Part shown: positions 1 through 64,000 of the stretch, in pieces
How the letters are laid out: every line of letters begins with the position of its first letter
How positions within the stretch are numbered: position 1 is the first letter of the stretch
NCBI GenBank assembly: GCA_039636785.1
Contig: CP144169.1
Location: 186,001-250,000 of the forward strand
Origin: Micrococcaceae bacterium Sec5.7
GTDB taxonomy: Bacteria > Actinomycetota > Actinomycetes > Actinomycetales > Micrococcaceae
Length of the DNA stretch: 64,000 nt
Reading direction: 5' to 3'
Notes under the pieces: generated by a model
The model's database searches: none
What the model saw: only the letters and a program-made list of their open reading frames with translations
Told to the model about the DNA's origin: nothing
Made by a program: the position numbers and the translations under genes

Positions 1-1232
1 CCGAATTCCTCGGCTTCGTCGTCTGGCAGCTGTGGTCCATCGTGGTGGTCCAGCTGCCCTCAGCAGGATTCAAATTCAGCACCTCGGACATCTTCTGGCT
101 GATCTCCATGCCCAGCCTCGTGGGTGCCACCCTGCGCATCCCCTACACGTTCATGGTCCCCCGCTTCGGCGGACGCAACTGGACCATCGTTTCAGCCATG
201 CTGCTCCTCATTCCCTCGGTGGGCCTGGCCATGTGTGTCTCGAACCCGGAGACACCGTTCGGCGTCATGCTGTTCGTGGCAGCCCTGGCCGGCTTCGGCG
301 GCGGCAACTTCGCCAGCTCCATGGCCAACATCACCTTCTTCTACCCGGCCCGCGAAAAGGGCTGGGCCCTGGGCCTGAACGCCGCCGGCGGTAACCTCGG
401 TGCCGCCGTCGCACAGCTTGCGGTTCCCATTGCCATCACCCTCCTGGCTGCCGGCGCGGTAAACCTGCCCATGGCAGGTCTCATGTGGGTCCCGCTCATC
501 CTGCTCGCAGCGTTCGGCGCCTACAAATACATGGACAACCTCACCAGCGCCAGGGGTGACGTGGCCGGCTCCCTCGCCGCGCTGAAGGAACCGCACCTTT
601 GGATCATGGCGCTGCTGTACATCGGCACCTTCGGTTCGTTCATCGGCTTCGCCGGAGTCTTCCCCAAGCTCATCAAGGACTACTTCCCCGCTTTCTCCTC
701 CATCGGGGTGGGCACCGTGGCCCTGTCGCTGGCCTTCCTTGGCCCCCTGGTCGGTTCCCTGGCCCGCCCCTACGGCGGACGCATGGCGGACCGGATGGGC
801 GGAGCGCGCATGACCGTCGCCGCGTTCGCCTCCATGGCCGCCATCACCCTGACCATGATCTGGACCCTCCCCCTGAAGAACTTCTGGCTCTTCCTGGTCC
901 TGTTCCTGTTCCTCTTCACCGCCAGCGGCTTCGGAAACGGTGCCACCTACCGGATGATCCCGGTCATCTTCGCCACCTCCAGCCGGGCAGCACGCTCCGG
1001 CGCCAGCACGGTGGCCACCCAGCGCCTGGCATCCTCGGCGCTCGGCCTTATCTCGGCAATCGGCGCCTACGGCGGGTTCGTTATCCCGCAGGTGCTGAAC
1101 GCCTCCAACACTGCAACCGGATCCTATACTCCGGCGTTCTACGGCTTCGTCGGGGCATACGTCCTGATGCTGGTTGTCTGCTGGGCCTGCTACATCCGCA
1201 ACGCAAACCGAAACGCGATGGGACACGTCTAA
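1..1232 (+). CDS. narK: Nitrate/nitrite transporter, NarK/NasA-type MFS protein (5' end outside window)
   Basis: Membrane transporter of the major facilitator superfamily, expected to import nitrate and possibly export nitrite. The reading frame is open to the left window edge, so the N-terminus is missing; about 410 residues are visible, with roughly ten hydrophobic segments. The glycine-rich stretch GFGGGNFASSMANITFFYP matches the nitrate signature of NarK-family proteins, and a second Gly-rich segment (SGFGNGATYRMIPVIF) is the matching motif of the C-terminal half. The stop codon lies one base before the ATG of the nitrate reductase gene, so the two are almost certainly co-transcribed. The family assignment is firm; the exact substrate (nitrate, nitrite or both) is inferred from the neighbours. 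Confidence 0.93.
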   Translation, partial: EFLGFVVWQLWSIVVVQLPSAGFKFSTSDIFWLISMPSLVGATLRIPYTFMVPRFGGRNWTIVSAMLLLIPSVGLAMCVSNPETPFGVMLFVAALAGFGGGNFASSMANITFFYPAREKGWALGLNAAGGNLGAAVAQLAVPIAITLLAAGAVNLPMAGLMWVPLILLAAFGAYKYMDNLTSARGDVAGSLAALKEPHLWIMALLYIGTFGSFIGFAGVFPKLIKDYFPAFSSIGVGTVALSLAFLGPLVGSLARPYGGRMADRMGGARMTVAAFASMAAITLTMIWTLPLKNFWLFLVLFLFLFTASGFGNGATYRMIPVIFATSSRAARSGASTVATQRLASSALGLISAIGAYGGFVIPQVLNASNTATGSYTPAFYGFVGAYVLMLVVCWACYIRNANRNAMGHV

Positions 1233-1233
1233 C

Positions 1234-3438
1234 ATGACCAAAGGCGCCGACACGCACTGCCCTTACTGCGCTCTGCAGTGCGCCATGACGCTCAAGTCCC
1301 CAGCGGCTCTGACCCCGGCTGTCCAGCCGGGGTCAGAGCCCGTGCCGGCTCCACCCGTCCTGGAAGTCAGCGGAAGGGACTTTCCCACCAACCGCGGCGG
1401 GCTGTGCCGCAAGGGCTGGACGTCAGCGTCCCTCCTGAGCCACCCGGGACGCGTCACCGAACCCATGTTGAAGGGGTCCGACGGCGTCCACCGCCCCGTC
1501 AGCTGGGATGACGCCCTGAAGCTCATCACGGCAGCGGTCAAGGAAACCCGAGCCCGCTTCGGTGCGGACGCCGTGGGGGTATTCGGCGGCGGCGGCCTGA
1601 CCAATGAGAAGGCCTACCAGCTGGGCAAGTTCGCCCGTCTGGCCCTCGGCACGTCCCGGATCGACTACAACGGCCGGTTCTGCATGTCCTCCGCGGCCGC
1701 AGCCGGCATGCGCGCGTTCGGTCTGGACCGCGGCCTGCCGTTCCCGCTGGAGGACCTCGACGCCGCCAGTACCATCATGATGCTCGGCTCCAACGTCGCC
1801 GAGACCATGCCCCCGTTCGTGCAGCATCTCCAGGGAGCGCGCGACCCCGGCGGGCTGATTGTGGTGGATCCCCGCCGTTCCGCCACGGCGGCGTTTACGT
1901 CCGACGGCGGCGGCATCCACCTCCAGCCCCTGCCGGGCACCGACCTCGCCCTCCTGCTGGGCCTGTCCCACGTGGTGATCCATGAGGGCCTGGCCGACAC
2001 GGACTTCATTCAGGCGCGCACCAGCGGATACGACGCCCTGGTCCGCAGCGTCAACGCTTTCTGGCCGGAACGCGTGCAGTCCCTCACGGGTGTACCCGCA
2101 GAGCTGATCCGCGAGACGGCCCGCAGGCTGGCCGACGGCGCCACGAAGGGCGGAACCTACATCCTCACGGGCCGCGGCGTGGAACAACACGTGGACGGAA
2201 CGGACACCGCCACCGCCGCCATCAACCTGAGCCTGCTGCTGGGCCTGCCGGGCTCGGTGCGCAGCGGCTACGGCACGCTCACCGGCCAGGGCAACGGCCA
2301 GGGCGGCCGCGAACACGGCCAGAAGGCCGACCAGCTCCCGGGCTACCGCAAGATCACAGACCCCGCGGCCCGGGCCCATATGGCCACGGTGTGGGGCGTG
2401 CCGGAGTCGCTGATCCCCGGTCCCGGGGTCCCCGCCGTCGAGCTTCTCAAGTCGATGGGACAGCCCGACGGCGTCCGTTGCCTCTTTGTGCACGGCGCCA
2501 ATGTGGCAGTTTCCGCCCCCGACGCCGGATCGGTCATTGAAGGGCTGCGCAGCCTGGACTTCCTGGTGGTCTGCGATTTCTTCATGTCCGAGACAGCCGG
2601 CGAGGCTGATCTGGTGCTTCCTGTCGCCCAGTGGGCCGAGGAAGAGGGCACCATGACCAACCTCGAGGGACGCGTGCTCCGCAGGCGCCGCGCCCTGGCC
2701 CCGCCGCCGGGCGTACGCAGTGAGCTGTGGATCATGACCCGCCTCGCCGAAGCGCTGGACGCACCCTCCACCTTCAGCGACGATCCGGAAACGGTATTCG
2801 AGGAGCTGCGGCTGGCTTCTTCCGGAGGATTGGCGGACTACTCGGGCATCGACTACGCGATGCTGGACCGGGGCGAGGCTGCGTACTGGCCGTACCCCGC
2901 CGGCAGCACGGGCACGCCCCGGCTGTTCCTGGACCGCTTTGCGCACTCCGACGGCAGGGCCGCCTTCACAGCGGTGGTCCCCCGCCGCCGTCGGACTTCT
3001 TCTGCTTTCGCGGAAAGCATCGGGGCAAAGCCGATGACGCTTATCACCGGCCGCCTGATGGAGCACTACCAGTCCGGCGCCCAGACCCGCCGGGTGTCGG
3101 AACTAATGTCTTCCCAGCCTGAGGCCAGGCTGCAGATCCACCCGGCCGCAGCGGCCGCCAAGGGAATCGCTGACGGGGACTTTGTTTCGGTGTCCAACGA
3201 ACGCGGCGAAGTGACGTGCCGCGCCGAGCTGAGCACCGATATCCGGCCCGAGACCGTGTTCCTGCCGTTCCATTTCCCGGAGCTGGAGAGCGCCAACCGC
3301 CTCACCGAGGCAGCCACGGACCCCATTTCCGGGATGCCCGAGTTCAAGACCAGCCGGGTGTGGGTACGGCCGGCCACCGCTGATTCCGAGTCCACTCTGT
3401 CCCGGACCGGCGTTCTTCAAGCCCAGGAGGCCTCATGA
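1234..3438 (+). CDS. nasC: Assimilatory nitrate reductase catalytic subunit (molybdopterin oxidoreductase)
   Basis: Cytoplasmic Mo-bis-MGD enzyme reducing nitrate to nitrite, 734 residues. The N-terminus carries a [4Fe-4S] motif, C9-x2-C12-x3-C16 followed by C58. The molybdopterin oxidoreductase core follows, and a molybdopterin-dinucleotide-binding domain occupies roughly the last 130 residues. There is no Tat signal, which agrees with an assimilatory enzyme. The start at 1234 directly follows the transporter stop; an upstream in-frame start at 1174 would overlap the transporter by 59 bases and is rejected. The stop overlaps the next ATG (ATGA). An oddity is that residues 24-36, between C16 and C58, are encoded by a perfect 16-bp inverted repeat. 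The name follows the Bacillus nas convention and is by homology. Confidence 0.93.
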   Translation: MTKGADTHCPYCALQCAMTLKSPAALTPAVQPGSEPVPAPPVLEVSGRDFPTNRGGLCRKGWTSASLLSHPGRVTEPMLKGSDGVHRPVSWDDALKLITAAVKETRARFGADAVGVFGGGGLTNEKAYQLGKFARLALGTSRIDYNGRFCMSSAAAAGMRAFGLDRGLPFPLEDLDAASTIMMLGSNVAETMPPFVQHLQGARDPGGLIVVDPRRSATAAFTSDGGGIHLQPLPGTDLALLLGLSHVVIHEGLADTDFIQARTSGYDALVRSVNAFWPERVQSLTGVPAELIRETARRLADGATKGGTYILTGRGVEQHVDGTDTATAAINLSLLLGLPGSVRSGYGTLTGQGNGQGGREHGQKADQLPGYRKITDPAARAHMATVWGVPESLIPGPGVPAVELLKSMGQPDGVRCLFVHGANVAVSAPDAGSVIEGLRSLDFLVVCDFFMSETAGEADLVLPVAQWAEEEGTMTNLEGRVLRRRRALAPPPGVRSELWIMTRLAEALDAPSTFSDDPETVFEELRLASSGGLADYSGIDYAMLDRGEAAYWPYPAGSTGTPRLFLDRFAHSDGRAAFTAVVPRRRRTSSAFAESIGAKPMTLITGRLMEHYQSGAQTRRVSELMSSQPEARLQIHPAAAAAKGIADGDFVSVSNERGEVTCRAELSTDIRPETVFLPFHFPELESANRLTEAATDPISGMPEFKTSRVWVRPATADSESTLSRTGVLQAQEAS
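1305..1340. repeat. Perfect 16-bp inverted repeat inside the nitrate reductase gene
   Basis: The arms GGCTCTGACCCCGGCT (1305-1320) and AGCCGGGGTCAGAGCC (1325-1340) are exact reverse complements separated by four bases (GTCC). The 36-bp unit is a multiple of three and keeps the frame. It encodes a Pro/Ala/Ser-rich piece in the loop between the third and fourth Fe-S cysteines. It could be a palindromic element that inserted into the gene, or a strong mRNA hairpin with an effect on translation. The repeat itself is read directly; its origin is inference. Confidence 0.9.
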
Positions 3439-4997
3439 GTGAGCGGATTGTTGTTGTCGGTTTCGGCCCGGTGGCCGCAAGGCTGGTGGACGAGCTGCTG
3501 CCGGCCGTGCGCGACGGGCTGGCTCACCTGACCGTGATCGGCGAGGAGACTGACGCCGCGTACAACCGCGTGCTGGTGGCCGACGTCGGCGTGGGACGCA
3601 CCACTCCGGCGGCTTTGGCGTTGTCCGATGCCGCTGCACTAATAGCCGACGGCGTGGACGTCCGGCTGGGCGTCCGGGTGCGCCGGGTGGACCGCGCCAG
3701 GCAGCAGGTTGTCCTCACAGACGGCACCTCCCCCGGGTACGACCGGCTCGTGTTTGCCACCGGCTCCCGTCCGGTGATCCCCAACCTCACGGGCCTAAAC
3801 CCGGACCCGGCCGCACCCGTGCTGCCTGCCGGTGTGACCGCTTTGCGGGACCTGCGCGACGCCGAGGTCCTCCGCCGTGCCGTTTCCGGCGGCAAGCGCG
3901 TGGTGGTGCTGGGCGGCGGTGTGCTTGGACTTGAAACGGCCCTGGCCGCAGCAGAGGAAGGCGCCACCGTGACCGTCGTCCACAACGGACCGCACCCGCT
4001 GGGCCGGAACATCGACCGCGGCGGGGGCGCCGTGCTCGCGGCTAGCCTGCGCAACTGCGGCGTGCGCATGGCCGGCAACGCCCGCTCCACCGGTGTGGAG
4101 CACAATGCGTCCGACGGCGGCTTCTCGGCACTGCTTCTCGACGACGGTTGCGCGATCGACGGCGACCTGCTGGTGCTGTCCTGCGGCGTCCGCCCCCGGA
4201 CCGAATTGGCCGCTGGCTGCGGGCTGTCCACCGCGACGGGCATCCTGGTGGACCACCGGCTGCGCGCCCACCACGAACCGCATATCTTTGCCATCGGCGA
4301 CTGCGCCGAGGTCCGTTGCCCGGATCCGGAGTGCGTCGAGTGCCGCACGGCGCGCGGCCCCTCCGGGCTTGTGGGCCCGGGGTGGCGGCAGGCCGAATGG
4401 CTCGGCGAGTACCTCACTTTGTTGGCTGAGGCTTCACCGGAGGCTGACTCGCTGCCGGCGCTTGAAGCCGAGAAGCCCGGCGTGATCGTCCTCAAGGCCC
4501 GCGGCATGAACATGGCCGTGGCCGGAGACAACACCGCAGAACCATGGGATGAAGAAGCTTTGATGGCCGGAGCAGTAAACGGCCGTCCCCGGCTCCAGAT
4601 CGCCCAGTGGGCCGACCCGGAGCACGGCCGCTACGTCAAAATGACTACCCGCGGCGGGGTGCTGGAAGGCCTGGTCACTGTCGGGATGCCGCGGACGGCG
4701 GCGGAGCTGGTGCAGTTGTTCGAGCGCGGCGCCGAGCTCCCCGCGGACCGTTCGCTGTTGCTGCGCCTGGACGGTCCGGACCAGCCGGGTGCTCGTGCCG
4801 TTGCGCAGGATCCTGAGAGCACGGTGTGCCGTTGCGCGGGAGTCAGCGGCGTCAAAATTGCCGCTGCCGTGGTTGACGGGTGCTCTTCGGTTTCGGAGGT
4901 TTCCAAGGCCACCCGCGCCGGAACCGGCTGCGGCGGCTGCCACTCCGACATCAAGGGCCTCATCGAAAAACACTTCCAGGCGGCAACCGCCGCCTGA
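3435..4997 (+). CDS. nasB: FAD-dependent electron-transfer subunit of assimilatory nitrate reductase (NasB-like)
   Basis: 520-residue flavoprotein expected to pass electrons from NAD(P)H to the nitrate reductase. It has a pyridine nucleotide-disulfide oxidoreductase fold with an N-terminal dinucleotide motif (VVVGFGPVAARL), a second one near residue 155 (VVVLGGGVLGLE) and the FAD motif IFAIGDCAEV near residue 280. A BFD-type [2Fe-2S] domain ends the protein, with cysteines C465, C467, C499 and C502. There is no sirohaem domain, so this is not nitrite reductase, although it resembles the N-terminal half of NirB. Its ATG overlaps the nasC stop by four bases, so translation is probably coupled. 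This is the last gene of the nitrate operon visible here. Confidence 0.88.
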   Translation: MSERIVVVGFGPVAARLVDELLPAVRDGLAHLTVIGEETDAAYNRVLVADVGVGRTTPAALALSDAAALIADGVDVRLGVRVRRVDRARQQVVLTDGTSPGYDRLVFATGSRPVIPNLTGLNPDPAAPVLPAGVTALRDLRDAEVLRRAVSGGKRVVVLGGGVLGLETALAAAEEGATVTVVHNGPHPLGRNIDRGGGAVLAASLRNCGVRMAGNARSTGVEHNASDGGFSALLLDDGCAIDGDLLVLSCGVRPRTELAAGCGLSTATGILVDHRLRAHHEPHIFAIGDCAEVRCPDPECVECRTARGPSGLVGPGWRQAEWLGEYLTLLAEASPEADSLPALEAEKPGVIVLKARGMNMAVAGDNTAEPWDEEALMAGAVNGRPRLQIAQWADPEHGRYVKMTTRGGVLEGLVTVGMPRTAAELVQLFERGAELPADRSLLLRLDGPDQPGARAVAQDPESTVCRCAGVSGVKIAAAVVDGCSSVSEVSKATRAGTGCGGCHSDIKGLIEKHFQAATAA

Positions 4998-5204
4998 GGT
5001 GCACTCCCGAAAAAATCGGAAGGGCCGTCGATGGGATCCACAGCGCCGGCACGGACCAGCGAGCTCCGGTACTACGGTTGCGTTTAGTGAGCTGGATGTC
5101 GGCGTAATGCTTCTGTGCAGGGGACTTCGGACACCAAGTGTCCATAGCGGCCTGCACAACTCCCGTACTTTCAGGGCAGCCCGTGCAGACGACTTCGGAA
5201 ACTG
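4998..5204. other. Non-coding stretch between the nitrate operon and the mobile element
   Basis: No convincing gene on either strand. A minus-strand frame at 4960-5208 is open for 82 codons but overlaps the 3' end of nasB and has no homology I recognise. I see no strong terminator for the nitrate operon. Confidence 0.5.
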
Positions 5205-5226
5205 ACAAACGAACCGGTTTGTTTGT
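5205..5226. promoter_or_regulatory. 22-bp palindrome of TetR-operator type, centred on AACCGGTT
   Basis: Apart from one mismatched symmetric pair, the sequence is an inverted repeat around 5215/5216, with outer halves ACAAAC and GTTTGT and the core AACCGGTT. This size and symmetry are typical of operators bound by TetR-family dimers. No intact target gene follows; ten bases further on the left end of the mobile element begins. The site may be left over from a promoter whose gene was displaced by the insertion. The palindrome is seen; the regulator is inference. Confidence 0.5.
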
Positions 5227-5228
5227 AG

Positions 5229-5441
5229 TGGAAACGACCGATATCTTTAGTCCTCATCATTCAGTGCCTAGATGTCGGGGCGTACGCGCTACGGACAGTG
5301 TCTAAGACGTACTTTGATGTCGCTCTGCACGCTTACGAGCAGACCGGGAATCGTGATCGACTCGAGATGCTCCTTACCTTGGAAGCGGACTCGATTGCCG
5401 GGCCGGCGATGCCCGAGCATATCGCCTGCAAGCAACGCTGA
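5229..5441 (+). pseudogene. Possible 3' gene fragment without a start codon
   Basis: This plus-strand frame is open for 70 codons before TGA and has no ATG near its beginning. Its translation looks protein-like, for example the stretch HAYEQTGNRDRLEMLLTLEA. It runs across the left inverted repeat. I do not recognise a family. It could be the remains of a gene carried or cut by the mobile element, or a chance frame. Confidence 0.25.
5236..5254 (+). repeat. Left terminal inverted repeat of the mobile element
   Basis: GACCGATATCTTTAGTCCT. Its exact reverse complement occurs at 8863-8881 on the other side of the recombinase genes. It contains the palindrome GATATC. Weak similarity (GAAA just outside) continues past the core on both sides. 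Confidence 0.8.
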
Positions 5442-5484
5442 TATTGCCCGGGGTCTGTGGAGTACCTCGGCCATAGGATGAGGC

Positions 5485-5721
5485 ATGAGCAAGTGGACGA
5501 AGCGCGTCATAGGGGCAGTTGGCTACTTGGTAATGTGCTGGGCGTCGTACCAACTGCTGGGATGGCTTGGGATTCTCTTCCTCGTGGGGGCTGGAGCGCT
5601 TGGCGGCGTCGCAACGATCTTTATCAACCGGAAGGTGAGGAAAGATGAGCAAGTGGCGCAATTCCGAAATAGCCGGGATCCTTTCAACGCCCGCGATGAA
5701 GGATTTCACCCCGAACCCTAG
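5485..5721 (+). CDS. Small putative membrane protein inside the mobile element
   Basis: 78-residue product with a positively charged start (MSKWTKR), two hydrophobic segments (about residues 9-24 and 26-46) and a charged soluble tail. A purine-rich stretch (GGATGAGG) lies just before the ATG. It is the only gene-like frame of the element on the plus strand. Its TAG stop interlocks with the stop of the convergent tnpC-like gene within CTAG at 5718-5721. No family recognised. It may be a passenger gene; a chance frame cannot be excluded. Confidence 0.45.
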   Translation: MSKWTKRVIGAVGYLVMCWASYQLLGWLGILFLVGAGALGGVATIFINRKVRKDEQVAQFRNSRDPFNARDEGFHPEP

Positions 5722-6122
5722 GCCCGGCCACCTGCTCCGTGGGGGCCGCCGGCGTTCCGTCGCCGCGAGTGTCCCAATGCGAGGGCCAGTTGGTGCCTTA
5801 GGTGCTCGATCTCTGCGGACAGCTCGCGGTTCCGTTCCAGAGACGCGTTGAGGCGGGCGCGGAGGGACTCCGTGCTGGCGCTGCTTCGGCTTGCTCTGGG
5901 TTGTTGTGGGCGGTCGTCGCGCAGTCCGATGATGTCCGCGCGCAGGTCGGCCTGGGTGTAGAGCCAGGACCTCGATACTCCGGCGGTAGCAGCTACCGCG
6001 TCGAAGGTGACGGGGGCGCCCTTTTTCTGTAGTTCACGCAGCGCCGCCACGGCTTTGGAACGGGTGAGCTCGTGCCGGCGCTCCGCGGCCAGCCGGATGT
6101 GGCGGCTGTTATCTGCCCGCAC
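5718..6122 (-). CDS. DUF6262 / TnpC-like accessory protein of the recombinase trio
   Basis: 134 residues from the GTG at 6122. The N-terminal half contains a helix-turn-helix-like segment (VTFDAVAATAGVSRSWLY), and the C-terminal half is a likely coiled coil (SLRARLNASLERNRELSAEIEHLRHQ). This matches DUF6262 proteins, which sit next to paired tyrosine recombinases and correspond in position to TnpC of Tn554, a factor affecting transposition. The GTG start is chosen because a strong ribosome-binding stretch (GGAGGAGG) lies just upstream; it overlaps the tnpB-like stop by 14 bases, suggesting coupled translation. An upstream TTG at 6182 is possible but has no such support. Confidence 0.72.
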   Translation of the reverse strand: MRADNSRHIRLAAERRHELTRSKAVAALRELQKKGAPVTFDAVAATAGVSRSWLYTQADLRADIIGLRDDRPQQPRASRSSASTESLRARLNASLERNRELSAEIEHLRHQLALALGHSRRRNAGGPHGAGGRA

Positions 6123-7656
6123 GGTTGTCCTCCTCCTGGACGTGGTTGGGACCTGCATGCGTTTCGTTGTCGAGTGTTTCAATGATGCGGTCCAGGTTGG
6201 TCAGCACCCGGGTGTTCATTTCCGCCAGCCGCTGTTGGCCGCGGGCTTCGGCGGCGGAGATGATCTGTACGACCTGGGTCCGGTGTTCGCGGTGTTGCGG
6301 GAGGAAGTCGGCCGTGGTGATGAACATGGGGCAGGTCAGGCAGGCGTTGGCGTGCGGGCAGGTCTTCTGCACCGGGAGACCGCAGTAGCCGTTGGGGAGC
6401 GCCTGGGTGGCTCGGCCGAGGCGCTGTTTGGCCCAGGCGGCCTCGGCGAGCGGCCCGTCCGGATCGAGTTCGACGACGCTGCCGGATGCGTTGACTTTCC
6501 GGGCGGCTTCCCAGTGCCGTCGGATGCTTGTATCGCTGAGTCTGGCGTAGTGCGCGGTCATCTGGTGGGAGTCGTGGTCCAGGATCCGGCGTACGACCTC
6601 CTGCGGGACATCGAGGTTAATCAGTCTCGTGCCGAGGGTGTGACGGAAACGGTGCGGGCTTACGACAGCCGGGTTGCCGTTGTCGTCGGTGACATCGCAG
6701 TGCCTGACCCATCGTCGAAGGGCGGTGCTGTATGAGTTTGCGCTGATGTGTCCGGCGCCGTAAACGTCCACCCGGTCATGGGCGAAAAGCAGATGTGTCC
6801 CGGAGTTGCCCGTGCCGTTGACGTAGCTGATTTGCTCGGCGATGGCCCGTTCAAGTTCCTCATCGATGGGTACGAGCGCCTCGCGCTTCATCTTGTGGTT
6901 CAGATACCGCACATACGGGGCGCCGTCCTTGTCCCGGGTGATGCAGTCCTGCCGCAGGGCCACGGTGTCGCTGATCCGCAGCCCGCACCGGATCAGAATC
7001 AAGGTGATCAGCCGGTGATGCGGGCTGGCCATTTTGGCGAGATTTGCCGGGTGTTCCAGCTGGGCCATGACGTGTTCGCTCAGTGCCCGGGGTTGCCGGG
7101 CTGTCTCTTTGGGATAGTCCTCGGTGTAGATCTGGGCGGTGCTGGGCAGATCGGTGACCCATCCGTGCCGGCGCATGGTGAGCAGGAAGGTGTTGAACTG
7201 GCCGATCCGGGTCCGGTGCGAAACCGTCCCGGCGCTGTGGGTGTGCAGGTATGCCAGGAACCCTTCGATTACCTCCCTGTCAATGTCGGCGGTGCCGGTG
7301 ACCGAGATCCTCGTTGAATCCAGAAAGGCGTTGAAGTTCTCCACGGCCTTGGTTCCCAGTACCGCGGACTCAACCGTCAATCCGGTCGTCAGCCGCCAGC
7401 GGGCCCAGCGCTTGGCCAGCTGCTTCAACCAGGGCCGGGTGATGTTTTCGAAGTGGACGGTTACGTGGCTGCGGGCGGCGATACCGAGGGACCTGGCATG
7501 CCAGACATCCTTGGGATACTCGTTCTCCCACGGCGCGGCGCCCGCCCCGGCCTTCCCCATGGGCCTCGTCCGGAGCGGCGGCTGGTCGATGCTGCTGTCC
7601 GCGCCGGGGGTCGTTGCCGGGTCGTTTCGTGTGGGCACGGGATGCAGGGTAGTCAT
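6109..7656 (-). CDS. Tyrosine recombinase, TnpB-like, with cysteine-rich C-terminus
   Basis: 515-residue site-specific recombinase. The catalytic domain shows the first arginine in RCGLRISDTVAL, the box-II motif HRFRHTLG, then DHDSHQMTAHYARL, which supplies the conserved His and the nucleophilic Tyr. After the catalytic domain comes a Cys cluster (NGYCG, KTCPHANACLTCPMF), a probable zinc site as in TnpB of Tn554, followed by a helical tail. The ATG overlaps the tnpA-like stop (ATGA) and its own stop overlaps the start of the DUF6262 gene, so the three form a tight operon. It very likely acts together with the TnpA-like enzyme at the inverted repeats. Confidence 0.85.
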   Translation of the reverse strand: MTTLHPVPTRNDPATTPGADSSIDQPPLRTRPMGKAGAGAAPWENEYPKDVWHARSLGIAARSHVTVHFENITRPWLKQLAKRWARWRLTTGLTVESAVLGTKAVENFNAFLDSTRISVTGTADIDREVIEGFLAYLHTHSAGTVSHRTRIGQFNTFLLTMRRHGWVTDLPSTAQIYTEDYPKETARQPRALSEHVMAQLEHPANLAKMASPHHRLITLILIRCGLRISDTVALRQDCITRDKDGAPYVRYLNHKMKREALVPIDEELERAIAEQISYVNGTGNSGTHLLFAHDRVDVYGAGHISANSYSTALRRWVRHCDVTDDNGNPAVVSPHRFRHTLGTRLINLDVPQEVVRRILDHDSHQMTAHYARLSDTSIRRHWEAARKVNASGSVVELDPDGPLAEAAWAKQRLGRATQALPNGYCGLPVQKTCPHANACLTCPMFITTADFLPQHREHRTQVVQIISAAEARGQQRLAEMNTRVLTNLDRIIETLDNETHAGPNHVQEEDNRAGR

Positions 7657-8756
7657 ATCGTCACCGTCCTGGTGGCGAACCAGCCCGCATCGGCCAGTGC
7701 GCGGCGGGCATCATCGCTGGAGATATGGGCGTACGTTTTGACCGTAGTCGTGAGGCTGGCGTGGCCCAACAGTTTGGAGACGACCTCTATTGGGACTTTC
7801 TCGCGCAGCATCCGGGTGGCATAGGTGTGCCGGAACCAGTGCGGCTCGAACCCGATGCCCGTCTGGTGCCGGAGCCGCCGCACGAGATCGTGCACTGCGG
7901 CGTAAGTCATTGCCCGCCCGTAGGGCCGGCCCCACAGGTTGACGAAGACGTAGTCGCAATCCAGGTCACCGTACTCAGCATCAAGATAGTCGGCATACAA
8001 ACGGATCAGTTCCGCGGTGACCGGAACCGTGCGCGAATGGGGCGATTTCGCGCGTGCACCGTTGATGTTGTCCCGCCGGCTTATGGTGATTTCCCGTTCG
8101 GCGACGGCGATGTCCTCATGCCGGAGGCCCAGGGCTTCACCGATCCGGATGCCGGCGTCATGGAGGAGTGCGAAGAGCAGTCGGTCCCGGAGGTGTTCGC
8201 ACGAATCCAGAATGCTTTGGACATCGTTCGGGGCCAGGAGGCGGGGAATCCTGGCAGTGGTCGGAAGCTTCACCGTCCTCCGCTGCTTGGCGGTTCCCTT
8301 GCTGATGTGGTGCAGGAAGGGTTTCCATCCTCCCTGGCGGGCGGAGGGGTCCCAGCAGGTGATCAGCTCGCCAAGGTCAAGGCCGTGGCGGGCGGCATGC
8401 TGATAGAAGATGGACACGGTTGAAAGCTTGCGGTTCACCGTTGCCTCGCCGCAATGGTGCCCAATGGCCGGAAGAACTGAAAAGACCTGGCCACGCATGT
8501 CCGGTGGACGCCGCAGCCATCGGATGAACGCTCCGACGTCTTCGAGCTTCACCGACTTCCAGTCGTGTCCGAATTCGTCCAGGAAAACGAACCAGTCCTT
8601 CAAATCGTGGGCATGGGCCTTGATCGTGTTCGGTGACCGCTCGGTCTCGGCCAAATAACGCAGATACCGCTCCGCCGGTTCCACCACGCCGGTCACGCCG
8701 ATCAGCGTGAAAGACACCGCATCGCTTGCCGGATCCAATACCTTCGTTACCCGCAT
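7653..8756 (-). CDS. Tyrosine recombinase, TnpA-like
   Basis: 367 residues from the ATG at 8756. It has an N-terminal SAM-like core-binding domain (ERYLRYLAETERSPNTIKAHAHDLKDW) and a catalytic domain with the arginine in DAGIRIGEALGL, HWFRHTYATRML, LLGHASLTTTVKTYAHI and thus the R-H-R-H-Y set. It is first in the three-gene recombinase operon and overlaps the second gene by four bases. The start at 8756 is preferred because GGGAG lies about six bases upstream; in-frame ATGs at 8780 and 8807 would add 8 or 17 residues. Confidence 0.84.
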   Translation of the reverse strand: MRVTKVLDPASDAVSFTLIGVTGVVEPAERYLRYLAETERSPNTIKAHAHDLKDWFVFLDEFGHDWKSVKLEDVGAFIRWLRRPPDMRGQVFSVLPAIGHHCGEATVNRKLSTVSIFYQHAARHGLDLGELITCWDPSARQGGWKPFLHHISKGTAKQRRTVKLPTTARIPRLLAPNDVQSILDSCEHLRDRLLFALLHDAGIRIGEALGLRHEDIAVAEREITISRRDNINGARAKSPHSRTVPVTAELIRLYADYLDAEYGDLDCDYVFVNLWGRPYGRAMTYAAVHDLVRRLRHQTGIGFEPHWFRHTYATRMLREKVPIEVVSKLLGHASLTTTVKTYAHISSDDARRALADAGWFATRTVTI

Positions 8757-8862
8757 CGCCGCTCCCGTCAGTTGCCTCATGGACGGACAAGACGCTAACC
8801 CATCCACAACGAAGCAACCGGATCCCCAAACCCTCGTGGGCTACATGACGGACGGGCGCAGC

Positions 8863-8881
8863 AGGACTAAAGATATCGGTC
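8863..8881 (-). repeat. Right terminal inverted repeat of the mobile element
   Basis: AGGACTAAAGATATCGGTC, the exact reverse complement of 5236-5254. It lies about 107 bases upstream of the first recombinase start, so the promoter of the recombinase operon must lie between the two. Confidence 0.8.
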
Positions 8882-9044
8882 ATTTTCGGGACGCATGTTG
8901 TCGGCGTCAATTTGCATTGCCAGCCGGTCGAGGGTTGAGAGACACCATCCCACGGGAGGGCCAGCCGAACAGGAGGTAAGCCCGGAAACGGAAAGCAGCA
9001 CCACCCATTGTTCGATACGGGCGGCGACGCAATTCTGCGCATTA
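8882..9044. other. Non-coding flank right of the mobile element
   Basis: No gene supported. One plus-strand frame ending at 8979 gives a protein-like tail (LPAGRGLRDTIPREGQPNRR) with no start outside the element. It could be the severed end of a gene broken by the insertion, but I cannot assign it. Confidence 0.35.
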
Positions 9045-9083
9045 GGAAAGTACTTGACGAAATGGAAAGTACTTTCCTATACT
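9045..9083 (+). promoter_or_regulatory. Promoter with operator palindrome filling the -35/-10 spacer
   Basis: The -35 box TTGACG (9054-9059) and -10 box TATACT (9078-9083) are 18 bases apart. The perfect palindrome GGAAAGTACTTTCC (9064-9077) fills most of the spacer. A partial copy, GGAAAGTACTT, lies at 9045-9055, overlapping the -35 box; the two AGTACT centres are 19 bp apart. This is the layout expected for a repressor that blocks RNA polymerase, most simply the winged-helix regulator encoded by the second gene of the operon. Confidence 0.75.
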
Positions 9084-9118
9084 CATGGAATCAACCACCA
9101 ACAGTGAGAGGCCCCTTC

Positions 9119-9562
9119 ATGGACGAGACAACGGCCAGCCCGTCGCCAGCACAGGCGCAAGCGCTTCTGGCCAGAGCCGATTCGATCGGCGCCACATCGA
9201 CCAACGCTGCGGCTTGGCCCGTGGCCATGATCTTCACCAGCCTGGCGATCCTGGGTTCCATGCTGATGATCGGAATGCAACTCGTTTCACACACCGGGTA
9301 CGGCGCGCCGCTGCTGGCCACGTCTGTGGGCGTTTGGGCCGCCGCGACTGCAAGCATCTGGCCCATGTTCCAGAGGTCGACCAAAGCCGGGTACACGAAG
9401 CGGTTCCTGACATCCCTGGTCGCCTACTTCGTCCTGTACGGGGTTGCGCTGGGCGTGGGAGTCAGCCTCTTCCGCGACGGCAACCTGTGGTTCTATATAC
9501 CCGCCGCCATCGTCTTGGGCGGCGTCGGCCTGGCCGCAGCCTTCCGCGAACTGCGCGCATGA
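9119..9562 (+). CDS. Four-helix membrane protein, operon partner of a winged-helix regulator
   Basis: 147 residues, with a short N-terminal soluble part and four hydrophobic segments (about residues 36-60, 64-84, 98-117 and 122-142). No family recognised with confidence. The start at 9119 has a GAGAGG stretch about eight bases upstream; the frame extends further 5' but that part covers the promoter. The stop overlaps the ATG of the regulator gene (ATGA). Small membrane proteins paired with this type of regulator are common in actinobacteria; the function of this one is unknown. Confidence 0.75.
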   Translation: MDETTASPSPAQAQALLARADSIGATSTNAAAWPVAMIFTSLAILGSMLMIGMQLVSHTGYGAPLLATSVGVWAAATASIWPMFQRSTKAGYTKRFLTSLVAYFVLYGVALGVGVSLFRDGNLWFYIPAAIVLGGVGLAAAFRELRA

Positions 9563-9864
9563 GCACTGCCCCGGATCATCCCCGTCACAAGCTCAATGAG
9601 CTCATCCACGCACCGGTCCGCTTTTCCATCATGGCAGCACTGGCTGGTGCGGAATCTCTGGACTTCAAGGACCTCCGCGACGCCATCCAGGTCAGCGATT
9701 CCGTACTCAGCAAGCAACTGTCCGTATTGGAAAAAGCCGGCTACGTGAAGATTAAGAAGAGTTTCGCCGGGAAAATGCCGCGAACGTCGGCGAGCTTGAC
9801 CGCGGACGGACGCGAGGCCTGGACTGGACACCTGCAGACCCTGCGGGACATTGCGGGCGGCTAG
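9559..9864 (+). CDS. Winged-helix transcriptional regulator (HTH_34-like, MarR/ArsR-like fold)
   Basis: 101-residue, single-domain DNA-binding protein. The helix-turn-helix and wing are seen in SLDFKDLRDAIQVSDSVLSKQLSVLEKAGYVKIKKSFAGKMPRT, the usual pattern of compact winged-helix repressors that act as dimers. It has no effector domain and no metal-binding cysteines. It overlaps the preceding membrane-protein gene by four bases, so the pair is one transcriptional unit behind the palindromic promoter at 9045-9083, which it probably represses. The ligand or signal is not apparent. Confidence 0.8.
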   Translation: MSTAPDHPRHKLNELIHAPVRFSIMAALAGAESLDFKDLRDAIQVSDSVLSKQLSVLEKAGYVKIKKSFAGKMPRTSASLTADGREAWTGHLQTLRDIAGG

Positions 9865-10444
9865 TCCTCTATACATTCCCACAAATATGACGCCATAGAC
9901 ATGGCTGGGACTGCTCCGGCTGCACTTCATTCCTTGACCTGGGACTGCTGGTTGGGAGTGCCAATTTCGCAGTCAAAATCGGCGGTTCCGGACCATACGC
10001 CACGGACCAACTGCCATCTCTTGTGGAGCAGTCGCGGCATGAACGCCAACAAGAACCGCCATTCCAGACTGCGAATTAACCGCCAACGAAGCTGACAGCC
10101 ACGGTCGCTTGGACGGCTGCGCGCATATGCGTGGCCACGATGTGTGAACCATCGCCGTTCCGGCACCGAGCCGTATGCCTGCGAGCCAGATACCCCCTTG
10201 CCGCGCCGTCGCGTTCGGGCACCGCGTTTGGGGCCGGTCTAGGGGGCATGGTCAAGGTAAGGCTCTCAGCGGAGGTTTTGGTCGCCTGGGCAAGACTTCG
10301 GCGCCGGGGCTCCGGCAGCGTGAGCACCACCGCGTGCGCTGCCGGCCCCTGCTTCCCGATCCGTCCTGATACTGCGGCGGACCAGACCATTCATCGTTAT
10401 TAAAATGTGACTTTCCCCGTCCCCTACGGTACTCTTTCGTAGTC
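9865..10444. other. 580-bp stretch with no recognisable gene
   Basis: Frames here are short, overlap on both strands and have no start with a ribosome-binding site or family resemblance. No repeat or RNA structure was recognised until the riboswitch begins. Confidence 0.5.
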
Positions 10445-10660
10445 GTGCCCCCGTGAGTTCACGGGCACACCGGGGCATCATGCCGAACTCTGCCGCTGCC
10501 CCGGTTCCGTTCACCTCAGGCAGAGGCGGGGAACCAAATGCGGGATTTCATGGAAAACCCTTGGGGTTAAGCCCGCAGTTACCGGACCAGGTCCGGCACT
10601 GCGACCGGATGTCTCTCACCCGAACCCAGCAGCTAACCTCGCAGGCATCGAGAGAGAGGT
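10445..10660 (+). ncRNA. Cyclic-di-AMP riboswitch (ydaO/yuaA type)
   Basis: The leader shows landmark sequences of this class in the right order: GCCGAACTCTGCCG, GCGGGGAACCAAATGCGGG, a GGGGTTAAGCCCGC segment, and the diagnostic 3' block CGAACCCAGCAGCTAACC followed by TCGCAGGCATCGAGAGAGAGG. It ends directly before the ATG at 10667, so the GAGAGAGG ribosome-binding region is part of or next to the final helix. In actinobacteria this riboswitch usually sits before cell-wall hydrolase genes (Rpf, NlpC/P60, M23 peptidases) and shuts them down when c-di-AMP is high. The 5' limit is approximate. Confidence 0.88.
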
Positions 10661-10666
10661 TCTTGC

Positions 10667-11485
10667 ATGTCGTCTCAATCTAACCAGCCGCAGCGTGGCC
10701 GTCGTCGGGAAGCCCCCGTTGACGAACGGCCTGCCACGCAGCATGGCCGCCGTCGGGAAGCCCCCGTTGACGAACGGCCTGCCACGCAGCATGGCCGCCG
10801 CCGGGAAGCCCCCGTTGACGAACGGCCTGCCACGCAGCATGGCCGCCGCCGGGAAGCCCACGTTAACGAACGGCCTGCCTTCAGGCATTTGCGAGGCACA
10901 TCATTCGTCAGCGGGTCCGGCAGCCAAAAAGCCGTCGTCCTCACCGCCACCGCCGGAATTCTGCTCAGCTTGGGTCTGGCGGCTCAGCCGCTGATTTCCG
11001 ACGGCGTGAGCGCCACGGCCGCGCCGGCACCCGAGGACGTGAGTGTCGCCGTTACGTCAGCATTCGGCGCTGCAGGTGCAGGTGCTGCGGCCATCAGCGC
11101 CCCTGCGGATGCTTCCCTCCCGTTCAGCCGCCCCAGCGTAGGGCCGCTCACCCCGAAATCGTCCCCTGGAACCGGCCCGGCACCGACCATGCCACCGTCG
11201 GCACAACGGACGACACAACCGACCAACCCACCGTCGGCACAACCGACGACACAACCGACCAACCCACCGTCGGCACAACCGACGACACAACCGACCAACC
11301 CACCGTCGGCACAACCGACGACACAACCGACCAACCCACCGTCGGCGCAACCGACGACACAACCGACCAACCCAACGTCGACGGTAGAACCCGGACCAGG
11401 CCGAAGCGATCCACCAGCTGACCCAGATCGGAATCCCCGCGATGCCGACCGCCCGCAAAACCAGGGCCAACATGAAGACCGCTGA
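10667..11485 (+). CDS. Riboswitch-controlled repeat protein with one membrane/signal segment, no catalytic domain
   Basis: 272 residues. Residues 11-74 are four tandem 16-residue repeats (GRRREAPVDERPATQH type). A hydrophobic stretch follows at about residues 86-108 (signal peptide or anchor), then an Ala/Pro-rich linker, then five 12-residue PPSAQPTTQPTN repeats and a charged tail. The N-terminal plan (GRRR repeats, then an export segment, then a PAPEDVSVAVTS linker) resembles M23-type peptidoglycan hydrolases of Arthrobacter that are controlled by the same riboswitch. Here no peptidase motif is present. It is either a truncated hydrolase whose tail was replaced by low-complexity repeats or a wall-spanning protein in its own right. 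Confidence 0.7.
   Translation: MSSQSNQPQRGRRREAPVDERPATQHGRRREAPVDERPATQHGRRREAPVDERPATQHGRRREAHVNERPAFRHLRGTSFVSGSGSQKAVVLTATAGILLSLGLAAQPLISDGVSATAAPAPEDVSVAVTSAFGAAGAGAAAISAPADASLPFSRPSVGPLTPKSSPGTGPAPTMPPSAQRTTQPTNPPSAQPTTQPTNPPSAQPTTQPTNPPSAQPTTQPTNPPSAQPTTQPTNPTSTVEPGPGRSDPPADPDRNPRDADRPQNQGQHEDR
10697..10888 (+). repeat. Four tandem 48-bp coding repeats
   Basis: Units begin with GGCC at 10697, 10745, 10793 and 10841, spaced exactly 48 bp, and encode 16-residue repeats in frame. Units 1-3 differ by only a few bases; the fourth is degenerate (AHVNERPAFRH). There are no spacers, so this is not a CRISPR array. The near identity suggests recent expansion. Confidence 0.92.
11192..11371 (+). 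repeat. Five tandem 36-bp coding repeats
   Basis: Units starting CCACCGTCGG at 11192, 11228, 11264, 11300 and 11336 are spaced exactly 36 bp and encode PPSAQPTTQPTN. A partial sixth unit begins at 11372. Such Pro/Thr-rich repeats are typical wall-spanning linkers. The copies are nearly identical at DNA level, so copy number may vary between strains. Confidence 0.92.
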
Positions 11486-11835
11486 AACTGGTCCTGAAAG
11501 TGCGCGTCAACGAAACCGTTGCTAAGGCCCTCGCAGTCCAAGCAATCGCCAACGTCGCGGCCGGCGACGTCGAACGGCGGAACGAGAGCGTCTAAGATGA
11601 GCAACGCCATCGAGGGCTAAAAAATGACAGCCGCCAATACCACTCAGGCCGGGCCCATCACAGTCAGAACCCGTCACCGGAATCAAGACAAGTCAAAACG
11701 CCGCCGAGATGGTTTTTGACAGCGTAAACACACGGACGGGATTGTCTGCCGCAGTCGGGACAACCGACGTCTGCGCACGGACCATTTCTCACGCGCGGAT
11801 GAACAGGACAAGCGGTTCCGGAAGATCAGGAAGCC
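11486..11835. other. 350-bp stretch with coding-like fragments but no complete gene
   Basis: A frame ending in TAA at about 11595 reads VRVNETVAKALAVQAIAN and on to ERRNESV, but has no convincing start. A 31-codon frame begins ATG at 11628 and is rich in Arg/Lys. These may be remnants of the original 3' part of the preceding gene or of another gene. I see no promoter or terminator. Confidence 0.4.
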
Positions 11836-13251
11836 TCACATGTGGACGTGCAGGCGCCGCGCGGCCTCGGAGATGGAACCGCTCAGCGACGGGTACACCG
11901 TGAATGTGCTGGCGACGTCGTCGACGTGCAGTTTATGGGTGACGGCAATGGCGATCGCGAAGATCAACTCGGACGCGTTCGGGCCCACCACCACTCCGCC
12001 GATCACCGTGCCCGAACCCTTGCGGGCGAAGATCTTGACGAAGCCGTCCTTGTGGTTGCGCATCTTGGCGCGGGCGTTGCTGCGCAGCGACAGCTTGACC
12101 ACGTCGCCCTGGTACTTGCCGGACTCGATCTCCGCTTCGGAGACGCCCACCGAGGCGATCTCCGGCGAAGTGAAGATGTTGGAGGCCACCTGGTGTAGCT
12201 TGAGCGGCATGACGCCGTCTCCCATGAAGTGCGCCACGGCGATCCGGCCCTGCATCGCCGCAACGGATGCGAGGGCGAGGACGCCGGTGCAGTCGCCGGC
12301 AGCGTAGATGTTCGAAGTGGTGGTGCGCGAGACGCCGTCCACCTTGATGTGGCCGCTCTCGGTGAGCGCCACTCCGGCCTCCTCCAGCCCGATCCCGTCA
12401 GTGTTGGGGATGGACCCGACGCAGACCAGGCAGTGGCTGCCGGTGACCTTCGTGCCGTCGCCCAGGGTGACCACCACGCCGTCGTCCGTGCGTTCAACGG
12501 CTTCGGCCCGTGCGCGGGACAGCACGGTGACGCCGCGGCGCTCGAAGACCTCTTCCAGCACCTGGGCGGCGTCCGTGTCGGAGCCGGGCAGCACTCGGTC
12601 GCGGCTGGAGATGAGGGTGACCTTGGCGCCCAGGCCGTTGTAGGCGGAGGCGAACTCGGCCCCGGTGACGCCGGAACCCACCACGATCAGGTCTTCCGGC
12701 AGTTCATCGAGGTCGTAAATCTGGGCCCAGTTCAGGATGCGGACGCCGTCCGGCCTCGCGGTGGGCAGTTCGCGCGGGTGGGCGCCGACCGCCAGGAGGA
12801 TCGCGTCAGCCTCGACGGTCTCGGTGCCGTCGGCCGTCAGAACCTCGATGGTGTGGTTGTCCAACATCTTGCCAGAGCCGATGAGGATCCGGACCCGCTG
12901 GTTTTCGAGGCCCATTTGGATGTCATTGGATTGCTGACGGGCAAGCCCCAGCAGCCTGTCATTGATGTGCTTGAGGTCCGCACGCATCACCGGTACGAAG
13001 TCACCGCCATCGACGTCGAACTTGACGCCCAGCTCTCCCGCCTCACCGACGCGGGTCATCAGATCCGCCGTCGCGATCAGCGTTTTGGAGGGTACGACGT
13101 CGGTCAGCACCGCGGAGCCTCCGAGGCCGGCGCGTTCGATGATGGTGACCTGCGCCCCCAGGGAAGCGGCAACCATAGCGGCTTCATATCCGCCCGGGCC
13201 TCCGCCGAGGATCGCGATGCGGGGTGAGCTGAAATCAGGATGCGTAGTCAC
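11836..13251 (-). CDS. lpdA: LpdA-type NAD(P)H-quinone dehydrogenase (class I flavoprotein without redox disulfide)
   Basis: 471-residue flavoprotein with an N-terminal FAD motif (IAILGGGPGGYEAA), an NAD(P) motif (LIVVGSGVTGAEFA), the second FAD motif (IYAAGDCTGV) and a C-terminal dimerisation domain. At the place where dihydrolipoamide dehydrogenases have the CxxxxC disulfide it reads GGSAVLTDVVPSK, with Ala47 and Val52 instead of the two cysteines. It therefore cannot act as lipoamide dehydrogenase. It resembles mycobacterial LpdA (Rv3303c), which reduces quinones. The GTG at 13251 is chosen because the FAD motif starts about 12 residues later; the longer frame to 13425 would run into the divergent punA gene. 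Confidence 0.85.
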   Translation of the reverse strand: MTTHPDFSSPRIAILGGGPGGYEAAMVAASLGAQVTIIERAGLGGSAVLTDVVPSKTLIATADLMTRVGEAGELGVKFDVDGGDFVPVMRADLKHINDRLLGLARQQSNDIQMGLENQRVRILIGSGKMLDNHTIEVLTADGTETVEADAILLAVGAHPRELPTARPDGVRILNWAQIYDLDELPEDLIVVGSGVTGAEFASAYNGLGAKVTLISSRDRVLPGSDTDAAQVLEEVFERRGVTVLSRARAEAVERTDDGVVVTLGDGTKVTGSHCLVCVGSIPNTDGIGLEEAGVALTESGHIKVDGVSRTTTSNIYAAGDCTGVLALASVAAMQGRIAVAHFMGDGVMPLKLHQVASNIFTSPEIASVGVSEAEIESGKYQGDVVKLSLRSNARAKMRNHKDGFVKIFARKGSGTVIGGVVVGPNASELIFAIAIAVTHKLHVDDVASTFTVYPSLSGSISEAARRLHVHM

Positions 13252-13379
13252 AATCAACCATTCTCGCTTATCGGTGACTGCACCACCAATACGGCTGCCC
13301 TGCATCCGGGCCGGTTTTGCCATGACTTTGGACTCACTTTGCGCTGTGCAGGACGGCACGGGCACGATAACTTGTACCA

Positions 13380-14198
13380 GTGAGTAATACAGAACTTCTG
13401 AACACTGATCCCTTCGAGGCCGCACGTGCAGCCGCCGACTTCATTGCGGCCGAGACCGGCGTCGAATCCCACGATGTTGCCCTGGTGCTCGGCTCCGGTT
13501 GGGGCGAGGCTGCTGACCTGATCGGCGAAACCACCGCAACCCTGACAGCGTCCGAGGTTCCGGGCTTCCACGCCCCGGCAGTGGAGGGCCACGTTGGCAC
13601 CATCCGTTCGGTGCTGACCAAGCAAGGCAAGCGCGCACTCGTTCTCGGCGCACGCACCCACTACTACGAAGGAAAAGGCGTCCGCGCGGTTGTCCACGGC
13701 GTGCGCACCGCCGCGGCTGCAGGCTGCAAAACCCTGGTGGTCACCAACGGCTGTGGCGGCCTCAATGAAGCCTGGACTCCGGGCACCCCGGTGCTGATCA
13801 GCGATCACATCAACCTCACCGCGGCCTCCCCGCTCGAAGGCGCAACGTTCGTTGACCTGACAGACCTGTACTCGTCACGCATCCGCGGCCTGGCACGCGA
13901 AGTGGACCCGTCCCTGGAGGAAGGCGTCTATGCCCAGTTCACCGGCCCGCACTATGAAACCCCGGCCGAGGTGCAGTACGCCAAGCGGATCGGCGCCGAT
14001 CTTGTCGGCATGTCCACGGCGCTGGAGGCCATCGCCGGACGCCACGCGGGTATGGAAGTATTCGGCATTTCGCTGGTAACCAACCTGGCCGCCGGCATCA
14101 GCCCGGTACCGTTGAGCCACCAGGAAGTGCTCGAAGCCGGCCAGTCTGCCGGCCCTCGAATCTCCAAGCTGCTTGCGGAAATCATCGCCAGACTTTAG
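13380..14198 (+). CDS. punA: Purine nucleoside phosphorylase (trimeric PNP/MTAP family)
   Basis: 272 residues. It cleaves purine (deoxy)nucleosides with phosphate to free base and (deoxy)ribose-1-phosphate. Family motifs include the phosphate site ALVLGSGWGEAAD, the stretch TLVVTNGCGGLNEAW, and the base/ribose region GPHYETPAEVQYAKRIGADLVGMST. The GTG start at 13380 places the coding region 128 bp from the divergent lpdA start. Next in this direction is a sugar-phosphate mutase, and a deoC gene lies further on. These agree with nucleoside salvage through (deoxy)ribose phosphates. The gene ends just before a large palindrome. Confidence 0.93.
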   Translation: MSNTELLNTDPFEAARAAADFIAAETGVESHDVALVLGSGWGEAADLIGETTATLTASEVPGFHAPAVEGHVGTIRSVLTKQGKRALVLGARTHYYEGKGVRAVVHGVRTAAAAGCKTLVVTNGCGGLNEAWTPGTPVLISDHINLTAASPLEGATFVDLTDLYSSRIRGLAREVDPSLEEGVYAQFTGPHYETPAEVQYAKRIGADLVGMSTALEAIAGRHAGMEVFGISLVTNLAAGISPVPLSHQEVLEAGQSAGPRISKLLAEIIARL

Positions 14199-14200
14199 TC

Positions 14201-14263
14201 CAACGCGGGGTCACTTACGGCCCATTCCGATGCCCGAGATGGGCCGTAAGTGACCCCGCGTTG
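14201..14263. repeat. Perfect inverted repeat with 25-bp arms between convergent genes
   Basis: The arms 14201-14225 and 14239-14263 are exact reverse complements around a 13-base loop; the arm core reads GGGGTCACTTACGGCCCAT. It lies between punA and the convergent Rrf2 gene and could serve as a two-way terminator, though there is no T-tract. Length and perfection suggest a dispersed palindromic element rather than a simple terminator. Confidence 0.88.
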
Positions 14264-14277
14264 CTCTTAGCTGGAAA

Positions 14278-14763
14278 TCAGAGCCGGACCCCCATGAGCT
14301 GTTTGACCGTGCTGCCTTTGGCCTCCGGGAAGCGGCGTTCAATCGTATGGGCAATCCCGGCCACCGTCTGCCGCGACAGCTCGGTGCGCCACGCGAGTTC
14401 AGCGTGGCGCATGGTCTGCGAAATCAGGCACGTGCGCGCGTAATCCTCGTCCATATCGCCGCCCGGACCGTTCTTCAGGATGCCCTCGCACCGGAAGGCC
14501 ACCTCGGTGCCTTCGATGGCCAGCACCACATCCAGGACGGAGATCCTGTCCGCCTTCCTGGCAAGCTGGAAACCACCCCTGGGTCCGGAGACCGAGGACA
14601 GTATTCCTGCCCGCACCAGCGCCTGCAGCTGCTTGTTGAGATAGGCCGCCGGCAATTTATAGAACTCGGCCAGGCGCGCACTGCTGACCGCCTCACCCAC
14701 TGGTGCCCAGGACATATTGACGCAGCTGTGCAGCGCCCACTCGACACCCTGATTCATCTTCAT
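14278..14763 (-). CDS. Rrf2-family transcriptional regulator
   Basis: 161 residues. The N-terminal winged helix (ARLAEFYKLPAAYLNKQLQALVRAGILSSVSGPRGGFQLAR) is typical of Rrf2 proteins such as IscR, NsrR and RirA. Cysteines occur at about 14, 93 and 112 (FRCEG, RTCLI); the compact three-Cys Fe-S motif of IscR is not clearly present, so the sensed signal is uncertain. A TTGACA -35 box and GTATTG -10 box with a 17-base spacer lie just upstream, overlapped by a short palindrome, which suggests autoregulation with a very short leader. Confidence 0.85.
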   Translation of the reverse strand: MKMNQGVEWALHSCVNMSWAPVGEAVSSARLAEFYKLPAAYLNKQLQALVRAGILSSVSGPRGGFQLARKADRISVLDVVLAIEGTEVAFRCEGILKNGPGGDMDEDYARTCLISQTMRHAELAWRTELSRQTVAGIAHTIERRFPEAKGSTVKQLMGVRL

Positions 14764-14769
14764 ATTCGC

Positions 14770-14800
14770 GACAATACTTGTCCAGAAAAAATGCTGTCAA
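14770..14800 (-). promoter_or_regulatory. Promoter and operator-like palindrome of the Rrf2 gene
   Basis: On the minus strand, TTGACA (14800-14795) and GTATTG (14777-14772) are 17 bases apart. The perfect palindrome GACAAGTATTGTC (14770-14782) overlaps the -10 box. With the start codon at 14763 the transcript would be nearly leaderless. Binding by the Rrf2 protein itself is inference. Confidence 0.55.
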
Positions 14801-14927
14801 GGACTTCCGGAGAATCCCGTCCCGCTGCCGGCCGCCGCACGGACGCAGCATTCAATGTCCGAACTGTGACCGGATCGATTGCTTGTCGGGCAAGGCTTCG
14901 CGCCGCTTTGGCGCTAGTTTTGTTCCT

Positions 14928-16667
14928 ATGACGTCTTCCGATGCCGATTTTCAGCTGTACAGCGACGCCCGCGAATGGGCCGCTCAGGACCCTGATCCCG
15001 CAACTTCCGCCTCGTTGACGGAGCTGATCCGGCTGTCAGTGAACGGTGTTCCGGCCGCGCGCCAGGAACTGGGGGACAGCTTCAGCGGCACGCTGCAGTT
15101 CGGCACGGCCGGGCTGCGCGCTGCGCTGGGACCCGGCCCGAGCCGCATGAACCGCGTCGTGGTGCGCCGCGCCGCCGCGGGCCTGGCTGACTTCCTGACC
15201 GGCGCCGTGGGTGAGGTTTCCCCCGGGACCAGGCCCCGCGCCGTCGTCGGCTATGACGCCCGCTACAACTCCGATATTTTTGCCGAGGAAACAGCGGCGA
15301 TCTTCACCGCCGCCGGGATCGAAACGTTCCTGATGCCGCAGGCGCTGCCCACTCCCCTGCTGGCCTACGCGGTCCGGGCGCTGGAATGCGACGGCGGCGT
15401 AATGGTCACAGCCAGCCACAACCCTCCGCAGGACAACGGGTACAAGGTCTACCTCGGCCGTCACGCCGTGGAGGAAAGCGGCCGCGGCGCGCAGATCGTG
15501 GCACCCTACGATGCGCGGATCGCAGCCAAAATCGACGGGGTGGGCACTCTGGATTCCATCAGCCTGGCAGCGGATGGCTGGACAGTGCTTGAGCAGAGCA
15601 TTGCCAGGGACTACGAAAACTCAACGGCAGCATTGGCTGTGCCCGCGCATTTCCCTGCCCGCGATCTCAAAATCGTGTTGACGCCCATGCACGGCGTGGG
15701 TGGGGAAACGGCGGTGTCCGTCCTGACGGCGGCAGGATTCACCGACGTCACGCTGGTGGCCGAGCAGGCAGAGCCGGACCCGGACTTCCCCACCGTGAAC
15801 TTCCCCAACCCGGAAGAACCCGGAGCCCTGGACCTGGCGCTGGAAACGGCTGTCCGCGTTGACGCCGACATTGTGCTGGCCAACGATCCGGATGCCGACC
15901 GTGCCGCCGTGGCAGCGAAGGATCCGGACACCGGCGCGTGGCGGATGCTCCGCGGCGATGAGGTGGGGGCGCTGCTGGGCGCCCACGTTGTGGCACGGCT
16001 TGCCGCCGGCGGGGAGGAAACGCCCGACGGCGTGTTCGCCAATTCAATTGTGTCCTCACGGCTGCTGTCACGCATCGCAGCTGCTGCCGGACTTGCGCAC
16101 GAGGAAACCCTGACGGGTTTCAAATGGATTTCCCGTGTCCCCGGGCTGCTCTACGGCTATGAGGAAGCCCTGGGCTACTGCGTGGCGCCTGAGCTGGTGC
16201 GGGACAAGGACGGTATTTCCGCGGCCGTCCTGATCGCAGAGCTGGCTGCAGCCGCCAAGGCGCACGGCAAGACCATCTTCGACACCCTGGACGAGCTCTA
16301 CCTGGTCCACGGCCTGCACGCGAGCGATCAGCTGAGCATCCGGGTCGGGGACCTGGGCCTGCTGGATGCCATGATGGACCGTCTGCGCGTCAACCCGCCG
16401 GAATCGTTTGGCGGATCCGCCGTCGAATCCTTCATCGATCTGGCAGAAGGCAGCGGGCAGCTGCCGCCGACCGACGGCCTGCTGTACCTGACAAGGGATG
16501 CCAGCCGGGTCATCATCCGCCCCAGCGGCACCGAACCCAAGCTCAAGTGCTACCTCGAGGTGATCCGCAGCGTGGGATCCGCCGCGGAACTCCCCGAAGC
16601 CCGGCAGGCTGCGCGTGCCGCCCTTGATCTGGTGCTGGGCGACGTCCGCGAGGCCCTGGGTCTGTAG
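14928..16667 (+). CDS. pmmB: Phosphohexomutase (phosphoglucomutase/phosphomannomutase family, PmmB-like)
   Basis: 579 residues from ATG 14928. The alpha-D-phosphohexomutase family is shown by the active-site serine loop VMVTASHNPPQDNGYKVY, the metal loop NDPDADR, the sugar-binding region GFKWISRVPG and the phosphate loop RPSGTEPKLK. Next to a purine nucleoside phosphorylase it may act on ribose-1-phosphate or hexose phosphates; mycobacteria keep the same deoD-pmmB neighbours. An in-frame start at 14778 would add 50 residues of atypical sequence over the divergent Rrf2 promoter and is rejected. Confidence 0.88.
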   Translation: MTSSDADFQLYSDAREWAAQDPDPATSASLTELIRLSVNGVPAARQELGDSFSGTLQFGTAGLRAALGPGPSRMNRVVVRRAAAGLADFLTGAVGEVSPGTRPRAVVGYDARYNSDIFAEETAAIFTAAGIETFLMPQALPTPLLAYAVRALECDGGVMVTASHNPPQDNGYKVYLGRHAVEESGRGAQIVAPYDARIAAKIDGVGTLDSISLAADGWTVLEQSIARDYENSTAALAVPAHFPARDLKIVLTPMHGVGGETAVSVLTAAGFTDVTLVAEQAEPDPDFPTVNFPNPEEPGALDLALETAVRVDADIVLANDPDADRAAVAAKDPDTGAWRMLRGDEVGALLGAHVVARLAAGGEETPDGVFANSIVSSRLLSRIAAAAGLAHEETLTGFKWISRVPGLLYGYEEALGYCVAPELVRDKDGISAAVLIAELAAAAKAHGKTIFDTLDELYLVHGLHASDQLSIRVGDLGLLDAMMDRLRVNPPESFGGSAVESFIDLAEGSGQLPPTDGLLYLTRDASRVIIRPSGTEPKLKCYLEVIRSVGSAAELPEARQAARAALDLVLGDVREALGL

Positions 16668-16718
16668 GCCCTCGGCTGTAGGGCCCGTGGGTTCTCGCCC
16701 CGGCGGTTACTGCGGGTT

Positions 16719-17084
16719 TTAGAGCTCAACCTCCACGTAGCCGGCTTCAACCCGGGTGCTGAACGTGGCCAGTGTGAGTTCCGGCGTTCCAAAGCACTGC
16801 CCTGTTTCGAGGTCGTAGACCTCTTTGTGGAGGGGCGACGCGATGGTGGGGCGGGTGCCGCGTGAGCCGATGATGCCGCGGGCCATCACGTTGGCTCCGG
16901 TGGCCGGATCCTCATGGGCCACGGCGAAGACCTCACCGGGTGCGGTGCGGAATAGTGCCACCTGGCGGCCGGCAATGAGCGCCGCCTCACCCCAGGCAAG
17001 TTCCAGTGCATCCACGGCGCAGACGCGGTGCCAGGCCGTGCCGAATCCGGTGGCCAGTTCCTCAAGTTCCAGTGTTGCCGTCAT
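16719..17084 (-). CDS. nirD: Nitrite reductase small subunit (Rieske-like NirD)
   Basis: 121 residues from ATG 17084, which has a clear purine-rich ribosome-binding region (AGGGAGAGGAG) upstream. It has the NirD fold (WHRVCAVDAL, ALIAGRQVALFRTAPGEVFAV, SPLHKEVYDLETGQCF) and, as usual for NirD, lacks the Cys/His set of true Rieske proteins. It assists NirB in reducing nitrite to ammonium. Its position is unusual in that it is transcribed divergently from nirB, with 250 bp between them, instead of following it in an operon. A shared regulatory region may control both. Confidence 0.9.
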   Translation of the reverse strand: MTATLELEELATGFGTAWHRVCAVDALELAWGEAALIAGRQVALFRTAPGEVFAVAHEDPATGANVMARGIIGSRGTRPTIASPLHKEVYDLETGQCFGTPELTLATFSTRVEAGYVEVEL

Positions 17085-17229
17085 GTCGGCTCCTCTCCCT
17101 GTGCCTGCTTGGGCCACCTGTGCGGCCATAGAACCAAGCTAGGGCGCAGGTGTTACAAGGGCGTGCAGTCAATGTGTCCGGCGCGTAAAAGAGAACTCAC
17201 CTGTCCGGAAACGTGTTCGTGATGCAGAA

Positions 17230-17267
17230 GTTAAGTTCACGAAACAAAAGGGAAACTGAAGCGAAAC
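17230..17267 (+). promoter_or_regulatory. Candidate GlnR operator upstream of nirB
   Basis: Four half-sites repeat every 11 bp: GTTAA (17230), GAAAC (17241), GAAAC (17252) and GAAAC (17263). The actinobacterial GlnR consensus is gTnAC-n6-GaAAC, repeated with the same spacing. The site lies about 70 bp before the nirB start and in the nirB/nirD divergent region, where nitrogen control is expected. The pattern is seen; binding is inference. Confidence 0.72.
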
Positions 17268-17334
17268 TGCAGTTGCCTAGTCTGAATGGACAAGCTGCAG
17301 AGCACCGTCTGCGGCCCATGCGAAAGGCCCACCA

Positions 17335-19977
17335 GTGACCTCACAGTCTTCAACCACAGAGAACCAGCGCCGCATCGTCGTCGCCGGCGGCGGTCCGGCA
17401 GCCCACCGCTTCGCCGACGCCATGCACACCCGCGGCCTCGAAGGCTGGCAGGTCACTGTCCTGACGGAGGAAGCACACCTTCCTTATGACCGCGTTGCGC
17501 TCAGCAAGGCGCTCACCGACAACGCCGTTGATCTCACTCTTGGAAACGCATCCATGTGGGACCACAGCGCCCTCACGTTGAAGACCGGCGAGCGCGTGGT
17601 CAAGATCAATGCCGCCGGCAAGACCGTGGAGACGGCCGCGGGCAACAGCTACGAGTACGACCATCTAGTGGTGGCCACCGGCTCAGACGCCGCCCGGCTC
17701 CCCATCCCCGGGGCCGAACTCACCCACGTTTACCGCACCCTCGAAGATGTCTGGTCCATCAACAGGGCCATCGCAGGACTGACGGAAAAACTCGGACGCA
17801 AGGTCAACGCCGTCACCATAGGCGGCGGGCTGCTGGGCCTCGAGTCCGCTGCCGGCACCGAGCAGCTCGGCGCAACCCCCATCGTCATCAACGGCTCGCC
17901 CTGGCTCATGAACACCCAGCTGGACGAAGGCGCCGGGCAGGCCCTGGGCCGCCTCATCGAATCCAAGGGCTTTGAGGTCCATGGCGGGGTGTTCCCGTCC
18001 GAGGTCCTTTCCGACGACGACGGCCAGGTCACCGGTGTGCTGATGGCTGACGGCCGCACCATCCCCGCCGACCTGGTGATTGTGGCAATCGGCGTCAAGC
18101 CTCGCGATGAACTCTTCCGCGCGGCCGAAGGCGAGGAAGCACTCTTTGATCTCGGCCCCCGCGGCGGTGTGGTTATTTCCGACGCCTGTGAAACGAAGGT
18201 CACCGGCATCTGGGCAATCGGCGAGGTGGCCAACTTCGGCGGCATGTGCCTTGGCCTGGTTGCGCCGGCCAACACCATGGCCGAGATTGTGGCCGACCGC
18301 CTGCACGGCGGCGGGGCAACGTTCCCGGGCTTCGACACCGCCACCAAGCTCAAACTGTCCGGCGTAGACGTTGCCAGCTTCGGCGACGCCTTCGCCAAGA
18401 CCGAGCACTCCCTTGAAATCGTCTACGCCGACCCCGCCCGGGGCGTTTACCAGAAGATCGTCACCACCGATGATGCCAAGACGCTCCTGGGCGGCGTCTT
18501 CGTGGGCGATGCTTCCCCCTACATGACGCTGCGCCCCATCCTGGGCCGCGAGCTCAGCGCCGAACCCGGCGCTTACCTGACCGCGGCCGGCGGCGGTGAC
18601 GCCCCCGACACCGAGCTTCCGGATGACGCCATCCTGTGTTCCTGCAACAACGTGGCGGCAGGCAGTATCCGCGACGCCATCAACGGCTGCGGCGCCTGCG
18701 ATGGCAGCGAGCCGGTGCAGGAACTCGGCGAGCTCAAGGGCTGCACCCGTGCAGGAACCCAGTGCGGATCCTGCGTCCCCATGCTGAAGAAACTCCTGGA
18801 AGGCGAGCTGACCAAGTCCGGAATCACCGTATCCAAGGCTCTCTGCGAACACATCAGCCTCTCCCGGCAGGAACTCTTCGATGCCATCCGCGTGCTGGGC
18901 CTGACGTCCTTCGAGGAAATCATGGCCAAGTACGGCACCGGCGCCGGCTGCGATATCTGCAAGCCCACCATCGCCTCCATCCTGGCCAGCCAGAACAGCG
19001 CCTACGTGCTCGACGCCGGCCGCGGCACCCTTCAGGACACCAACGACCGCGCCTTGGCAAACATGCAGAAGGACGGCACCTACTCAGTGGTCCCGCGGAT
19101 CGCCGGCGGTGAGATCACGCCGAAGAAACTGGGCGTGATTGCCGCGGTCGCCGAAAAATACGGCCTCTACACGAAGATCACCGGTGGCCAGCGGATCGAC
19201 ATGTTCGGTGCCCGGCTGGAACAGCTTCCGGAAATCTGGAAGGAACTGGTGGAGGAAGGCTTCGAATCGGGCCAGGCGTATGGCAAGAGCCTGCGCACCG
19301 TGAAGTCCTGTGTCGGTTCCACCTGGTGCCGCTTCGGCGTCCAGGATGCCGTGGCCATGGCCATCAACCTGGAGCTCCGCTACCGCGGGCTGCGCAGCCC
19401 GCACAAACTCAAGATGGGCGTCTCCGGCTGTGCCCGTGAATGCGCCGAGGCCCGCGGCAAGGACGTGGGCGTGATCGCCACGGACAAGGGCTGGAACCTG
19501 TATGTGGGCGGCAACGGCGGCTTCCAGCCGGCACACGCCCAGCTGCTGGCCCAGGACCTGGACGATCAGACCCTGCTGAAGTACATCGACCGCTACCTGA
19601 TGTACTACATCCGCACCGCGGACCGCCTGCAGCGCACCGCGCGCTGGCAGGAAGAGCTCGACGGCGGCCTGAAGCACGTTGAGGACGTGGTGGTGAAGGA
19701 CTCCCTGGGCATCGCCGAGGAACTCGAAGCCGCCATGGAAAAGCACGTGGACACCTACGAGGACGAATGGGCCGCAACGCTCAAGGACCCGGAACGCCTT
19801 CGCCGGTTCCGCTCGTTCGTCAATGCACCGGACCAGAAGGACGATTCCATTTCCTTCGTCCCGGAGCGGGGCCAGATCCGTCCGGCCACTTCTGAAGAAA
19901 AAGGCAAAGTGCTGATCGGAGCCTCCATCCCGGTCCGTCCGTCCACCCCGGATTCCGCTGTTGAAAATGAGGTATAG
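17335..19977 (+). CDS. nirB: NAD(P)H nitrite reductase large subunit
   Basis: 880-residue cytoplasmic enzyme, nitrite to ammonium in six electrons. Domains in order: FAD/NAD(P)-binding module (IVVAGGGPAAHRFAD; second dinucleotide site VTIGGGLLGLES; FAD motif IWAIGEVANF); a BFD-type [2Fe-2S] domain (CSCNNVAAGSIRDA, TQCGSCV); a second BFD-like region (GAGCDICKP); the ferredoxin-like sirohaem module; and the sirohaem/[4Fe-4S] cysteines in SCVGSTWCRFG and SGCARECAEA. GTG start. It is followed two bases later by the SUMT gene, which supplies sirohaem. A GlnR-type operator lies upstream. Confidence 0.95.
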   Translation: MTSQSSTTENQRRIVVAGGGPAAHRFADAMHTRGLEGWQVTVLTEEAHLPYDRVALSKALTDNAVDLTLGNASMWDHSALTLKTGERVVKINAAGKTVETAAGNSYEYDHLVVATGSDAARLPIPGAELTHVYRTLEDVWSINRAIAGLTEKLGRKVNAVTIGGGLLGLESAAGTEQLGATPIVINGSPWLMNTQLDEGAGQALGRLIESKGFEVHGGVFPSEVLSDDDGQVTGVLMADGRTIPADLVIVAIGVKPRDELFRAAEGEEALFDLGPRGGVVISDACETKVTGIWAIGEVANFGGMCLGLVAPANTMAEIVADRLHGGGATFPGFDTATKLKLSGVDVASFGDAFAKTEHSLEIVYADPARGVYQKIVTTDDAKTLLGGVFVGDASPYMTLRPILGRELSAEPGAYLTAAGGGDAPDTELPDDAILCSCNNVAAGSIRDAINGCGACDGSEPVQELGELKGCTRAGTQCGSCVPMLKKLLEGELTKSGITVSKALCEHISLSRQELFDAIRVLGLTSFEEIMAKYGTGAGCDICKPTIASILASQNSAYVLDAGRGTLQDTNDRALANMQKDGTYSVVPRIAGGEITPKKLGVIAAVAEKYGLYTKITGGQRIDMFGARLEQLPEIWKELVEEGFESGQAYGKSLRTVKSCVGSTWCRFGVQDAVAMAINLELRYRGLRSPHKLKMGVSGCARECAEARGKDVGVIATDKGWNLYVGGNGGFQPAHAQLLAQDLDDQTLLKYIDRYLMYYIRTADRLQRTARWQEELDGGLKHVEDVVVKDSLGIAEELEAAMEKHVDTYEDEWAATLKDPERLRRFRSFVNAPDQKDDSISFVPERGQIRPATSEEKGKVLIGASIPVRPSTPDSAVENEV

Positions 19978-19979
19978 CC

Positions 19980-21014
19980 ATGCAGCTCAGTATTGATCTC
20001 AGCGGCCGCGAAGTCCTGGTCACCGGTTCGGACCACGCTGCCCGCCAGGCCGTCCGCCGCCATCAGGCGGCCGGCGCCGTGGTCTCCCGCCTCAGCACCC
20101 CACAGGGTGCGCGGCACGACGGCCCGCTGCCGGAACGCCCGTTCCTGGTGGCCGCAGTGGATGACGGCCAGCCCGGCTGGGAGCCGTTGCTGGAACGGTG
20201 CCGCGAAAACGGCATCCCCGTCGCGGTCGAACCAGCTGCGGGACCCACCGGCCACGTCACCCTGGTGGGTGGCGGACCGGGAACCACCGAGCTGCTGACC
20301 GTGGCTGCCGTCAGGGCGCTGCGGGACGCCGACGTCGTGTTCTACGACCGCCTGGCCCCGTACCAGGAGCTGCCGTCCCTGAGTTCGGCCGAGCTGGTGG
20401 ACGTGGGCAAGCGCCCCGGCCACCACCCGGTCAGCCAGTCCGCCATTGAGAAGCTCATGGTGGAGGCCGCGCTGGACGGCAAGAACGTGGTGCGGCTCAA
20501 GGGCGGTGACCCCTATGTGTTCGGCCGCGGCGGCGAAGAGGTTGCCGCCTGCGTGGCTGCTGGCGTACCCGTCCGTGTCATCTCCGGCGTCACCAGCGCC
20601 ATCTCCGTCCCGGCCGCTGCCGGCATCCCGGTAACCCACCGCGAAGTGAGCCACATGTTCACCGTGGTTTCCGGGCATGCGCCGCTGACCGAAAAGGAAC
20701 ACACCCACCTTGCCGGTCTGGGCGGGACTATCGTGGTTCTCATGGGAATCGGGACACTTCATCAGCTGGCGGCGGGCCTTCGGAAGGCCGGAATGCGCGC
20801 CGACATGCCCATGGCGGTGGTGGAACGCGGCTACCGGCCCGGACAGCGCACCACTATTGCCGAGCTCGGGACCATCGTCACCGCGGCTGCCGGGTGCACC
20901 AATCCGGCTGTGCTGGTCATCGGCGAGGTGGTGCGGGTGGCTGAGGCCAACCGCGGGCATGCCGAGGCCGCAGCCGATCTTGACAGGCTGGCGGCCTCGC
21001 TGCTGGGCGCGTGA
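19980..21014 (+). CDS. cobA: Uroporphyrinogen-III C-methyltransferase (SUMT) with short N-terminal extension
   Basis: 344 residues. The C-terminal ~240 residues are a SUMT domain using S-adenosylmethionine to make precorrin-2 for sirohaem: VTLVGGGPGTTELLTVAAV, YDRLAP, RLKGGDPYVFGRGGEE, VISGVTSAISVPAAAGIPVTHR. The first ~95 residues look like a shortened CysG-type precorrin-2 dehydrogenase N-terminus (VLVTGSDHAARQAVRRHQAAGA), too short and lacking the full domain to be active alone. It lies directly behind nirB, whose cofactor it serves. Its end overlaps a possible GTG start of the next gene. The symbol is by function; nasF or sumT would be equivalent. Confidence 0.9.
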   Translation: MQLSIDLSGREVLVTGSDHAARQAVRRHQAAGAVVSRLSTPQGARHDGPLPERPFLVAAVDDGQPGWEPLLERCRENGIPVAVEPAAGPTGHVTLVGGGPGTTELLTVAAVRALRDADVVFYDRLAPYQELPSLSSAELVDVGKRPGHHPVSQSAIEKLMVEAALDGKNVVRLKGGDPYVFGRGGEEVAACVAAGVPVRVISGVTSAISVPAAAGIPVTHREVSHMFTVVSGHAPLTEKEHTHLAGLGGTIVVLMGIGTLHQLAAGLRKAGMRADMPMAVVERGYRPGQRTTIAELGTIVTAAAGCTNPAVLVIGEVVRVAEANRGHAEAAADLDRLAASLLGA

Positions 21015-21022
21015 AAGGAACA

Positions 21023-22219
21023 ATGAACGCCATGAACGCCATTGCCCCGGCCGAATACCTGCCCGTCAAGGACTCCGGTGCTGCGCAGGATCCTGTCAAC
21101 CAGGAGGCACAGCCGCCGGAGACCGCCGATTCGCCGCTGGAGGGTTTCCGGATCGGAGTGACGTCGCACCGGCGTTCGAGAGACCTGATCGAAGCCCTGG
21201 AGCGCCGCGGCGCCGAGGTCCTTCACGCGCCGGCGCTGAAAATCGCCCCGGTCCAGGAGGACATCGGTCTCATCGAGGACACCAAGGCCATCATCGCCGC
21301 CCGTCCGGACCTCTGCATCGCCACCACCGCCTATGGCATGCGCCGCTGGTGTGAGGCCGCAGACTCGTTCGGCATCGGCGAAGAACTGTTGGAAACCCTG
21401 GGAGCCTGCCGGATGTTCGTCCGGGGGCCGAAGGCCCGGGGTGCCGTCCGCGCGGCCGGCCTTGCCGACGTCGGGATCAGCAGCGACGAAACCACGGCAA
21501 CACTGGTGGACATGCTGCTCGCGGAAGGAGTTCGAGGCAAAACGGTTGCCGTCCAGCTGCACGGCTACACCGATGTCCGCCAACTCGAACGCCTGCGGAT
21601 GTCCGGCGCCACGGTCCTGACGGTTACGCCCTACCGCTGGGTGAAGCCCGACGGCGAGGATCTTCTCCCCCGGCTGATCGAGGCCGCCTGCAGCGGCAAC
21701 CTGGATGTTCTGACCTTCACAAGTGCCCCCGCTGTGGATGCCATGTGGAGCACGGCCCACGAAATGGGGCTCTACACGCAACTCGTGGCGAGCCTCAAGA
21801 CCAACGTCACCACGGCCGTGGTGGGTCCCATCACGGCCCAGCCGCTGATTGACGCCGGACTCTCACCGCTCGTTCCGGAACGGTTCCGGATGGGCGCCCT
21901 CATCAGGCTGGTCTGCGAACATCTGGCCCTGAATCACGTCCGCCGGCTGGAAACCAGATCGGGCAGCGTGGAGCTCCGCGGACGCTGCCTGCGGATAGAC
22001 GGCGAGTCTGTGGAGCTCGCTCCAGCTCCCCTGCTCCTGTTGCGCGCACTCCTCGGTGCCGGCGGGGCGGTGCTGTCCCGCGAGTCCCTTTCGGAGCTCC
22101 TGGAACTGCGTGGCTCGGTCCATGCCCTGGACATGACGGTCAGCCGGCTGCGGTCCTCCCTGCCGGACGGCAGCCTTGTCGAAACCGTGGTCAAACGCGG
22201 CTACCGGCTGCGGGTCTGA
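21023..22219 (+). CDS. Uroporphyrinogen-III synthase fused to a winged-helix DNA-binding domain
   Basis: 398 residues from ATG 21023 (alternatives GTG 21011, ATG 21032). About residues 35-290 form a HemD-type domain (GFRIGVTSHRRSRDLIEALERRGAEV, FTSAPAVDAMW, AVVGPITAQPLIDAGL). The last ~85 residues resemble the OmpR/PhoB winged helix (LLLLRALLGAGGAVLSRESLSELL, DMTVSRLRSSLPD, VVKRGYRLRV). The same fusion is known in actinobacteria, such as Rv0260c of M. tuberculosis. The setting behind nirB and SUMT suggests a role in sirohaem supply or in gene control tied to it; which half matters in vivo is not clear. Confidence 0.85.
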   Translation: MNAMNAIAPAEYLPVKDSGAAQDPVNQEAQPPETADSPLEGFRIGVTSHRRSRDLIEALERRGAEVLHAPALKIAPVQEDIGLIEDTKAIIAARPDLCIATTAYGMRRWCEAADSFGIGEELLETLGACRMFVRGPKARGAVRAAGLADVGISSDETTATLVDMLLAEGVRGKTVAVQLHGYTDVRQLERLRMSGATVLTVTPYRWVKPDGEDLLPRLIEAACSGNLDVLTFTSAPAVDAMWSTAHEMGLYTQLVASLKTNVTTAVVGPITAQPLIDAGLSPLVPERFRMGALIRLVCEHLALNHVRRLETRSGSVELRGRCLRIDGESVELAPAPLLLLRALLGAGGAVLSRESLSELLELRGSVHALDMTVSRLRSSLPDGSLVETVVKRGYRLRV

Positions 22220-22253
22220 CGCGGCTCCGGTGTCCCTGTCCCTGGGTGCCTTT

Positions 22254-22280
22254 GTTACCAGCCGGTAAAAATTGGCGAAC
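22254..22280 (+). promoter_or_regulatory. Second candidate GlnR operator
   Basis: GTTAC (22254), GTAAA (22265) and CGAAC (22276) recur at 11-bp spacing, a degenerate match to gTnAC-n6-GaAAC. It lies 119-145 bp before the following flavoprotein gene, in the only sizeable gap of the nitrite cluster. Weaker than the site at 17230. Confidence 0.4.
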
Positions 22281-22398
22281 GAGTGGCGATATTCCGGCAA
22301 TGACAGGGAAACAAGCCGGAAAAGCCGGAGGCCTACGCTGAGTCCATCAAGCAACTCCAGGCCCGCGCACATGGCCTGATCAGCGAAAGGGCCCGCAC

Positions 22399-23274
22399 AT
22401 GTCCGCTCCGGCACCGTCCAACTCCTTGTCCAACCCACCGTCCACCTCAACCGACTCGTCACTGCGCATTGTCATTGCCGGCGCCGGTCCGGCCGCACAG
22501 GCTCTGGTGGGCCAACTGGCCCGTGCGCAGTTCGCCGGCAGCATCACCGTGCTGAGCAACCGTGACGACGCCCCGTCGGATCTGCTGGAACTGGCCGCGC
22601 TGCCCCGGGTGTCAATGCGGTTCGGGCAGCCTGCCAGCTTTATCGACGCCGTCAACCGCCGGGTGACCACGGCTGACGGCATGGAATTCAGCTACGACCA
22701 GCTGGTGATCGCCACCGGATCAGCGCCCGCGGGTTCCCCCGTTGACGGCGCCAGCTGTTGCCTGAGCTACTCCACCATTGACGACGCCGCCAAGATCGGT
22801 GAAGCCGTCAAGGAAGCCACGCGCGTGCTGGGCAGGCGCCCGCTGGGAATCCTGGTGGGCACCGGCGCGGCCGGCCAGGCGGAGGCTGTGCTTCGGGCCA
22901 GGGGCGTGCGGCCCATCCGCACCACCGCCCGGCCGGCCGCGATTGTTCCCACCGCAGGCCCGGTATTATCAGCTGCCGGGATTCTGTTCGAGGACGGCAG
23001 CAGGATGAACGGCGATCTGGTGATCCTGGCGGAAGAACGCATCGCCCGCGACAGCCTGGCCGCGAGCGCCGGTGTGAAGACGGCACCCAACGGCGGCATC
23101 GTCATCAGCCGGGACTTCGGTACGTCGGTCCCCGGCATCTGGGCCATCGGGGATGCGGCCGCGTTCGACGGCGTGAGGCTGGGTCTGCTGGTTGCAGCCG
23201 GGTCCGCGGCGGGCGTCTGTGCCGCGCAGCTGATGACGGCGGCTCGGGCCGTGCGGCTACCTCTCGCCGCGTAG
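22399..23274 (+). CDS. Short NAD(P)/FAD-dependent oxidoreductase, NirB-module-like
   Basis: 291 residues. It has an N-terminal dinucleotide motif ([14 protein letters not shown]), the central ATG motif ([14 protein letters not shown]), a weak second dinucleotide site ([14 protein letters not shown]) and the FAD motif [10 protein letters not shown]. It is about 100 residues shorter than usual for the family, mainly between the first two motifs, and has no Fe-S or sirohaem domain. It looks like a paralogue of the flavin module of NirB. It may be an electron donor or a degenerate copy. A terminator-like hairpin follows it. Confidence 0.7.
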
Positions 23275-23281
23275 GGCCGGC

Positions 23282-23302
23282 AGCCGGATATCCCGGCTTT
23301 TC
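23282..23302 (+). terminator. Terminator-like hairpin after the nitrite cluster
   Basis: AGCCGG-ATATC-CCGGCT followed by TTTT: a six-pair GC stem with a short T-run, between the flavoprotein gene and deoC. Confidence 0.55.
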
Positions 23303-23390
23303 AGACCGCCCGTTGTGGCAAGATGGTCATCTGAGGAGCCACGAAGAACGCGGCGTCGCCAGCCCCACGAGGCCCACGGAGAGGACCATC

Positions 23391-24122
23391 ATGAGCAACG
23401 AAGCCACACCCGACGCTAGTAGTTCGGGAGGCGCTGCAGGGACCCCGGCAGCTGGGAACATTGCCTCCTACATCGACCACACGCTGCTCAAGCCAGAGGC
23501 CAGCGAAGCGGAGATCCTCAAGGTATGCGCAGAGGCCGCCGAGTACAGCTTCAAGTCCGTATGCGTCAACCCGGTCTGGGTCAAGACCGTCAAGAAGGCC
23601 CTCAAGGGTTCAGGCGTGCTGACCTGTTCCGTGATTGGTTTCCCCATGGGGGCAACCCCCAGCGATGTGAAGGCGTTTGAAGCCCGCGGTGCCGTTCTGG
23701 ACGGTGCCGATGAAATCGATATGGTCATCAACATCGCTGCGGCCCGTGCGGACGATAAGGGCGCGCTTGTGGATGACATCAAAGCGGTTGCGGAGGCCGT
23801 CCATGCAGGCGGAGCCATCCTGAAGGTAATCATTGAGACATCGCTGCTGAGTGACGCGCAGAAGGTCCTGACGTGCGAGGCTTCGGTGGAGGCCGGGGCG
23901 GACTTCGTCAAGACCTCCACGGGCTTCAACGGCGGCGGCGCAACAGCCGAGGATGTTGCCCTGATGCGCCGCACGGTGGGTCCGGATCTTGGCGTCAAAG
24001 CCTCCGGCGGGGTGCGTTCGCTTGCCGACGCACAGGCTATGATTGCTGCAGGTGCAACACGTATTGGTGCCAGCTCCGGAATTGCCATCGTCAAGGGCGA
24101 ACAGGGTTCGTCCGCGTACTGA
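23391..24122 (+). CDS. deoC: Deoxyribose-phosphate aldolase
   Basis: 243 residues from ATG 23391. It splits 2-deoxyribose-5-phosphate to glyceraldehyde-3-phosphate and acetaldehyde. Motifs: [11 protein letters not shown] near the start, the Schiff-base region [12 protein letters not shown], and [15 protein letters not shown] with the lysine-containing segment [10 protein letters not shown] longer in-frame start at 23313 is rejected because a purine-rich stretch (GGAGAGGA) lies just before 23391. It fits functionally with punA and the phosphomutase about 7-9 kb upstream, from which it is separated by the nitrite cluster. A small membrane-protein gene follows. Confidence 0.94.
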
Positions 24123-24174
24123 TCTGATCCGGCAGCCGCCACAGTTTGAGCCCCGCGGGGCGGAGGAGAAAAGC

Positions 24175-24417
24175 ATGTCCGAGAACACCGTTGTCCAGAC
24201 TTCCGAGATCCAGACCCCTGAGAACGAGAACAAGCTCGGCACCAGCGTCCTGCTGTTCGTCGTATTGATGGCCCTGTTCCTCGGATCGCTCTACTCGCTG
24301 TCCTTCCTGTCGCTTGACAACGCCTGGCCCATGGCCGTGTGCCTTGTCCTCTTCGCTCTGGCGTTCTGGATCCCGCAGACCATTCTTGGCCGCTCGGATA
24401 CCGCCGGCGAGAGCTAA
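24175..24417 (+). CDS. Small two-helix membrane protein
   Basis: 80 residues: a hydrophilic Thr/Glu/Asn-rich N-terminus, two hydrophobic segments (about 25-45 and 51-70) and a short tail. The ATG at 24175 has a strong ribosome-binding site (GGAGGAG). It lies 52 bp after deoC and is followed by a terminator, so the two probably share a transcript. No family recognised; small proteins of this kind behind deoC occur in related actinobacteria. Confidence 0.78.
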   Translation: MSENTVVQTSEIQTPENENKLGTSVLLFVVLMALFLGSLYSLSFLSLDNAWPMAVCLVLFALAFWIPQTILGRSDTAGES

Positions 24418-24436
24418 GACTTCAGCCTTCAAATGA

Positions 24437-24475
24437 AATGGCCCCGGGCATCTGGTCCGGGGCCATTGCTTTTAA
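24437..24475 (+). terminator. Rho-independent terminator
   Basis: An 11-bp perfect stem (AATGGCCCCGG / CCGGGGCCATT) with a nine-base loop, followed by GCTTTT. It closes the deoC transcript and faces the convergent YdjM-like gene. Confidence 0.8.
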
Positions 24476-24532
24476 CACTGCCCGGCCGCCGGTGCGCTGG
24501 GCGACCAAGCCGCGTCGCGTCGTCGTGTGCTG

Positions 24533-25333
24533 TTATCGGGTCTGAAGGGCCGACGCCACCCAGGTCCAGCGTTCGTGGGCCATGTTCCAGCCGGCCAGCC
24601 ACATCCCCACCATGGCGTAAGCGCTGACCGGAATCAGCACGAGCCACTCGCGGCGGGAGCCGGCCCGTCCCAGGATGGGAATGGACAGGGCACCGTTGGC
24701 CTTCCAGATATCCTTGAGTAGCGGCAGCTTCCGCAGGAATTTCGGGGGCTTGATCACGATCGGCCACAGGAGCGGCACTCCCCCTGTGGTCACGAGGTCT
24801 CCGACTATATGGACCACCACGCCGACCATCATGGACATGGGCAGCCAGGTCCACTGATGCGGCGCGAACCAGGTCACCAGTCCGGCCATGGTGAGACCGA
24901 AGATCCAGTTGGTGATCCAGCCAGACTTCGGAAAGAGCTTCAAGGCCTTGGCGGCGATGTTGATCATGAACATGCACAGCAGTCCTGCACCTACGGACAG
25001 CAGGCCCCACGGCGTGCTGACCTGAAACTGGGCAGCCATGCCCGCGAGCACGACAAAACCGGCCGCGCCCAGCAGCGAGTGTGTGCCCTGGCGGTGGCCG
25101 CCGCTGGCATTTTCAATGCCCACGGCGATCACGTTGGACAGCGGCGGCAGCGAGTGCGCCACCGTGCTGGAGCGGTGGTCCCAGTCGCACACCAGCGCCG
25201 TTCCCGCCGTCGCCATACCGCCGATCAGGATGCCGGTGGCGTCCAGCGGATACCAGCCGAGTGCATATGGCCCCGTCGAGGCAACGGCCACCCACGCCGC
25301 GGCTCCCGACGCAGCGTGATGTCCTCCCATCAC
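24533..25333 (-). CDS. YdjM-like membrane-bound metal-dependent hydrolase
   Basis: 266 residues with several hydrophobic segments. It fits the YdjM family (LexA-binding, inner-membrane-associated putative hydrolase) by its histidine/aspartate motifs: MGGHHAASG at the N-terminus, DWDHRSSTVAHSLPP, GGHRQGTHSLLG and HIVGDLVTTGGVPLLWP, which probably hold the metal. The substrate is unknown; related E. coli YdjM is induced in the SOS response. It ends transcription from the mfd side, only three bases after the mfd stop. Whether the neighbouring repair gene is meaningful is not known. The start could also be the second Met. Confidence 0.82.
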   Translation of the reverse strand: MMGGHHAASGAAAWVAVASTGPYALGWYPLDATGILIGGMATAGTALVCDWDHRSSTVAHSLPPLSNVIAVGIENASGGHRQGTHSLLGAAGFVVLAGMAAQFQVSTPWGLLSVGAGLLCMFMINIAAKALKLFPKSGWITNWIFGLTMAGLVTWFAPHQWTWLPMSMMVGVVVHIVGDLVTTGGVPLLWPIVIKPPKFLRKLPLLKDIWKANGALSIPILGRAGSRREWLVLIPVSAYAMVGMWLAGWNMAHERWTWVASALQTR

Positions 25334-25336
25334 GGC

Positions 25337-28300
25337 TTAAGCCACCGTCAGCGGCGCATCGGAAAAGATCGCGGCAATAACGCCGTTGGCCCATTCCAGG
25401 ATCTCGGCATCCTGCAAGTCCCGGCCGCCGATCCGTGCTGTCTTAGGCTTCGGGATAAGCACCGCGTCCAGGGCCGGCTTGGACTGCGAACCGGGGTACA
25501 TCCTGGTGAGGCGCATGAGTTTGGACTCGGGCAGCTGCGCGGGTGAGAACTTGATGAAGTTGCCCTGCAGCGCCACATCGGAGAGCCCGGCCTCGCGTGC
25601 GCCCACCCGGAAACGCGCCACGGAGATCAGGTTTTTTGCCGGCAGCGGAGGTTCGCCGTAGCGGTCCACCAGTTCGGCCAGGACCTCATCAATGGCCTCG
25701 TGGGTGATCGCCGCTGCGAGTTTGCGGTACGCCTCCAGGCGCAGCCGTTCACCGGGTACGTAGTCGTGCGGAAGGTGCGCGTTGACGGGCAGCTCGATCT
25801 TCATCTCGGCTGCCTTCTCCTCGGCTTCGCCGCGGAAGTCGGCCACGGCCTCGCCCACCAGCCGGATATACAGATCGAAGCCCACACCCTGGATGTGGCC
25901 GGACTGCTCTCCGCCCAGCAGGTTGCCGGCGCCACGGATTTCGAGGTCCTTCATGGCCAGCTGCAAACCCGCGCCGAGCTCGTTGTGGGCGGCGACCGCC
26001 TTGAGCCGTTCCAGCGCCACCTCGCCCAGCGGCTTCTCCGAGGGGTACAGGAAGTAGGCGTAGGCGCGTTCGCGGCCACGGCCCACGCGCCCGCGCAGCT
26101 GGTGCAGCTGCGAAAGCCCGTATTTGTCCGCCCCGTCCACAATGAGCGTGTTGGCGTTGGAGATGTCCAGGCCGGTTTCGATGATGGTGGTGCACACCAG
26201 GACGTCGAAGCGCTTCTCCCAGAAGTCGACGATGACCTGTTCCAGCCGGCTCTCGGACATCTGGCCGTGCGCCACCTCAACCCGCGCCTCAGGCACCAGC
26301 TCGCGGATCTTCGCCGCGGTCCGGTCAATGGAGGATACCCGGTTGTGCACAAAGAACACCTGGCCCTCGCGCATCAGCTCGCGTCGGATGGCGGCGGAGG
26401 TCTGCTTGTCCGTGTAGGGGCCGACGTAGGTGAGGACCGGGTGGCGTTCCTCCGGCGGCGTGGCCAGCGTGGAGGTTTCGCGGATTCCCGTCAGCGACAT
26501 CTCCAGGGTGCGTGGAATCGGGGTGGCGCTCATGGCCAGGACGTCCACGTTGGTGCGCATCTTCTTCAGCGCCTCCTTGTGCTCAACACCGAAGCGCTGC
26601 TCCTCGTCCACAATCACCAGGCCGAGGTCCTTGAACGCAAAGTCCTTGGACAGCAGCCGGTGGGTGCCGATCACCACATCGACGGAACCGTTCTTGACGC
26701 CTTCCACGGTTTCCTTGGTTTCCTTGGCGTTCTGGAAGCGGGACAGCGGTTTCACCTGAAGGGGGAAGCCGGAAAACCGCTCCGTAAACGTCTCGTAGTG
26801 CTGCTGGGCCAGCAGGGTGGTGGGCACCAGCACCGCCACCTGTTTGCCGTCCTGGACGGCCTTGAATGCCGCCCGGACGGCAATTTCGGTCTTGCCGTAG
26901 CCAACATCGCCGGAGACCAGCCGGTCCATGGGGATCTCCCGCTCCATGTCCGCCTTGACCTCGTTGATGGTGGTCAGCTGGTCCGGGGTCTCCACATACG
27001 GGAACGCTTCCTCCAGCTCGCGCTGCCACGGGGTATCCGGGCCGAAGGCATAGCCCCTGGAAGCCATCCGGGCCGAATACAGCCGGATCAGCTCGCCGGC
27101 GATCTCCTTGACGGCCTTGCGCGCCTTGGACTTGGTGCTGGACCAGTCCGAGCCGCCCATCTTGCTGAGCGCGGGGGCATCCCCTCCCGCGTACCGCGTC
27201 ACCTGGTCCAGCTGGTCCGTCGGCACGAACAGCCGGTCGCCCGGAGCGCCACGCTTGGACGAGGCGTATTCCAGCACGAGGTACTCGCGCACACCGTCCC
27301 CTCCGCCTGCCACCTTGCGCTGGATAAGCTCAACAAACCGGCCGATGCCGTGCTGTTCGTGGACCACGTGGTCGCCGGCATGCAGCTGCAGCGGGTCCAC
27401 GGCGTTCCGCCGCTTGGACGGCATGCGGCGCATGTCCTTGGTTGAACCGGCAGAAGTCCGCCCCAGCAGATCGGCTTCCGTGAGGAGTCCCACCTTGAGC
27501 CCGTCCAGGACGAAACCGCGTCCGACGGCGGCGGTGGTCACCTCGATGATGCCCGCCTGGGGCTCGTTGTCCAGAGAGTCCACCCTGGCGCACGGGATAT
27601 CGGCATCATGGAAGAGTTCGGCCAGCCGCTGTGCCGGGCCCGGGCCCTCGGTGACCACCACGATGCGCCACTGGTCCCTCACATGGGAGCCGATGAACTC
27701 CAGCATCTCGGCAACATCGCCCTGATAGCCACGGGGCTCCCGTGCATGGAGGTTCAGGACATCGATGTCCGGCAGCAGCTCCTCATCCGTGGCCAGCGAA
27801 GTGATGGACCACCAGGACACGCTGTGCCCGAGTGCTGAGGTACGGGTATCCGAGAGCGAGCGGAAGCTTGCCGAGTGCAGATCCGCGGATGCCTGGGAGA
27901 GCAAATCAGTGTTCAGCGCCAGAGGCGCCATGCCGCCGTCGGAGGCTGTTGACCACGCCGCTTCCAGGAATTCCTCATTCGTGGCGGCGAGGTCATGGGC
28001 GCGGGCCCGCACCTTCTCGGGTTCGATCACCACGGAAATGGACCCCGGCGGCAGCTGTTCCACAAACGGCACCATGGAGTCCACCAGCACCGGCGCCAGG
28101 GATTCCATGCCTTCCACGGCGATGCCGCCGGCGATCTTCTCCAGCATGTCCGCCGCAGCCGGCAACTGGGTCTTGAGCGTGGCGGCACGCGACATCACGG
28201 ACGGCGTGATCAGGATTTCCCGGCACGGCGGGGCGTGCAGCTCGGTGGGGTGGTGGATGCCGGGCGAGGCCAGCGAGCGCTGGTCGGCAACGGCGAACCA

Positions 28301-29041
28301 GCGCATCTGGTCCACCTCGTCGCCGAAGAACTCAACACGGACGGGGTGGTCCTCAGTCGGCGGGAAAACGTCCAGGATGCCGCCGCGGACGGCGAACTCA
28401 CCGCGGTGCGTCACCATGTCCACCCGGGCGTAGGCAGCGTCCGCAAGGCTCCGCACAACGTCGGTGAAGGGGATTTCCTGCCCCACCTTCAACGTGACCG
28501 GCACCAGCTCGCCGAGCCCGGCCACAATCGGCTGGACCACCGCGCGCACGGGGGCCACCACCACGCGCAGGGGACCCGCCGCGGAAGACTCCGGGTGCGC
28601 CAATCGGCGAAGGACGGACAGCCGCCTGCCAACCGTGTCCGAGCGCGGCGAGAGCCGTTCGTGGGGAAGTGTCTCCCAGCTGGGGAACTCAGCCACACAG
28701 CCCGCCGGCAGGTAGGCACGCAGCGCGGCGGTCAGGTCCTCTGCCTCGCGTCCCGTAGCGGTGACGGCAAGTACAACTGCCGGCGCAGCAACAGCAGGCG
28801 CGTCGCCGTCGGCCGTCAGTTTTCCGTCATCTCCCGTGGCGAAAGCCGTCAGTCCGTCTGCCATCTCGGCCAGCAGGACGGCACGTAGGCCGGTTGGGGC
28901 GCTGATCTGGTAGTCCTCGCTGCGGATGTCAAAGCCCCTGCCCGCCTCTGCCTGCACACGGGCGAAGGACTTGTCCGCGCCGAGAACGCGGCGCAGGCCG
29001 TCAAGTGAGGGACCGCTATGGGACGGGCCGTTGAGGCTCAT
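25337..29041 (-). CDS. mfd: Transcription-repair coupling factor
   Basis: 1234 residues, the usual length. Mfd displaces stalled RNA polymerase and recruits UvrA. Domains in order: UvrB-like N-terminal region, RNA-polymerase-interacting domain around residues 520-600, then the RecG-like translocase with Walker A DVGYGKTEIAVRAAFKA, the DEEQRFG box (IVDEEQRFGVEHKE), TATPIPRTLEMSL, and the C-terminal RGRVGRGRERAYAYF and TRCF domain. The ATG at 29041 has AGGAG upstream and gives the normal N-terminus. The frame stays open to 29512, but that part would overlap the divergent DUF2505 gene. Confidence 0.96.
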   Translation of the reverse strand: MSLNGPSHSGPSLDGLRRVLGADKSFARVQAEAGRGFDIRSEDYQISAPTGLRAVLLAEMADGLTAFATGDDGKLTADGDAPAVAAPAVVLAVTATGREAEDLTAALRAYLPAGCVAEFPSWETLPHERLSPRSDTVGRRLSVLRRLAHPESSAAGPLRVVVAPVRAVVQPIVAGLGELVPVTLKVGQEIPFTDVVRSLADAAYARVDMVTHRGEFAVRGGILDVFPPTEDHPVRVEFFGDEVDQMRWFAVADQRSLASPGIHHPTELHAPPCREILITPSVMSRAATLKTQLPAAADMLEKIAGGIAVEGMESLAPVLVDSMVPFVEQLPPGSISVVIEPEKVRARAHDLAATNEEFLEAAWSTASDGGMAPLALNTDLLSQASADLHSASFRSLSDTRTSALGHSVSWWSITSLATDEELLPDIDVLNLHAREPRGYQGDVAEMLEFIGSHVRDQWRIVVVTEGPGPAQRLAELFHDADIPCARVDSLDNEPQAGIIEVTTAAVGRGFVLDGLKVGLLTEADLLGRTSAGSTKDMRRMPSKRRNAVDPLQLHAGDHVVHEQHGIGRFVELIQRKVAGGGDGVREYLVLEYASSKRGAPGDRLFVPTDQLDQVTRYAGGDAPALSKMGGSDWSSTKSKARKAVKEIAGELIRLYSARMASRGYAFGPDTPWQRELEEAFPYVETPDQLTTINEVKADMEREIPMDRLVSGDVGYGKTEIAVRAAFKAVQDGKQVAVLVPTTLLAQQHYETFTERFSGFPLQVKPLSRFQNAKETKETVEGVKNGSVDVVIGTHRLLSKDFAFKDLGLVIVDEEQRFGVEHKEALKKMRTNVDVLAMSATPIPRTLEMSLTGIRETSTLATPPEERHPVLTYVGPYTDKQTSAAIRRELMREGQVFFVHNRVSSIDRTAAKIRELVPEARVEVAHGQMSESRLEQVIVDFWEKRFDVLVCTTIIETGLDISNANTLIVDGADKYGLSQLHQLRGRVGRGRERAYAYFLYPSEKPLGEVALERLKAVAAHNELGAGLQLAMKDLEIRGAGNLLGGEQSGHIQGVGFDLYIRLVGEAVADFRGEAEEKAAEMKIELPVNAHLPHDYVPGERLRLEAYRKLAAAITHEAIDEVLAELVDRYGEPPLPAKNLISVARFRVGAREAGLSDVALQGNFIKFSPAQLPESKLMRLTRMYPGSQSKPALDAVLIPKPKTARIGGRDLQDAEILEWANGVIAAIFSDAPLTVA

Positions 29042-29249
29042 GGCAGAAGCTCCTGAGGTATTCAAGCGAAAGCAGGCAACACGAAAGCCCGAAATTCGTG
29101 AGAATCCCGGGTGCTCCCAGCCTACCCCCGCCCTTGGCCGCCGGCAGCCTCGCCGGCTACCGCACGGCAGTGGGAGTGCGGAAGAGCCCCCGGGAACCCG
29201 TAGGATGTGGGGAGCAAAAAGCGTGTTTGACCCCAACAATGGAGGATCC

Positions 29250-29747
29250 ATGGCACTGAGTGCATCAACAACCCTTCCCCACACCGTTGACAGCGTCGCA
29301 GCTGTATTCGTCGATGAGGATTTCCAGCGCCATACCAGTGAGCTGGTGGGCGGCACCCTGGAGTCGTTTGCCGTGGCCGGCGATGTTGCCGGAGCCTTCA
29401 GCACCACATCGGTCCGCACACTCCCCACCACGCGCCTGCCCGAGATTGCCCGGAAGTTCGTGGGCGAACGGCTCACCGTGACACAGGTGGAAAACTGGGA
29501 CGCACCCGCCACGGACGGCTCCCGTCACAGCAGGATCACACTCAAGATCTCCGGTGCGCCGATCGACGTCACCGCTGAGCAACGGCTTGTGGCCGACGGC
29601 GCCAGCACCCGTGTTGAGCTTGAAGGAAAGGTCACATCCTCCGTGCCGTTCCTTGGCGGCAAGATCGCAGAAGCCGCGGAGCCCATGGTGAGCAAGGCGC
29701 TGAACATCCAGTCACAGCAGGCACGGGCCTGGCTGGAAAGCCACTAA
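29250..29747 (+). CDS. DUF2505 domain protein
   Basis: 165 residues. The whole protein fits the DUF2505 family of actinobacteria, related in fold to START/polyketide-cyclase-like lipid-binding proteins (SVAAVFVDEDFQRHTSELVGG, KISGAPIDVTAEQRL, VPFLGGKIAEAAEPMVSKAL). The ATG at 29250 follows GGAGG by the right distance. Function unknown. It is divergent from mfd with 208 bp between them and is followed closely by a small membrane-protein gene. Confidence 0.82.
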   Translation: MALSASTTLPHTVDSVAAVFVDEDFQRHTSELVGGTLESFAVAGDVAGAFSTTSVRTLPTTRLPEIARKFVGERLTVTQVENWDAPATDGSRHSRITLKISGAPIDVTAEQRLVADGASTRVELEGKVTSSVPFLGGKIAEAAEPMVSKALNIQSQQARAWLESH

Positions 29748-29751
29748 CGCC

Positions 29752-29973
29752 ATGGGGCTTCCGGCCTTCGCATCCTGGGTCCTGATCATTGCCGGCATCT
29801 GGTCCCTTGTGGTGTGGCCCCGGTTCCTGCGGCGGGTCATGAAGGATTCCCGCGCCCGCGACGCCGCAGGGAAGGCCACCAAATTCCTCACGGTCCATGT
29901 GGTCCTGGTCAGCATCTCCATGGTGCTGGGCGCGGCGACGGCGGCAATCGGCATAGCGGGTCTGCTCAGCTAA
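29752..29973 (+). CDS. SCO4848-family small membrane protein
   Basis: 73 residues with two hydrophobic helices (about 7-22 and 47-71) around a basic loop (PRFLRRVMKDSRARDAAGK). Length and pattern match the actinobacterial SCO4848 family. It starts four bases after the DUF2505 stop, so the two are in one operon. The riboswitch of nhaA begins directly after its stop codon. Function unknown. Confidence 0.7.
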   Translation: MGLPAFASWVLIIAGIWSLVVWPRFLRRVMKDSRARDAAGKATKFLTVHVVLVSISMVLGAATAAIGIAGLLS

Positions 29974-30031
29974 GCTGTTTCAAAGGTGCGCCGGGAAGTC
30001 TGGTCGGCAATGATTTTGCCGACCCCTTAAA
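29974..30031 (+). ncRNA. nhaA-I motif RNA (Li+ riboswitch class), before nhaA
   Basis: The leader of nhaA contains GGTGCGCCGGGAAGTCTGGT followed by a strong hairpin (GGTCGGCAA / TTGCCGACC around TGATT). This matches my recollection of the nhaA-I motif consensus, a conserved RNA found upstream of nhaA genes and reported to sense Li+ (with Na+ as weaker ligand). It ends about 15 bases before the TTG start, close enough to control access to the AGGAG site. The sequence match is by eye; a covariance search would settle it. Confidence 0.72.
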
Positions 30032-30045
30032 CACCAGGAGCCACA

Positions 30046-31383
30046 TTGACCAGCCGCCATTCCCTTCCGGCCCGCGCCGCCAAGGTCTTCAGCCGTTCCA
30101 CTTACCCGGAATACCTCAGGATCTCCGAGATCCTGAGGCTGGAGACCGTGGGTGGCGCCCTCCTGCTGGCGGCCACCGTGGTAGCCCTGATCTGGGCAAA
30201 CTCCCCCGTTGCGGACAGCTACTTCGACCTCCGTGAACTCAAAGTGGGCTACGAACCCTGGCATCTCCAGCTCAGCCTGGGACACTGGGCGTCCGACGGT
30301 CTGCTGGCCGTCTTCTTCTTCATTGCCGGCCTGGAACTCAAGCGTGAATTCGTGTCAGGCGAGCTCAGGAAGTTCTCCAAGGCCGTGGTTCCCGTCGCCG
30401 CGGCAATCGGCGGTGTGGCTGTTCCGGCCATCATCTACGCCCTCGTCAACCTGACAGCCGGACCGGAAGCGCTGAGGGGCTGGGCAATCCCCACGGCCAC
30501 CGACATCGCTTTTGCCCTGGCGGTGCTGGCAGTGATCAACACCCATCTGCCGGCAGCGCTGAGAACGTTCCTGCTGACCCTCGCCGTTGTTGATGACCTC
30601 TTGGCGATCGGCATCATCGCTTTCTTCTACTCCACAGACCTGCAGCCGCTGCTGCTGCTGGCTGCCCTGGTGCCGCTGGCGCTCTTTACCTTCCTCGTGC
30701 AAAAGCGGATCCGCAGCTGGTACTTGCTGGTTCCGCTGGCAGCTGCCACCTGGGCACTGGTGCACGCGTCCGGAATCCATGCCACCGTGGCGGGGGTGCT
30801 GCTCGGCTTCGCGGTGCCGGTCCTCGCGTCCAGAAAAGAGCAGGCAGCCATGAGACCCGGTGAGCCCGATCATGGCATGGCCGAAAGCATCGAACACAGG
30901 CTCCGGCCGCTGTCAGCCGGATTTGCCGTTCCCGTGTTTGCGTTCTTTTCCGCCGGGGTAGCCCTGGGCGGTGTGGCGGGGCTGAGTTCGGCCTTCGCCG
31001 ACCCGGTGGCCGTGGGGATTGTTGCCGCGCTGGTTGCCGGCAAGGCCATCGGCGTGTTCGGCGCCACCTACCTGATCACCAAAACCACCAAGGCAAAACT
31101 CGACGACGGCCTGGCCTGGATCGATGTGGCGGGCCTCGCCGTGCTGGCAGGGGTGGGCTTCACCGTATCCCTGCTCATTGCCGAGCTGAGTTTCGGCGCC
31201 GGTTCAGCGCATGACGACCACGCGAAGGTGGCCATCCTGGCCGGTTCCCTGCTCGCGGCGCTGCTCGCCGCCGTCGTGCTCCGTGCACGGAACCGGCACT
31301 ACCGCCGGGTGGAGCTGGAAGAAACCCGCGACGACGACGGCGACGGCGTCCCGGACGTTTTCGACCATACCCGGAAGGGCTGA
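30046..31383 (+). CDS. nhaA: Na+/H+ antiporter NhaA
   Basis: 445 residues with about 11-12 membrane segments. Family hallmarks are visible: [18 protein letters not shown] near residue 90, the trans-membrane stretch [13 protein letters not shown], and the ion-binding aspartate pair in [18 protein letters not shown]. The acidic tail ([20 protein letters not shown]) is unusual and has a calcium-binding-like DxDGDG look. The TTG start at 30046 is supported by AGGAG six bases upstream. An nhaA-I type RNA precedes it, in agreement with ion control. It is convergent with sufU, with only six bases between the stops. Confidence 0.94.
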
Positions 31384-31389
31384 GGCGGC

Positions 31390-31839
31390 TCAGGCCGCCT
31401 GGTTCAGGGCATCCTCTGCGGCGACCCACGAGATCATGGCGCACTTCACCCGGGCTGCATAACGGGCCACGCCTTCGAACGCGGCGGCATCACCGAGGAT
31501 TTCGGGGTCGGCATGGATTTTTCCGCGCGACCGCAATACTTCCCTGAAGTTGCCGATCACCTCGTGGAGCTCCGCCACGGACATTCCCTCGGCCATCTCG
31601 CTCAGCACGGAGGCGGATGCCATGGAGATTGAGCAGCCTGCCCCGTCCCACGAGATCTGGGCGACTTTGCCATGGTCCACGGCAACGCGGAGTGTGACTT
31701 CGTCGCCGCAGACGGGGTTGAGCTGGTGCGACTGGCCGGTGGTAGCGCCGTCCGGCGCAACCGTGGTGGACAGTCCGCTTCCATGGCGGACCTTGGAGTG
31801 ATCCAGGATGATCTGCTGGTATAGCTGGTCGAGACTCAT
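31390..31839 (-). CDS. sufU: SUF Fe-S assembly protein SufU (NifU/IscU-like)
   Basis: 149 residues. The zinc/sulfur-relay cysteines are in NPVCGDEV, GAGCSISMASASVLSE and ARVKCAMISW, with the family's extra insertion between the second and third. In Gram-positives SufU takes persulfide sulfur from SufS and passes it to SufBCD. It follows sufS with a 30-bp gap and shares its transcript. SufB, C and D are not in this window. Confidence 0.93.
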   Translation of the reverse strand: MSLDQLYQQIILDHSKVRHGSGLSTTVAPDGATTGQSHQLNPVCGDEVTLRVAVDHGKVAQISWDGAGCSISMASASVLSEMAEGMSVAELHEVIGNFREVLRSRGKIHADPEILGDAAAFEGVARYAARVKCAMISWVAAEDALNQAA

Positions 31840-31869
31840 GCTCAGGTACCTGTTTCTTGAATCCCGGCG

Positions 31870-33195
31870 CTAGGCCTGGAAGTAGGCGCGGACTCCGGAA
31901 ACGGCGTCCAGAAACTCATCTACGTCGTCGGTGGTGTTGTACAAGTATGCGCTGGCGCGGGTGGTGGCTGTCAGTCCAAGGCGCCGGTGCAGCGGCTGGG
32001 CGCAGTGGTGACCCACACGGACGGCGATGCCACGTGAATCCAGGTACTGTCCGACGTCATGAGCGTGTACTCCGGCCATGTCAAAGGCCGCCAGCCCGAT
32101 CCGCTCCTGGCCAGAGACCGGTCCCAGCACCCGGACGCCGTCGATGCCTTCCAACCCGGCCACCATCCGCTGGCCAAGCTCGGATTCCCAGGCGTGGACG
32201 CGGTCAATGCCGGTCTCGGTCAGGTAGTTGACGGCCGCGGCGAGGGCAACAGCCTGGGAGATACGCTGGGTGCCGGCCTCAAAGCGCTGCGGAGCCGGCA
32301 GGTACTCGGCCCTGTCCATGGTCACGGTGGTGATCATGGAGCCACCGGTCAGGAACGGCGGAAGAACGTCGAGGAGTTCCTTCTTGCCATACAGCACGCC
32401 GATCCCGGTGGGGGCGAGCATCTTGTGGCCGGAGAACACAGCGAAGTCGACGCCGAGTGACTTGACGTCCAGGGCCAGGTGCGGCGCGGACTGGCACGCG
32501 TCCAGTACAACGAGTGCACCTGCCCCCTTGGCGAGGGCCACGAGTTCCTGCACTGGGTTGATGATGCCCAGGACGTTGGAGGCGTGGGTGAACGCAAGTA
32601 CCTTGGTGCGGTCCCCCACGATCTCCTTGGCCCGTTCCAGCTGCAGCGCGCCGGAGTCGTCAATGGGAATGTACCGGAGAGTTGCCCCGGTCCTGAATGC
32701 CAGTTCCTGCCAGGGGATGAGATTGGCGTGGTGCTCCATTTCGGTGACCACGATTTCGTCGCCCGGGCCCACGGCAAGGTCCTTCAGCCGTGGGTCCCCC
32801 CTGCCCTGGCTCGCCCACAGAGCTGCGTTGGACAGCGCATAGCTGATCAGGTTGAGGCCTTCCGTGGCATTGGAGGTCCACACGGTTTCCTCATAGTCCG
32901 CGCCGATAAAGTCGGCCACAGTCTGGCGGGCATCCTCAAATACCTCGGTGGCTTCAACCGCAAGATGATGGGCACCGCGGTGAACAGCGGCGTTGCGCTG
33001 CTCGTAGAACTCCTGCTCGGCCTCGATCACGCTGAGCGGATTCTGCGACGTGGCGCCGGAGTCCAGGTACACAAGGCGACGGCCGTTGACCAGCTGATCC
33101 AGTACCGGGAAGTCATTTCTGATCCGCAGCACCTCGGCGTTGTCCATGGCCGGCAGCGCGCGCTCCAGCGTGGTTGGCGTTGATATTAGGGCCAA
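31870..33195 (-). CDS. sufS: Cysteine desulfurase SufS
   Basis: 441 residues. PLP enzyme that removes sulfur from cysteine. It shows the PLP lysine in FAVFSGHKMLAPTGIG, the catalytic cysteine in VRVGHHCAQPLHRR, and the conserved TEMEHHANLIPWQ. The TTG at 33195 is chosen because AAGGAG lies six bases upstream; the ATG at 33147 would shorten it by 16 residues but has no ribosome-binding site, though the family's usual N-terminus is nearer to it. Operon with sufU. Confidence 0.93.
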   Translation of the reverse strand: MALISTPTTLERALPAMDNAEVLRIRNDFPVLDQLVNGRRLVYLDSGATSQNPLSVIEAEQEFYEQRNAAVHRGAHHLAVEATEVFEDARQTVADFIGADYEETVWTSNATEGLNLISYALSNAALWASQGRGDPRLKDLAVGPGDEIVVTEMEHHANLIPWQELAFRTGATLRYIPIDDSGALQLERAKEIVGDRTKVLAFTHASNVLGIINPVQELVALAKGAGALVVLDACQSAPHLALDVKSLGVDFAVFSGHKMLAPTGIGVLYGKKELLDVLPPFLTGGSMITTVTMDRAEYLPAPQRFEAGTQRISQAVALAAAVNYLTETGIDRVHAWESELGQRMVAGLEGIDGVRVLGPVSGQERIGLAAFDMAGVHAHDVGQYLDSRGIAVRVGHHCAQPLHRRLGLTATTRASAYLYNTTDDVDEFLDAVSGVRAYFQA

Positions 33196-33654
33196 TGGGA
33201 ACTCCTTGAGGTGCCAATCGAAGACACTCAATTGTCCCACAACACGGCGATGGCGGCTTTCCACATGAGGGAAGCCGCCACGGCGGTCAGGAGTCAACTC
33301 CGGAAATTTGAGGGCCGGCGACGGCTGGGGGGAGAGCCTCGGTCTCAGAAGACTCTGACGTCGCCGGCCCCGTCTGAACCCGGTCCTTTCGGACCGGAAG
33401 ATCTTCATATTCGAGGCCTGCACTGCATTGGCGGAACGTTTGCGGCCATCTTTCGGAGCCGTTTGTGTTGCCTCTCTCAGTTAATCGTGTGGAGGGGGAC
33501 ACGGCACGAGTAGCGAGTACTCGTTTTCCTGGGAAACGACTACGGGGTGCGGGCAGGCGATACCCGGATTCGTATCCGCACCACTTGCTTGGTACCGGCG
33601 CACAGTGTTCGCCTCCGCAACACGCCGGAAGAGCTCTGGTGAGAATTGGCAGCG
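33196..33654. other. Intergenic region upstream of sufS with two hairpins
   Basis: No gene supported. It holds an inverted repeat GGGCCGGCGAC (33312-33322) / GTCGCCGGCCC (33360-33370), and directly behind it the tight hairpin CCGGTCC-TTTC-GGACCGG (about 33379-33396). These could terminate transcription from the LuxR genes or form part of the sufS leader. Confidence 0.5.
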
Positions 33655-36348
33655 CTAGGGCTTAGGGAGCACCTGGGAGAGCTCATCACGCCGGCGCACT
33701 CCCAGCTTGACGTAGCTTCGGTACAGATGACCTTCAACGGTCCGGACCGAAACCATGAGTTGCTGGGCGATCTCCTTGTCGGTCAGGCCTTTTACGGCCA
33801 GCTCCACGATATCCTGCTCCCGGCGCGTCAGATGGACCATGGCCGGAGCATCAATGAACGGACTCTCCCTGAACCGCTCACCCAATTCGTGGTCACATTT
33901 CTCCCGGAGTGCCACGGCTTGCCTGGCTCGCCGGCGTTCCCCCGAAGTCTCCAGCAGGGCTCCTGCTTTGGCGTAGGCTTCCCGTGCGAGATTGACCAAT
34001 CCGGACTCCTCCAGCTCCGAAGCCGTGCCCATCAGGAAATCGGCATCCCCTGATTCCCATGCCTGGGCCAGGGACCGCCATCCCGCCGCCCGTTGGCCCT
34101 CAACTGTTTCAGCCAGCGTACTGATGAGCGGCATCACCGAGTGGTCGCCGAGATCAGAGCATAGCGTCAGACATTCCAGCAATGTCGCAGATCTGATGAC
34201 CACACCATCGGTTGTGGCCAGGGCGTGCAGTTCGGCAAGCCCTTTCCCGTCACGGTCCAAGTACTCTGACGCTGCCGCCGCATAGGCCGCTTCCAGGAGT
34301 TCACCGGGTCCGCCGGCGTTCCGGGCTGCTTCGTAGTCCATTTCCAACCGCTTCGCCTGGTCCGTATCCCCCAGCCGGGCGGCTGCGTAGAATCCGAGGG
34401 CGGCACTTAGCTGGAACTGTTGAAGCGGATCATTCACACGGAGTGCCTCCGTGGCAGGAAGCAGTATCTGGTAAGCACGTTCCATCCTGCCCTGTCGCAG
34501 GAGGGCAAGCCCGCGAAGGACCTCGATGCTGCCGCCGAACGTGGTGGCGCCCTGTGTCTGCTGGGCGCTGTAGCCGGCCAGTTCCCGCTCTGCGGATGTC
34601 CAGTCCCCTATGCCGAGGTATGCCATGACCAGCCGGACGAGGACGAATTCGTTGAAGAAATAGGGTCCGTCCTGCAGACCCGGGAGCTCGGCTGCCGCAG
34701 CTATTGCCGCGGTAACTCCTTGTTCCGCACATCCTGAGGCGGCGAGGGTCTGGGCCAACAGGGCCAGCGCTATGGTGTGCGCAGCTGCGCCACTGGGTCC
34801 ACTTGTTTCGCTTTCCAGCTCGCGGATTATTTGTTGGATTCCCGCGTGGTCGCCGGCAGCGGCGAGGTCCAGCAGCGCGTGTATTCTGTCCTGCCACGGG
34901 ATGCCTGCAACGCCGTCGACAGCGTTGCCGGCCGTCGCAGAATGCTGGTCCCGCGACTCTTCCCGAAGCAGTTCCGCTGACTGACCCAGGGCCAGGTGAG
35001 CCGAAGCCCTCAGCATCAGAATATGGGCGGCGTCCGGGTGCGCTTCCAGCTGCAGCCAACACGCATCCAGCAGGCGTGCGGCCTCCCCGTAGTCTCCGGC
35101 GTTGAACAGGGCACGGCCGATAACTACTTGTGCGTGGGGCAAGAGTGCTGGATCACTAATGTGGGATGCAAGGTTCCGGGTGCTGGTGTTACTGAACATC
35201 GCCAGGGCAAGGGACGCTGCACGCAGCAGCTCCGGATCGGGGACGTCCAGGCCACATTCAAGCGACCACTCAACCCACCTCAGCTGTCCCTCGGGACTGG
35301 CTGGCTGGGCATCCGGGTGATTACTGAGTTTCTGGCGCAGCTGGAGGCTCCGCGAAATGGACACGTGCCGCCGTATGGCTTCTCCGATTAAGGAGTGCCA
35401 CAGCCGAAGCTCGGACGGAACGCCGGTATGCTCCGTTATCACCTGCTGGTCCAGCAGCGACCGTACGACGGCGGCCCCGCATACTTCCTCGATCATGCTC
35501 CGGTTCACGGGTTCGGCCAGTGCAATGAGTTTCAATGCGTCCTGCTCCTCCGATGTCCTGCGGAGAAGGTCCTTTGAGACGACGCCGGCAAGCCTGGCTC
35601 CGTCAGCCGGAAGGTGCCCGAGCAGCAGCCAGATTCCGTTCCGTTTGACCAGCACTCCCCCGGCAATGGCGTCGTCAAGAAGGCAGTCCAGAAGCAGGGG
35701 ATTTCCACCCGACGCGGACCAAAGGCATTGGACCGTCCACATCGGCACCGTCCCATCCAGGACATGCGCCATCATTTCGGCGGCCTGATCCCGGTCAAGG
35801 GGCAGCAGATCGATCCGTTCGGCGAGGCCGTCGTACCACAACTGGTTGAGAGACTGCGGAAGACCGGGACGCGGCCGGCCGGCAGCCAGCACACTGGCCC
35901 ATCCGGCCGAGATCATGTCCACCACAATGCTTGCCGTGGATTCGTCCAGGTGGTGGGCGTCGTCCACCACCAGGAGCATGGGGGCATCCTTGCCTGACTT
36001 CAGCTGCTGGAAGTATGTCCACACAGACCTGAGGACGGCCACAGGCGACACCGATTCCTCGGCCGAAAGTCCCGAAGTGTAGGGCGCCAGCACACCGTAC
36101 GGGACCGACGACAGGGAGGAACTGCCGTGAATCCGTAGGACGGTCATGTCGGCGGAAAGCCGTTCCGTGACGGCGTCGGCCAGCATCGACTTGCCGATGC
36201 CGGGCCCCGCCATCAGGAACACGGCACGGCTGGTGCGGCTGCGGATGATGTGGCAGACACGGTCCAGCGAATCACGCCGTCCTGTGAGCTGCCTGTGCAC
36301 CGGGCCGGGTCTCGGACTGTGACCGTTAGACGAGTCCAGGCAGATCAC
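33655..36348 (-). CDS. STAND ATPase / LuxR-type transcriptional regulator (second of tandem pair)
   Basis: About 897 residues. The N-terminal AAA/STAND NTPase has Walker A FLMAGPGIGKSML and Walker B MLLVVDDAHHLD. A long helical TPR-like region follows. The C-terminal LuxR helix-turn-helix reads LTRREQDIVELAVKGLTDKEIAQQLMVSVRTVEGHLYRSYVKLGV. Proteins of this plan (LAL/MalT-like) switch on target genes after binding an inducer and ATP. The start is uncertain: GTG 36348 overlaps the upstream gene by 23 bases, and GTG 36300 is an alternative. The longer frame to 36471 begins with out-of-frame shadow sequence. Targets are unknown. Confidence 0.82.
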   Translation of the reverse strand: MICLDSSNGHSPRPGPVHRQLTGRRDSLDRVCHIIRSRTSRAVFLMAGPGIGKSMLADAVTERLSADMTVLRIHGSSSLSSVPYGVLAPYTSGLSAEESVSPVAVLRSVWTYFQQLKSGKDAPMLLVVDDAHHLDESTASIVVDMISAGWASVLAAGRPRPGLPQSLNQLWYDGLAERIDLLPLDRDQAAEMMAHVLDGTVPMWTVQCLWSASGGNPLLLDCLLDDAIAGGVLVKRNGIWLLLGHLPADGARLAGVVSKDLLRRTSEEQDALKLIALAEPVNRSMIEEVCGAAVVRSLLDQQVITEHTGVPSELRLWHSLIGEAIRRHVSISRSLQLRQKLSNHPDAQPASPEGQLRWVEWSLECGLDVPDPELLRAASLALAMFSNTSTRNLASHISDPALLPHAQVVIGRALFNAGDYGEAARLLDACWLQLEAHPDAAHILMLRASAHLALGQSAELLREESRDQHSATAGNAVDGVAGIPWQDRIHALLDLAAAGDHAGIQQIIRELESETSGPSGAAAHTIALALLAQTLAASGCAEQGVTAAIAAAAELPGLQDGPYFFNEFVLVRLVMAYLGIGDWTSAERELAGYSAQQTQGATTFGGSIEVLRGLALLRQGRMERAYQILLPATEALRVNDPLQQFQLSAALGFYAAARLGDTDQAKRLEMDYEAARNAGGPGELLEAAYAAAASEYLDRDGKGLAELHALATTDGVVIRSATLLECLTLCSDLGDHSVMPLISTLAETVEGQRAAGWRSLAQAWESGDADFLMGTASELEESGLVNLAREAYAKAGALLETSGERRRARQAVALREKCDHELGERFRESPFIDAPAMVHLTRREQDIVELAVKGLTDKEIAQQLMVSVRTVEGHLYRSYVKLGVRRRDELSQVLPKP

Positions 36349-39064
36349 CCCTGGACGTGACGCCGAGCTTCGTGAAGACCTGGTACAGATGGCCCTCCAC
36401 AGTCCGGACGGAGACACCCATCTCCAAGGCGATGTCGCGGTTGGAGGCACCCCGCCCGGCAAGCCGGGCAATCTGCCGCTCTCTCGCTGTTAACAGCGGG
36501 CTGCCGCTGCTGGGAACGATCGGCAGGCTCGAAAGGGTGGATGCCAGGTCATCCAATCGTGCCTGTGCCGCGCGGGCAGACACGGAATCGCCTGCCTGCC
36601 GTGCGAAATCGACTGCCAGTGCCATACACCGGGCTTCCACGGCATCGAGTTCCAGCGTTGCTGCCAATGCGCCGGCTGTGAGGAGGACTTTGGCGCCTTT
36701 GGTGCGGCTGCCCCTGCCTATTAGTCCGGAGAGTTCGGCCAGCGCGCCCTGGCGGTGAGCTGCAACCTCCTCGAGCAGCCGGAAGTCTTCGTCAGTTCCG
36801 TTGACGGTGGCTCCCAGCAGGCTGATCCCTGCCTTGGTATAGCGTCCGTGGGCGATGTCCTGACGTGCGGAAGCCAGCAGTCTCTTGACGGCATCGGCAT
36901 CTCCGAGCCATCTGCACGCCATATCCGCACAGAATTCGATGATGGTCCTGGAGCCGAAGGCGGTGGGCCCACGCGATGAATGCAGCTTGTCGAGGTACTT
37001 CCGTGACTGGCCGGCATTGCCGATCTGGGCGTAAGCGAAAGCCGTTGCGGCGTAGGCGGTCTGCAGAATGTTCAGGACCGGCCGGAGCTCAAGCTGGGCC
37101 ACCGCGGACAACAGCGAGTCCAGGGCCACAGCTCCCCGACCGGAATAGACGTATGCCAGGCCGGTGGCCAGCTCAGTTGCCGCGCTCCGGTAGGGCAGGC
37201 GGTGGGTTTCCCTACCCTTCGGCGGGCTGACCAGGTCTATGCACCGACGCCATTGGCCGGCATGCAGCAGGACGTTGAATGCCTGCCACCTGAATCTCTC
37301 CCGCAGGCCCACTATCTGTCCCGCATCCGAGAGCTGGCCCCCCAGCAGCCTCATCAGCTGCAGGGCGTCCGTCTCCCGGCCCGTAACAGACAGCGCACTC
37401 ATCAGGATGATCGACGAGTTCATGCGGAACCAGAGATCATCGTTCAGCCGCGGATCCGCCGCCTGCTCCAGAGCGGGAATCATCGAGGCATAATCCCCGA
37501 TGAACGATTTATATTCAAACTCGCTAAGAGTGATGCGGTTGGCGGCCGCGCCCAGTGGTTCCGGCCAGGGCGGTGCCACCCCGGCGTCCACACCGAGACG
37601 CCTACGCGCTTGCGTGAGCAGGCCCGGCACTTTGCCGCTGAGCTCAGGCAGCCACACCATGACCTCACACTTGGCGGCTACAACCTGGGCGAAGTCCTCT
37701 GAGCCGAGCTGATCCAGCTGTGGCTGGGAGATGTCATCGAGAGCTGCCATTGCCTGCAACGGCAGGTCCAGCAACAGGTAAGCGGCGGCCTTCTGCCGTT
37801 GCCCGGCCACCCACTCAATATCGGTTCTCTTCAGGCTTTCCGCGTATCTGAGGGCGAAGCGGGGATCGAACAGATGGACGGCAGCTTCAGCCGCCGCCAA
37901 TGCCATCGATGGGCTCAGCTCGGCCTGGCATTCGTGCGTCCATGCGGCGAAGCCCATAAGCTCCTCCACCGTCATTTTGGACAGCTCCGGTTCCACACCG
38001 CCCAGTAGCTGGCTGCGGAGTTCACGCCGCCTGGCAATGCTGAGCCAGGAATGGACCACCTCGCCGAGGTACTGCTCGCGCAGCGAGACCCAACGTGCGT
38101 CTGAGTCCCCCACCGCCAGCAGTCCGGCGTCCTCCATATCGGCGATGGTATCGGTGCCAAATATAGCGGTCAGCCGGGCAAGCGAAACGCTCCTGGCGCA
38201 TGAGAGCATTTCAATGACTTCACGGGAGTCCGTGGTTTCACGGGACCAGCGGGACCTGACAATATCGTCCAGGCCGGTGGCACCGTCCAGAACCACTTTG
38301 TCCCGCAACGTCCACACCGAATCCGAAAGGACCAGATTTCCGGACAACTGCTGTTCCGTCACCAAGGCCTTGAGCAGCAACGGATTTCCTCCCACGATCC
38401 CGTGGTAAGTACTCACCAGCGATGCGGATACCCTGTGCCCGAGCAGAGTGAGCAGCACTTGCCGGGTTTGAAGCTCATTAAGGTTGTCCAGCCGGACCTC
38501 GGTCAGGCGGCGCTCCGTCAGCAGCCAATGGAAGTCTGCCGGTAAGTCGCTGGTCCCAGGAGCAATTGCGATGATCCGGGCGGTCCTGGTGAGCAGGATA
38601 TTGAGCAGGACACCCGCGCTCATGTCGTCGATACTGCCGGCGCTGTCCAGGGTGATCACGCAGTCCCGGCCGGCAGCATCGCTGCGGATGAGGGAGGTTA
38701 TTCCCTGCAGAATGGCGGTTGGCGATCCCATTGCCGCCTGCGGGAGTCTGGCGAGCAGGAAGGCGAGGCAACCGTACGGCGTCCGTGATCCGGCCAGTGT
38801 GTTGCGCAGCTGGAGCGCCCAGACATCCGGGCCAAGATCTGAAACTGCGGTACGGGCCAGCGACGATTTGCCAACACCGCGGGCGCCGGAAATAACAACT
38901 CCCAGGGAATCCGGATCGGTAAGGGCGTTCCGTATGGCGTCAAGGTCTGCGCTTCGCGCCGGCACCGACCATCGTTGAGGCTCAGCACTGCCGGTGAAGC
39001 GCGTCGGCCCTGCCAGCGTGCTCCCCGTAGACCCACGTCCCCAGCTGAGTGGCTCGATTGACAT
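36326..39064 (-). CDS. STAND ATPase / LuxR-type transcriptional regulator (first of tandem pair)
   Basis: 912 residues with the same plan as its downstream neighbour: NTPase with Walker A VVISGARGVGKSSLA, a Walker B-like segment (CVITLDSAGSIDD), a long alpha-helical repeat region, and a C-terminal LuxR domain LLTARERQIARLAGRGASNRDIALEMGVSVRTVEGHLYQVFTKLGV. The Walker B acidic pair is weaker than in the second gene (LDSAG instead of VDDAH), so ATP hydrolysis may differ. The two genes are co-oriented and overlap, suggesting a duplicated pair expressed together. No effector or target is indicated by the neighbours (suf genes downstream, pth upstream). Confidence 0.84.
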   Translation of the reverse strand: MSIEPLSWGRGSTGSTLAGPTRFTGSAEPQRWSVPARSADLDAIRNALTDPDSLGVVISGARGVGKSSLARTAVSDLGPDVWALQLRNTLAGSRTPYGCLAFLLARLPQAAMGSPTAILQGITSLIRSDAAGRDCVITLDSAGSIDDMSAGVLLNILLTRTARIIAIAPGTSDLPADFHWLLTERRLTEVRLDNLNELQTRQVLLTLLGHRVSASLVSTYHGIVGGNPLLLKALVTEQQLSGNLVLSDSVWTLRDKVVLDGATGLDDIVRSRWSRETTDSREVIEMLSCARSVSLARLTAIFGTDTIADMEDAGLLAVGDSDARWVSLREQYLGEVVHSWLSIARRRELRSQLLGGVEPELSKMTVEELMGFAAWTHECQAELSPSMALAAAEAAVHLFDPRFALRYAESLKRTDIEWVAGQRQKAAAYLLLDLPLQAMAALDDISQPQLDQLGSEDFAQVVAAKCEVMVWLPELSGKVPGLLTQARRRLGVDAGVAPPWPEPLGAAANRITLSEFEYKSFIGDYASMIPALEQAADPRLNDDLWFRMNSSIILMSALSVTGRETDALQLMRLLGGQLSDAGQIVGLRERFRWQAFNVLLHAGQWRRCIDLVSPPKGRETHRLPYRSAATELATGLAYVYSGRGAVALDSLLSAVAQLELRPVLNILQTAYAATAFAYAQIGNAGQSRKYLDKLHSSRGPTAFGSRTIIEFCADMACRWLGDADAVKRLLASARQDIAHGRYTKAGISLLGATVNGTDEDFRLLEEVAAHRQGALAELSGLIGRGSRTKGAKVLLTAGALAATLELDAVEARCMALAVDFARQAGDSVSARAAQARLDDLASTLSSLPIVPSSGSPLLTARERQIARLAGRGASNRDIALEMGVSVRTVEGHLYQVFTKLGVTSRGDLPGLV

Positions 39065-39238
39065 GCTTCGTCCTTACGTCCCCGTGGACGGATTAAGGCA
39101 ACGCCGCCTCCCCCGCCTAGGAGAAGACTACTCCCTGCCAGCGACAGTAAGACAGGGAGAAACGTTTCACAATTATTCCGGTCCTCCGCTCCGCTCCATC
39201 CGTGGAAGTCGGACGGGTCTCCTGTTCAACCCGCAAGC

Positions 39239-39823
39239 TCAGACTTTGGCCGGATGAAACCTCTGCTGGGCGGGAAGCAGGCCCTCCCTGACCAGGATCT
39301 CAACGGCGTCTGCGGCGTCGTCCAGCAGGAAGGGCAGGTCCTTTTTCTCGGAGGTGGCGAAGTCCCGGAGAACATAGTCCGCAGTCTCCATTCGCCCAGG
39401 CGGCCGGCCCACGCCAACCCTGACCCGGAGATAGTCCTTCGTGGCCAGGGCCTTGGACATGTCGCGAAGTCCATTGTGGCCGCCTTCGCCGCCGCCGGTC
39501 TTCAGTTTCACCGTGTTGAAAGGGATATCGATCTCATCGTGAACGGCGACTATCCGGGACGGATCGATGCCGTAGAACTTCGCCAAAGCCGAGACCGGGC
39601 CGCCGGAGACGTTCATGTAGCACATGGGCTTGGCCAGGATAACGCGTGGACCACCGATGCCCAGCCGGCCTTCGAGGACCTGTGCGCGGGTCTTATGCGC
39701 CTTGAAGCTTCCGCCGATGCGGGTGGCCAGCCCGTCCAGCACCATCTGGCCGACGTTGTGCCGGTTGCGGGTGTACTCGGCTCCGGGGTTCCCAAGGCCT
39801 ACGATCAGCCAGGTGTCAGTCAT
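39239..39823 (-). CDS. pth: Peptidyl-tRNA hydrolase
   Basis: 194 residues. It releases tRNA from peptidyl-tRNA dropped by the ribosome. Motifs: WLIVGLGNPGAEYTRNRHNVG with the catalytic histidine, the MNVSGGPV segment, the catalytic aspartate in VHDEIDIPF, and KTGGGEGGHNGLRD. Full length. It follows rplY as in many actinobacteria, separated by a hairpin. Confidence 0.95.
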   Translation of the reverse strand: MTDTWLIVGLGNPGAEYTRNRHNVGQMVLDGLATRIGGSFKAHKTRAQVLEGRLGIGGPRVILAKPMCYMNVSGGPVSALAKFYGIDPSRIVAVHDEIDIPFNTVKLKTGGGEGGHNGLRDMSKALATKDYLRVRVGVGRPPGRMETADYVLRDFATSEKKDLPFLLDDAADAVEILVREGLLPAQQRFHPAKV

Positions 39824-39910
39824 GGATCAATCCTAAGGTGGGGCAGCCGCCGTCGTGATCCGAGGCGGCTCGGGCGCAATGCTACGGACGGCCAGGGTGC
39901 GCTGAAACGG

Positions 39911-39944
39911 CCGTGGCCGGGCCCCGAAGGGGACCCGGCCACGG
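39911..39944 (-). terminator. Strong hairpin between rplY and pth
   Basis: An 11-bp perfect outer stem (CCGTGGCCGGG / CCCGGCCACGG) continues inward with CCCC-GAA-GGGG. It lies 19 bp downstream of the rplY stop. No T-tract follows on the minus strand, so it may attenuate rather than end transcription. Confidence 0.6.
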
Positions 39945-39962
39945 CAACGCAGTGAACAGTTG

Positions 39963-40556
39963 TTACTCGGCTGCAGCCGTCCCGTTGGAAGCCGCGGCTG
40001 CTTCTTCATCTTCTGCAGACTCGTTGGCCTCGGAGATGTGAACCACCAGGGCGTCAGCGTCGGCAAGCAGGACAGAACCCTTGGGCAGCACGAGATCCGA
40101 AGCGTGGATGTGCTGGCCGGCGGTGCGGCCTTCGATGTCGATCTCGATGGCGTTGGGCAGGTGAGTGGCCTCTGCCTCGAGGGAGATCACCGTGAGCTCC
40201 TGGTTGAAGACGTTTCCGGGAGCAAGCTCGCCAACGACGTGTACGGGGATGTCCACGGTAACCTTCTCGCCCTTAATGACGGTCAGGAGATCCATGTGCT
40301 CGATGATCTGCTTGATCGGATCGCGCTGGATGTCCTTGACCAGGGCAAGGTACTCTTCGCCGTCGATGTCCAGTGTCAGAAGGGCGTTGGCAGCGCGGAC
40401 GGCCAGGGTGATGGAACGGGCCGGAAGGGCAACGTGGATGGGCTCTGCGCCGTGGCCGTAGATGACAGCCGGGATCTGGCCGTTCATGCGGGCGCGGCGG
40501 GCGTAGCCCTTGCCGAATTCGGTGCGCAGTTCTGCGGCAAACTTCTGCTCAGCCAT
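39963..40556 (-). CDS. rplY: 50S ribosomal protein L25 / general stress protein Ctc
   Basis: 197 residues. The N-terminal L25 domain binds 5S rRNA (LRTEFGKGYARRARMNGQIPAVIYGHG), followed by the C-terminal TL5-type domain and an acidic Ala/Glu-rich tail (ANESAEDEEAAAASNGTAAAE). This long Ctc form is usual in actinobacteria. A ribosome-binding site (AAGGAG) precedes the ATG. It lies between prs and pth. Confidence 0.95.
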   Translation of the reverse strand: MAEQKFAAELRTEFGKGYARRARMNGQIPAVIYGHGAEPIHVALPARSITLAVRAANALLTLDIDGEEYLALVKDIQRDPIKQIIEHMDLLTVIKGEKVTVDIPVHVVGELAPGNVFNQELTVISLEAEATHLPNAIEIDIEGRTAGQHIHASDLVLPKGSVLLADADALVVHISEANESAEDEEAAAASNGTAAAE

Positions 40557-40740
40557 GTGTTTCTCCTTGAGTACTAAACGGTGTTCAGCAAGGGCGGAGG
40601 TCTGTTCACGACCTTCAACGCGGGGCGGCCGGATGACGGCCCTTCAAGAAGGAGATTCAGACCCAGTCGATAACGGAGACATGCAGTCCGGTTTCCCGGA
40701 GGTGCTCTCCCTCGCCAAGGTATCGTCAAGAAGCTTACCA

Positions 40741-40775
40741 GTGTTGGGCCCGTTTTCAGTAAACGGGCCCAACAC
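40741..40775 (-). terminator. Terminator downstream of prs
   Basis: A perfect 15-bp inverted repeat (GTGTTGGGCCCGTTT and its complement) with a five-base loop TCAGT, 53 bp past the prs stop. Confidence 0.72.
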
Positions 40776-40779
40776 CCTG

Positions 40780-40803
40780 TGGTTGAGCTTGTCGAAACCA
40801 GGG
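40780..40803. repeat. Dispersed actinobacterial intergenic repeat, GGTTGAGCTTGTCGAAACC type
   Basis: TGGTTGAGCTTGTCGAAACC is an imperfect palindrome that I recall as very common between genes in Micrococcales and related genomes, often next to terminators. Here it lies between the prs stop and its terminator hairpin. Its abundance is prior knowledge, not visible in this window. Confidence 0.6.
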
Positions 40804-40827
40804 CCTAGACGGGCACGATCACCGGAA

Positions 40828-41808
40828 TCAGGCGTTGCCGTCGAACAGGCTGGTGACCGAACCGTCGTCGAACACTTCACGGATGGCGCGCGCAATGAGC
40901 GGTGCGATGGACAGCACCGTCAGTTGCGGGAAGCGCTTGTCCGCCGGGATGGGCAGGGTGTTGGTGACCACCACTTCGCGCGCCCCGGACTCGGACAGCC
41001 GCTTGCCGGCGGGGTCCGAGAAGACTGCGTGGGTGGCCGCAATGATGACGTCCTTGGCTCCGGCGTTCTTCAGGACCTGGACGGCGCCGGAGATGGTTCC
41101 GCCGGTGTCGATCATGTCGTCGATGAGGACGCAGGTGCGTCCTTCGATCTGGCCCACCACGGTCTTGGAAATGGCCTGGTTGGGCACCGTGAGGTCGCGG
41201 CTCTTGTGGACAAATGCCAGCGGCGCACCGCCGAGGCGCTCGGCCCACTGCTCGGCGACGCGGACACGGCCGGTGTCAGGGGAAACCACCGTGATGTTCT
41301 CGGCGTCCACCCGGGTCCGGATATAGTCCGCCAGCAGCGGGATGGCCATGAGGTGGTCCACGGGGCCGTCAAAGAATCCCTGGATCTGCGAGGTGTGCAG
41401 GTCAACGCTCATGATGCGGTCCGCGCCGGCGGTCTTGTAGAGGTCGGCCACGAGACGGGCCGAGATGGGCTCGCGGCCCCGGCCCTTTTTGTCCTGCCGG
41501 GCGTACGGGTAGAACGGCGATACCACGGTGATCCGCTTGGCAGAGGCCCGCTTCAGCGAATCGATCATGATCAGCTGCTCCATGAGCCAGTTGTTCAGCG
41601 GTGCCGGGTGTGCCTGGATAACGAAGCAATCCGTTCCACGGACGCTTTCGCCTGCGCGGACGTAGATCTCACCGTTGGCGAAATCGTATGCGTCCACCGG
41701 CAGCAACTCAGTTCCCAGCTCTTTGGCGATTTCCCGGGCAAGCTCGGGGTGTGCACGCCCAGCGGCGAGCACCAGCTTCTTTTCGCCGCGCGCCGTAATT
41801 TCAGCCAT
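40828..41808 (-). CDS. prs: Ribose-phosphate pyrophosphokinase
   Basis: 326 residues. It makes PRPP from ribose-5-phosphate and ATP. Motifs: SPFYPYARQDKKGRGREPISARLVADL (ATP site), MSVDLHTSQIQGFF, VVSPDTGRVRVAEQWAERL, and the PRPP-binding loop CVLIDDMIDTGGTISGA. It starts two bases after the glmU stop, so the pair is one operon. The product serves nucleotide synthesis and, in actinobacteria, arabinan precursors. Confidence 0.96.
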   Translation of the reverse strand: MAEITARGEKKLVLAAGRAHPELAREIAKELGTELLPVDAYDFANGEIYVRAGESVRGTDCFVIQAHPAPLNNWLMEQLIMIDSLKRASAKRITVVSPFYPYARQDKKGRGREPISARLVADLYKTAGADRIMSVDLHTSQIQGFFDGPVDHLMAIPLLADYIRTRVDAENITVVSPDTGRVRVAEQWAERLGGAPLAFVHKSRDLTVPNQAISKTVVGQIEGRTCVLIDDMIDTGGTISGAVQVLKNAGAKDVIIAATHAVFSDPAGKRLSESGAREVVVTNTLPIPADKRFPQLTVLSIAPLIARAIREVFDDGSVTSLFDGNA

Positions 41809-41810
41809 TG

Positions 41811-43289
41811 TTACTTGACCTCTTCTGTAGTTGCGGGGGTTCTTGAGGATTCGTTGGTGGCGGCTTCCGCCAGTCTGGCCGACTCTGTGCCGGGCCGGTT
41901 CTTGACAACCCAGCCTTCAGTGTTGCGCTGGGCTGCCAGCGACACTGCCAGGGCGCCTGCCGGCACGTCCTTGCGGATCACGGCGCCGGCGCCGCTGTAG
42001 GCACCGTCCCCCACCGTGACCGGTGCAACGAAGACCGTGTTGGAACCTGTGCGGACGCCCGAGCCGATCACCGTGCGGTGCTTTTTCTCGCCGTCGTAAT
42101 TGGCAGTGATGTTGCCGCAGCCGATGTTGGTGTCCTCGCCGATTTCGGCGTCACCTGCATAGCCAAGGTGGGAGAGTTTGGAACCGCGGCCGATCGTTAC
42201 GTTTTTGGTTTCGTAGAATGCGCCGATTTTGCCGGTCTCGCCGAGCACAGTGCCGGGGCGAAGGTACGTGAAAGGGCCGACACTGGCGTTGGCACCGATT
42301 GTGGCCCCTGTTCCGTGCGTCCGGGTCACCTTGGCGCCCTCACCAATGCTGACATCGGTCAGAGTGGTGTCAGGGCCGACGACGGCGTCCCTCGCCACTG
42401 TGGTGTTGCCGTGCAGCTGGGTGTTGGGAAGGATACGGACGTCTTCCTGCAGGGTGACGGTGGAATCGATCCAGGTGGTGGCGGGATCCACCACGGTGAC
42501 CCCGGCGCGCATCCAGGCCTCAACGGTGCGGCGGTTGTGTTCGGCACCGAGGGCGGACAGCTGGACGCGGTCGTTGGCGCCCTCCACCTGCCAGCGGTCC
42601 GCGGTGGCGACGGCGGCAACCCGGCCGCCGGCCTCCCGCGCCAGACCCAGCACATCAGTGAGGTATTTTTCGCCCTGCGAGTTATCTGTGGTGACGTGGA
42701 CCAGAGCATCGCGCAGGACTGCCGCATCAAAGGCATAGATGCCCGAGTTGATCTCGCGGATTTCGCGCTCTGCCTCGGAAGCGTCCTTGTGCTCCCGGAT
42801 CCCGGTCACCGTTCCGTCTTCGGCGCGAAGGATACGGCCGTAACCGGCGGCGTCGTCGAGCACCGCTGTAAGGACAGTGACGGCGTTGCCATCGGCTTCG
42901 TGAGCAGCAACCAGCTCAGCGAGCATCCCCCCGGTCAGCAAGGGCACATCACCGTAGGTCACAACCACTGTTCCGGTGAGCGGTTCCGGGGAATCGAGGG
43001 CCTCAAGCGCCGCTTCCACTGCCCGGCCGGTCCCGGGAACCTCGTCCTGGTCGACAATCAATGCCCCAGGATCGAGCTGCGTGAGGTGCGCTGCGACAAG
43101 ATCACGCTCGTGCCGCACCACCAAGGCAAGCTGCCGGGGGCTGATGGCCCGGGCGGCCAGCAAGGCATGCCCCACCATGGAGCGACCACCGATTTCGTGG
43201 AGGATCTTGGGGGTACGGGATTTCATCCGGGTACCGGCGCCTGCAGCTAAAACGATAACGGCGGCTGGGCCGGTATTCTCGGGGCTCAC
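41811..43289 (-). CDS. glmU: Bifunctional N-acetylglucosamine-1-phosphate uridyltransferase / glucosamine-1-phosphate acetyltransferase
   Basis: 492 residues from GTG 43289, which has AAGGAGAG upstream. It makes UDP-GlcNAc for peptidoglycan. The N-terminal nucleotidyltransferase has LAAGAGTRMKSRTPKILHEIGGRSMVGH and TYGDVPLL; the C-terminal left-handed beta-helix shows hexapeptide repeats (VGPFTYLRPGTVLGETGKIGAFYETKN, LGYAGDAEIGEDTNIGCG). The Ser/Glu-rich tail is typical of actinobacteria. The frame is open upstream to 43388, but that part approaches the tRNA gene and is not protein-like. Confidence 0.95.
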   Translation of the reverse strand: MSPENTGPAAVIVLAAGAGTRMKSRTPKILHEIGGRSMVGHALLAARAISPRQLALVVRHERDLVAAHLTQLDPGALIVDQDEVPGTGRAVEAALEALDSPEPLTGTVVVTYGDVPLLTGGMLAELVAAHEADGNAVTVLTAVLDDAAGYGRILRAEDGTVTGIREHKDASEAEREIREINSGIYAFDAAVLRDALVHVTTDNSQGEKYLTDVLGLAREAGGRVAAVATADRWQVEGANDRVQLSALGAEHNRRTVEAWMRAGVTVVDPATTWIDSTVTLQEDVRILPNTQLHGNTTVARDAVVGPDTTLTDVSIGEGAKVTRTHGTGATIGANASVGPFTYLRPGTVLGETGKIGAFYETKNVTIGRGSKLSHLGYAGDAEIGEDTNIGCGNITANYDGEKKHRTVIGSGVRTGSNTVFVAPVTVGDGAYSGAGAVIRKDVPAGALAVSLAAQRNTEGWVVKNRPGTESARLAEAATNESSRTPATTEEVK

Positions 43290-43397
43290 GTACAGGCTCT
43301 CCTTGTTCGGTTGCGCGGTGGACTGTGCGCGATGCTGTCCGGACCGGCAGTCCGGATGCAGCATCGTCTTCATCCTACTGGACACCATTCACAGCAG

Positions 43398-43469
43398 TTC
43401 CGCCCATAGGATTCGAACCTATACTCCACGGCTCCAAAGGCCGGGGTGCTGCCATTACACCAGGGCGGA
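43398..43469 (-). tRNA. tRNA-Gln (anticodon TTG)
   Basis: Read on the minus strand the 72 bases fold as a cloverleaf: acceptor TCCGCCC / GGGCGGA with discriminator A, a D-arm with TGGTGTAATGGCA, anticodon loop CTTTGGA giving TTG, and a T-arm with GGTTCGAATCC. CCA is not encoded. It lies just upstream of glmU. Confidence 0.95.
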
Positions 43470-43571
43470 CCATGCCCGGGCGTGGAGCCCACGGCACGAG
43501 TATCAATTCTGCCACGAACAGTGTTGCTCCTGCGACATGGCCGGGTGCTTGACATAAGGCATGATGGAACC

Positions 43572-44258
43572 GTGAGCAAGAATGCAGGATTATCCGATAG
43601 GCCGGGCAGCCGGAACGGCAGGCCGGTAAGGGAACCGGGCCATATTCCACGCTCACGGATGACCGGGCCGCAGCGACGCTCACAGCTCATCGAAGTGGGC
43701 CGTACGCTCTTCGCCGTCCGCGGCCTGGATGGCACCACCATCGAGGAAATCGCCGCTTCCGCGGGCGTCTCCAAACCGGTGATTTACGAACACTTCGGTT
43801 CCAAGGAAGGCCTCTACACGCAGGTGGTGGAATTCGAGTTCAGGATTCTGCTGGCCTCCATCAACGCTGCACTGACCGAAGAGGCCAAGCCCCGGGTCCT
43901 GGTGGAACGCGCCGCGCTTGCGCTCCTGACCTACATTGAGGAGCGGACGGACGGCTTCCGGATCCTCATGCGTGATGCCCCGCCGTCACAGCCTGAAGGC
44001 GCCTTTTCCACCCTGCTCTCGCACGTCGCTGCCCGGGTGGAGCACATTCTGTCCGATGAGTTCGCCCGCCGCGGCTTCAGCGCAGCCGACGGCGCCATGT
44101 ACGCGCAGATGCTCGTGGGCATGGTGGCCATGACCGGCCAGTGGTGGCAGGACAGCCGGCAGCCCGACAAACGGGATGTGGCTGCACACCTGGTGAACCT
44201 GGCGTGGAACGGGCTGACAGGACTGAAAAAGGAACCCGAGCTGCGCGGCGAGGACTAG
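43572..44258 (+). CDS. TetR/AcrR-family regulator
   Basis: 228 residues from GTG 43572 (an ATG at 43659, in front of GPQRRSQLIEVG, is possible). The N-terminal helix-turn-helix is clear: RSQLIEVGRTLFAVRGLDGTTIEEIAASAGVSKPVIYEHFGSKEGLY. The C-terminal ligand domain is of the usual TetR size. A TetR gene in the same place next to glmU is conserved in mycobacteria (Rv1019), so it belongs to the core neighbourhood. The ligand and targets are not apparent from this region. Confidence 0.88.
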   Translation: MSKNAGLSDRPGSRNGRPVREPGHIPRSRMTGPQRRSQLIEVGRTLFAVRGLDGTTIEEIAASAGVSKPVIYEHFGSKEGLYTQVVEFEFRILLASINAALTEEAKPRVLVERAALALLTYIEERTDGFRILMRDAPPSQPEGAFSTLLSHVAARVEHILSDEFARRGFSAADGAMYAQMLVGMVAMTGQWWQDSRQPDKRDVAAHLVNLAWNGLTGLKKEPELRGED

Positions 44259-44272
44259 CCGGCAAGCGCGAG

Positions 44273-46102
44273 CTACTCCCCCAGGACCTCCAGTGCGCCC
44301 AGCCATTCGAGTTCCAGGGCTTCGCGTTCTCCGGCGAGGTCCTTGAGCTTTTTGTTGAGCTCCGCGAGCTGTTTGCCCGCGGAGGCGTCTCCTGCCCCGG
44401 CGGTCATCTGCGCGTGGATCTTTTCTTCTTGCTGCGTCAGCTTGCCCAGCTGGCGCTCGATCCTGTTCTTGGCCTTGCGGGCGTCCCGCTTCTCCGCTTC
44501 CGAGGCGCCTGACGTTGCCGCGGCTGTCCCCGGGCTTAAGGCTGTGACAGGGCTTCCGCCGCCCGTGATGGTGGAGCCGGCCATGGTCGCCTCGCGCAGT
44601 TCCAGGTACTGGTCAACTCCGCGGGGCAAGGCGCGGATCTTGGCGTCGCCGAGCAGAGCCATCTGGTGGTCGGTCACGCGTTCAAGCAGGTAGCGGTCGT
44701 GGCTGACCACAACCAGGGTGCCTGGCCAGCCGTCCAGGACGTCCTCCACGGCCGCGAGCGTGTCCGTGTCGAGGTCGTTGGTGGGTTCATCCAGCATCAG
44801 CACGTTGGGCTCCCCCACCAGCAGGCGCAGGAGCTGCAGGCGCCGGCGTTCCCCACCCGAGAGATCCTTGACGGGCGTCCACTGCTTCTGGTTGGTGAAC
44901 CCGAGCTGCTCCACCAGCTGGCCGGCCGTGAATTCCTTGCCGCCCACATTGAACGACCGTTTTTCGCGCTCGATGACCTCGATAACACGAAGGTCGGCGA
45001 CGTCGTCGAGCTCTTTGACTTCCTGCGTCAGGACAGCGGTGACCACGGTCTTGCCGCGCTTGACCTTGCCGGAACTGGGCTTGATCTCACCGTTCAGGAG
45101 CTTCAGCAGGGTGGTCTTGCCTGCGCCGTTCACACCCACCAGCCCGAGCCGCTCGCCGGGAGCCAGCCGCAATGTGATGTTGTCGAAGAGTTTCTGCCCG
45201 GGGTCGCCGCCCAGGAAGTCCAGCGAGACGTTTTCCAGGTCCAGAACATCCTTGCCCAGCCGCGCGGTGGCCATCTTGCTCAGGGCCATGGAATCCCGGG
45301 GCTCCGGAACATCGGCGATCAGCTCATTGGCGGCTTCAATCCGGAACTTGGGCTTGGCCGTGCGGGCAGGGGCACCGCGGCGCAGCCAGGCGAGTTCCTT
45401 CTTCACGAGCTGCTGGCGCTTGCTTTCAACGACATTTGCGCTCCGGTCGCGCTCGGCGCGCGCCAGCACGTACGCCGCATAGCCGCCGTCGAACGGGTCC
45501 ACGATGCCGTCGTGGACCTCCCAGGTCTTGGTGCAGACCTCATCGAGGAACCAGCGGTCGTGGGTGACCACCAGGAACGCGCCCTGGTTGGCCCGCCAGC
45601 GGGTCTTAAGGTGCCGGGACAGCCAGGCCACGCCTTCGACGTCGAGGTGGTTGGTGGGCTCGTCAAGCATGATGACGTCGTGATCCTCAATGAGGAGCTT
45701 GGCCAGCGCAACACGCCGCTTCTGCCCGCCGGAGAGGGCATGGACGTTGGCGTGCCAGTCGACGTCGGACACGAGCCCGCCCATGACCTCGCGGATCTGG
45801 GGGTTGCGGGCCCACTCATAGTCCGCCTGGTCACCGACGATGGCGGCGCCGACGGTGAGGTCGCCGTCGAGCACGTCGCTCTGGTCCAGGTAGCCCACAT
45901 TGACGTCGCCGCGCTTGGTCACCCTGCCCGAATCCGGGGTGGCACGCAACGACAGCAACCGCATCAGCGTCGACTTCCCGTCACCGTTCCTGCCCACCAT
46001 GCCGATCCGGTCGCCCTCCTCAAGTCCGAGGGTGACGCCGTCAAGGACGGTGCGGGTTGCGTACGAGACCATCAGGTTCTCGCCGCCAAGAAGGTGTGCC
46101 AA
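44273..46102 (-). CDS. ABC-F family ATPase (Uup/EttA-like)
   Basis: 609 residues with two ATP-binding cassettes and no membrane part. Cassette 1: Walker A GMVGRNGDGKSTLM, signature LSGGQKRRVALAKLL, Walker B VIMLDEPTNHLD. Cassette 2: GLVGVNGAGKTTLL, LSGGERRRLQLLRLL, VLMLDEPTNDLD. A linker (P-site tRNA interaction motif) joins them, and a C-terminal coiled coil (ARKAKNRIERQLGKLTQQEEKI) is of Uup type. ABC-F proteins act on ribosomes or nucleic acid; an antibiotic resistance role is possible but not indicated. It is 36 bp downstream of ispE, in the same transcript. Confidence 0.92.
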   Translation of the reverse strand: MAHLLGGENLMVSYATRTVLDGVTLGLEEGDRIGMVGRNGDGKSTLMRLLSLRATPDSGRVTKRGDVNVGYLDQSDVLDGDLTVGAAIVGDQADYEWARNPQIREVMGGLVSDVDWHANVHALSGGQKRRVALAKLLIEDHDVIMLDEPTNHLDVEGVAWLSRHLKTRWRANQGAFLVVTHDRWFLDEVCTKTWEVHDGIVDPFDGGYAAYVLARAERDRSANVVESKRQQLVKKELAWLRRGAPARTAKPKFRIEAANELIADVPEPRDSMALSKMATARLGKDVLDLENVSLDFLGGDPGQKLFDNITLRLAPGERLGLVGVNGAGKTTLLKLLNGEIKPSSGKVKRGKTVVTAVLTQEVKELDDVADLRVIEVIEREKRSFNVGGKEFTAGQLVEQLGFTNQKQWTPVKDLSGGERRRLQLLRLLVGEPNVLMLDEPTNDLDTDTLAAVEDVLDGWPGTLVVVSHDRYLLERVTDHQMALLGDAKIRALPRGVDQYLELREATMAGSTITGGGSPVTALSPGTAAATSGASEAEKRDARKAKNRIERQLGKLTQQEEKIHAQMTAGAGDASAGKQLAELNKKLKDLAGEREALELEWLGALEVLGE

Positions 46103-46138
46103 AGGGAACTGCTTTCTTCAAATACGGGTGTAAAGCTC

Positions 46139-47101
46139 TTAAAGGAGGGTATCGGAGATGATGCGCGCACCGTGCACCGGGCCGTGAACGGCCATGGCGT
46201 TCAGGCCGTGGTGCCGGAGATCCTCTGCCAGCCCTTCGGCCGCCTCGGGATTGTGCGTCAGCAATGCCACCGTGGGTCCGGATCCGGAAACGATGCCGGC
46301 GATGGCTCCCCGCGATTCACCCAACCCGAGCGTATCGCGGAGACTGGGCGCCAGCTCTATTGAGGCCCGCTGGAGGTCATTGACCAGCACACGGCTCAGG
46401 GCATCCGCATCGCCGCTGCGCAGAGCCTTGAGAATCTTCGGATCGACGGCGGTGGGTTCGGCGGCCTCCACGCCTTCTGCGTCGCGGAGGCGGTCCAAGG
46501 CCCGGAACACTGCAGGGGTCGGCAGCCCGAAATCTGCTGCGACCAGAACCCAGTCCGTCTGGGCCTTGGCCAGGGCAGGCGAGAGTTCATCCCCGATGCC
46601 CAGGCCAACGGCCGTTCCGCCGAGCAGCGAAAACGGCACGTCTGCCCCGAGTTCAGCGGCCAGGTGGGCGAGCTCGTCCCGGGACAATCCGCTGTTCCAC
46701 AGGGCGTCGCACGCGAGCAGGGTGGCGGCGGCATCCGCCGAGCCGCCGCCCATTCCGCCGGCTACGGGTACGCGTTTGGTGATTTCCAGGTGCACGCCGG
46801 TGGAATGTTCGGAAACGTCAGCCATGATGGCGGCGGCCTTGTACGCGAGATTGTTCCCGTCCAGCGGGATGTCCACGCCGTCCAGGTCCAGTGTGCTCGA
46901 CGGGCTGATGCTGATGGTGATGCCGCCCGTCTCGGTGCTGGTGGCTGCCACTTCCTCATAAAGGGACACCGCCAGGTACACACTGGCCACGGAATGGTAG
47001 CCGTCCGGTCGCAGCGGCCCCACATCGAGCGAGACGTTTACCTTGCCCGGAGCTTTGACCCGGACAGTCCTGGCTGCAAATCGCCCTCTCACTGCGTTCA
47101 T
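46139..47101 (-). CDS. ispE: 4-diphosphocytidyl-2-C-methyl-D-erythritol kinase
   Basis: 320 residues, GHMP kinase family, fourth step of the MEP isoprenoid pathway. Motifs: VRVKAPGKVNVSLDVGPLRPDGYH at the N-terminus, the ATP loop RVPVAGGMGGGSADAAATLLA and the C-terminal GIVSGSGPTVALL. It lies between rsmA and the ABC-F gene, the usual actinobacterial order. Confidence 0.95.
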   Translation of the reverse strand: MNAVRGRFAARTVRVKAPGKVNVSLDVGPLRPDGYHSVASVYLAVSLYEEVAATSTETGGITISISPSSTLDLDGVDIPLDGNNLAYKAAAIMADVSEHSTGVHLEITKRVPVAGGMGGGSADAAATLLACDALWNSGLSRDELAHLAAELGADVPFSLLGGTAVGLGIGDELSPALAKAQTDWVLVAADFGLPTPAVFRALDRLRDAEGVEAAEPTAVDPKILKALRSGDADALSRVLVNDLQRASIELAPSLRDTLGLGESRGAIAGIVSGSGPTVALLTHNPEAAEGLAEDLRHHGLNAMAVHGPVHGARIISDTLL

Positions 47102-47195
47102 GAGTACAAGCTATGGCATGGCACGCCGCTGATCCAAGCATGGACCGCCGCCGCGGTGCAGATCCGCGCAGCGGATGGCTGCCCGCGGGTGATGC

Positions 47196-48083
47196 TCAAG
47201 CCGCCCCTGCCTCGCGCGCTTCGGCGATCTTCGCGAAGGCCGCAATGTCAATCACTTCGCCCCTGGCCGTGGGGTCTATGCCTGCGGCCAGGAGGCAACG
47301 TTCGGCTTCTGCGGCGCTTCCTGCCCAGCCGGCGAGCGCGGCGCGCAGCGTCTTGCGGCGCTGCGCGAAGGCCGCGTCGATAACGGCAAAGACCTGTTCA
47401 CGGGTGGCGCTGGTGACTGGCGGTTCGCGGCGGGTGAAGGCCACCAGCCCGGAGTTGATCTTGGGCGCCGGCCAGAACACGTTCATTCCGATCACACCGG
47501 CCTTGCGCATGCTGCTGTACCAGGCTGCCTTGACTGAGGGCACCCCGTAGGTTTTTGAACCCGGCCCGGCCGCGAGCCTGTCAGCCACCTCGTCCTGCAC
47601 CATCACCAGCCCGTGCCGGAGGCTCGGGAAGTGCTGCAGGAGATGGAGCACCACAGGAACAGCCACGTTGTACGGCAGATTCGCAACGATGGCGGTGGGC
47701 TCCACAGGGAGCTCCGTGACCCTCATGGCGTCGGCCAGCACCAGATGGAAATCCCCGACGGCGTCGGGACGCCACGCGCGGATGGTTTCCGGCAGCTTGG
47801 CAGCCAGCACCGGATCAATTTCGACGGCGACAACCGCCTTCGCTGCGTCCAGCAGTCCCAGCGTCAGGGAGCCGAGGCCGGGCCCGACCTCCAGCACGGT
47901 CTCGTCGGGGCCGATTCCGGCCACGGAAACAATCCTGCGGATGGTGTTGCCGTCAATGACGAAGTTCTGACCGAGCGTCTTGGTGGGACGGACGCCGATC
48001 TCCTCCGCCAGCCTGCGGATGTCGGAAGCACCGAACAGCGGTGCGGGCGCCGTACCGGGCGCGGCGGGAGTCGGTTCAGTCAC
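47196..48083 (-). CDS. rsmA: 16S rRNA (adenine1518-N6/adenine1519-N6)-dimethyltransferase
   Basis: 295 residues. It dimethylates the two adjacent adenines of helix 45 in the small subunit. Motifs: [19 protein letters not shown], the SAM site [16 protein letters not shown], and the catalytic [18 protein letters not shown]. The N-terminal Ala/Pro-rich leader is longer than in E. coli KsgA. It lies between rpf and ispE, as in mycobacteria. Confidence 0.96.
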
Positions 48084-48160
48084 CTAGGTATCCTATCCCG
48101 CCTGTTCGGGGCATCCTGGGCCACCGGATGCAGGGCTCCCGGCTGCGGGGCAAAGCAAAA

Positions 48161-48187
48161 GCCGGGCCCGGAAAATCCGGACCCGGC
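48161..48187 (-). terminator. Hairpin between rpf and rsmA
   Basis: GCCGGG.CCGGA / TCCGG.CCCGGC with one internal mismatch and an AAA loop, 59 bp past the rpf stop. Without a T-run it may only reduce read-through to rsmA. Confidence 0.55.
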
Positions 48188-48245
48188 CCAAACCGCCTAC
48201 CTCAGCTGTGGTCAACTGCTTCGGAAAGACGGTTGCGATGGTGCC

Positions 48246-49445
48246 CTAGCTGCTCGCGGCCCAACCACAACCCCAGGGCTGGAGGCCACGCTGGGCGTAG
48301 ATTCGGTTGGCGACGTCGATCTGCTGGGCCTTGCTGGCCAGGCTGGCATTGGGTGCATAAGCGCCGCCCCCGGAGCCGAGCCAGGTCTGGATATCGAACT
48401 GCAGTCCACCGTAGTAGCCGTTACCTGAGTTGATGGACCAGTTGCCAGTCGATTCGCACTGGGCGATCTTGTCCCACATGGCCACATTCATCATGGCCGG
48501 AGCGGCGGCGCCGGTGTTGGCCGCCTGGGCCGCAGGTTTTTCTTTGGTTCCCACGGTGATCTTTTCCGTCACGGGCTGCAGCGATACCGACTCGGAAACC
48601 AGTGTCCGGGAGGCTTCACGGCCGTCTACCAGTACCAGCTTGAACTTCTTTGCAACCTTGCCCTGCACGCCGGCCTGGGTGACTTTCTGTTCGCCCTTGA
48701 ACAACGTCTGGCTCTCCGTGGTCAGGGTTTCAAACGGAATCACTTCGCTGGTGCCTGCGGCCTTGCCAGCCACTCGCGAGACCTTGATCACCATGTTGTT
48801 CACCACCTGGGCATTTCCCGGCTGTGAGATGCGGTCGCTCGCGCCCAGCGAGATGCCTTTGTCCTTGATCACCTGCGCAACGTCGCTCGCCGTTGTGGTG
48901 GTCCTGGACGCCTTGCCGTCGGCAAGAATGCTGACGGTCTTCGGCGTCGAGATGGACACGAAGGATCCGGCGACGGAAAGCTGGGCTTCCTTGGGGACGG
49001 AAACTGCGGAGGCGCTTGCCACTCCCAGCTCGGTCACCAGCCCGGCCACGTCCTGGGCCGTGGTGCTGACCGTCTTCTCCGCACCGTCCAGGCTGACCTT
49101 CACGGCCTTGGCCATGTTGACGTTGATCACGGAGCCGTTCTCAACGCGGGCGTCCACGGACGGCGATACCCGGTCCGCGGGCTGCAGTTCCAGCTTGGCG
49201 CTCTTGACCACCTGGCCAACAGTTCCGCCGAAGGTCTGGACGGAGCTCACTTTGCCGTCGATATTCAGAGTGATTGTCTTGTTGTTTCCGACGAAGGCGA
49301 CTAGCCCCAGCACGAGTGCCGAGAGCACGACCAGCTGGGCGCCGACCTTCAGAAAACTGAACTTGCCGTCCGATGTGAAGAAGTTGACCACGATTGCCCG
49401 TAACTTTTGGACCGTCCGGGCACGGGGAAAAACGCACAGGACCAT
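48246..49445 (-). CDS. Resuscitation-promoting factor, RpfB type
   Basis: 399 residues from ATG 49445. A hydrophobic export/anchor segment (LVVLSALVLGLVAFVG) is followed by three DUF348 repeats (each with the pattern ITLNIDGKVSSVQTFGGTVGQVV), a G5 domain around residues 230-310, an Ala-rich linker and the C-terminal transglycosylase-like Rpf domain. The catalytic glutamate is in IAQCESTGNWSINSGNGYYGGLQF. It cleaves peptidoglycan outside the membrane and promotes regrowth. The start is uncertain; GTG 49391 (VVNFFTSDG) is an alternative closer to related proteins. No c-di-AMP riboswitch is visible upstream. Confidence 0.93.
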   Translation of the reverse strand: MVLCVFPRARTVQKLRAIVVNFFTSDGKFSFLKVGAQLVVLSALVLGLVAFVGNNKTITLNIDGKVSSVQTFGGTVGQVVKSAKLELQPADRVSPSVDARVENGSVINVNMAKAVKVSLDGAEKTVSTTAQDVAGLVTELGVASASAVSVPKEAQLSVAGSFVSISTPKTVSILADGKASRTTTTASDVAQVIKDKGISLGASDRISQPGNAQVVNNMVIKVSRVAGKAAGTSEVIPFETLTTESQTLFKGEQKVTQAGVQGKVAKKFKLVLVDGREASRTLVSESVSLQPVTEKITVGTKEKPAAQAANTGAAAPAMMNVAMWDKIAQCESTGNWSINSGNGYYGGLQFDIQTWLGSGGGAYAPNASLASKAQQIDVANRIYAQRGLQPWGCGWAASS

Positions 49446-49687
49446 CCAACGCAAACAACACCCGGAGAGGCGGCCCCGGGCTTGCCCGGAGGTTTGCAGA
49501 AGATATGTGCGCCGCCACACTCACGTTGCAGGACATGTGTGAACTGCCTGCTGCAATACGGAGCGAAATTATCCGTTGGCCTTCCCCGACCCCGGCTAAT
49601 AGTTTTCCACTGTAACCGAAGCGTTATAAAGCGGCCAAGAAATTTACATACTTGGTATCGGCGGGACCGCGGGGTGATTCTGCCGCT

Positions 49688-50584
49688 TCAGTCCCAGGAT
49701 CCGTACGACCGCACCGTATTTTCGCTGATCTGCCCGCAGAGGCCTGCCAGGTCAGTTCCTGTCAATTCGGCCATGGCCCGGACCGTATAGGGAACCAGGT
49801 AACTGGCATTCGGGCGCCCCCTGTACGGATGGGGGGTGAGAAACGGCGCGTCAGTTTCAACCAGCACCAGCTCCGGCTCCGCAATGGCAAGTGCCGCACG
49901 CAGATTGGCTGCATTCTTGAAGGTCAGGGTGCCCGCAAAGGACATGTACCAGCCTTCGCTGTTGCAGATCCGGGCGAGTTCCTCGTCGCCCGAGAAACAG
50001 TGGAAGACCACGCGCTCCGGCGCTCTCTCTTCCCGGAGAACCTGAAGTACGTCGTCGTGGGCGTCGCGGTCATGGATCTGCAGCGTCAGATCCAGGCGTT
50101 TGGCGATGTCGATGTGCCGGCGGAACGAATACCGTTGGTGTGCCAGGCCCTCCCCCTCCGTCCGGAAAAAATCCAGGCCCGTCTCGCCAATGGCGCGGAT
50201 TCTGGGATGACCGGCAAGCCGCTCGATCTCCGTGAGCGCTTTCTCCAGTTCGCCTCTCCGCGCATAGTCCGGGGCGTCATTCGGATGAATCGCGACTGCA
50301 CCAAGGAGCCGCGCATCAAGATCCACGGCCCGGACGGTAAACCGCGACGATTCGAGGTCGCAGCCAACCTGCACTGCACCCTGCACACCTACCGCTTCAG
50401 CCGCGTCCAGGGCGGCGGTAACGCCTACCTGCGCCCGTTCGGAATCCAGGCCGGCGAAGTCCAGGTGGGTGTGGTTGTCCATCACGGGCACCGGGAGCGG
50501 CTCCGGCGCGGGCGGATACCCCTGCTTCCCGGATCCGTCGCTTCCGGACGCTCTGTAGGGCACTGGGGTCAGCGAATTGCACAT
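49688..50584 (-). CDS. tatD: TatD-family metal-dependent DNase
   Basis: 298 residues, TIM-barrel metallo-hydrolase. The metal ligands are in MDNHTHLDFAGL, AIGETGLDFF, LQIHDRDAHDD, VFHCFSGD and VLVETDAPFLTPHP. The first ~34 residues are Pro/Ser-rich and not part of the domain, so the true start could be the ATG before DNHTH (near 50482). It lies upstream of rpf in the conserved tatD-rpf-rsmA-ispE order and is divergent from the moxR operon. Confidence 0.93.
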   Translation of the reverse strand: MCNSLTPVPYRASGSDGSGKQGYPPAPEPLPVPVMDNHTHLDFAGLDSERAQVGVTAALDAAEAVGVQGAVQVGCDLESSRFTVRAVDLDARLLGAVAIHPNDAPDYARRGELEKALTEIERLAGHPRIRAIGETGLDFFRTEGEGLAHQRYSFRRHIDIAKRLDLTLQIHDRDAHDDVLQVLREERAPERVVFHCFSGDEELARICNSEGWYMSFAGTLTFKNAANLRAALAIAEPELVLVETDAPFLTPHPYRGRPNASYLVPYTVRAMAELTGTDLAGLCGQISENTVRSYGSWD

Positions 50585-50749
50585 CCGTCTAGCCTAGCTC
50601 CGGCAGGTTCCCAGCAATTCCCGGAACTCTCTGTCAGCAATGGCAGTTGTGTTAGTAGTCTGGTACGAACACATGCGAACGCCCAACGACGGGCGCGGGC
50701 AGACCTTGCCGTCCCGTCTCAGGCACCACCCAGGGCTGAAAGGCTGCCG

Positions 50750-51880
50750 ATGGACTCCCACCGACACACCACGGTAGACGAAGCACCCCCCGCCGGGCAA
50801 AGCTTCACTGCGGCCGCAGTCCCTGACTCGCACCCGTTCAACGGACACAAGCCTGCCGCCATGGATGCGGATGCCTTCCGCGCCGCGAGCGAGCGCATCC
50901 TCGATGCGATAAATACCGTCATCGACGGGAAAGCCGAAGCCGCCAAACTTGCGCTGACGGTTCTGCTCGCCCAGGGCCATCTCCTCCTCGAAGATGTCCC
51001 CGGGGTCGGCAAGACTCTTCTGGCCAAGACACTCGCGCGGACCATCGACTGTTCGGTAAGCCGGATCCAGTTCACCCCCGATCTCCTGCCCTCCGACGTC
51101 ACGGGTGTCTCCATCTACAACCAGTCTTCGAGGCTGTTCGAGTTCCGTCCCGGTGCCGTGTTCGCCAACATCGTCATCGGTGATGAAATCAACCGTGCCT
51201 CGGCCAAAACGCAGTCGGCGTTGCTGGAGTGTATGGAAGAGCATCAGGTCACTGTGGACGGTGACTCCTACAAGCTGGATGAGCCGTTTATGGTGGTGGC
51301 AACCCAGAATCCGATCGAGATGGAAGGCACGTACCCGCTGCCGGAGGCGCAGCGGGACCGCTTTATGGCCCGGATCTCCATGGGTTATCCGGACAAGGAT
51401 TCCGAGATCGAGATGCTTGAGACGCATCAGGCCACCTCGCCGCTCCTCGGAGTCTCCGCTGTGGCGACCTCCGCTGATGTCGCGGCAATGATCGCCACTG
51501 TCCAGCAGGTCTATGTGTCGCAGGCGGTCAAGGAATACACAGTGTCCGTTGGCCGGGCCACCCGGGAGAGCGCTATGCTTCGGCTCGGTGCCAGCCCGCG
51601 TTCCATGCTCCAGCTGCTCCGGGCGGCGAAGGCTACCGCCGCGCTCGAGGGCAGGGACTTCGTTCTCCCCGATGACGTTGTGAATGTTGCAGAATCGGTG
51701 CTGGCCCACCGCATCATCCTGGACCGAAAGGCCGCCAGCACCGGAGAAACCCCGCACAGCGTCATCCGCGGGATTCTTGCCAAACTGCCGATCAGCCAGG
51801 ATATGTCCAACGCCTCCACCCGAACCGCTGGGCAGGCTGCCGGCAGGGCGCCGGCCGCCGGACAGCGTCAAGGCCGCTAG
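50750..51880 (+). CDS. MoxR-type AAA+ ATPase
   Basis: 376 residues from ATG 50750, with GAAAGG upstream. MoxR AAA domain: Walker A EDVPGVGKTLLAKTLAR, Walker B VIGDEINRASAKTQSALLECMEEHQVTVDG, sensor MVVATQNPIEMEGTYPLPEAQRDRFMARISMGYP. The first ~50 residues are low-complexity. MoxR proteins act as chaperone-like activators for products of their own operon, here the DUF58 and transglutaminase-like proteins. The frame is open far upstream but overlaps tatD on the other strand. Confidence 0.93.
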   Translation: MDSHRHTTVDEAPPAGQSFTAAAVPDSHPFNGHKPAAMDADAFRAASERILDAINTVIDGKAEAAKLALTVLLAQGHLLLEDVPGVGKTLLAKTLARTIDCSVSRIQFTPDLLPSDVTGVSIYNQSSRLFEFRPGAVFANIVIGDEINRASAKTQSALLECMEEHQVTVDGDSYKLDEPFMVVATQNPIEMEGTYPLPEAQRDRFMARISMGYPDKDSEIEMLETHQATSPLLGVSAVATSADVAAMIATVQQVYVSQAVKEYTVSVGRATRESAMLRLGASPRSMLQLLRAAKATAALEGRDFVLPDDVVNVAESVLAHRIILDRKAASTGETPHSVIRGILAKLPISQDMSNASTRTAGQAAGRAPAAGQRQGR

Positions 51881-51895
51881 GCAGGGACCCCCGCC

Positions 51896-53323
51896 GTGGC
51901 ACTGCTTGACAGACTCCCGGGACACGTCTTCAGCAAGCGGGGCTGGGGGCTGCTGGCAGCAGGCATCATCTCTCTGTTGTGTGCCCAGGTCATGGGGCGG
52001 CGTGACCTGCTCACCCTCGGGATACTGCTGCTAGTCCTGCCACTGGTTTCGCTGGCAGGAATCAGGCTTCTCAAACCGCGGTTCAGGGTCTACCGCGAAT
52101 TTAGTCCGTCAACGGTGGAGACTTCGTCCACCACCACGGTCCGACTGGCTGTCGCCCGGACTAGCGCCGATGCCGGGCGCGTCACTATGGAAGAGCAGCT
52201 TCCGCCGAGGTTCGGTGAGTCGCCCGCGTTCCGTTTCCCGGCAAAGTCAGCCAGGGGAGGCACCAGCCGGTACGAGTACCACCTCAGGTCCGGCAAGCGC
52301 GGGCAGTTCATCATCGGGCCGGTCACAGCCGAGTTCACCGACGCCTTCGGCCTTTCCCTTCACCGGCATTCGATTGACGACGGCGACACCCTGACAGTGA
52401 CACCGGCCGCCCTCGAGCTTCCGGTTACAGGCCTGGCCGGCGCCCGCGGAAACGACGGCATCACAGCGACGCGGATCCGGGCGAATCCAAGCGATGACGA
52501 TGTGATGACCCGCGAGTACCGGCATGGTGACCCCATGCGCCGGGTTCACTGGGCGGCCACAGCCCGGCATGGAGCACTCATGGTGAGGCAGGAGGAATCG
52601 GTCACCACACCGGAAGCCACCATTCTCCTGGACCAGCGGTTTGTGGCTTTTTCCAACGGCTTCGGATCGGTCTTCGGCGGTAACGGAGCCGAGGACGGCC
52701 ACGAGCTCATCAGCAGCGAAACGTTCGAGTGGGCGGTCGTGGCCGCCATGTCCATCAGCGCGCATTTGTCCGAGCGTAATTATTCCTTGCGGTTCCTGGA
52801 CATTGGTGGGGCCCCCGCGTTCCTCCACTCCCCGTCGGCCCCCGAACCTGAGTCTGAGGAGTACAACGGCGCCGGCGGCCTCCAGTCGATTGCTGAAAGC
52901 CTTGCCGCCATCCAGCTCTCAGGGCCGCACCACGTGCGCCGGGACCAGGACAGCGGGGGGCGGGACCACGCCGGCGCCCTGGAAACAGGCCCCAAGCCGT
53001 TTGCCGATCATCTGATGGACAAGCTGTCGGCTCATCGGCTCCGGGGCCCGGTACTGGCTGTGCTGGGCAGGATCTCGCTCGCCGAGGCACGGGCCCTGGC
53101 ACCTGCCGCCGGGTTCGGCGCCAACGCGTTCGCCATGGTGGTCTCGGACAAGCCCGCTGAATGCCACGATGTCCTCGAGGCGCTGAGGACGGGCGGCTGG
53201 CGGGCCGTGGCCGTGGATTCCTCCACGTCGCTACCCGCTGCCTGGACGTACTTTGACGAGGGCGACGCCGCCGTTTTGACGGCTGCGGCAGACGTCCGGC
53301 GCGGTGCGGGGGTGGCCCGGTGA
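51896..53323 (+). CDS. DUF58 domain protein
   Basis: 475 residues, GTG start. Two hydrophobic helices at the N-terminus (GWGLLAAGIISLLCAQVMG and TLGILLLVLPLVSLAGI) anchor it, followed by a beta-rich part and the DUF58 signature (REYRHGDPMRRVHWAATARHGALMVRQEE), and a von Willebrand A-like C-terminal region. DUF58 proteins are constant partners of MoxR ATPases. The stop overlaps the next GTG by four bases. Function unknown; probably envelope or complex assembly. Confidence 0.9.
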   Translation: MALLDRLPGHVFSKRGWGLLAAGIISLLCAQVMGRRDLLTLGILLLVLPLVSLAGIRLLKPRFRVYREFSPSTVETSSTTTVRLAVARTSADAGRVTMEEQLPPRFGESPAFRFPAKSARGGTSRYEYHLRSGKRGQFIIGPVTAEFTDAFGLSLHRHSIDDGDTLTVTPAALELPVTGLAGARGNDGITATRIRANPSDDDVMTREYRHGDPMRRVHWAATARHGALMVRQEESVTTPEATILLDQRFVAFSNGFGSVFGGNGAEDGHELISSETFEWAVVAAMSISAHLSERNYSLRFLDIGGAPAFLHSPSAPEPESEEYNGAGGLQSIAESLAAIQLSGPHHVRRDQDSGGRDHAGALETGPKPFADHLMDKLSAHRLRGPVLAVLGRISLAEARALAPAAGFGANAFAMVVSDKPAECHDVLEALRTGGWRAVAVDSSTSLPAAWTYFDEGDAAVLTAAADVRRGAGVAR

Positions 53324-55830
53324 CCCTCACCCCGCACCGCTCTGCACACACCGGAACGCCGGTGATTCCGGCCCCTGGCAAAGGCGCGACCCCCCGGCAG
53401 GGCCGGGCGGGTCTCTTTCCGTGGATCATGGCTGCCGCCGTGGCACTCGCTGTTTGCGGTGCGGCGCTGTCGCTCAACGGCGTCATGAGGGGCTGGGCCT
53501 GGTACCTGCCGGCCCTCACCACCGTTTGTGTTGTGTGTCTGGCCATGGCGGCATTGCGCGGACTCCGGGCGCAGCCAATACTGGTCACTCTTGCCGGCTT
53601 TGCATCCCTGTTTTTCATCCTGACTTTCACGTTTTTCCGCCGTGGCAGCATCGCCGGATTCATTCCATCCGGAGCCACCATGGACCAGCTCGGGCAGTAC
53701 ATGCGGCGGGCAAGCGAAACTGTGCTGTCCGAAAGCGCACCGGTGGCTCCGAACGCAGGCATCGTTCTGGTCACTTGCGCAGTACTTGGTCTCGTGGCGA
53801 TCCTCGTGGATGCCCTGGCGCTCCCTCTTGGGATGCCGGCTACCAGCGGTCTGGGGCTGCTGGCAGTGCTGGTGGTTCCTGCCATGGTCAAACCACAAAG
53901 CGTGGGCATTTGGGGCTTCATCGCGGCTGCGGCCGGGTATCTCTCGATCCTGGCATGCAGCCAGTGGTATTCACCGGACTCGCGGACGCCTGCGGACACC
54001 GCCAGGAATCCTGGCCAGGCCAGGCGGGCCGCCATGACCGGCAGCGTTGCGCTCGTCGCCACCCTGCTGCTGCCGCTGGCCATACCGGGATTTGAACAAG
54101 GTACTTTTCCGCAGGGCTCCCGGCTCAATCCCTGGGGCGCATCCAACGGGCTGAATCCGATGATCAGCCTCGGCAACAGTCTCCGCTCTCCTTCCGGCGA
54201 CGGCCGGATCACCTACGCCACCAATGCCACCAATCCGCTCTACCTTCGCTCCGTCACTGTGGACCGCTTCGACGGCGATTCCTGGGCTCCGGATGACCGG
54301 GAAACCATACGCCGGGCCGGAGCCGGGCGGATGGACACCGGGCACGAAGTACTCGCGGATGAGCAGATCCGCCAGGTCACGGCAGTGAATACCGGGAACT
54401 TCACCAGTCCTTATCTGCCTGTGCCCTATGCGCCGGACGCTGTGAACGGGTTGAGCGGCAGATGGAGCTGGGATCCGGCCACGCTGAGCATCAAGGGTAC
54501 TGACACCAATTCCACGGATCAGCAGTATCTGGTGCTGTCCACCGTGCCGAAGCTGACCCCTGAGCTTCTGGCCCAATCGTCCGCTCCCGTGCGAGGCATT
54601 TCGGATGAATTCATCAGGCCGCCGTCGAATGTGCCTGAAATTGTCAGGACTACGGCTGACTCCGTGGCCAATGGGGGCAGAACCTCCTATGCCAAGGCCA
54701 TGGCCATCCAGAACTACCTGCGCTCCCCGGAATTCACATATTCCCTGCAGTCGCCCGTCCAGGGCGGCTACGACGGCAGCGGGCTGTCAGTGCTGGCGGA
54801 TTTCCTGGCACAGAAGAGCGGCTACTGCATCCACTATGCATCGGCCATGGCAGTCATGGCGCGGCTTGAAGGCATCCCCAGCCGGATCGCCGTGGGATAT
54901 GCCCCGGGCCGCCTGACCGGCGCTACCGTCTCGGTTGCGGGGCAGGGAGCCTTGCCGGAGTACGAGGTCGATTCCCGGGACGCCCATGCCTGGCCCGAAC
55001 TCTACTTCCAGGGGCTGGGGTGGGTGCCGTTCGAGCCCACACCGTCACGGGGCGTCGTTCCTGACTATGCAACGGCGACAACCATCCCGGGCGGGGCCAG
55101 CACCAACGAAAACAACAACGACCTCCTCCCCACAGACGGCGCTTCGGCAACCCCGGCACCGGGCAATGGGCTGGCGCCGTTGCCAGGAACCGGTGGTTCC
55201 TCCGACGCCGGCAGCCAGATGATGCCGTGGCTCTACGGTTCCGGTGGTCTGGTCCTGCTGGCGCTGCTCGCCGCATCCCCTCGGCTTTTTCGCAGCAGCC
55301 TCCGCGCCCGCAGGCTCAGGGAACCCGCCAAGGGGGCAAGCGCTGCTGACGCCGCACCGCTCGCTTGGTGCGAGCTACAGGACCTGGCCACGGACTATGG
55401 GTTGTCCCCCCGGCCCAGCGAAACGCCACGCGGTTTTTCCGCACGCCTCCGCGGCTCTGCGGCGCTCGGCGAACCCGGAGGAATGGACGACGCCGGACAC
55501 CAGTCCGTCATTTCGCTCACTGGCGACTTTGAACGCCAGCAATACGGCCCGCCGGAGGGATCTGCCCCGGGCGCAACCACACAAATGTCTGCCGCGAACC
55601 GTTCAGTGGCTGCGCGGATCACGTTGGTGAGGCAGGCGCTGCGGGACAACTCCAGGCTAGCCGCACGACTGCGCGCTGACTGGCTGCCGCCGTCGGTCAT
55701 GGGCCGCTGGAGCCGGACGCTTTCGGCCCCGTTCAGGGCTGCAGGCCGGGTTGCCGTGAGGGTTGCCCGGGCCGTCGCGCGTTCCTGGAACAGAACCCGC
55801 GACGGCCTCCGCCGGGTGCGTGAAAACTAG
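53320..55830 (+). CDS. Membrane transglutaminase-like protease (TgpA-type, DUF3488/DUF4129)
   Basis: 836 residues, GTG start overlapping the DUF58 stop. The N-terminal ~230 residues carry six or more membrane helices; a periplasmic/extracellular part contains the transglutaminase-like triad with Cys in KSGYCIHYASAMAVMARLEGIPSR, His in SRDAHAWPELYFQGLGWVPFEPTP and the following Asp/Glu region; a further helix (LVLLALLAASPRLF) and a cytoplasmic tail follow. With MoxR and DUF58 it makes the standard three-gene module of actinobacteria. The substrate is unknown; related Pseudomonas TgpA is needed for growth. Confidence 0.91.
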   Translation: MTLTPHRSAHTGTPVIPAPGKGATPRQGRAGLFPWIMAAAVALAVCGAALSLNGVMRGWAWYLPALTTVCVVCLAMAALRGLRAQPILVTLAGFASLFFILTFTFFRRGSIAGFIPSGATMDQLGQYMRRASETVLSESAPVAPNAGIVLVTCAVLGLVAILVDALALPLGMPATSGLGLLAVLVVPAMVKPQSVGIWGFIAAAAGYLSILACSQWYSPDSRTPADTARNPGQARRAAMTGSVALVATLLLPLAIPGFEQGTFPQGSRLNPWGASNGLNPMISLGNSLRSPSGDGRITYATNATNPLYLRSVTVDRFDGDSWAPDDRETIRRAGAGRMDTGHEVLADEQIRQVTAVNTGNFTSPYLPVPYAPDAVNGLSGRWSWDPATLSIKGTDTNSTDQQYLVLSTVPKLTPELLAQSSAPVRGISDEFIRPPSNVPEIVRTTADSVANGGRTSYAKAMAIQNYLRSPEFTYSLQSPVQGGYDGSGLSVLADFLAQKSGYCIHYASAMAVMARLEGIPSRIAVGYAPGRLTGATVSVAGQGALPEYEVDSRDAHAWPELYFQGLGWVPFEPTPSRGVVPDYATATTIPGGASTNENNNDLLPTDGASATPAPGNGLAPLPGTGGSSDAGSQMMPWLYGSGGLVLLALLAASPRLFRSSLRARRLREPAKGASAADAAPLAWCELQDLATDYGLSPRPSETPRGFSARLRGSAALGEPGGMDDAGHQSVISLTGDFERQQYGPPEGSAPGATTQMSAANRSVAARITLVRQALRDNSRLAARLRADWLPPSVMGRWSRTLSAPFRAAGRVAVRVARAVARSWNRTRDGLRRVREN

Positions 55831-55840
55831 CCGGTTTCAG

Positions 55841-57340
55841 CTAGTTAGCGTAGGGATCGGCGATGCCGATGTACTGGGTGTAAAGGTATTCCTCGATGCC
55901 TTCGAGTCCGCCTTCGCGTCCCAGCCCGGACTGCTTGACGCCGCCGAACGGTGCCGCGGCGTTGGAGATGACGCCGGCGTTCAGGCCGAGCATGCCGGTC
56001 TCGAGCCGCTCACCCATCCGGATGCCGCGGCTCAGGTCCTTGGTGAAGACGTACGCCACCAGACCGTACTCGGTGTTGTTGGCCAGCCGGACGGCCTCGT
56101 CCTCGGTGCCGAAGGTGATGATCGGCGCGACCGGTCCGAAGATTTCCTCTGACAGGATCCGGGTGCCCTCGGTGACGCCCTTGAGGATGGTGGGCTGGTA
56201 GAAGTAGCCCGGTCCGTCCACCGGGGCGCCGCCGACGACGGCGACGGCACCGGCGGAGACTGCGTCGGTGACGAGCTCGTGGACCTTGTCCCGGCTCTTG
56301 GCATCGATCAGCGGGCCCACCTTCGACTCGGGCTCAGTGCCGCGCGCGGTGGTCATGGCGGCCATCTTCGCGGCAAACTTCTCCGCAAACTCGTCCGCGA
56401 CGGACTCGTGGACCAGGAAGCGGTTCGCTGCGGTGCAGGCCTCGCCCATGTTCCGCAGCTTCGCGATCATGGCCCCGGCGACGGCGGCGTCGACGTCGGC
56501 GTCCTCGAACACCACGAACGGTGCGTTGCCGCCGAGCTCCATGGAGGTCCGCAGCACTGTTTCGGAGGCGTCGGCGAGCAGGCGGCGGCCCACTTCGGTG
56601 GAGCCGGTGAAGGAGAGCTTCCGCAGCCGGGTGTCCTTGATCAGGGGGCCCGTGGTTGCGCCGGCGCTCGTGGTCGGGATGACGTTCAGGACCCCGGCCG
56701 GCAGCCCGGCTTCCTGCATCACGGCGGCGAACAGCTGCGAGGTCAGGGGCGTGAGGTTGGCGGGCTTGAGCACCATGGTGCAGCCGGCAGCGACGGCGGG
56801 GGCGACCTTGCGGGTGGCCATGGCAAGCGGGAAGTTCCAGGGCGTGATCAGCAGGCACGGGCCCACGGGCTTCTTGGTCACCAACAGCCGGGATTTCCCG
56901 TCCGGAGAGACGGAGTAGCGGCCGAAGGCGCGCACGGCCTCCTCGGAGAACCAGCGGAGGAACTCGGCACCATAGGCGACTTCTCCGCGGGCCTCGGCCA
57001 GCGGCTTGCCCATCTCCAGGGTCATCAGCAGCGCGAAGTCCTCGGCGCGTTCGGTGACGAGTTCGAAGGCGCGGCGCAGGATCTCCCCGCGCTCACGCGG
57101 CGGTACCTTCGCCCACGAGTCCTGGGCGGCGGCCGCGGCATCAAGGGCCGCGGCGCCGTCCTCGGCGGAGGCATCGGCAATGCTCAACAGCACCTTGCCC
57201 GTCGAGGGATCCTCAACATCAAAGGTCTTCCCGGACGCGGCCGGACGCCACTGGCCATTGATGAGCAGCCCCGTGGGGACGGAGGCCAGCAGCTCGCTTT
57301 CACGCTCTGCGGTAACAGTGGACTGTGCAGTTACAGACAC
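55841..57340 (-). CDS. gabD: NAD(P)-dependent succinate-semialdehyde dehydrogenase
   Basis: 499 residues, aldehyde dehydrogenase superfamily. Motifs: LLITPWNFPLAMATRKVAPAVAAGCTMVLKPA (cofactor), FTGSTEVGRRLL, the catalytic glutamate in TSMELGGNAPFVVF and the catalytic cysteine in RNMGEACTAANRFLV. The conserved C-terminal PFGGVKQSGLGREGG supports the GabD class. It is convergent with the transglutaminase gene, ten bases away. No gabT or gabP is next to it, so the substrate rests on family similarity. Confidence 0.87.
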   Translation of the reverse strand: MSVTAQSTVTAERESELLASVPTGLLINGQWRPAASGKTFDVEDPSTGKVLLSIADASAEDGAAALDAAAAAQDSWAKVPPRERGEILRRAFELVTERAEDFALLMTLEMGKPLAEARGEVAYGAEFLRWFSEEAVRAFGRYSVSPDGKSRLLVTKKPVGPCLLITPWNFPLAMATRKVAPAVAAGCTMVLKPANLTPLTSQLFAAVMQEAGLPAGVLNVIPTTSAGATTGPLIKDTRLRKLSFTGSTEVGRRLLADASETVLRTSMELGGNAPFVVFEDADVDAAVAGAMIAKLRNMGEACTAANRFLVHESVADEFAEKFAAKMAAMTTARGTEPESKVGPLIDAKSRDKVHELVTDAVSAGAVAVVGGAPVDGPGYFYQPTILKGVTEGTRILSEEIFGPVAPIITFGTEDEAVRLANNTEYGLVAYVFTKDLSRGIRMGERLETGMLGLNAGVISNAAAPFGGVKQSGLGREGGLEGIEEYLYTQYIGIADPYAN

Positions 57341-57519
57341 GGTGACTCCCTCGTCAGCAATTCGGTTCAGGGTGGGTTTCAGCCGTGCTTGGTGCTCAGC
57401 TGGTTTAAAGCCACGCTACTGCCTGTCTCCAAAGGGTGTCTACGAATGCGCGCACTACAGCTGCGACGTTTTGCTGTGCAGCTGCACAAGCACCTCGCCG
57501 GTCGTAAACATACCGCCGC

Positions 57520-58443
57520 TTACCTCGCGGCGAGCACTGCCGAATAGAGTTCACGTTTGCTGACCCGGACGTCCTCAGCGACCGCAGCCACCGCTTCCTT
57601 GAGCCGGATCCCCTGTGCGATCAGTTCATTGACGGCCGCCACGTGATCCTCTGGAGTCCCGGGAGCCTGTTCCGGGGCACCGCCCACCACCACTGCGATC
57701 TCGCCGCGGACTTCGTTGGTCTCCGCCCACTCCAGGAGCTCGCGCAGGTTTCCGCGGATGACTTCCTCATAGGTCTTGGTCAGCTCACGGCACACGGCAA
57801 CCCGGCGTTCAGGACCGAACCGTTCGCGGAGCGCCCGCAACATGGATTCGAGCCGGTGCGGAGCCTCGAAGAACACCATGGTGCGGCGTTCCGTATCCAG
57901 GTCTGCAAGGCGTGATGCGCGTTCACCGGCCTTGCGCGGCAGGAACCCCTCGAAGCAGAAACGGTCTGTGGGCAGCCCGGAAAGGGCAAGGGCCGTCAGG
58001 ACTGCGGACGGGCCAGGCACCGCCGTCACTGTCAGGCCGGCGGCGACGGCCCCCTCCACGAGGCGGAAGCCCGGGTCCGAGACCGCCGGCATACCGGCGT
58101 CGGTCACCATAACAAGGGTCTTCCCCGCCCGTACATGATCCAGCAGTTCAGCCGTTTTAGTTGCCTCGTTGTGTTCGTGATAACTGATGACCCTGCCGCC
58201 CACGGTGACGCCCAGGTTCTGCACCAGCCGGTGCAGCCGCCGGGTGTCCTCAGCGGCGACGATATCCGCCGTGGCCAGCAGTTCGATCAGCCGTGCTGAC
58301 GCGTCCCCCGCGTTTCCGATGGGTGTCGCGGCAAGCACAATGCGGCCAGGCCCTCCCGCCGCCGGCGCTGAGAGAGCTGCCACACCGGTCCGGGTCTCAT
58401 CTTCAGGGCTGTTGGTCGGGGAGGTACTTGGTTCATGGTCCAC
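57520..58443 (-). CDS. rsmI: 16S rRNA (cytidine1402-2'-O)-methyltransferase
   Basis: 307 residues, tetrapyrrole-methylase fold. Motifs: IVLAATPIGNAGDASARLIELLATADIVAAEDTRR, SYHEHNE, VTDAGMPAVSDPGFRLV, VPGPSAVLTALALSGLPTDRFCFEGFLPRK. The first ~28 residues are a variable leader. It is divergent from the O-mannosyltransferase gene with 54 bp between starts, an arrangement also seen in mycobacteria (Rv1002c/Rv1003). Confidence 0.95.
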   Translation of the reverse strand: MDHEPSTSPTNSPEDETRTGVAALSAPAAGGPGRIVLAATPIGNAGDASARLIELLATADIVAAEDTRRLHRLVQNLGVTVGGRVISYHEHNEATKTAELLDHVRAGKTLVMVTDAGMPAVSDPGFRLVEGAVAAGLTVTAVPGPSAVLTALALSGLPTDRFCFEGFLPRKAGERASRLADLDTERRTMVFFEAPHRLESMLRALRERFGPERRVAVCRELTKTYEEVIRGNLRELLEWAETNEVRGEIAVVVGGAPEQAPGTPEDHVAAVNELIAQGIRLKEAVAAVAEDVRVSKRELYSAVLAAR

Positions 58444-58497
58444 AGGACCAGCCTACTGCTGGCGGGCTCTGCCAGCGGCAAAAGGTAGCATGGGCAC

Positions 58498-60204
58498 GTG
58501 ACGCAGACCTCCGTGCGGCCCGTCGAGGCCGGATCAGCCACTTCGGTGGCATCGACCGCCAGCATGGACGGACGCAATCTGGAAGGCCACGACTGGATCA
58601 GCCGCCCGGAAGAGGCATTCTCCGCCGACGCGCTGAAGGAGCGCCTGATCGGCGGGATCCGCTCCTGGCGGGACTACCCGCCGTCGCTGCGGCTGTGGTT
58701 CTGGCTGATCCCCGTTATGACTGCCGTCATCGGGGGTGTGCTCCGCTTTGTCCGCCTTGACTCCCCGCACAGCCTGGTCTTCGACGAGACTTACTACGTC
58801 AAGGACGGCTATTCGTTCCTGATGAGCGGGTATGAGCGGAATTGGCCGGACAAAGCGAACGATTCCTTCAATTCCGGTAGTCCGGGAATACTGCTGGACA
58901 CTCCCGAGTATGTGGTCCACCCGCCCGTGGGCAAGTGGATGATCGCGGGCGGTATGTGGCTGTTCGGCGCGGACAATCCGTTCGGCTGGCGCTTCGGCGC
59001 CGCCCTGACGGGCACGCTTTCCATCCTGCTGACCGCGTTGATAGCGCAAAAACTGTTCCGGTCCCTGACGCTGGGCGCCGCCGCGGGCCTTCTGCTCGCC
59101 GTAGACGGCCATCACCTGGTGATGTCGCGGACGTCCCTCCTGGATATTTTTCTGATGTTCTGGGTCCTTGCCGCTTTCGGCGCCCTTCTGATGGACCGCG
59201 ACGACGGCCGCCGCCGTCTCGCGCACAGGCTCGGCAAGCTGGCAGCGGCATCGCCGGACGGCCGGCCTGCCGCGCTCCGGCTGCTGTCCGGACCCTGGCT
59301 GGGGATCCGCTGGTGGCGCCTGGCAGCCGCAGTCTGTCTCGGCCTCGCCGTCGGCACCAAATGGTCGGCGCTGTTTTTCCTCGCCGGCTTCGGCCTGATG
59401 ACCGTGTTGTGGGATCTCAGCGCGCGCCGGATCGCCGGCATCCGCGGCTGGATAAGCGCCGGCATTATCAGGGACGGACTGCCGGCGTTCATCAGCATCG
59501 TTCCGGTCGCCGCGCTGGTCTATGCGGCCACCTGGACAGGCTGGTTCCGCTCACAGGACGCCTATTACCGGCGCTGGGCGGAAACCAATCCGTCCGCAGA
59601 GTGGGGCTGGCTGCCCAACGCCGTGCGATCCCTGGCCCACTACCACCTTGAGGCGTACAAATTCCATCAGGGCCTCAGCTCCGACCACCCGTATGAGGCA
59701 AGCGCCTGGAGCTGGCTGGTCATGGGCCGGCCAACCTCCTTCTTCTACGAGTCCCCCAAGGAAGGAAGCGCAGGCTGCGACATCTCCAGCTGCACCTCTG
59801 CCATTCTTTCCGTGGGAAATCCGCTGATCTGGTGGACGGCGGCCGTGTCCCTTGTCATCCTGCTGTTCTGGTGGGCAGGACGCCGCGACTGGCGGGCCGG
59901 TGCTGTGCTTGCCGCCGTGGGAGCAGGATACCTACCGTGGTTCCTGTTTCCGGAACGGACCACTTTTTTCTTTTACGCGATCTCGTTCGAGCCCTTCCTG
60001 GTCCTGGCCCTCGCGTATTGCCTGGGGCTCGTGCTGGGCCGCAGGACGGACGCCCCCTGGCGCAGGCGTTCGGGGCTCTACCTGGTTGCACTTTTCGTGG
60101 CCGGGGCCATACTTCTCTCGGCCTTCTTCTACCCGGTCTGGACTGCCGAAATCATCTCGTACCAGGACTGGCGCGTCAGAATGTGGATGCCGTCCTGGAT
60201 CTAG
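58498..60204 (+). CDS. pmt: Protein O-mannosyltransferase (PMT, GT39 family)
   Basis: 568 residues, GTG start. It transfers mannose from a polyprenyl-phosphate donor to secreted proteins. About ten membrane helices; the catalytic Asp-Glu pair in HSLVFDETYYVKDGYSFL of the first extracellular loop, VHPPVGKWMIAGG, and HHLVMSRTSLLDIFLMFWVLAAF are family features. It corresponds to Rv1002c of M. tuberculosis. Its substrates may include repeat-rich exported proteins with many Ser/Thr, such as the one at 10667, but that is speculation. Confidence 0.94.
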   Translation: MTQTSVRPVEAGSATSVASTASMDGRNLEGHDWISRPEEAFSADALKERLIGGIRSWRDYPPSLRLWFWLIPVMTAVIGGVLRFVRLDSPHSLVFDETYYVKDGYSFLMSGYERNWPDKANDSFNSGSPGILLDTPEYVVHPPVGKWMIAGGMWLFGADNPFGWRFGAALTGTLSILLTALIAQKLFRSLTLGAAAGLLLAVDGHHLVMSRTSLLDIFLMFWVLAAFGALLMDRDDGRRRLAHRLGKLAAASPDGRPAALRLLSGPWLGIRWWRLAAAVCLGLAVGTKWSALFFLAGFGLMTVLWDLSARRIAGIRGWISAGIIRDGLPAFISIVPVAALVYAATWTGWFRSQDAYYRRWAETNPSAEWGWLPNAVRSLAHYHLEAYKFHQGLSSDHPYEASAWSWLVMGRPTSFFYESPKEGSAGCDISSCTSAILSVGNPLIWWTAAVSLVILLFWWAGRRDWRAGAVLAAVGAGYLPWFLFPERTTFFFYAISFEPFLVLALAYCLGLVLGRRTDAPWRRRSGLYLVALFVAGAILLSAFFYPVWTAEIISYQDWRVRMWMPSWI

Positions 60205-60360
60205 GGCAGGATTGCTGAACCTCCGCTGCATTCCAAAGCCCTCGACAACACTGCCCGTGGCTGCTGCGATCCAGGGCTCGGCTGTCCAGGCAATCACGCT
60301 GGTTTCCAGGGCCGAGACAATCCGACGCTTTACCGTTCTGGACGCGGAATTCACCAGCCT

Positions 60361-61494
60361 CTACGGCTGAACTGCCTTCTCTGCCGTCTGGCTGGACGAA
60401 CCGCCGGCGTTGTCTGCATCCGGGGCGCCAGCGCGGTCAATGTCCGGCGCAGAGTCTGCCTTGTCCTTGACAAGTCCGCGGCGCCTGCGTGTGGGCCAGG
60501 TCAGCACCAGGGTGACCAGCGAGGCGACCAGTACAAGTGCCCCGATGACAATCCCCGCGTCTATCCAGAACTGGCCGGGGAACAGGCGGATTAGCGTGTC
60601 CTCAAGGGAGAACGTCCATGAGCCGTTGGCGAAGAAGATCCGGTGGAACTCGGTGAAGAACTGTTCCCAGCCCAGCACGGCCAGCGTGCCAAGTCCCAGG
60701 ATGATCACGAGGGTCACAATGGAGCCGGCGAAAAGGCCCCTGCGGACCCCCCCGGTGCTCCGGCGGCGCAGGAAGATGATGGCCACCATGCTCAGCAGGA
60801 CCAGCAATACACCGGTTGCGAAGGAGGACAGAATGACCAGTTTGACGTCCGCCATGTGGCTGACTTCGCCGTCTTTGAACAGTTTTTCGCCGCTGTGATT
60901 GACGAGTTCGCCCAAATACCGCGGGCCGGACCAGTTGCTGAGATAGTCCACGGCATAGGAGCCATAGGTCATGCGGTCATCGGCGCTGAAGCCGTAGCCG
61001 TCGCCCGGGAAGCCCGGCCGGTTGTATTCCACCCAGAGGAACAGCGGGCTTGTGACCGCGCGGGCTGCCACGACCAGCAGGATCACGGGGTAGAAGACCG
61101 CCAGAAGAACCTGCATGACGCGGGGGGCCATAGGCTTCGCGTTCGCAGCATTCTCCCGCTCAGCATTCCGGCGTTCCACATCCTCCTTCGGAGGGCGGAC
61201 CTGCAAGGCGGAGGTGGGCAGCGGCTCGCTGAAGAGCGGCTCATCGCGTGGTGTGGAAGGTTCGACGGCGGCTTCCGCGGCCTTGCGGTCGGCGCGGCTG
61301 CCGGGCTGCGGTGAACCGTCAGGCTCCGGGGCCCGGGACTTCCGGGTCTCGGACTGCGGCCTGGCTGCGGGGGTGTTGCCGGCGGCGGGCTTCATCCAAT
61401 CGAAGGTTGCTTCGTCGGAATCTGCCGCGGAAGCCGCGGCCGGATCCGGCTGCGGCTCCAGGGGTTTCGAAGGGGTCAGACTATTGTCGTTCAC
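60361..61494 (-). CDS. TIGR01906-family integral membrane protein (DUF1461)
   Basis: 377 residues. A long hydrophilic, Pro/Glu-rich N-terminus (about 125 residues) is followed by four membrane helices (QVLLAVFYPVILLVVAARAV; VKLVILSSFATGVLLVLLSMVAIIF; FAGSIVTLVIILGLGTLAVL; WIDAGIVIGALVLVASLVTLVL) and a charged tail. The loop with YGFSADDRMTYGSYAVDYLSNW fits the family. Function unknown. The extended N-terminus is lineage-specific. Confidence 0.83.
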   Translation of the reverse strand: MNDNSLTPSKPLEPQPDPAAASAADSDEATFDWMKPAAGNTPAARPQSETRKSRAPEPDGSPQPGSRADRKAAEAAVEPSTPRDEPLFSEPLPTSALQVRPPKEDVERRNAERENAANAKPMAPRVMQVLLAVFYPVILLVVAARAVTSPLFLWVEYNRPGFPGDGYGFSADDRMTYGSYAVDYLSNWSGPRYLGELVNHSGEKLFKDGEVSHMADVKLVILSSFATGVLLVLLSMVAIIFLRRRSTGGVRRGLFAGSIVTLVIILGLGTLAVLGWEQFFTEFHRIFFANGSWTFSLEDTLIRLFPGQFWIDAGIVIGALVLVASLVTLVLTWPTRRRRGLVKDKADSAPDIDRAGAPDADNAGGSSSQTAEKAVQP

Positions 61495-61617
61495 TGCAGC
61501 TTCACTTCCGTAGGCGTCCGCGCTCCCTGGTCTGGACCCGGCAACGCTACATATCTCTTGACGAGCCTACCGTCCGGCACTCCGGCACCGCGAGATGCCA
61601 CCCCGTCCCGGCCGGAT

Positions 61618-62610
61618 TCAGGCGGCAATTTCGCCGTATCCGGCATCCTGGCTGCCGAGGTCGCCGCGGGAACCCGCCACGTAGGCACGCCTGCCCCACA
61701 CCAGGACATAGACCCAGTAAGCCCCGAGAACCGCGGCACCAATACTGATCTTTGCCCACACCGGAAGCGGGCTTGGCGTCACAAAGCCTTCCACCAGCCC
61801 GGAGACGAACAGCACCAGCACCAGGCCCAGCGCTACGGTGATGAGCGACCGGCCTTCTTCCGCCACAGCCCGCCCCCTGGTGCGTGGGCCCGGCGACACC
61901 ATGGCCCAGAAGATCCGGAGACCAGCCGCGCTGGCGATGAATACTGCTGTCAGCTCCATCAGCCCGTGCGGCAGGATGTAGCTGAAAAATACCTCTGGCT
62001 GCCCCGCTGCGGCGAAGATGCCCGCAGCGATTCCCACACCCTGGGCGTTGCTGAAAAGGATCACCGGCACCCAGATCCCGGTGATGCCCAGTGCTACCGC
62101 CTGCGCACTGATCCAGGCGTTGTTGGTCCAGACTGCGCCGGCGAATGAAGCGGCAGGATTCTCCGAGTAGTAGTCAACAAAATCCTCTTCGACGTACTGC
62201 TTGATAGTGGCGTCGGACGCCAGGGCCCTTAGTGCCTCCGGGGACGTGCCGATCCACAGCGCGTAGGCGCCGGCGACCAGGCAGAATACAGTTCCACAGG
62301 CGAGCGTCAGCCAGCGCAACCGGTAAAGCGCCGCCGGAAGTGCAATAACAAAGAACCGGGCGAGATCTTCCATGACGTTGGATCTCGCCCCGGTGAACCG
62401 GGTACGGGCTTGCGCCAGTGTGGCTGACAGTGACGCCGAGAGTCCACTTTCGGGGGCTAGGGAGCGCAGCAGCGACAGGTGCGCCGAGGTGGTCTGGTAC
62501 AGACGCAGGAGTTCGTCAGCCTCCGCACCGTTGAGGCGCCGCTTGTGCGCAAGCAAGTGCAGCCTCGACCACTTATCCCCGTTGACGGCGGAGAAGGCAT
62601 CCATATCCAC
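61618..62610 (-). CDS. Stage II sporulation protein M-like membrane protein
   Basis: 330 residues, SpoIIM family (non-sporulating homologues are widespread in actinobacteria). An N-terminal cytoplasmic helical part (AVNGDKWSRLHLLAHKRRLNGAEADELLRLYQ) precedes about six membrane helices, with the conserved NNAWISAQAVALGITGIWVPVILFSNAQGVGIA and LPHGLMELTAVFIA. It is divergent from the RDD gene. SpoIIM, RDD, MoxR, DUF58 and transglutaminase genes commonly cluster; here they are split into two groups 6 kb apart. Confidence 0.9.
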   Translation of the reverse strand: MDMDAFSAVNGDKWSRLHLLAHKRRLNGAEADELLRLYQTTSAHLSLLRSLAPESGLSASLSATLAQARTRFTGARSNVMEDLARFFVIALPAALYRLRWLTLACGTVFCLVAGAYALWIGTSPEALRALASDATIKQYVEEDFVDYYSENPAASFAGAVWTNNAWISAQAVALGITGIWVPVILFSNAQGVGIAAGIFAAAGQPEVFFSYILPHGLMELTAVFIASAAGLRIFWAMVSPGPRTRGRAVAEEGRSLITVALGLVLVLFVSGLVEGFVTPSPLPVWAKISIGAAVLGAYWVYVLVWGRRAYVAGSRGDLGSQDAGYGEIAA

Positions 62611-62684
62611 GGCTCCAGCCTAGCGTCCCGCGGATTAGACTTTGAGCGTCCGGAGAATCGCGCGCAAGGGATGGGAACCCGGCA

Positions 62685-63485
62685 TTGAATTCAATCATCA
62701 CCGGTGAGGCGGTTGTCCTGGAGCTGCGACCCGCATCGTTTGCCACGCGGGCCCTGGGCCTGTTGCTGGATGTTGCCGTGAACGTCCTCCTGCTGCTTCT
62801 GCTCCTGTTCGCCGTGGCAACGGCCAGCCAGGAGCTCGACGAAGCGGCTTCGCGCACGCTGGTGCTGGTCAGTGTGGTGTTCTGCTTTGTAATAGTCCCC
62901 GTAGCCGTGGAAACTCTGACCCGCGGACTGTCTCTGGGAAAACTTGCCGCCGGGCTGCGGATTGTGCGCGACGACGGCGGCGCCATCCGCTTCCGCCATG
63001 CCGTCATCCGCGGCCTGACTGGCTTTCTGGAGATCTACCTGACCTTCGGTGGCCTGGCGATTGGCGTGGCGTTGTTCAACGACAAGTCCCGGAGGCTCGG
63101 GGATATCGTGGCCGGAACCTACTCACTTCGCAGCAGGGTGCCCGTTGAAAAGGCGATACTCGCCTTCATTCCACCCCATCTGGCTGGCTGGGTGAAGTCC
63201 GCAGACATCGGGCGGATACCGGATGCCACTGCGCGCAGAGCTACGCAGTTCATCAGGCAGGCGGGCCGGATGTCGCCGCTGTCCCGCAGTGGAATGGCCG
63301 CCAGCCTTGCCACCGAGGTGGCAAGGAACGTTGCACCGCCGCCACCGCCAGGAACCACCCCCGTCGACTATCTGGCTGCCGTCATGGCAGAGCGGCGTCA
63401 CCGTGAGCTCTGCAGGCTGCTCCGTGCCAGGGAGCGCAGCACCGGCGTGGGAGAGCGCCTGCACCGGTTACCGTTCGAGTCCTGA
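62685..63485 (+). CDS. RDD-family membrane protein
   Basis: 266 residues from TTG 62685. The RDD domain covers the first ~155 residues (RPASFATRALGLLLDVAVNVLLLLLLLF; LSLGKLAAGLRIVRDDGGAIRFRHAVIRGL; FNDKSRRLGDIVAGTYSLRS), with three or four membrane helices; the rest is a cytoplasmic tail. Function unknown; often next to SpoIIM-like genes. It is convergent with the decayed L,D-transpeptidase gene, and their frames overlap at the 3' ends. Confidence 0.88.
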   Translation: MNSIITGEAVVLELRPASFATRALGLLLDVAVNVLLLLLLLFAVATASQELDEAASRTLVLVSVVFCFVIVPVAVETLTRGLSLGKLAAGLRIVRDDGGAIRFRHAVIRGLTGFLEIYLTFGGLAIGVALFNDKSRRLGDIVAGTYSLRSRVPVEKAILAFIPPHLAGWVKSADIGRIPDATARRATQFIRQAGRMSPLSRSGMAASLATEVARNVAPPPPPGTTPVDYLAAVMAERRHRELCRLLRARERSTGVGERLHRLPFES

Positions 63486-64000
63486 GGCTTCGCCTGACGG
63501 CGTTGAGGGTCTGGACAAGATCGCCTGTTTTCATGTTGCTGAAGAACCAGGCGGCATCTGCCTGCAGCAGGCCTACGGTGCCGTGCGACACGTTGACCCT
63601 GCCTACTGCACCCCACGCCGACTCCAGCGCCTGGTGGACGTAGACGCCGGAGGAAGTCAGCCTGTTGGCGTACTCGACGGTCAACGGCGGGTAGTAAGTA
63701 GCCCTTGTCCCCCGGTTTGAGGCCTATGCTGCCGGCATTGAACTTGGAATTGCGCTCCTGCTCCATGATGACGGCGCAGCCCGTGGGCGAGAGCCAATCG
63801 GCATCACCCAGCGTCACGGGGGCGGTCCTGACCAGCTTCCCGTCAAAGTACACATTCATGGTCTTGGTGATATCGTCCACCACGGCCACCCGCTGCGGAC
63901 CCACCTTGAAGGTGGTCCTGGCATTGGAGTTGCCGATCATCTTGTTGCCGAAGTCCAGCCCGAAGAGCTTCAGATCCACCGTGATCTGGCTGTTGGATGC
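63382..64000 (-). pseudogene. Inactivated L,D-transpeptidase (Ig-like/YkuD type), 5' part outside window
   Basis: The gene enters from the right edge. In one frame it reads VAVVDDITKTMNVYFDGKLVRTAPVTLG and on to GLKPGDKGY, typical of actinobacterial L,D-transpeptidases that crosslink peptidoglycan. At 63691-63700 a four-base insertion shifts the frame; the next frame continues the family sequence (LTVEYANRLTSSGVYVHQALESAWG, then VNVSHGTVGLLQADAAWFFSNMKTGDLVQTLN). The catalytic motif SHGC is SHGT here (Thr codon at 63577-63579). Family-like sequence ends near 63505, and the frame runs on into the RDD gene. Two independent lesions make an assembly error unlikely as the sole cause. Confidence 0.8.

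Follow-up and report, generated by a model that had tools for sequence, protein, structure and literature searches.

Results and discussion

What kind of element lies between the long exact inverted repeats of this locus, and what kind of site has it entered? We analysed a stretch of 64,000 nucleotides (the window; positions below refer to it) in which a sequence check found GACCGATATCTTTAGTCCT at 5236-5254 and its exact reverse complement at 8863-8881. This is the sole exact 19-mer inverted pair less than 6 kb apart in the window, against a chance expectation of 0.007 pairs. Between the repeats lie tnpA, tnpB and tnpC and one small passenger ORF (Table 1), with overlaps of 4 bases between tnpA and tnpB and of 14 bases between tnpB and tnpC. 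A preliminary description of this DNA had given the repeats, the genes and both overlaps correctly. It had also proposed a Tn554-like three-gene element bounded by the repeats, and a mode of recombination different from that of classical Tn554. The element is an apparently intact Tn554-family transposon.

Table 1. Features of the element and of the adjoining host DNA, by position in the window.
Feature	Position	Strand	Basis
25-bp Tn402/Tn5053-type terminal inverted repeat (relic), outside the element	5183..5207	-	2 mismatches to consensus TGTCATTTTCAGAAGNCGNCTGCAC
Left target half-site TGTAGTGGAAAC, host DNA	5224..5235	+	consensus TCAAAAAC of the aligned outer arms (11 copies)
Left 6-bp crossover segment CGACCG	5235..5240	+	variable at GNNC among copies, conserved arms either side
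Left terminal inverted repeat GATATCTTTAGTCCT	5240..5254	+	conserved in ten other complete copies
Left subterminal region	5255..5371	+	~100 bp conserved between copies
Passenger ORF, 78 aa, hydrophobic, beside tnpC	5485..5721	+	ORF list; different gene in the slot of most copies
tnpC, DUF6262 protein, GTG start at 6122	5718..6122	-	PF19776, E 1.1e-08
tnpB, long tyrosine recombinase, 515 aa	7656-6109	-	PF00589
tnpA, tyrosine recombinase, 384 aa	8807-7653	-	PF00589 and PF02899
tnpA-side non-coding end, 74 bp	8808..8881	-	74-75 bp in 11/11 copies
Right terminal inverted repeat AGGACTAAAGATATC	8863..8877	-	same ends in other copies
Right 6-bp crossover segment CGGTCA	8877..8882	+	aligned copies
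Right target half-site ATTTTCGGGACG, host DNA	8882..8893	+	aligned outer arms

By Pfam, TnpA and TnpB have a phage integrase domain and TnpC a DUF6262 domain. The motifs of both recombinases are of the R-H-R-H type, with the tyrosine, and match those of a Tn558-type element; the one around the second histidine is degenerate in TnpB (DHDSH). The Tn558-type reference comes from an Enterococcus plasmid, carries fexA and stands between two JAB-domain gene fragments. Identity to its proteins is 38% for TnpA (E 9e-77), 31.6% for TnpB (E 1e-77) and 30% for TnpC (E 4e-14). Judged by this homology of all three genes in one operon, the element belongs to the Tn554 family.

Copies in other genomes define the ends

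A search of 198 genomes of the genus yielded nine full-length relatives with 85-92% identity, and a protein search added one further complete copy in Arthrobacter sp. 35W, making ten besides the copy in the window. All ten have the same kind of inverted ends, 3.6-4.1 kb apart, and lie at other sites; some have broken recombinase frames. These ten copies, with shared ends at other sites, establish that the element is mobile and show where its true ends lie. The preliminary description had looked for support both to copies with the same ends at unrelated sites and to empty sites in sister strains. Copies were thus forthcoming and, with the homology of the three proteins, they bear out a repeat-bounded, Tn554-like three-gene element; no empty version of the window locus was found in the searched genomes. 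Automatic detection of inverted repeats in distant relatives gave a clear result in the close clade and a few others only, and was at noise level elsewhere.

The outermost 4 bases of the 19-bp repeat differ among copies (GACC, GGTC, GATC, GGCT, GAAC and others). Because they change between ends and GATATCTTTAGTC is mostly retained, we take the repeat proper to be (C)GATATCTTTAGTCCT, of 15-16 bp, with a 6-bp crossover segment CGNNCG next to it. On this alignment the outer GACC of the window copy is part of the variable crossover segment and not of the repeat proper, and the perfect 19-bp match is partly due to the coincidence of the same 4 bases at both ends. The subterminal conservation on the left is seen as blastn matches to query positions 30-172 in several copies, also among cargo segments.

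A passenger region lies between tnpC and the nearer end of the element, of which ~100 bp are conserved. Its main ORF differs in most copies, encoding a HAD hydrolase, a SUFU-domain protein, a DUF4265 protein or unrecognised small proteins. The element is compact, and its passenger slot varies freely.

The window's own genome holds a single copy and two short end-like relics elsewhere, both without nearby tnpABC. One is a solo tnpA-side relic of ~100 bp (L047, G000:C1:564966-565065), the other a solo 19-bp match of the tnpC-side type (L048, G000:C1:4251575-4251593). On a Pseudarthrobacter plasmid (L140, G011:C3:26453-36192), two copies of a related Tn554-like element, identical in match score, point in opposite directions at a distance of a few kb. 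Moreover, there is a second Tn554-like group (L137 at 4467 and 8449; L139 at 5586 and 9569) with ~68% DNA identity, different flanks and its own inverted ends near CGATCGTTATCTYCAGTCC.

The insertions share a dyad target

All 22 outer arms of the 11 copies fit one half-site, TCAAAAAC, and therefore each insertion splits a dyad close to GTCARAAA-CGRYCG-TTTYTGAC. The arms of ten solo ends are of the same kind. There is also a likeness between the dyad and the hix site of the Hin invertase. In unoccupied form, the exact dyad TCARAAACGRYCGTTWYTGA was found at 42 places, spread over 35 of 206 genomes, compared with 0 for a reversed control. We read 30 unoccupied loci, and a serine-resolvase homologue lies within 1.5 kb of the dyad in 16; several other unoccupied loci adjoin a module that encodes a ParA-like ATPase and a large, conserved, putative replication protein. 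Similarity between dyad loci tends to end at the dyad, as a crossover point would give.

The possibility that the dyad is the end of the second Tn554-like group was ruled out, as the ends of that group are different; moreover, no tnpABC genes were found near the unoccupied-dyad loci checked. A separate observation is that TGTGAATCGC-GCGATAAATGGCGGC recurs ~35-55 bp from many unoccupied dyads, often by ParA-like modules (L089, L100, L091, L101, L109, L115 and L122). This sequence may mark the end of a further element favouring res sites.

The dyad as a candidate res crossover site

With the resolvase beside the copy G075 (r0-type) as query, the upstream regions of 30 relatives were scored for the dyad, using a matrix trained on the insertions themselves, whose own scores are not independent. 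Among proteins of known structure, this resolvase comes closest to DNA invertase and the gamma-delta/Tn3 resolvases. A high-scoring dyad is found upstream in 19/30 r0-type loci: in 14 it lies 136-138 bp from the GYARVS codon, and in 5 its upstream distance is different; ten of the 30 have no dyad upstream. In a control with the upstream regions of another resolvase type, all scores stayed below 17. A dyad 136-138 bp before a Gin/Tn3-like serine resolvase stands at the position expected of res crossover site I, and we regard it as a candidate for that site.

The end of the element in G075 is at position 137, exactly the dyad position before the resolvase gene. Flanks of G075, G003 and G049 match the r0-type res sequence (z 19.5, 11.3 and 6.5, respectively), with the resolvase-side flank at the tnpC end in each. 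Insertion in a res site is thus recognisable at 3/11 insertions only, by exact position in G075 and by res flanks in G003 and G049. At the other eight, the window's included, the dyad alone is shared and no r0-type res sequence can be recognised. A resolvase beside the copy G096b was set aside as support, being a truncated gene of a family that has a different res. In the open-access literature searched, we came upon no paper linking Tn554-type elements to res sites and no earlier report of tyrosine-recombinase 'res hunters'; a res-site target for this Tn554-type element appears to be new.

The site occupied in the window

Outside the element lies a relic of a Tn402/Tn5053-type end (Table 1), recognised by comparison with the published Tn402-type terminal repeat (PMC10537328). 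Its outer end faces the insertion core, 28 bp away. It is the single match in the window, and there was none in 141 kb of other loci. A Tn402-type end also faces the core at the copy G165, 30 bp away, and one unoccupied dyad (L114/L256) has such ends on both sides, at 22 and 28 bp. No resolvase gene adjoins the window's element, the nearest being ~100 kb off. Because the end of a known res hunter stands 28 bp from the core, we infer that the window's element may sit in a decayed res locus; the argument is weakest at this point. A repeated sequence at 5109-5207, considered as a res accessory site, was rejected, as it ends in the Tn402-type transposon end.

Footprint and proposed mechanism

The 6-bp segments at the two ends of a copy often differ. 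In G075 the tnpA end has the 6 bp of the target, as given by unoccupied relatives, and the tnpC end has a foreign CGATCG. The copy G148 shows the same polarity by comparison with an unoccupied G046 site (1.5 kb, 87% identity). This polarity was read from two copies, against related and not identical unoccupied sites, the other copies being uninformative. In these two cases it appears to agree with the rule reported for Tn554 and for the strand-biased circularizing integrative elements (SEs). In Tn554 the reported rule is that a copy of 6 bp from the donor site's left side ends up on the right side of the new one (PMC10214605).

We propose the following route, in which the circle and the division of labour among TnpA, TnpB and TnpC are inferred, and which builds on sequence comparison of the ends, the dyad, its fixed position before one resolvase type, the occupied site of G075 and the differing 6-bp segments. 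TnpA and TnpB, with help from TnpC, would join the inverted ends across a 6-bp segment and form a circular joint, GACTAAAGATAT-CGNNCG-ATATCTTTAGTC, predicted to be GACTAAAGATATCGNNCGATATCTTTAGTC in the host strain. The joint would then recombine with the dyad target, the CGNNCG centre being common to both. The tnpA end would keep the target's own 6 bp, and the tnpC end would receive those of the donor. The empty site of the window is accordingly predicted to read TGTAGTGGAAA-CGGTCA-TTTTCGGGACG. A preferred target would be crossover site I of a serine-resolvase res, so that insertion would split the site where the resolvase would cut. No circular joint was found in 206 assemblies, but a rare form would be expected to escape such a search.

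Competing readings

We consider it probable that this is a Tn554-family transposon with two tyrosine recombinases and TnpC that inserts in the dyad and has res site I as a preferred target. Since its relatives in other Arthrobacter genomes appear to land where plasmid resolvases cut, a second, unrelated transposon class appears to have evolved res-site hunting, a behaviour hitherto known from the Tn402/Tn5053 family. A bolder version, which we put forward tentatively, is that this branch of the Tn554 family is a second, independently evolved class of res-site hunters. Its tyrosine recombinases would recognise the crossover sites of serine resolvases, perhaps sensing bound resolvase via TnpC or TnpB, and would disable resolution by splitting site I. 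It could instead be that the element has a palindromic target of its own that merely resembles res site I, with TnpA and TnpB reading the dyad alone. Hits in res would then be a by-product of serine recombinases using a similar sequence, with no adaptation and no need for the resolvase. That all insertions fit the dyad, and that eight of the 11 have no recognisable r0-type res beyond it, is in keeping with this account. However, three insertions, of which the one in G075 is exactly at the crossover position, fall in a single res type, and the comparable spacing between Tn402-type end and core in the window and at G165 suggests that more of the sites are res loci. These points would still be compatible with recognition by sequence only, and we judge the account unlikely.

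The preliminary description had held that terminal inverted repeats of this kind are absent from classical Tn554, and from these repeats came the idea of a different recombination arrangement. The ends here are indeed much more symmetric than those of the Tn558-type element, where the best end-to-end match found was 17/24 bases. However, Tn554 ends have been reported as imperfect terminal inverted repeats (PMC10214605, 2023), so the contrast holds in degree and not in kind, and the 6-bp footprint too is already on record for Tn554 and SEs. Moreover, the two informative copies appear to share the reported polarity, which counts against the proposal, and we now regard a different arrangement as very improbable. 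As inverted repeats around a recombinase can also mark an invertible segment, the repeats might belong to a DNA switch or to part of the host locus rather than to a transposon. Yet repeats and genes occur jointly at unrelated sites in other genomes, each copy having different flanks, and we give this explanation practically no credence.

Relation to known elements

The Tn554-family transposon described here shares with Tn554 and Tn558 of Staphylococcus and Enterococcus the order and relative sizes of tnpA, a long tnpB and a DUF6262 tnpC, the passenger beside tnpC, the homology of all three proteins and, as far as two copies indicate, the logic of the 6-bp footprint. It differs from them in target, theirs being a site in a JAB-domain (radC-type) gene and the one here a dyad found at res sites, in its far more symmetric ends and in having one small passenger gene in place of resistance genes. 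Tn554-related elements of Actinobacteria were described in 2012 (PMC3414803). They have the same three-gene plan and the same host phylum, Arthrobacter included, whereas their TnpB proteins are of 611-828 aa, compared with 515 aa here. That report apparently leaves the ends and targets of these elements undefined.

SEs likewise have two tyrosine recombinases, a 6-bp spacer, apparently of the same polarity, and imperfect inverted ends of 13-19 bp (PMC10214605). They differ in their additional gene tfp, their gammaproteobacterial hosts and their other targets; only three core genes lie between the ends here, compared with the four of SEs. GInts and RIT elements also have several tyrosine recombinases in one operon, and GinD is similar to TnpC (PMC5385486). 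However, they have three recombinase-type genes, and the element here encodes two phage-integrase proteins and one DUF6262 protein, which places it outside both groups. Tn402/Tn5053 elements are the known 'res-site hunters' (PMC7765201, PMC12217951). A preference for res sites is proposed to be common to them and the element here, and Tn402-type ends are found no more than ~30 bp from the same cores. The Tn402/Tn5053 elements work with TniABQ proteins and 25-bp repeats and make 5-bp target duplications, whereas the tyrosine recombinases here would insert in the crossover site itself, without duplication. Neither tniABQ nor 25-bp TGTCA repeats at its own ends were found in our element, which has GATATCTTTAGTC ends and tyrosine recombinase genes.

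A transposon whose tyrosine recombinases read serine-recombinase crossover sites would join two worlds of recombination. If this is true, res sites would be a convergent landing zone for unrelated transposons, bringing transposons onto plasmids. Moreover, a defined target, a predicted circle joint and a footprint rule would offer a handle, in a soil actinobacterium, on the transposition route of Tn554.

Two further features were noted elsewhere in the window. An ORF at 10667-11485 has tandem repeats (PTTQPTNPPSAQ and an N-terminal repeat of ~15 residues), and an exact 18-bp inverted repeat, ~520 bp apart, lies at 30485-30502 and 31004-31021.
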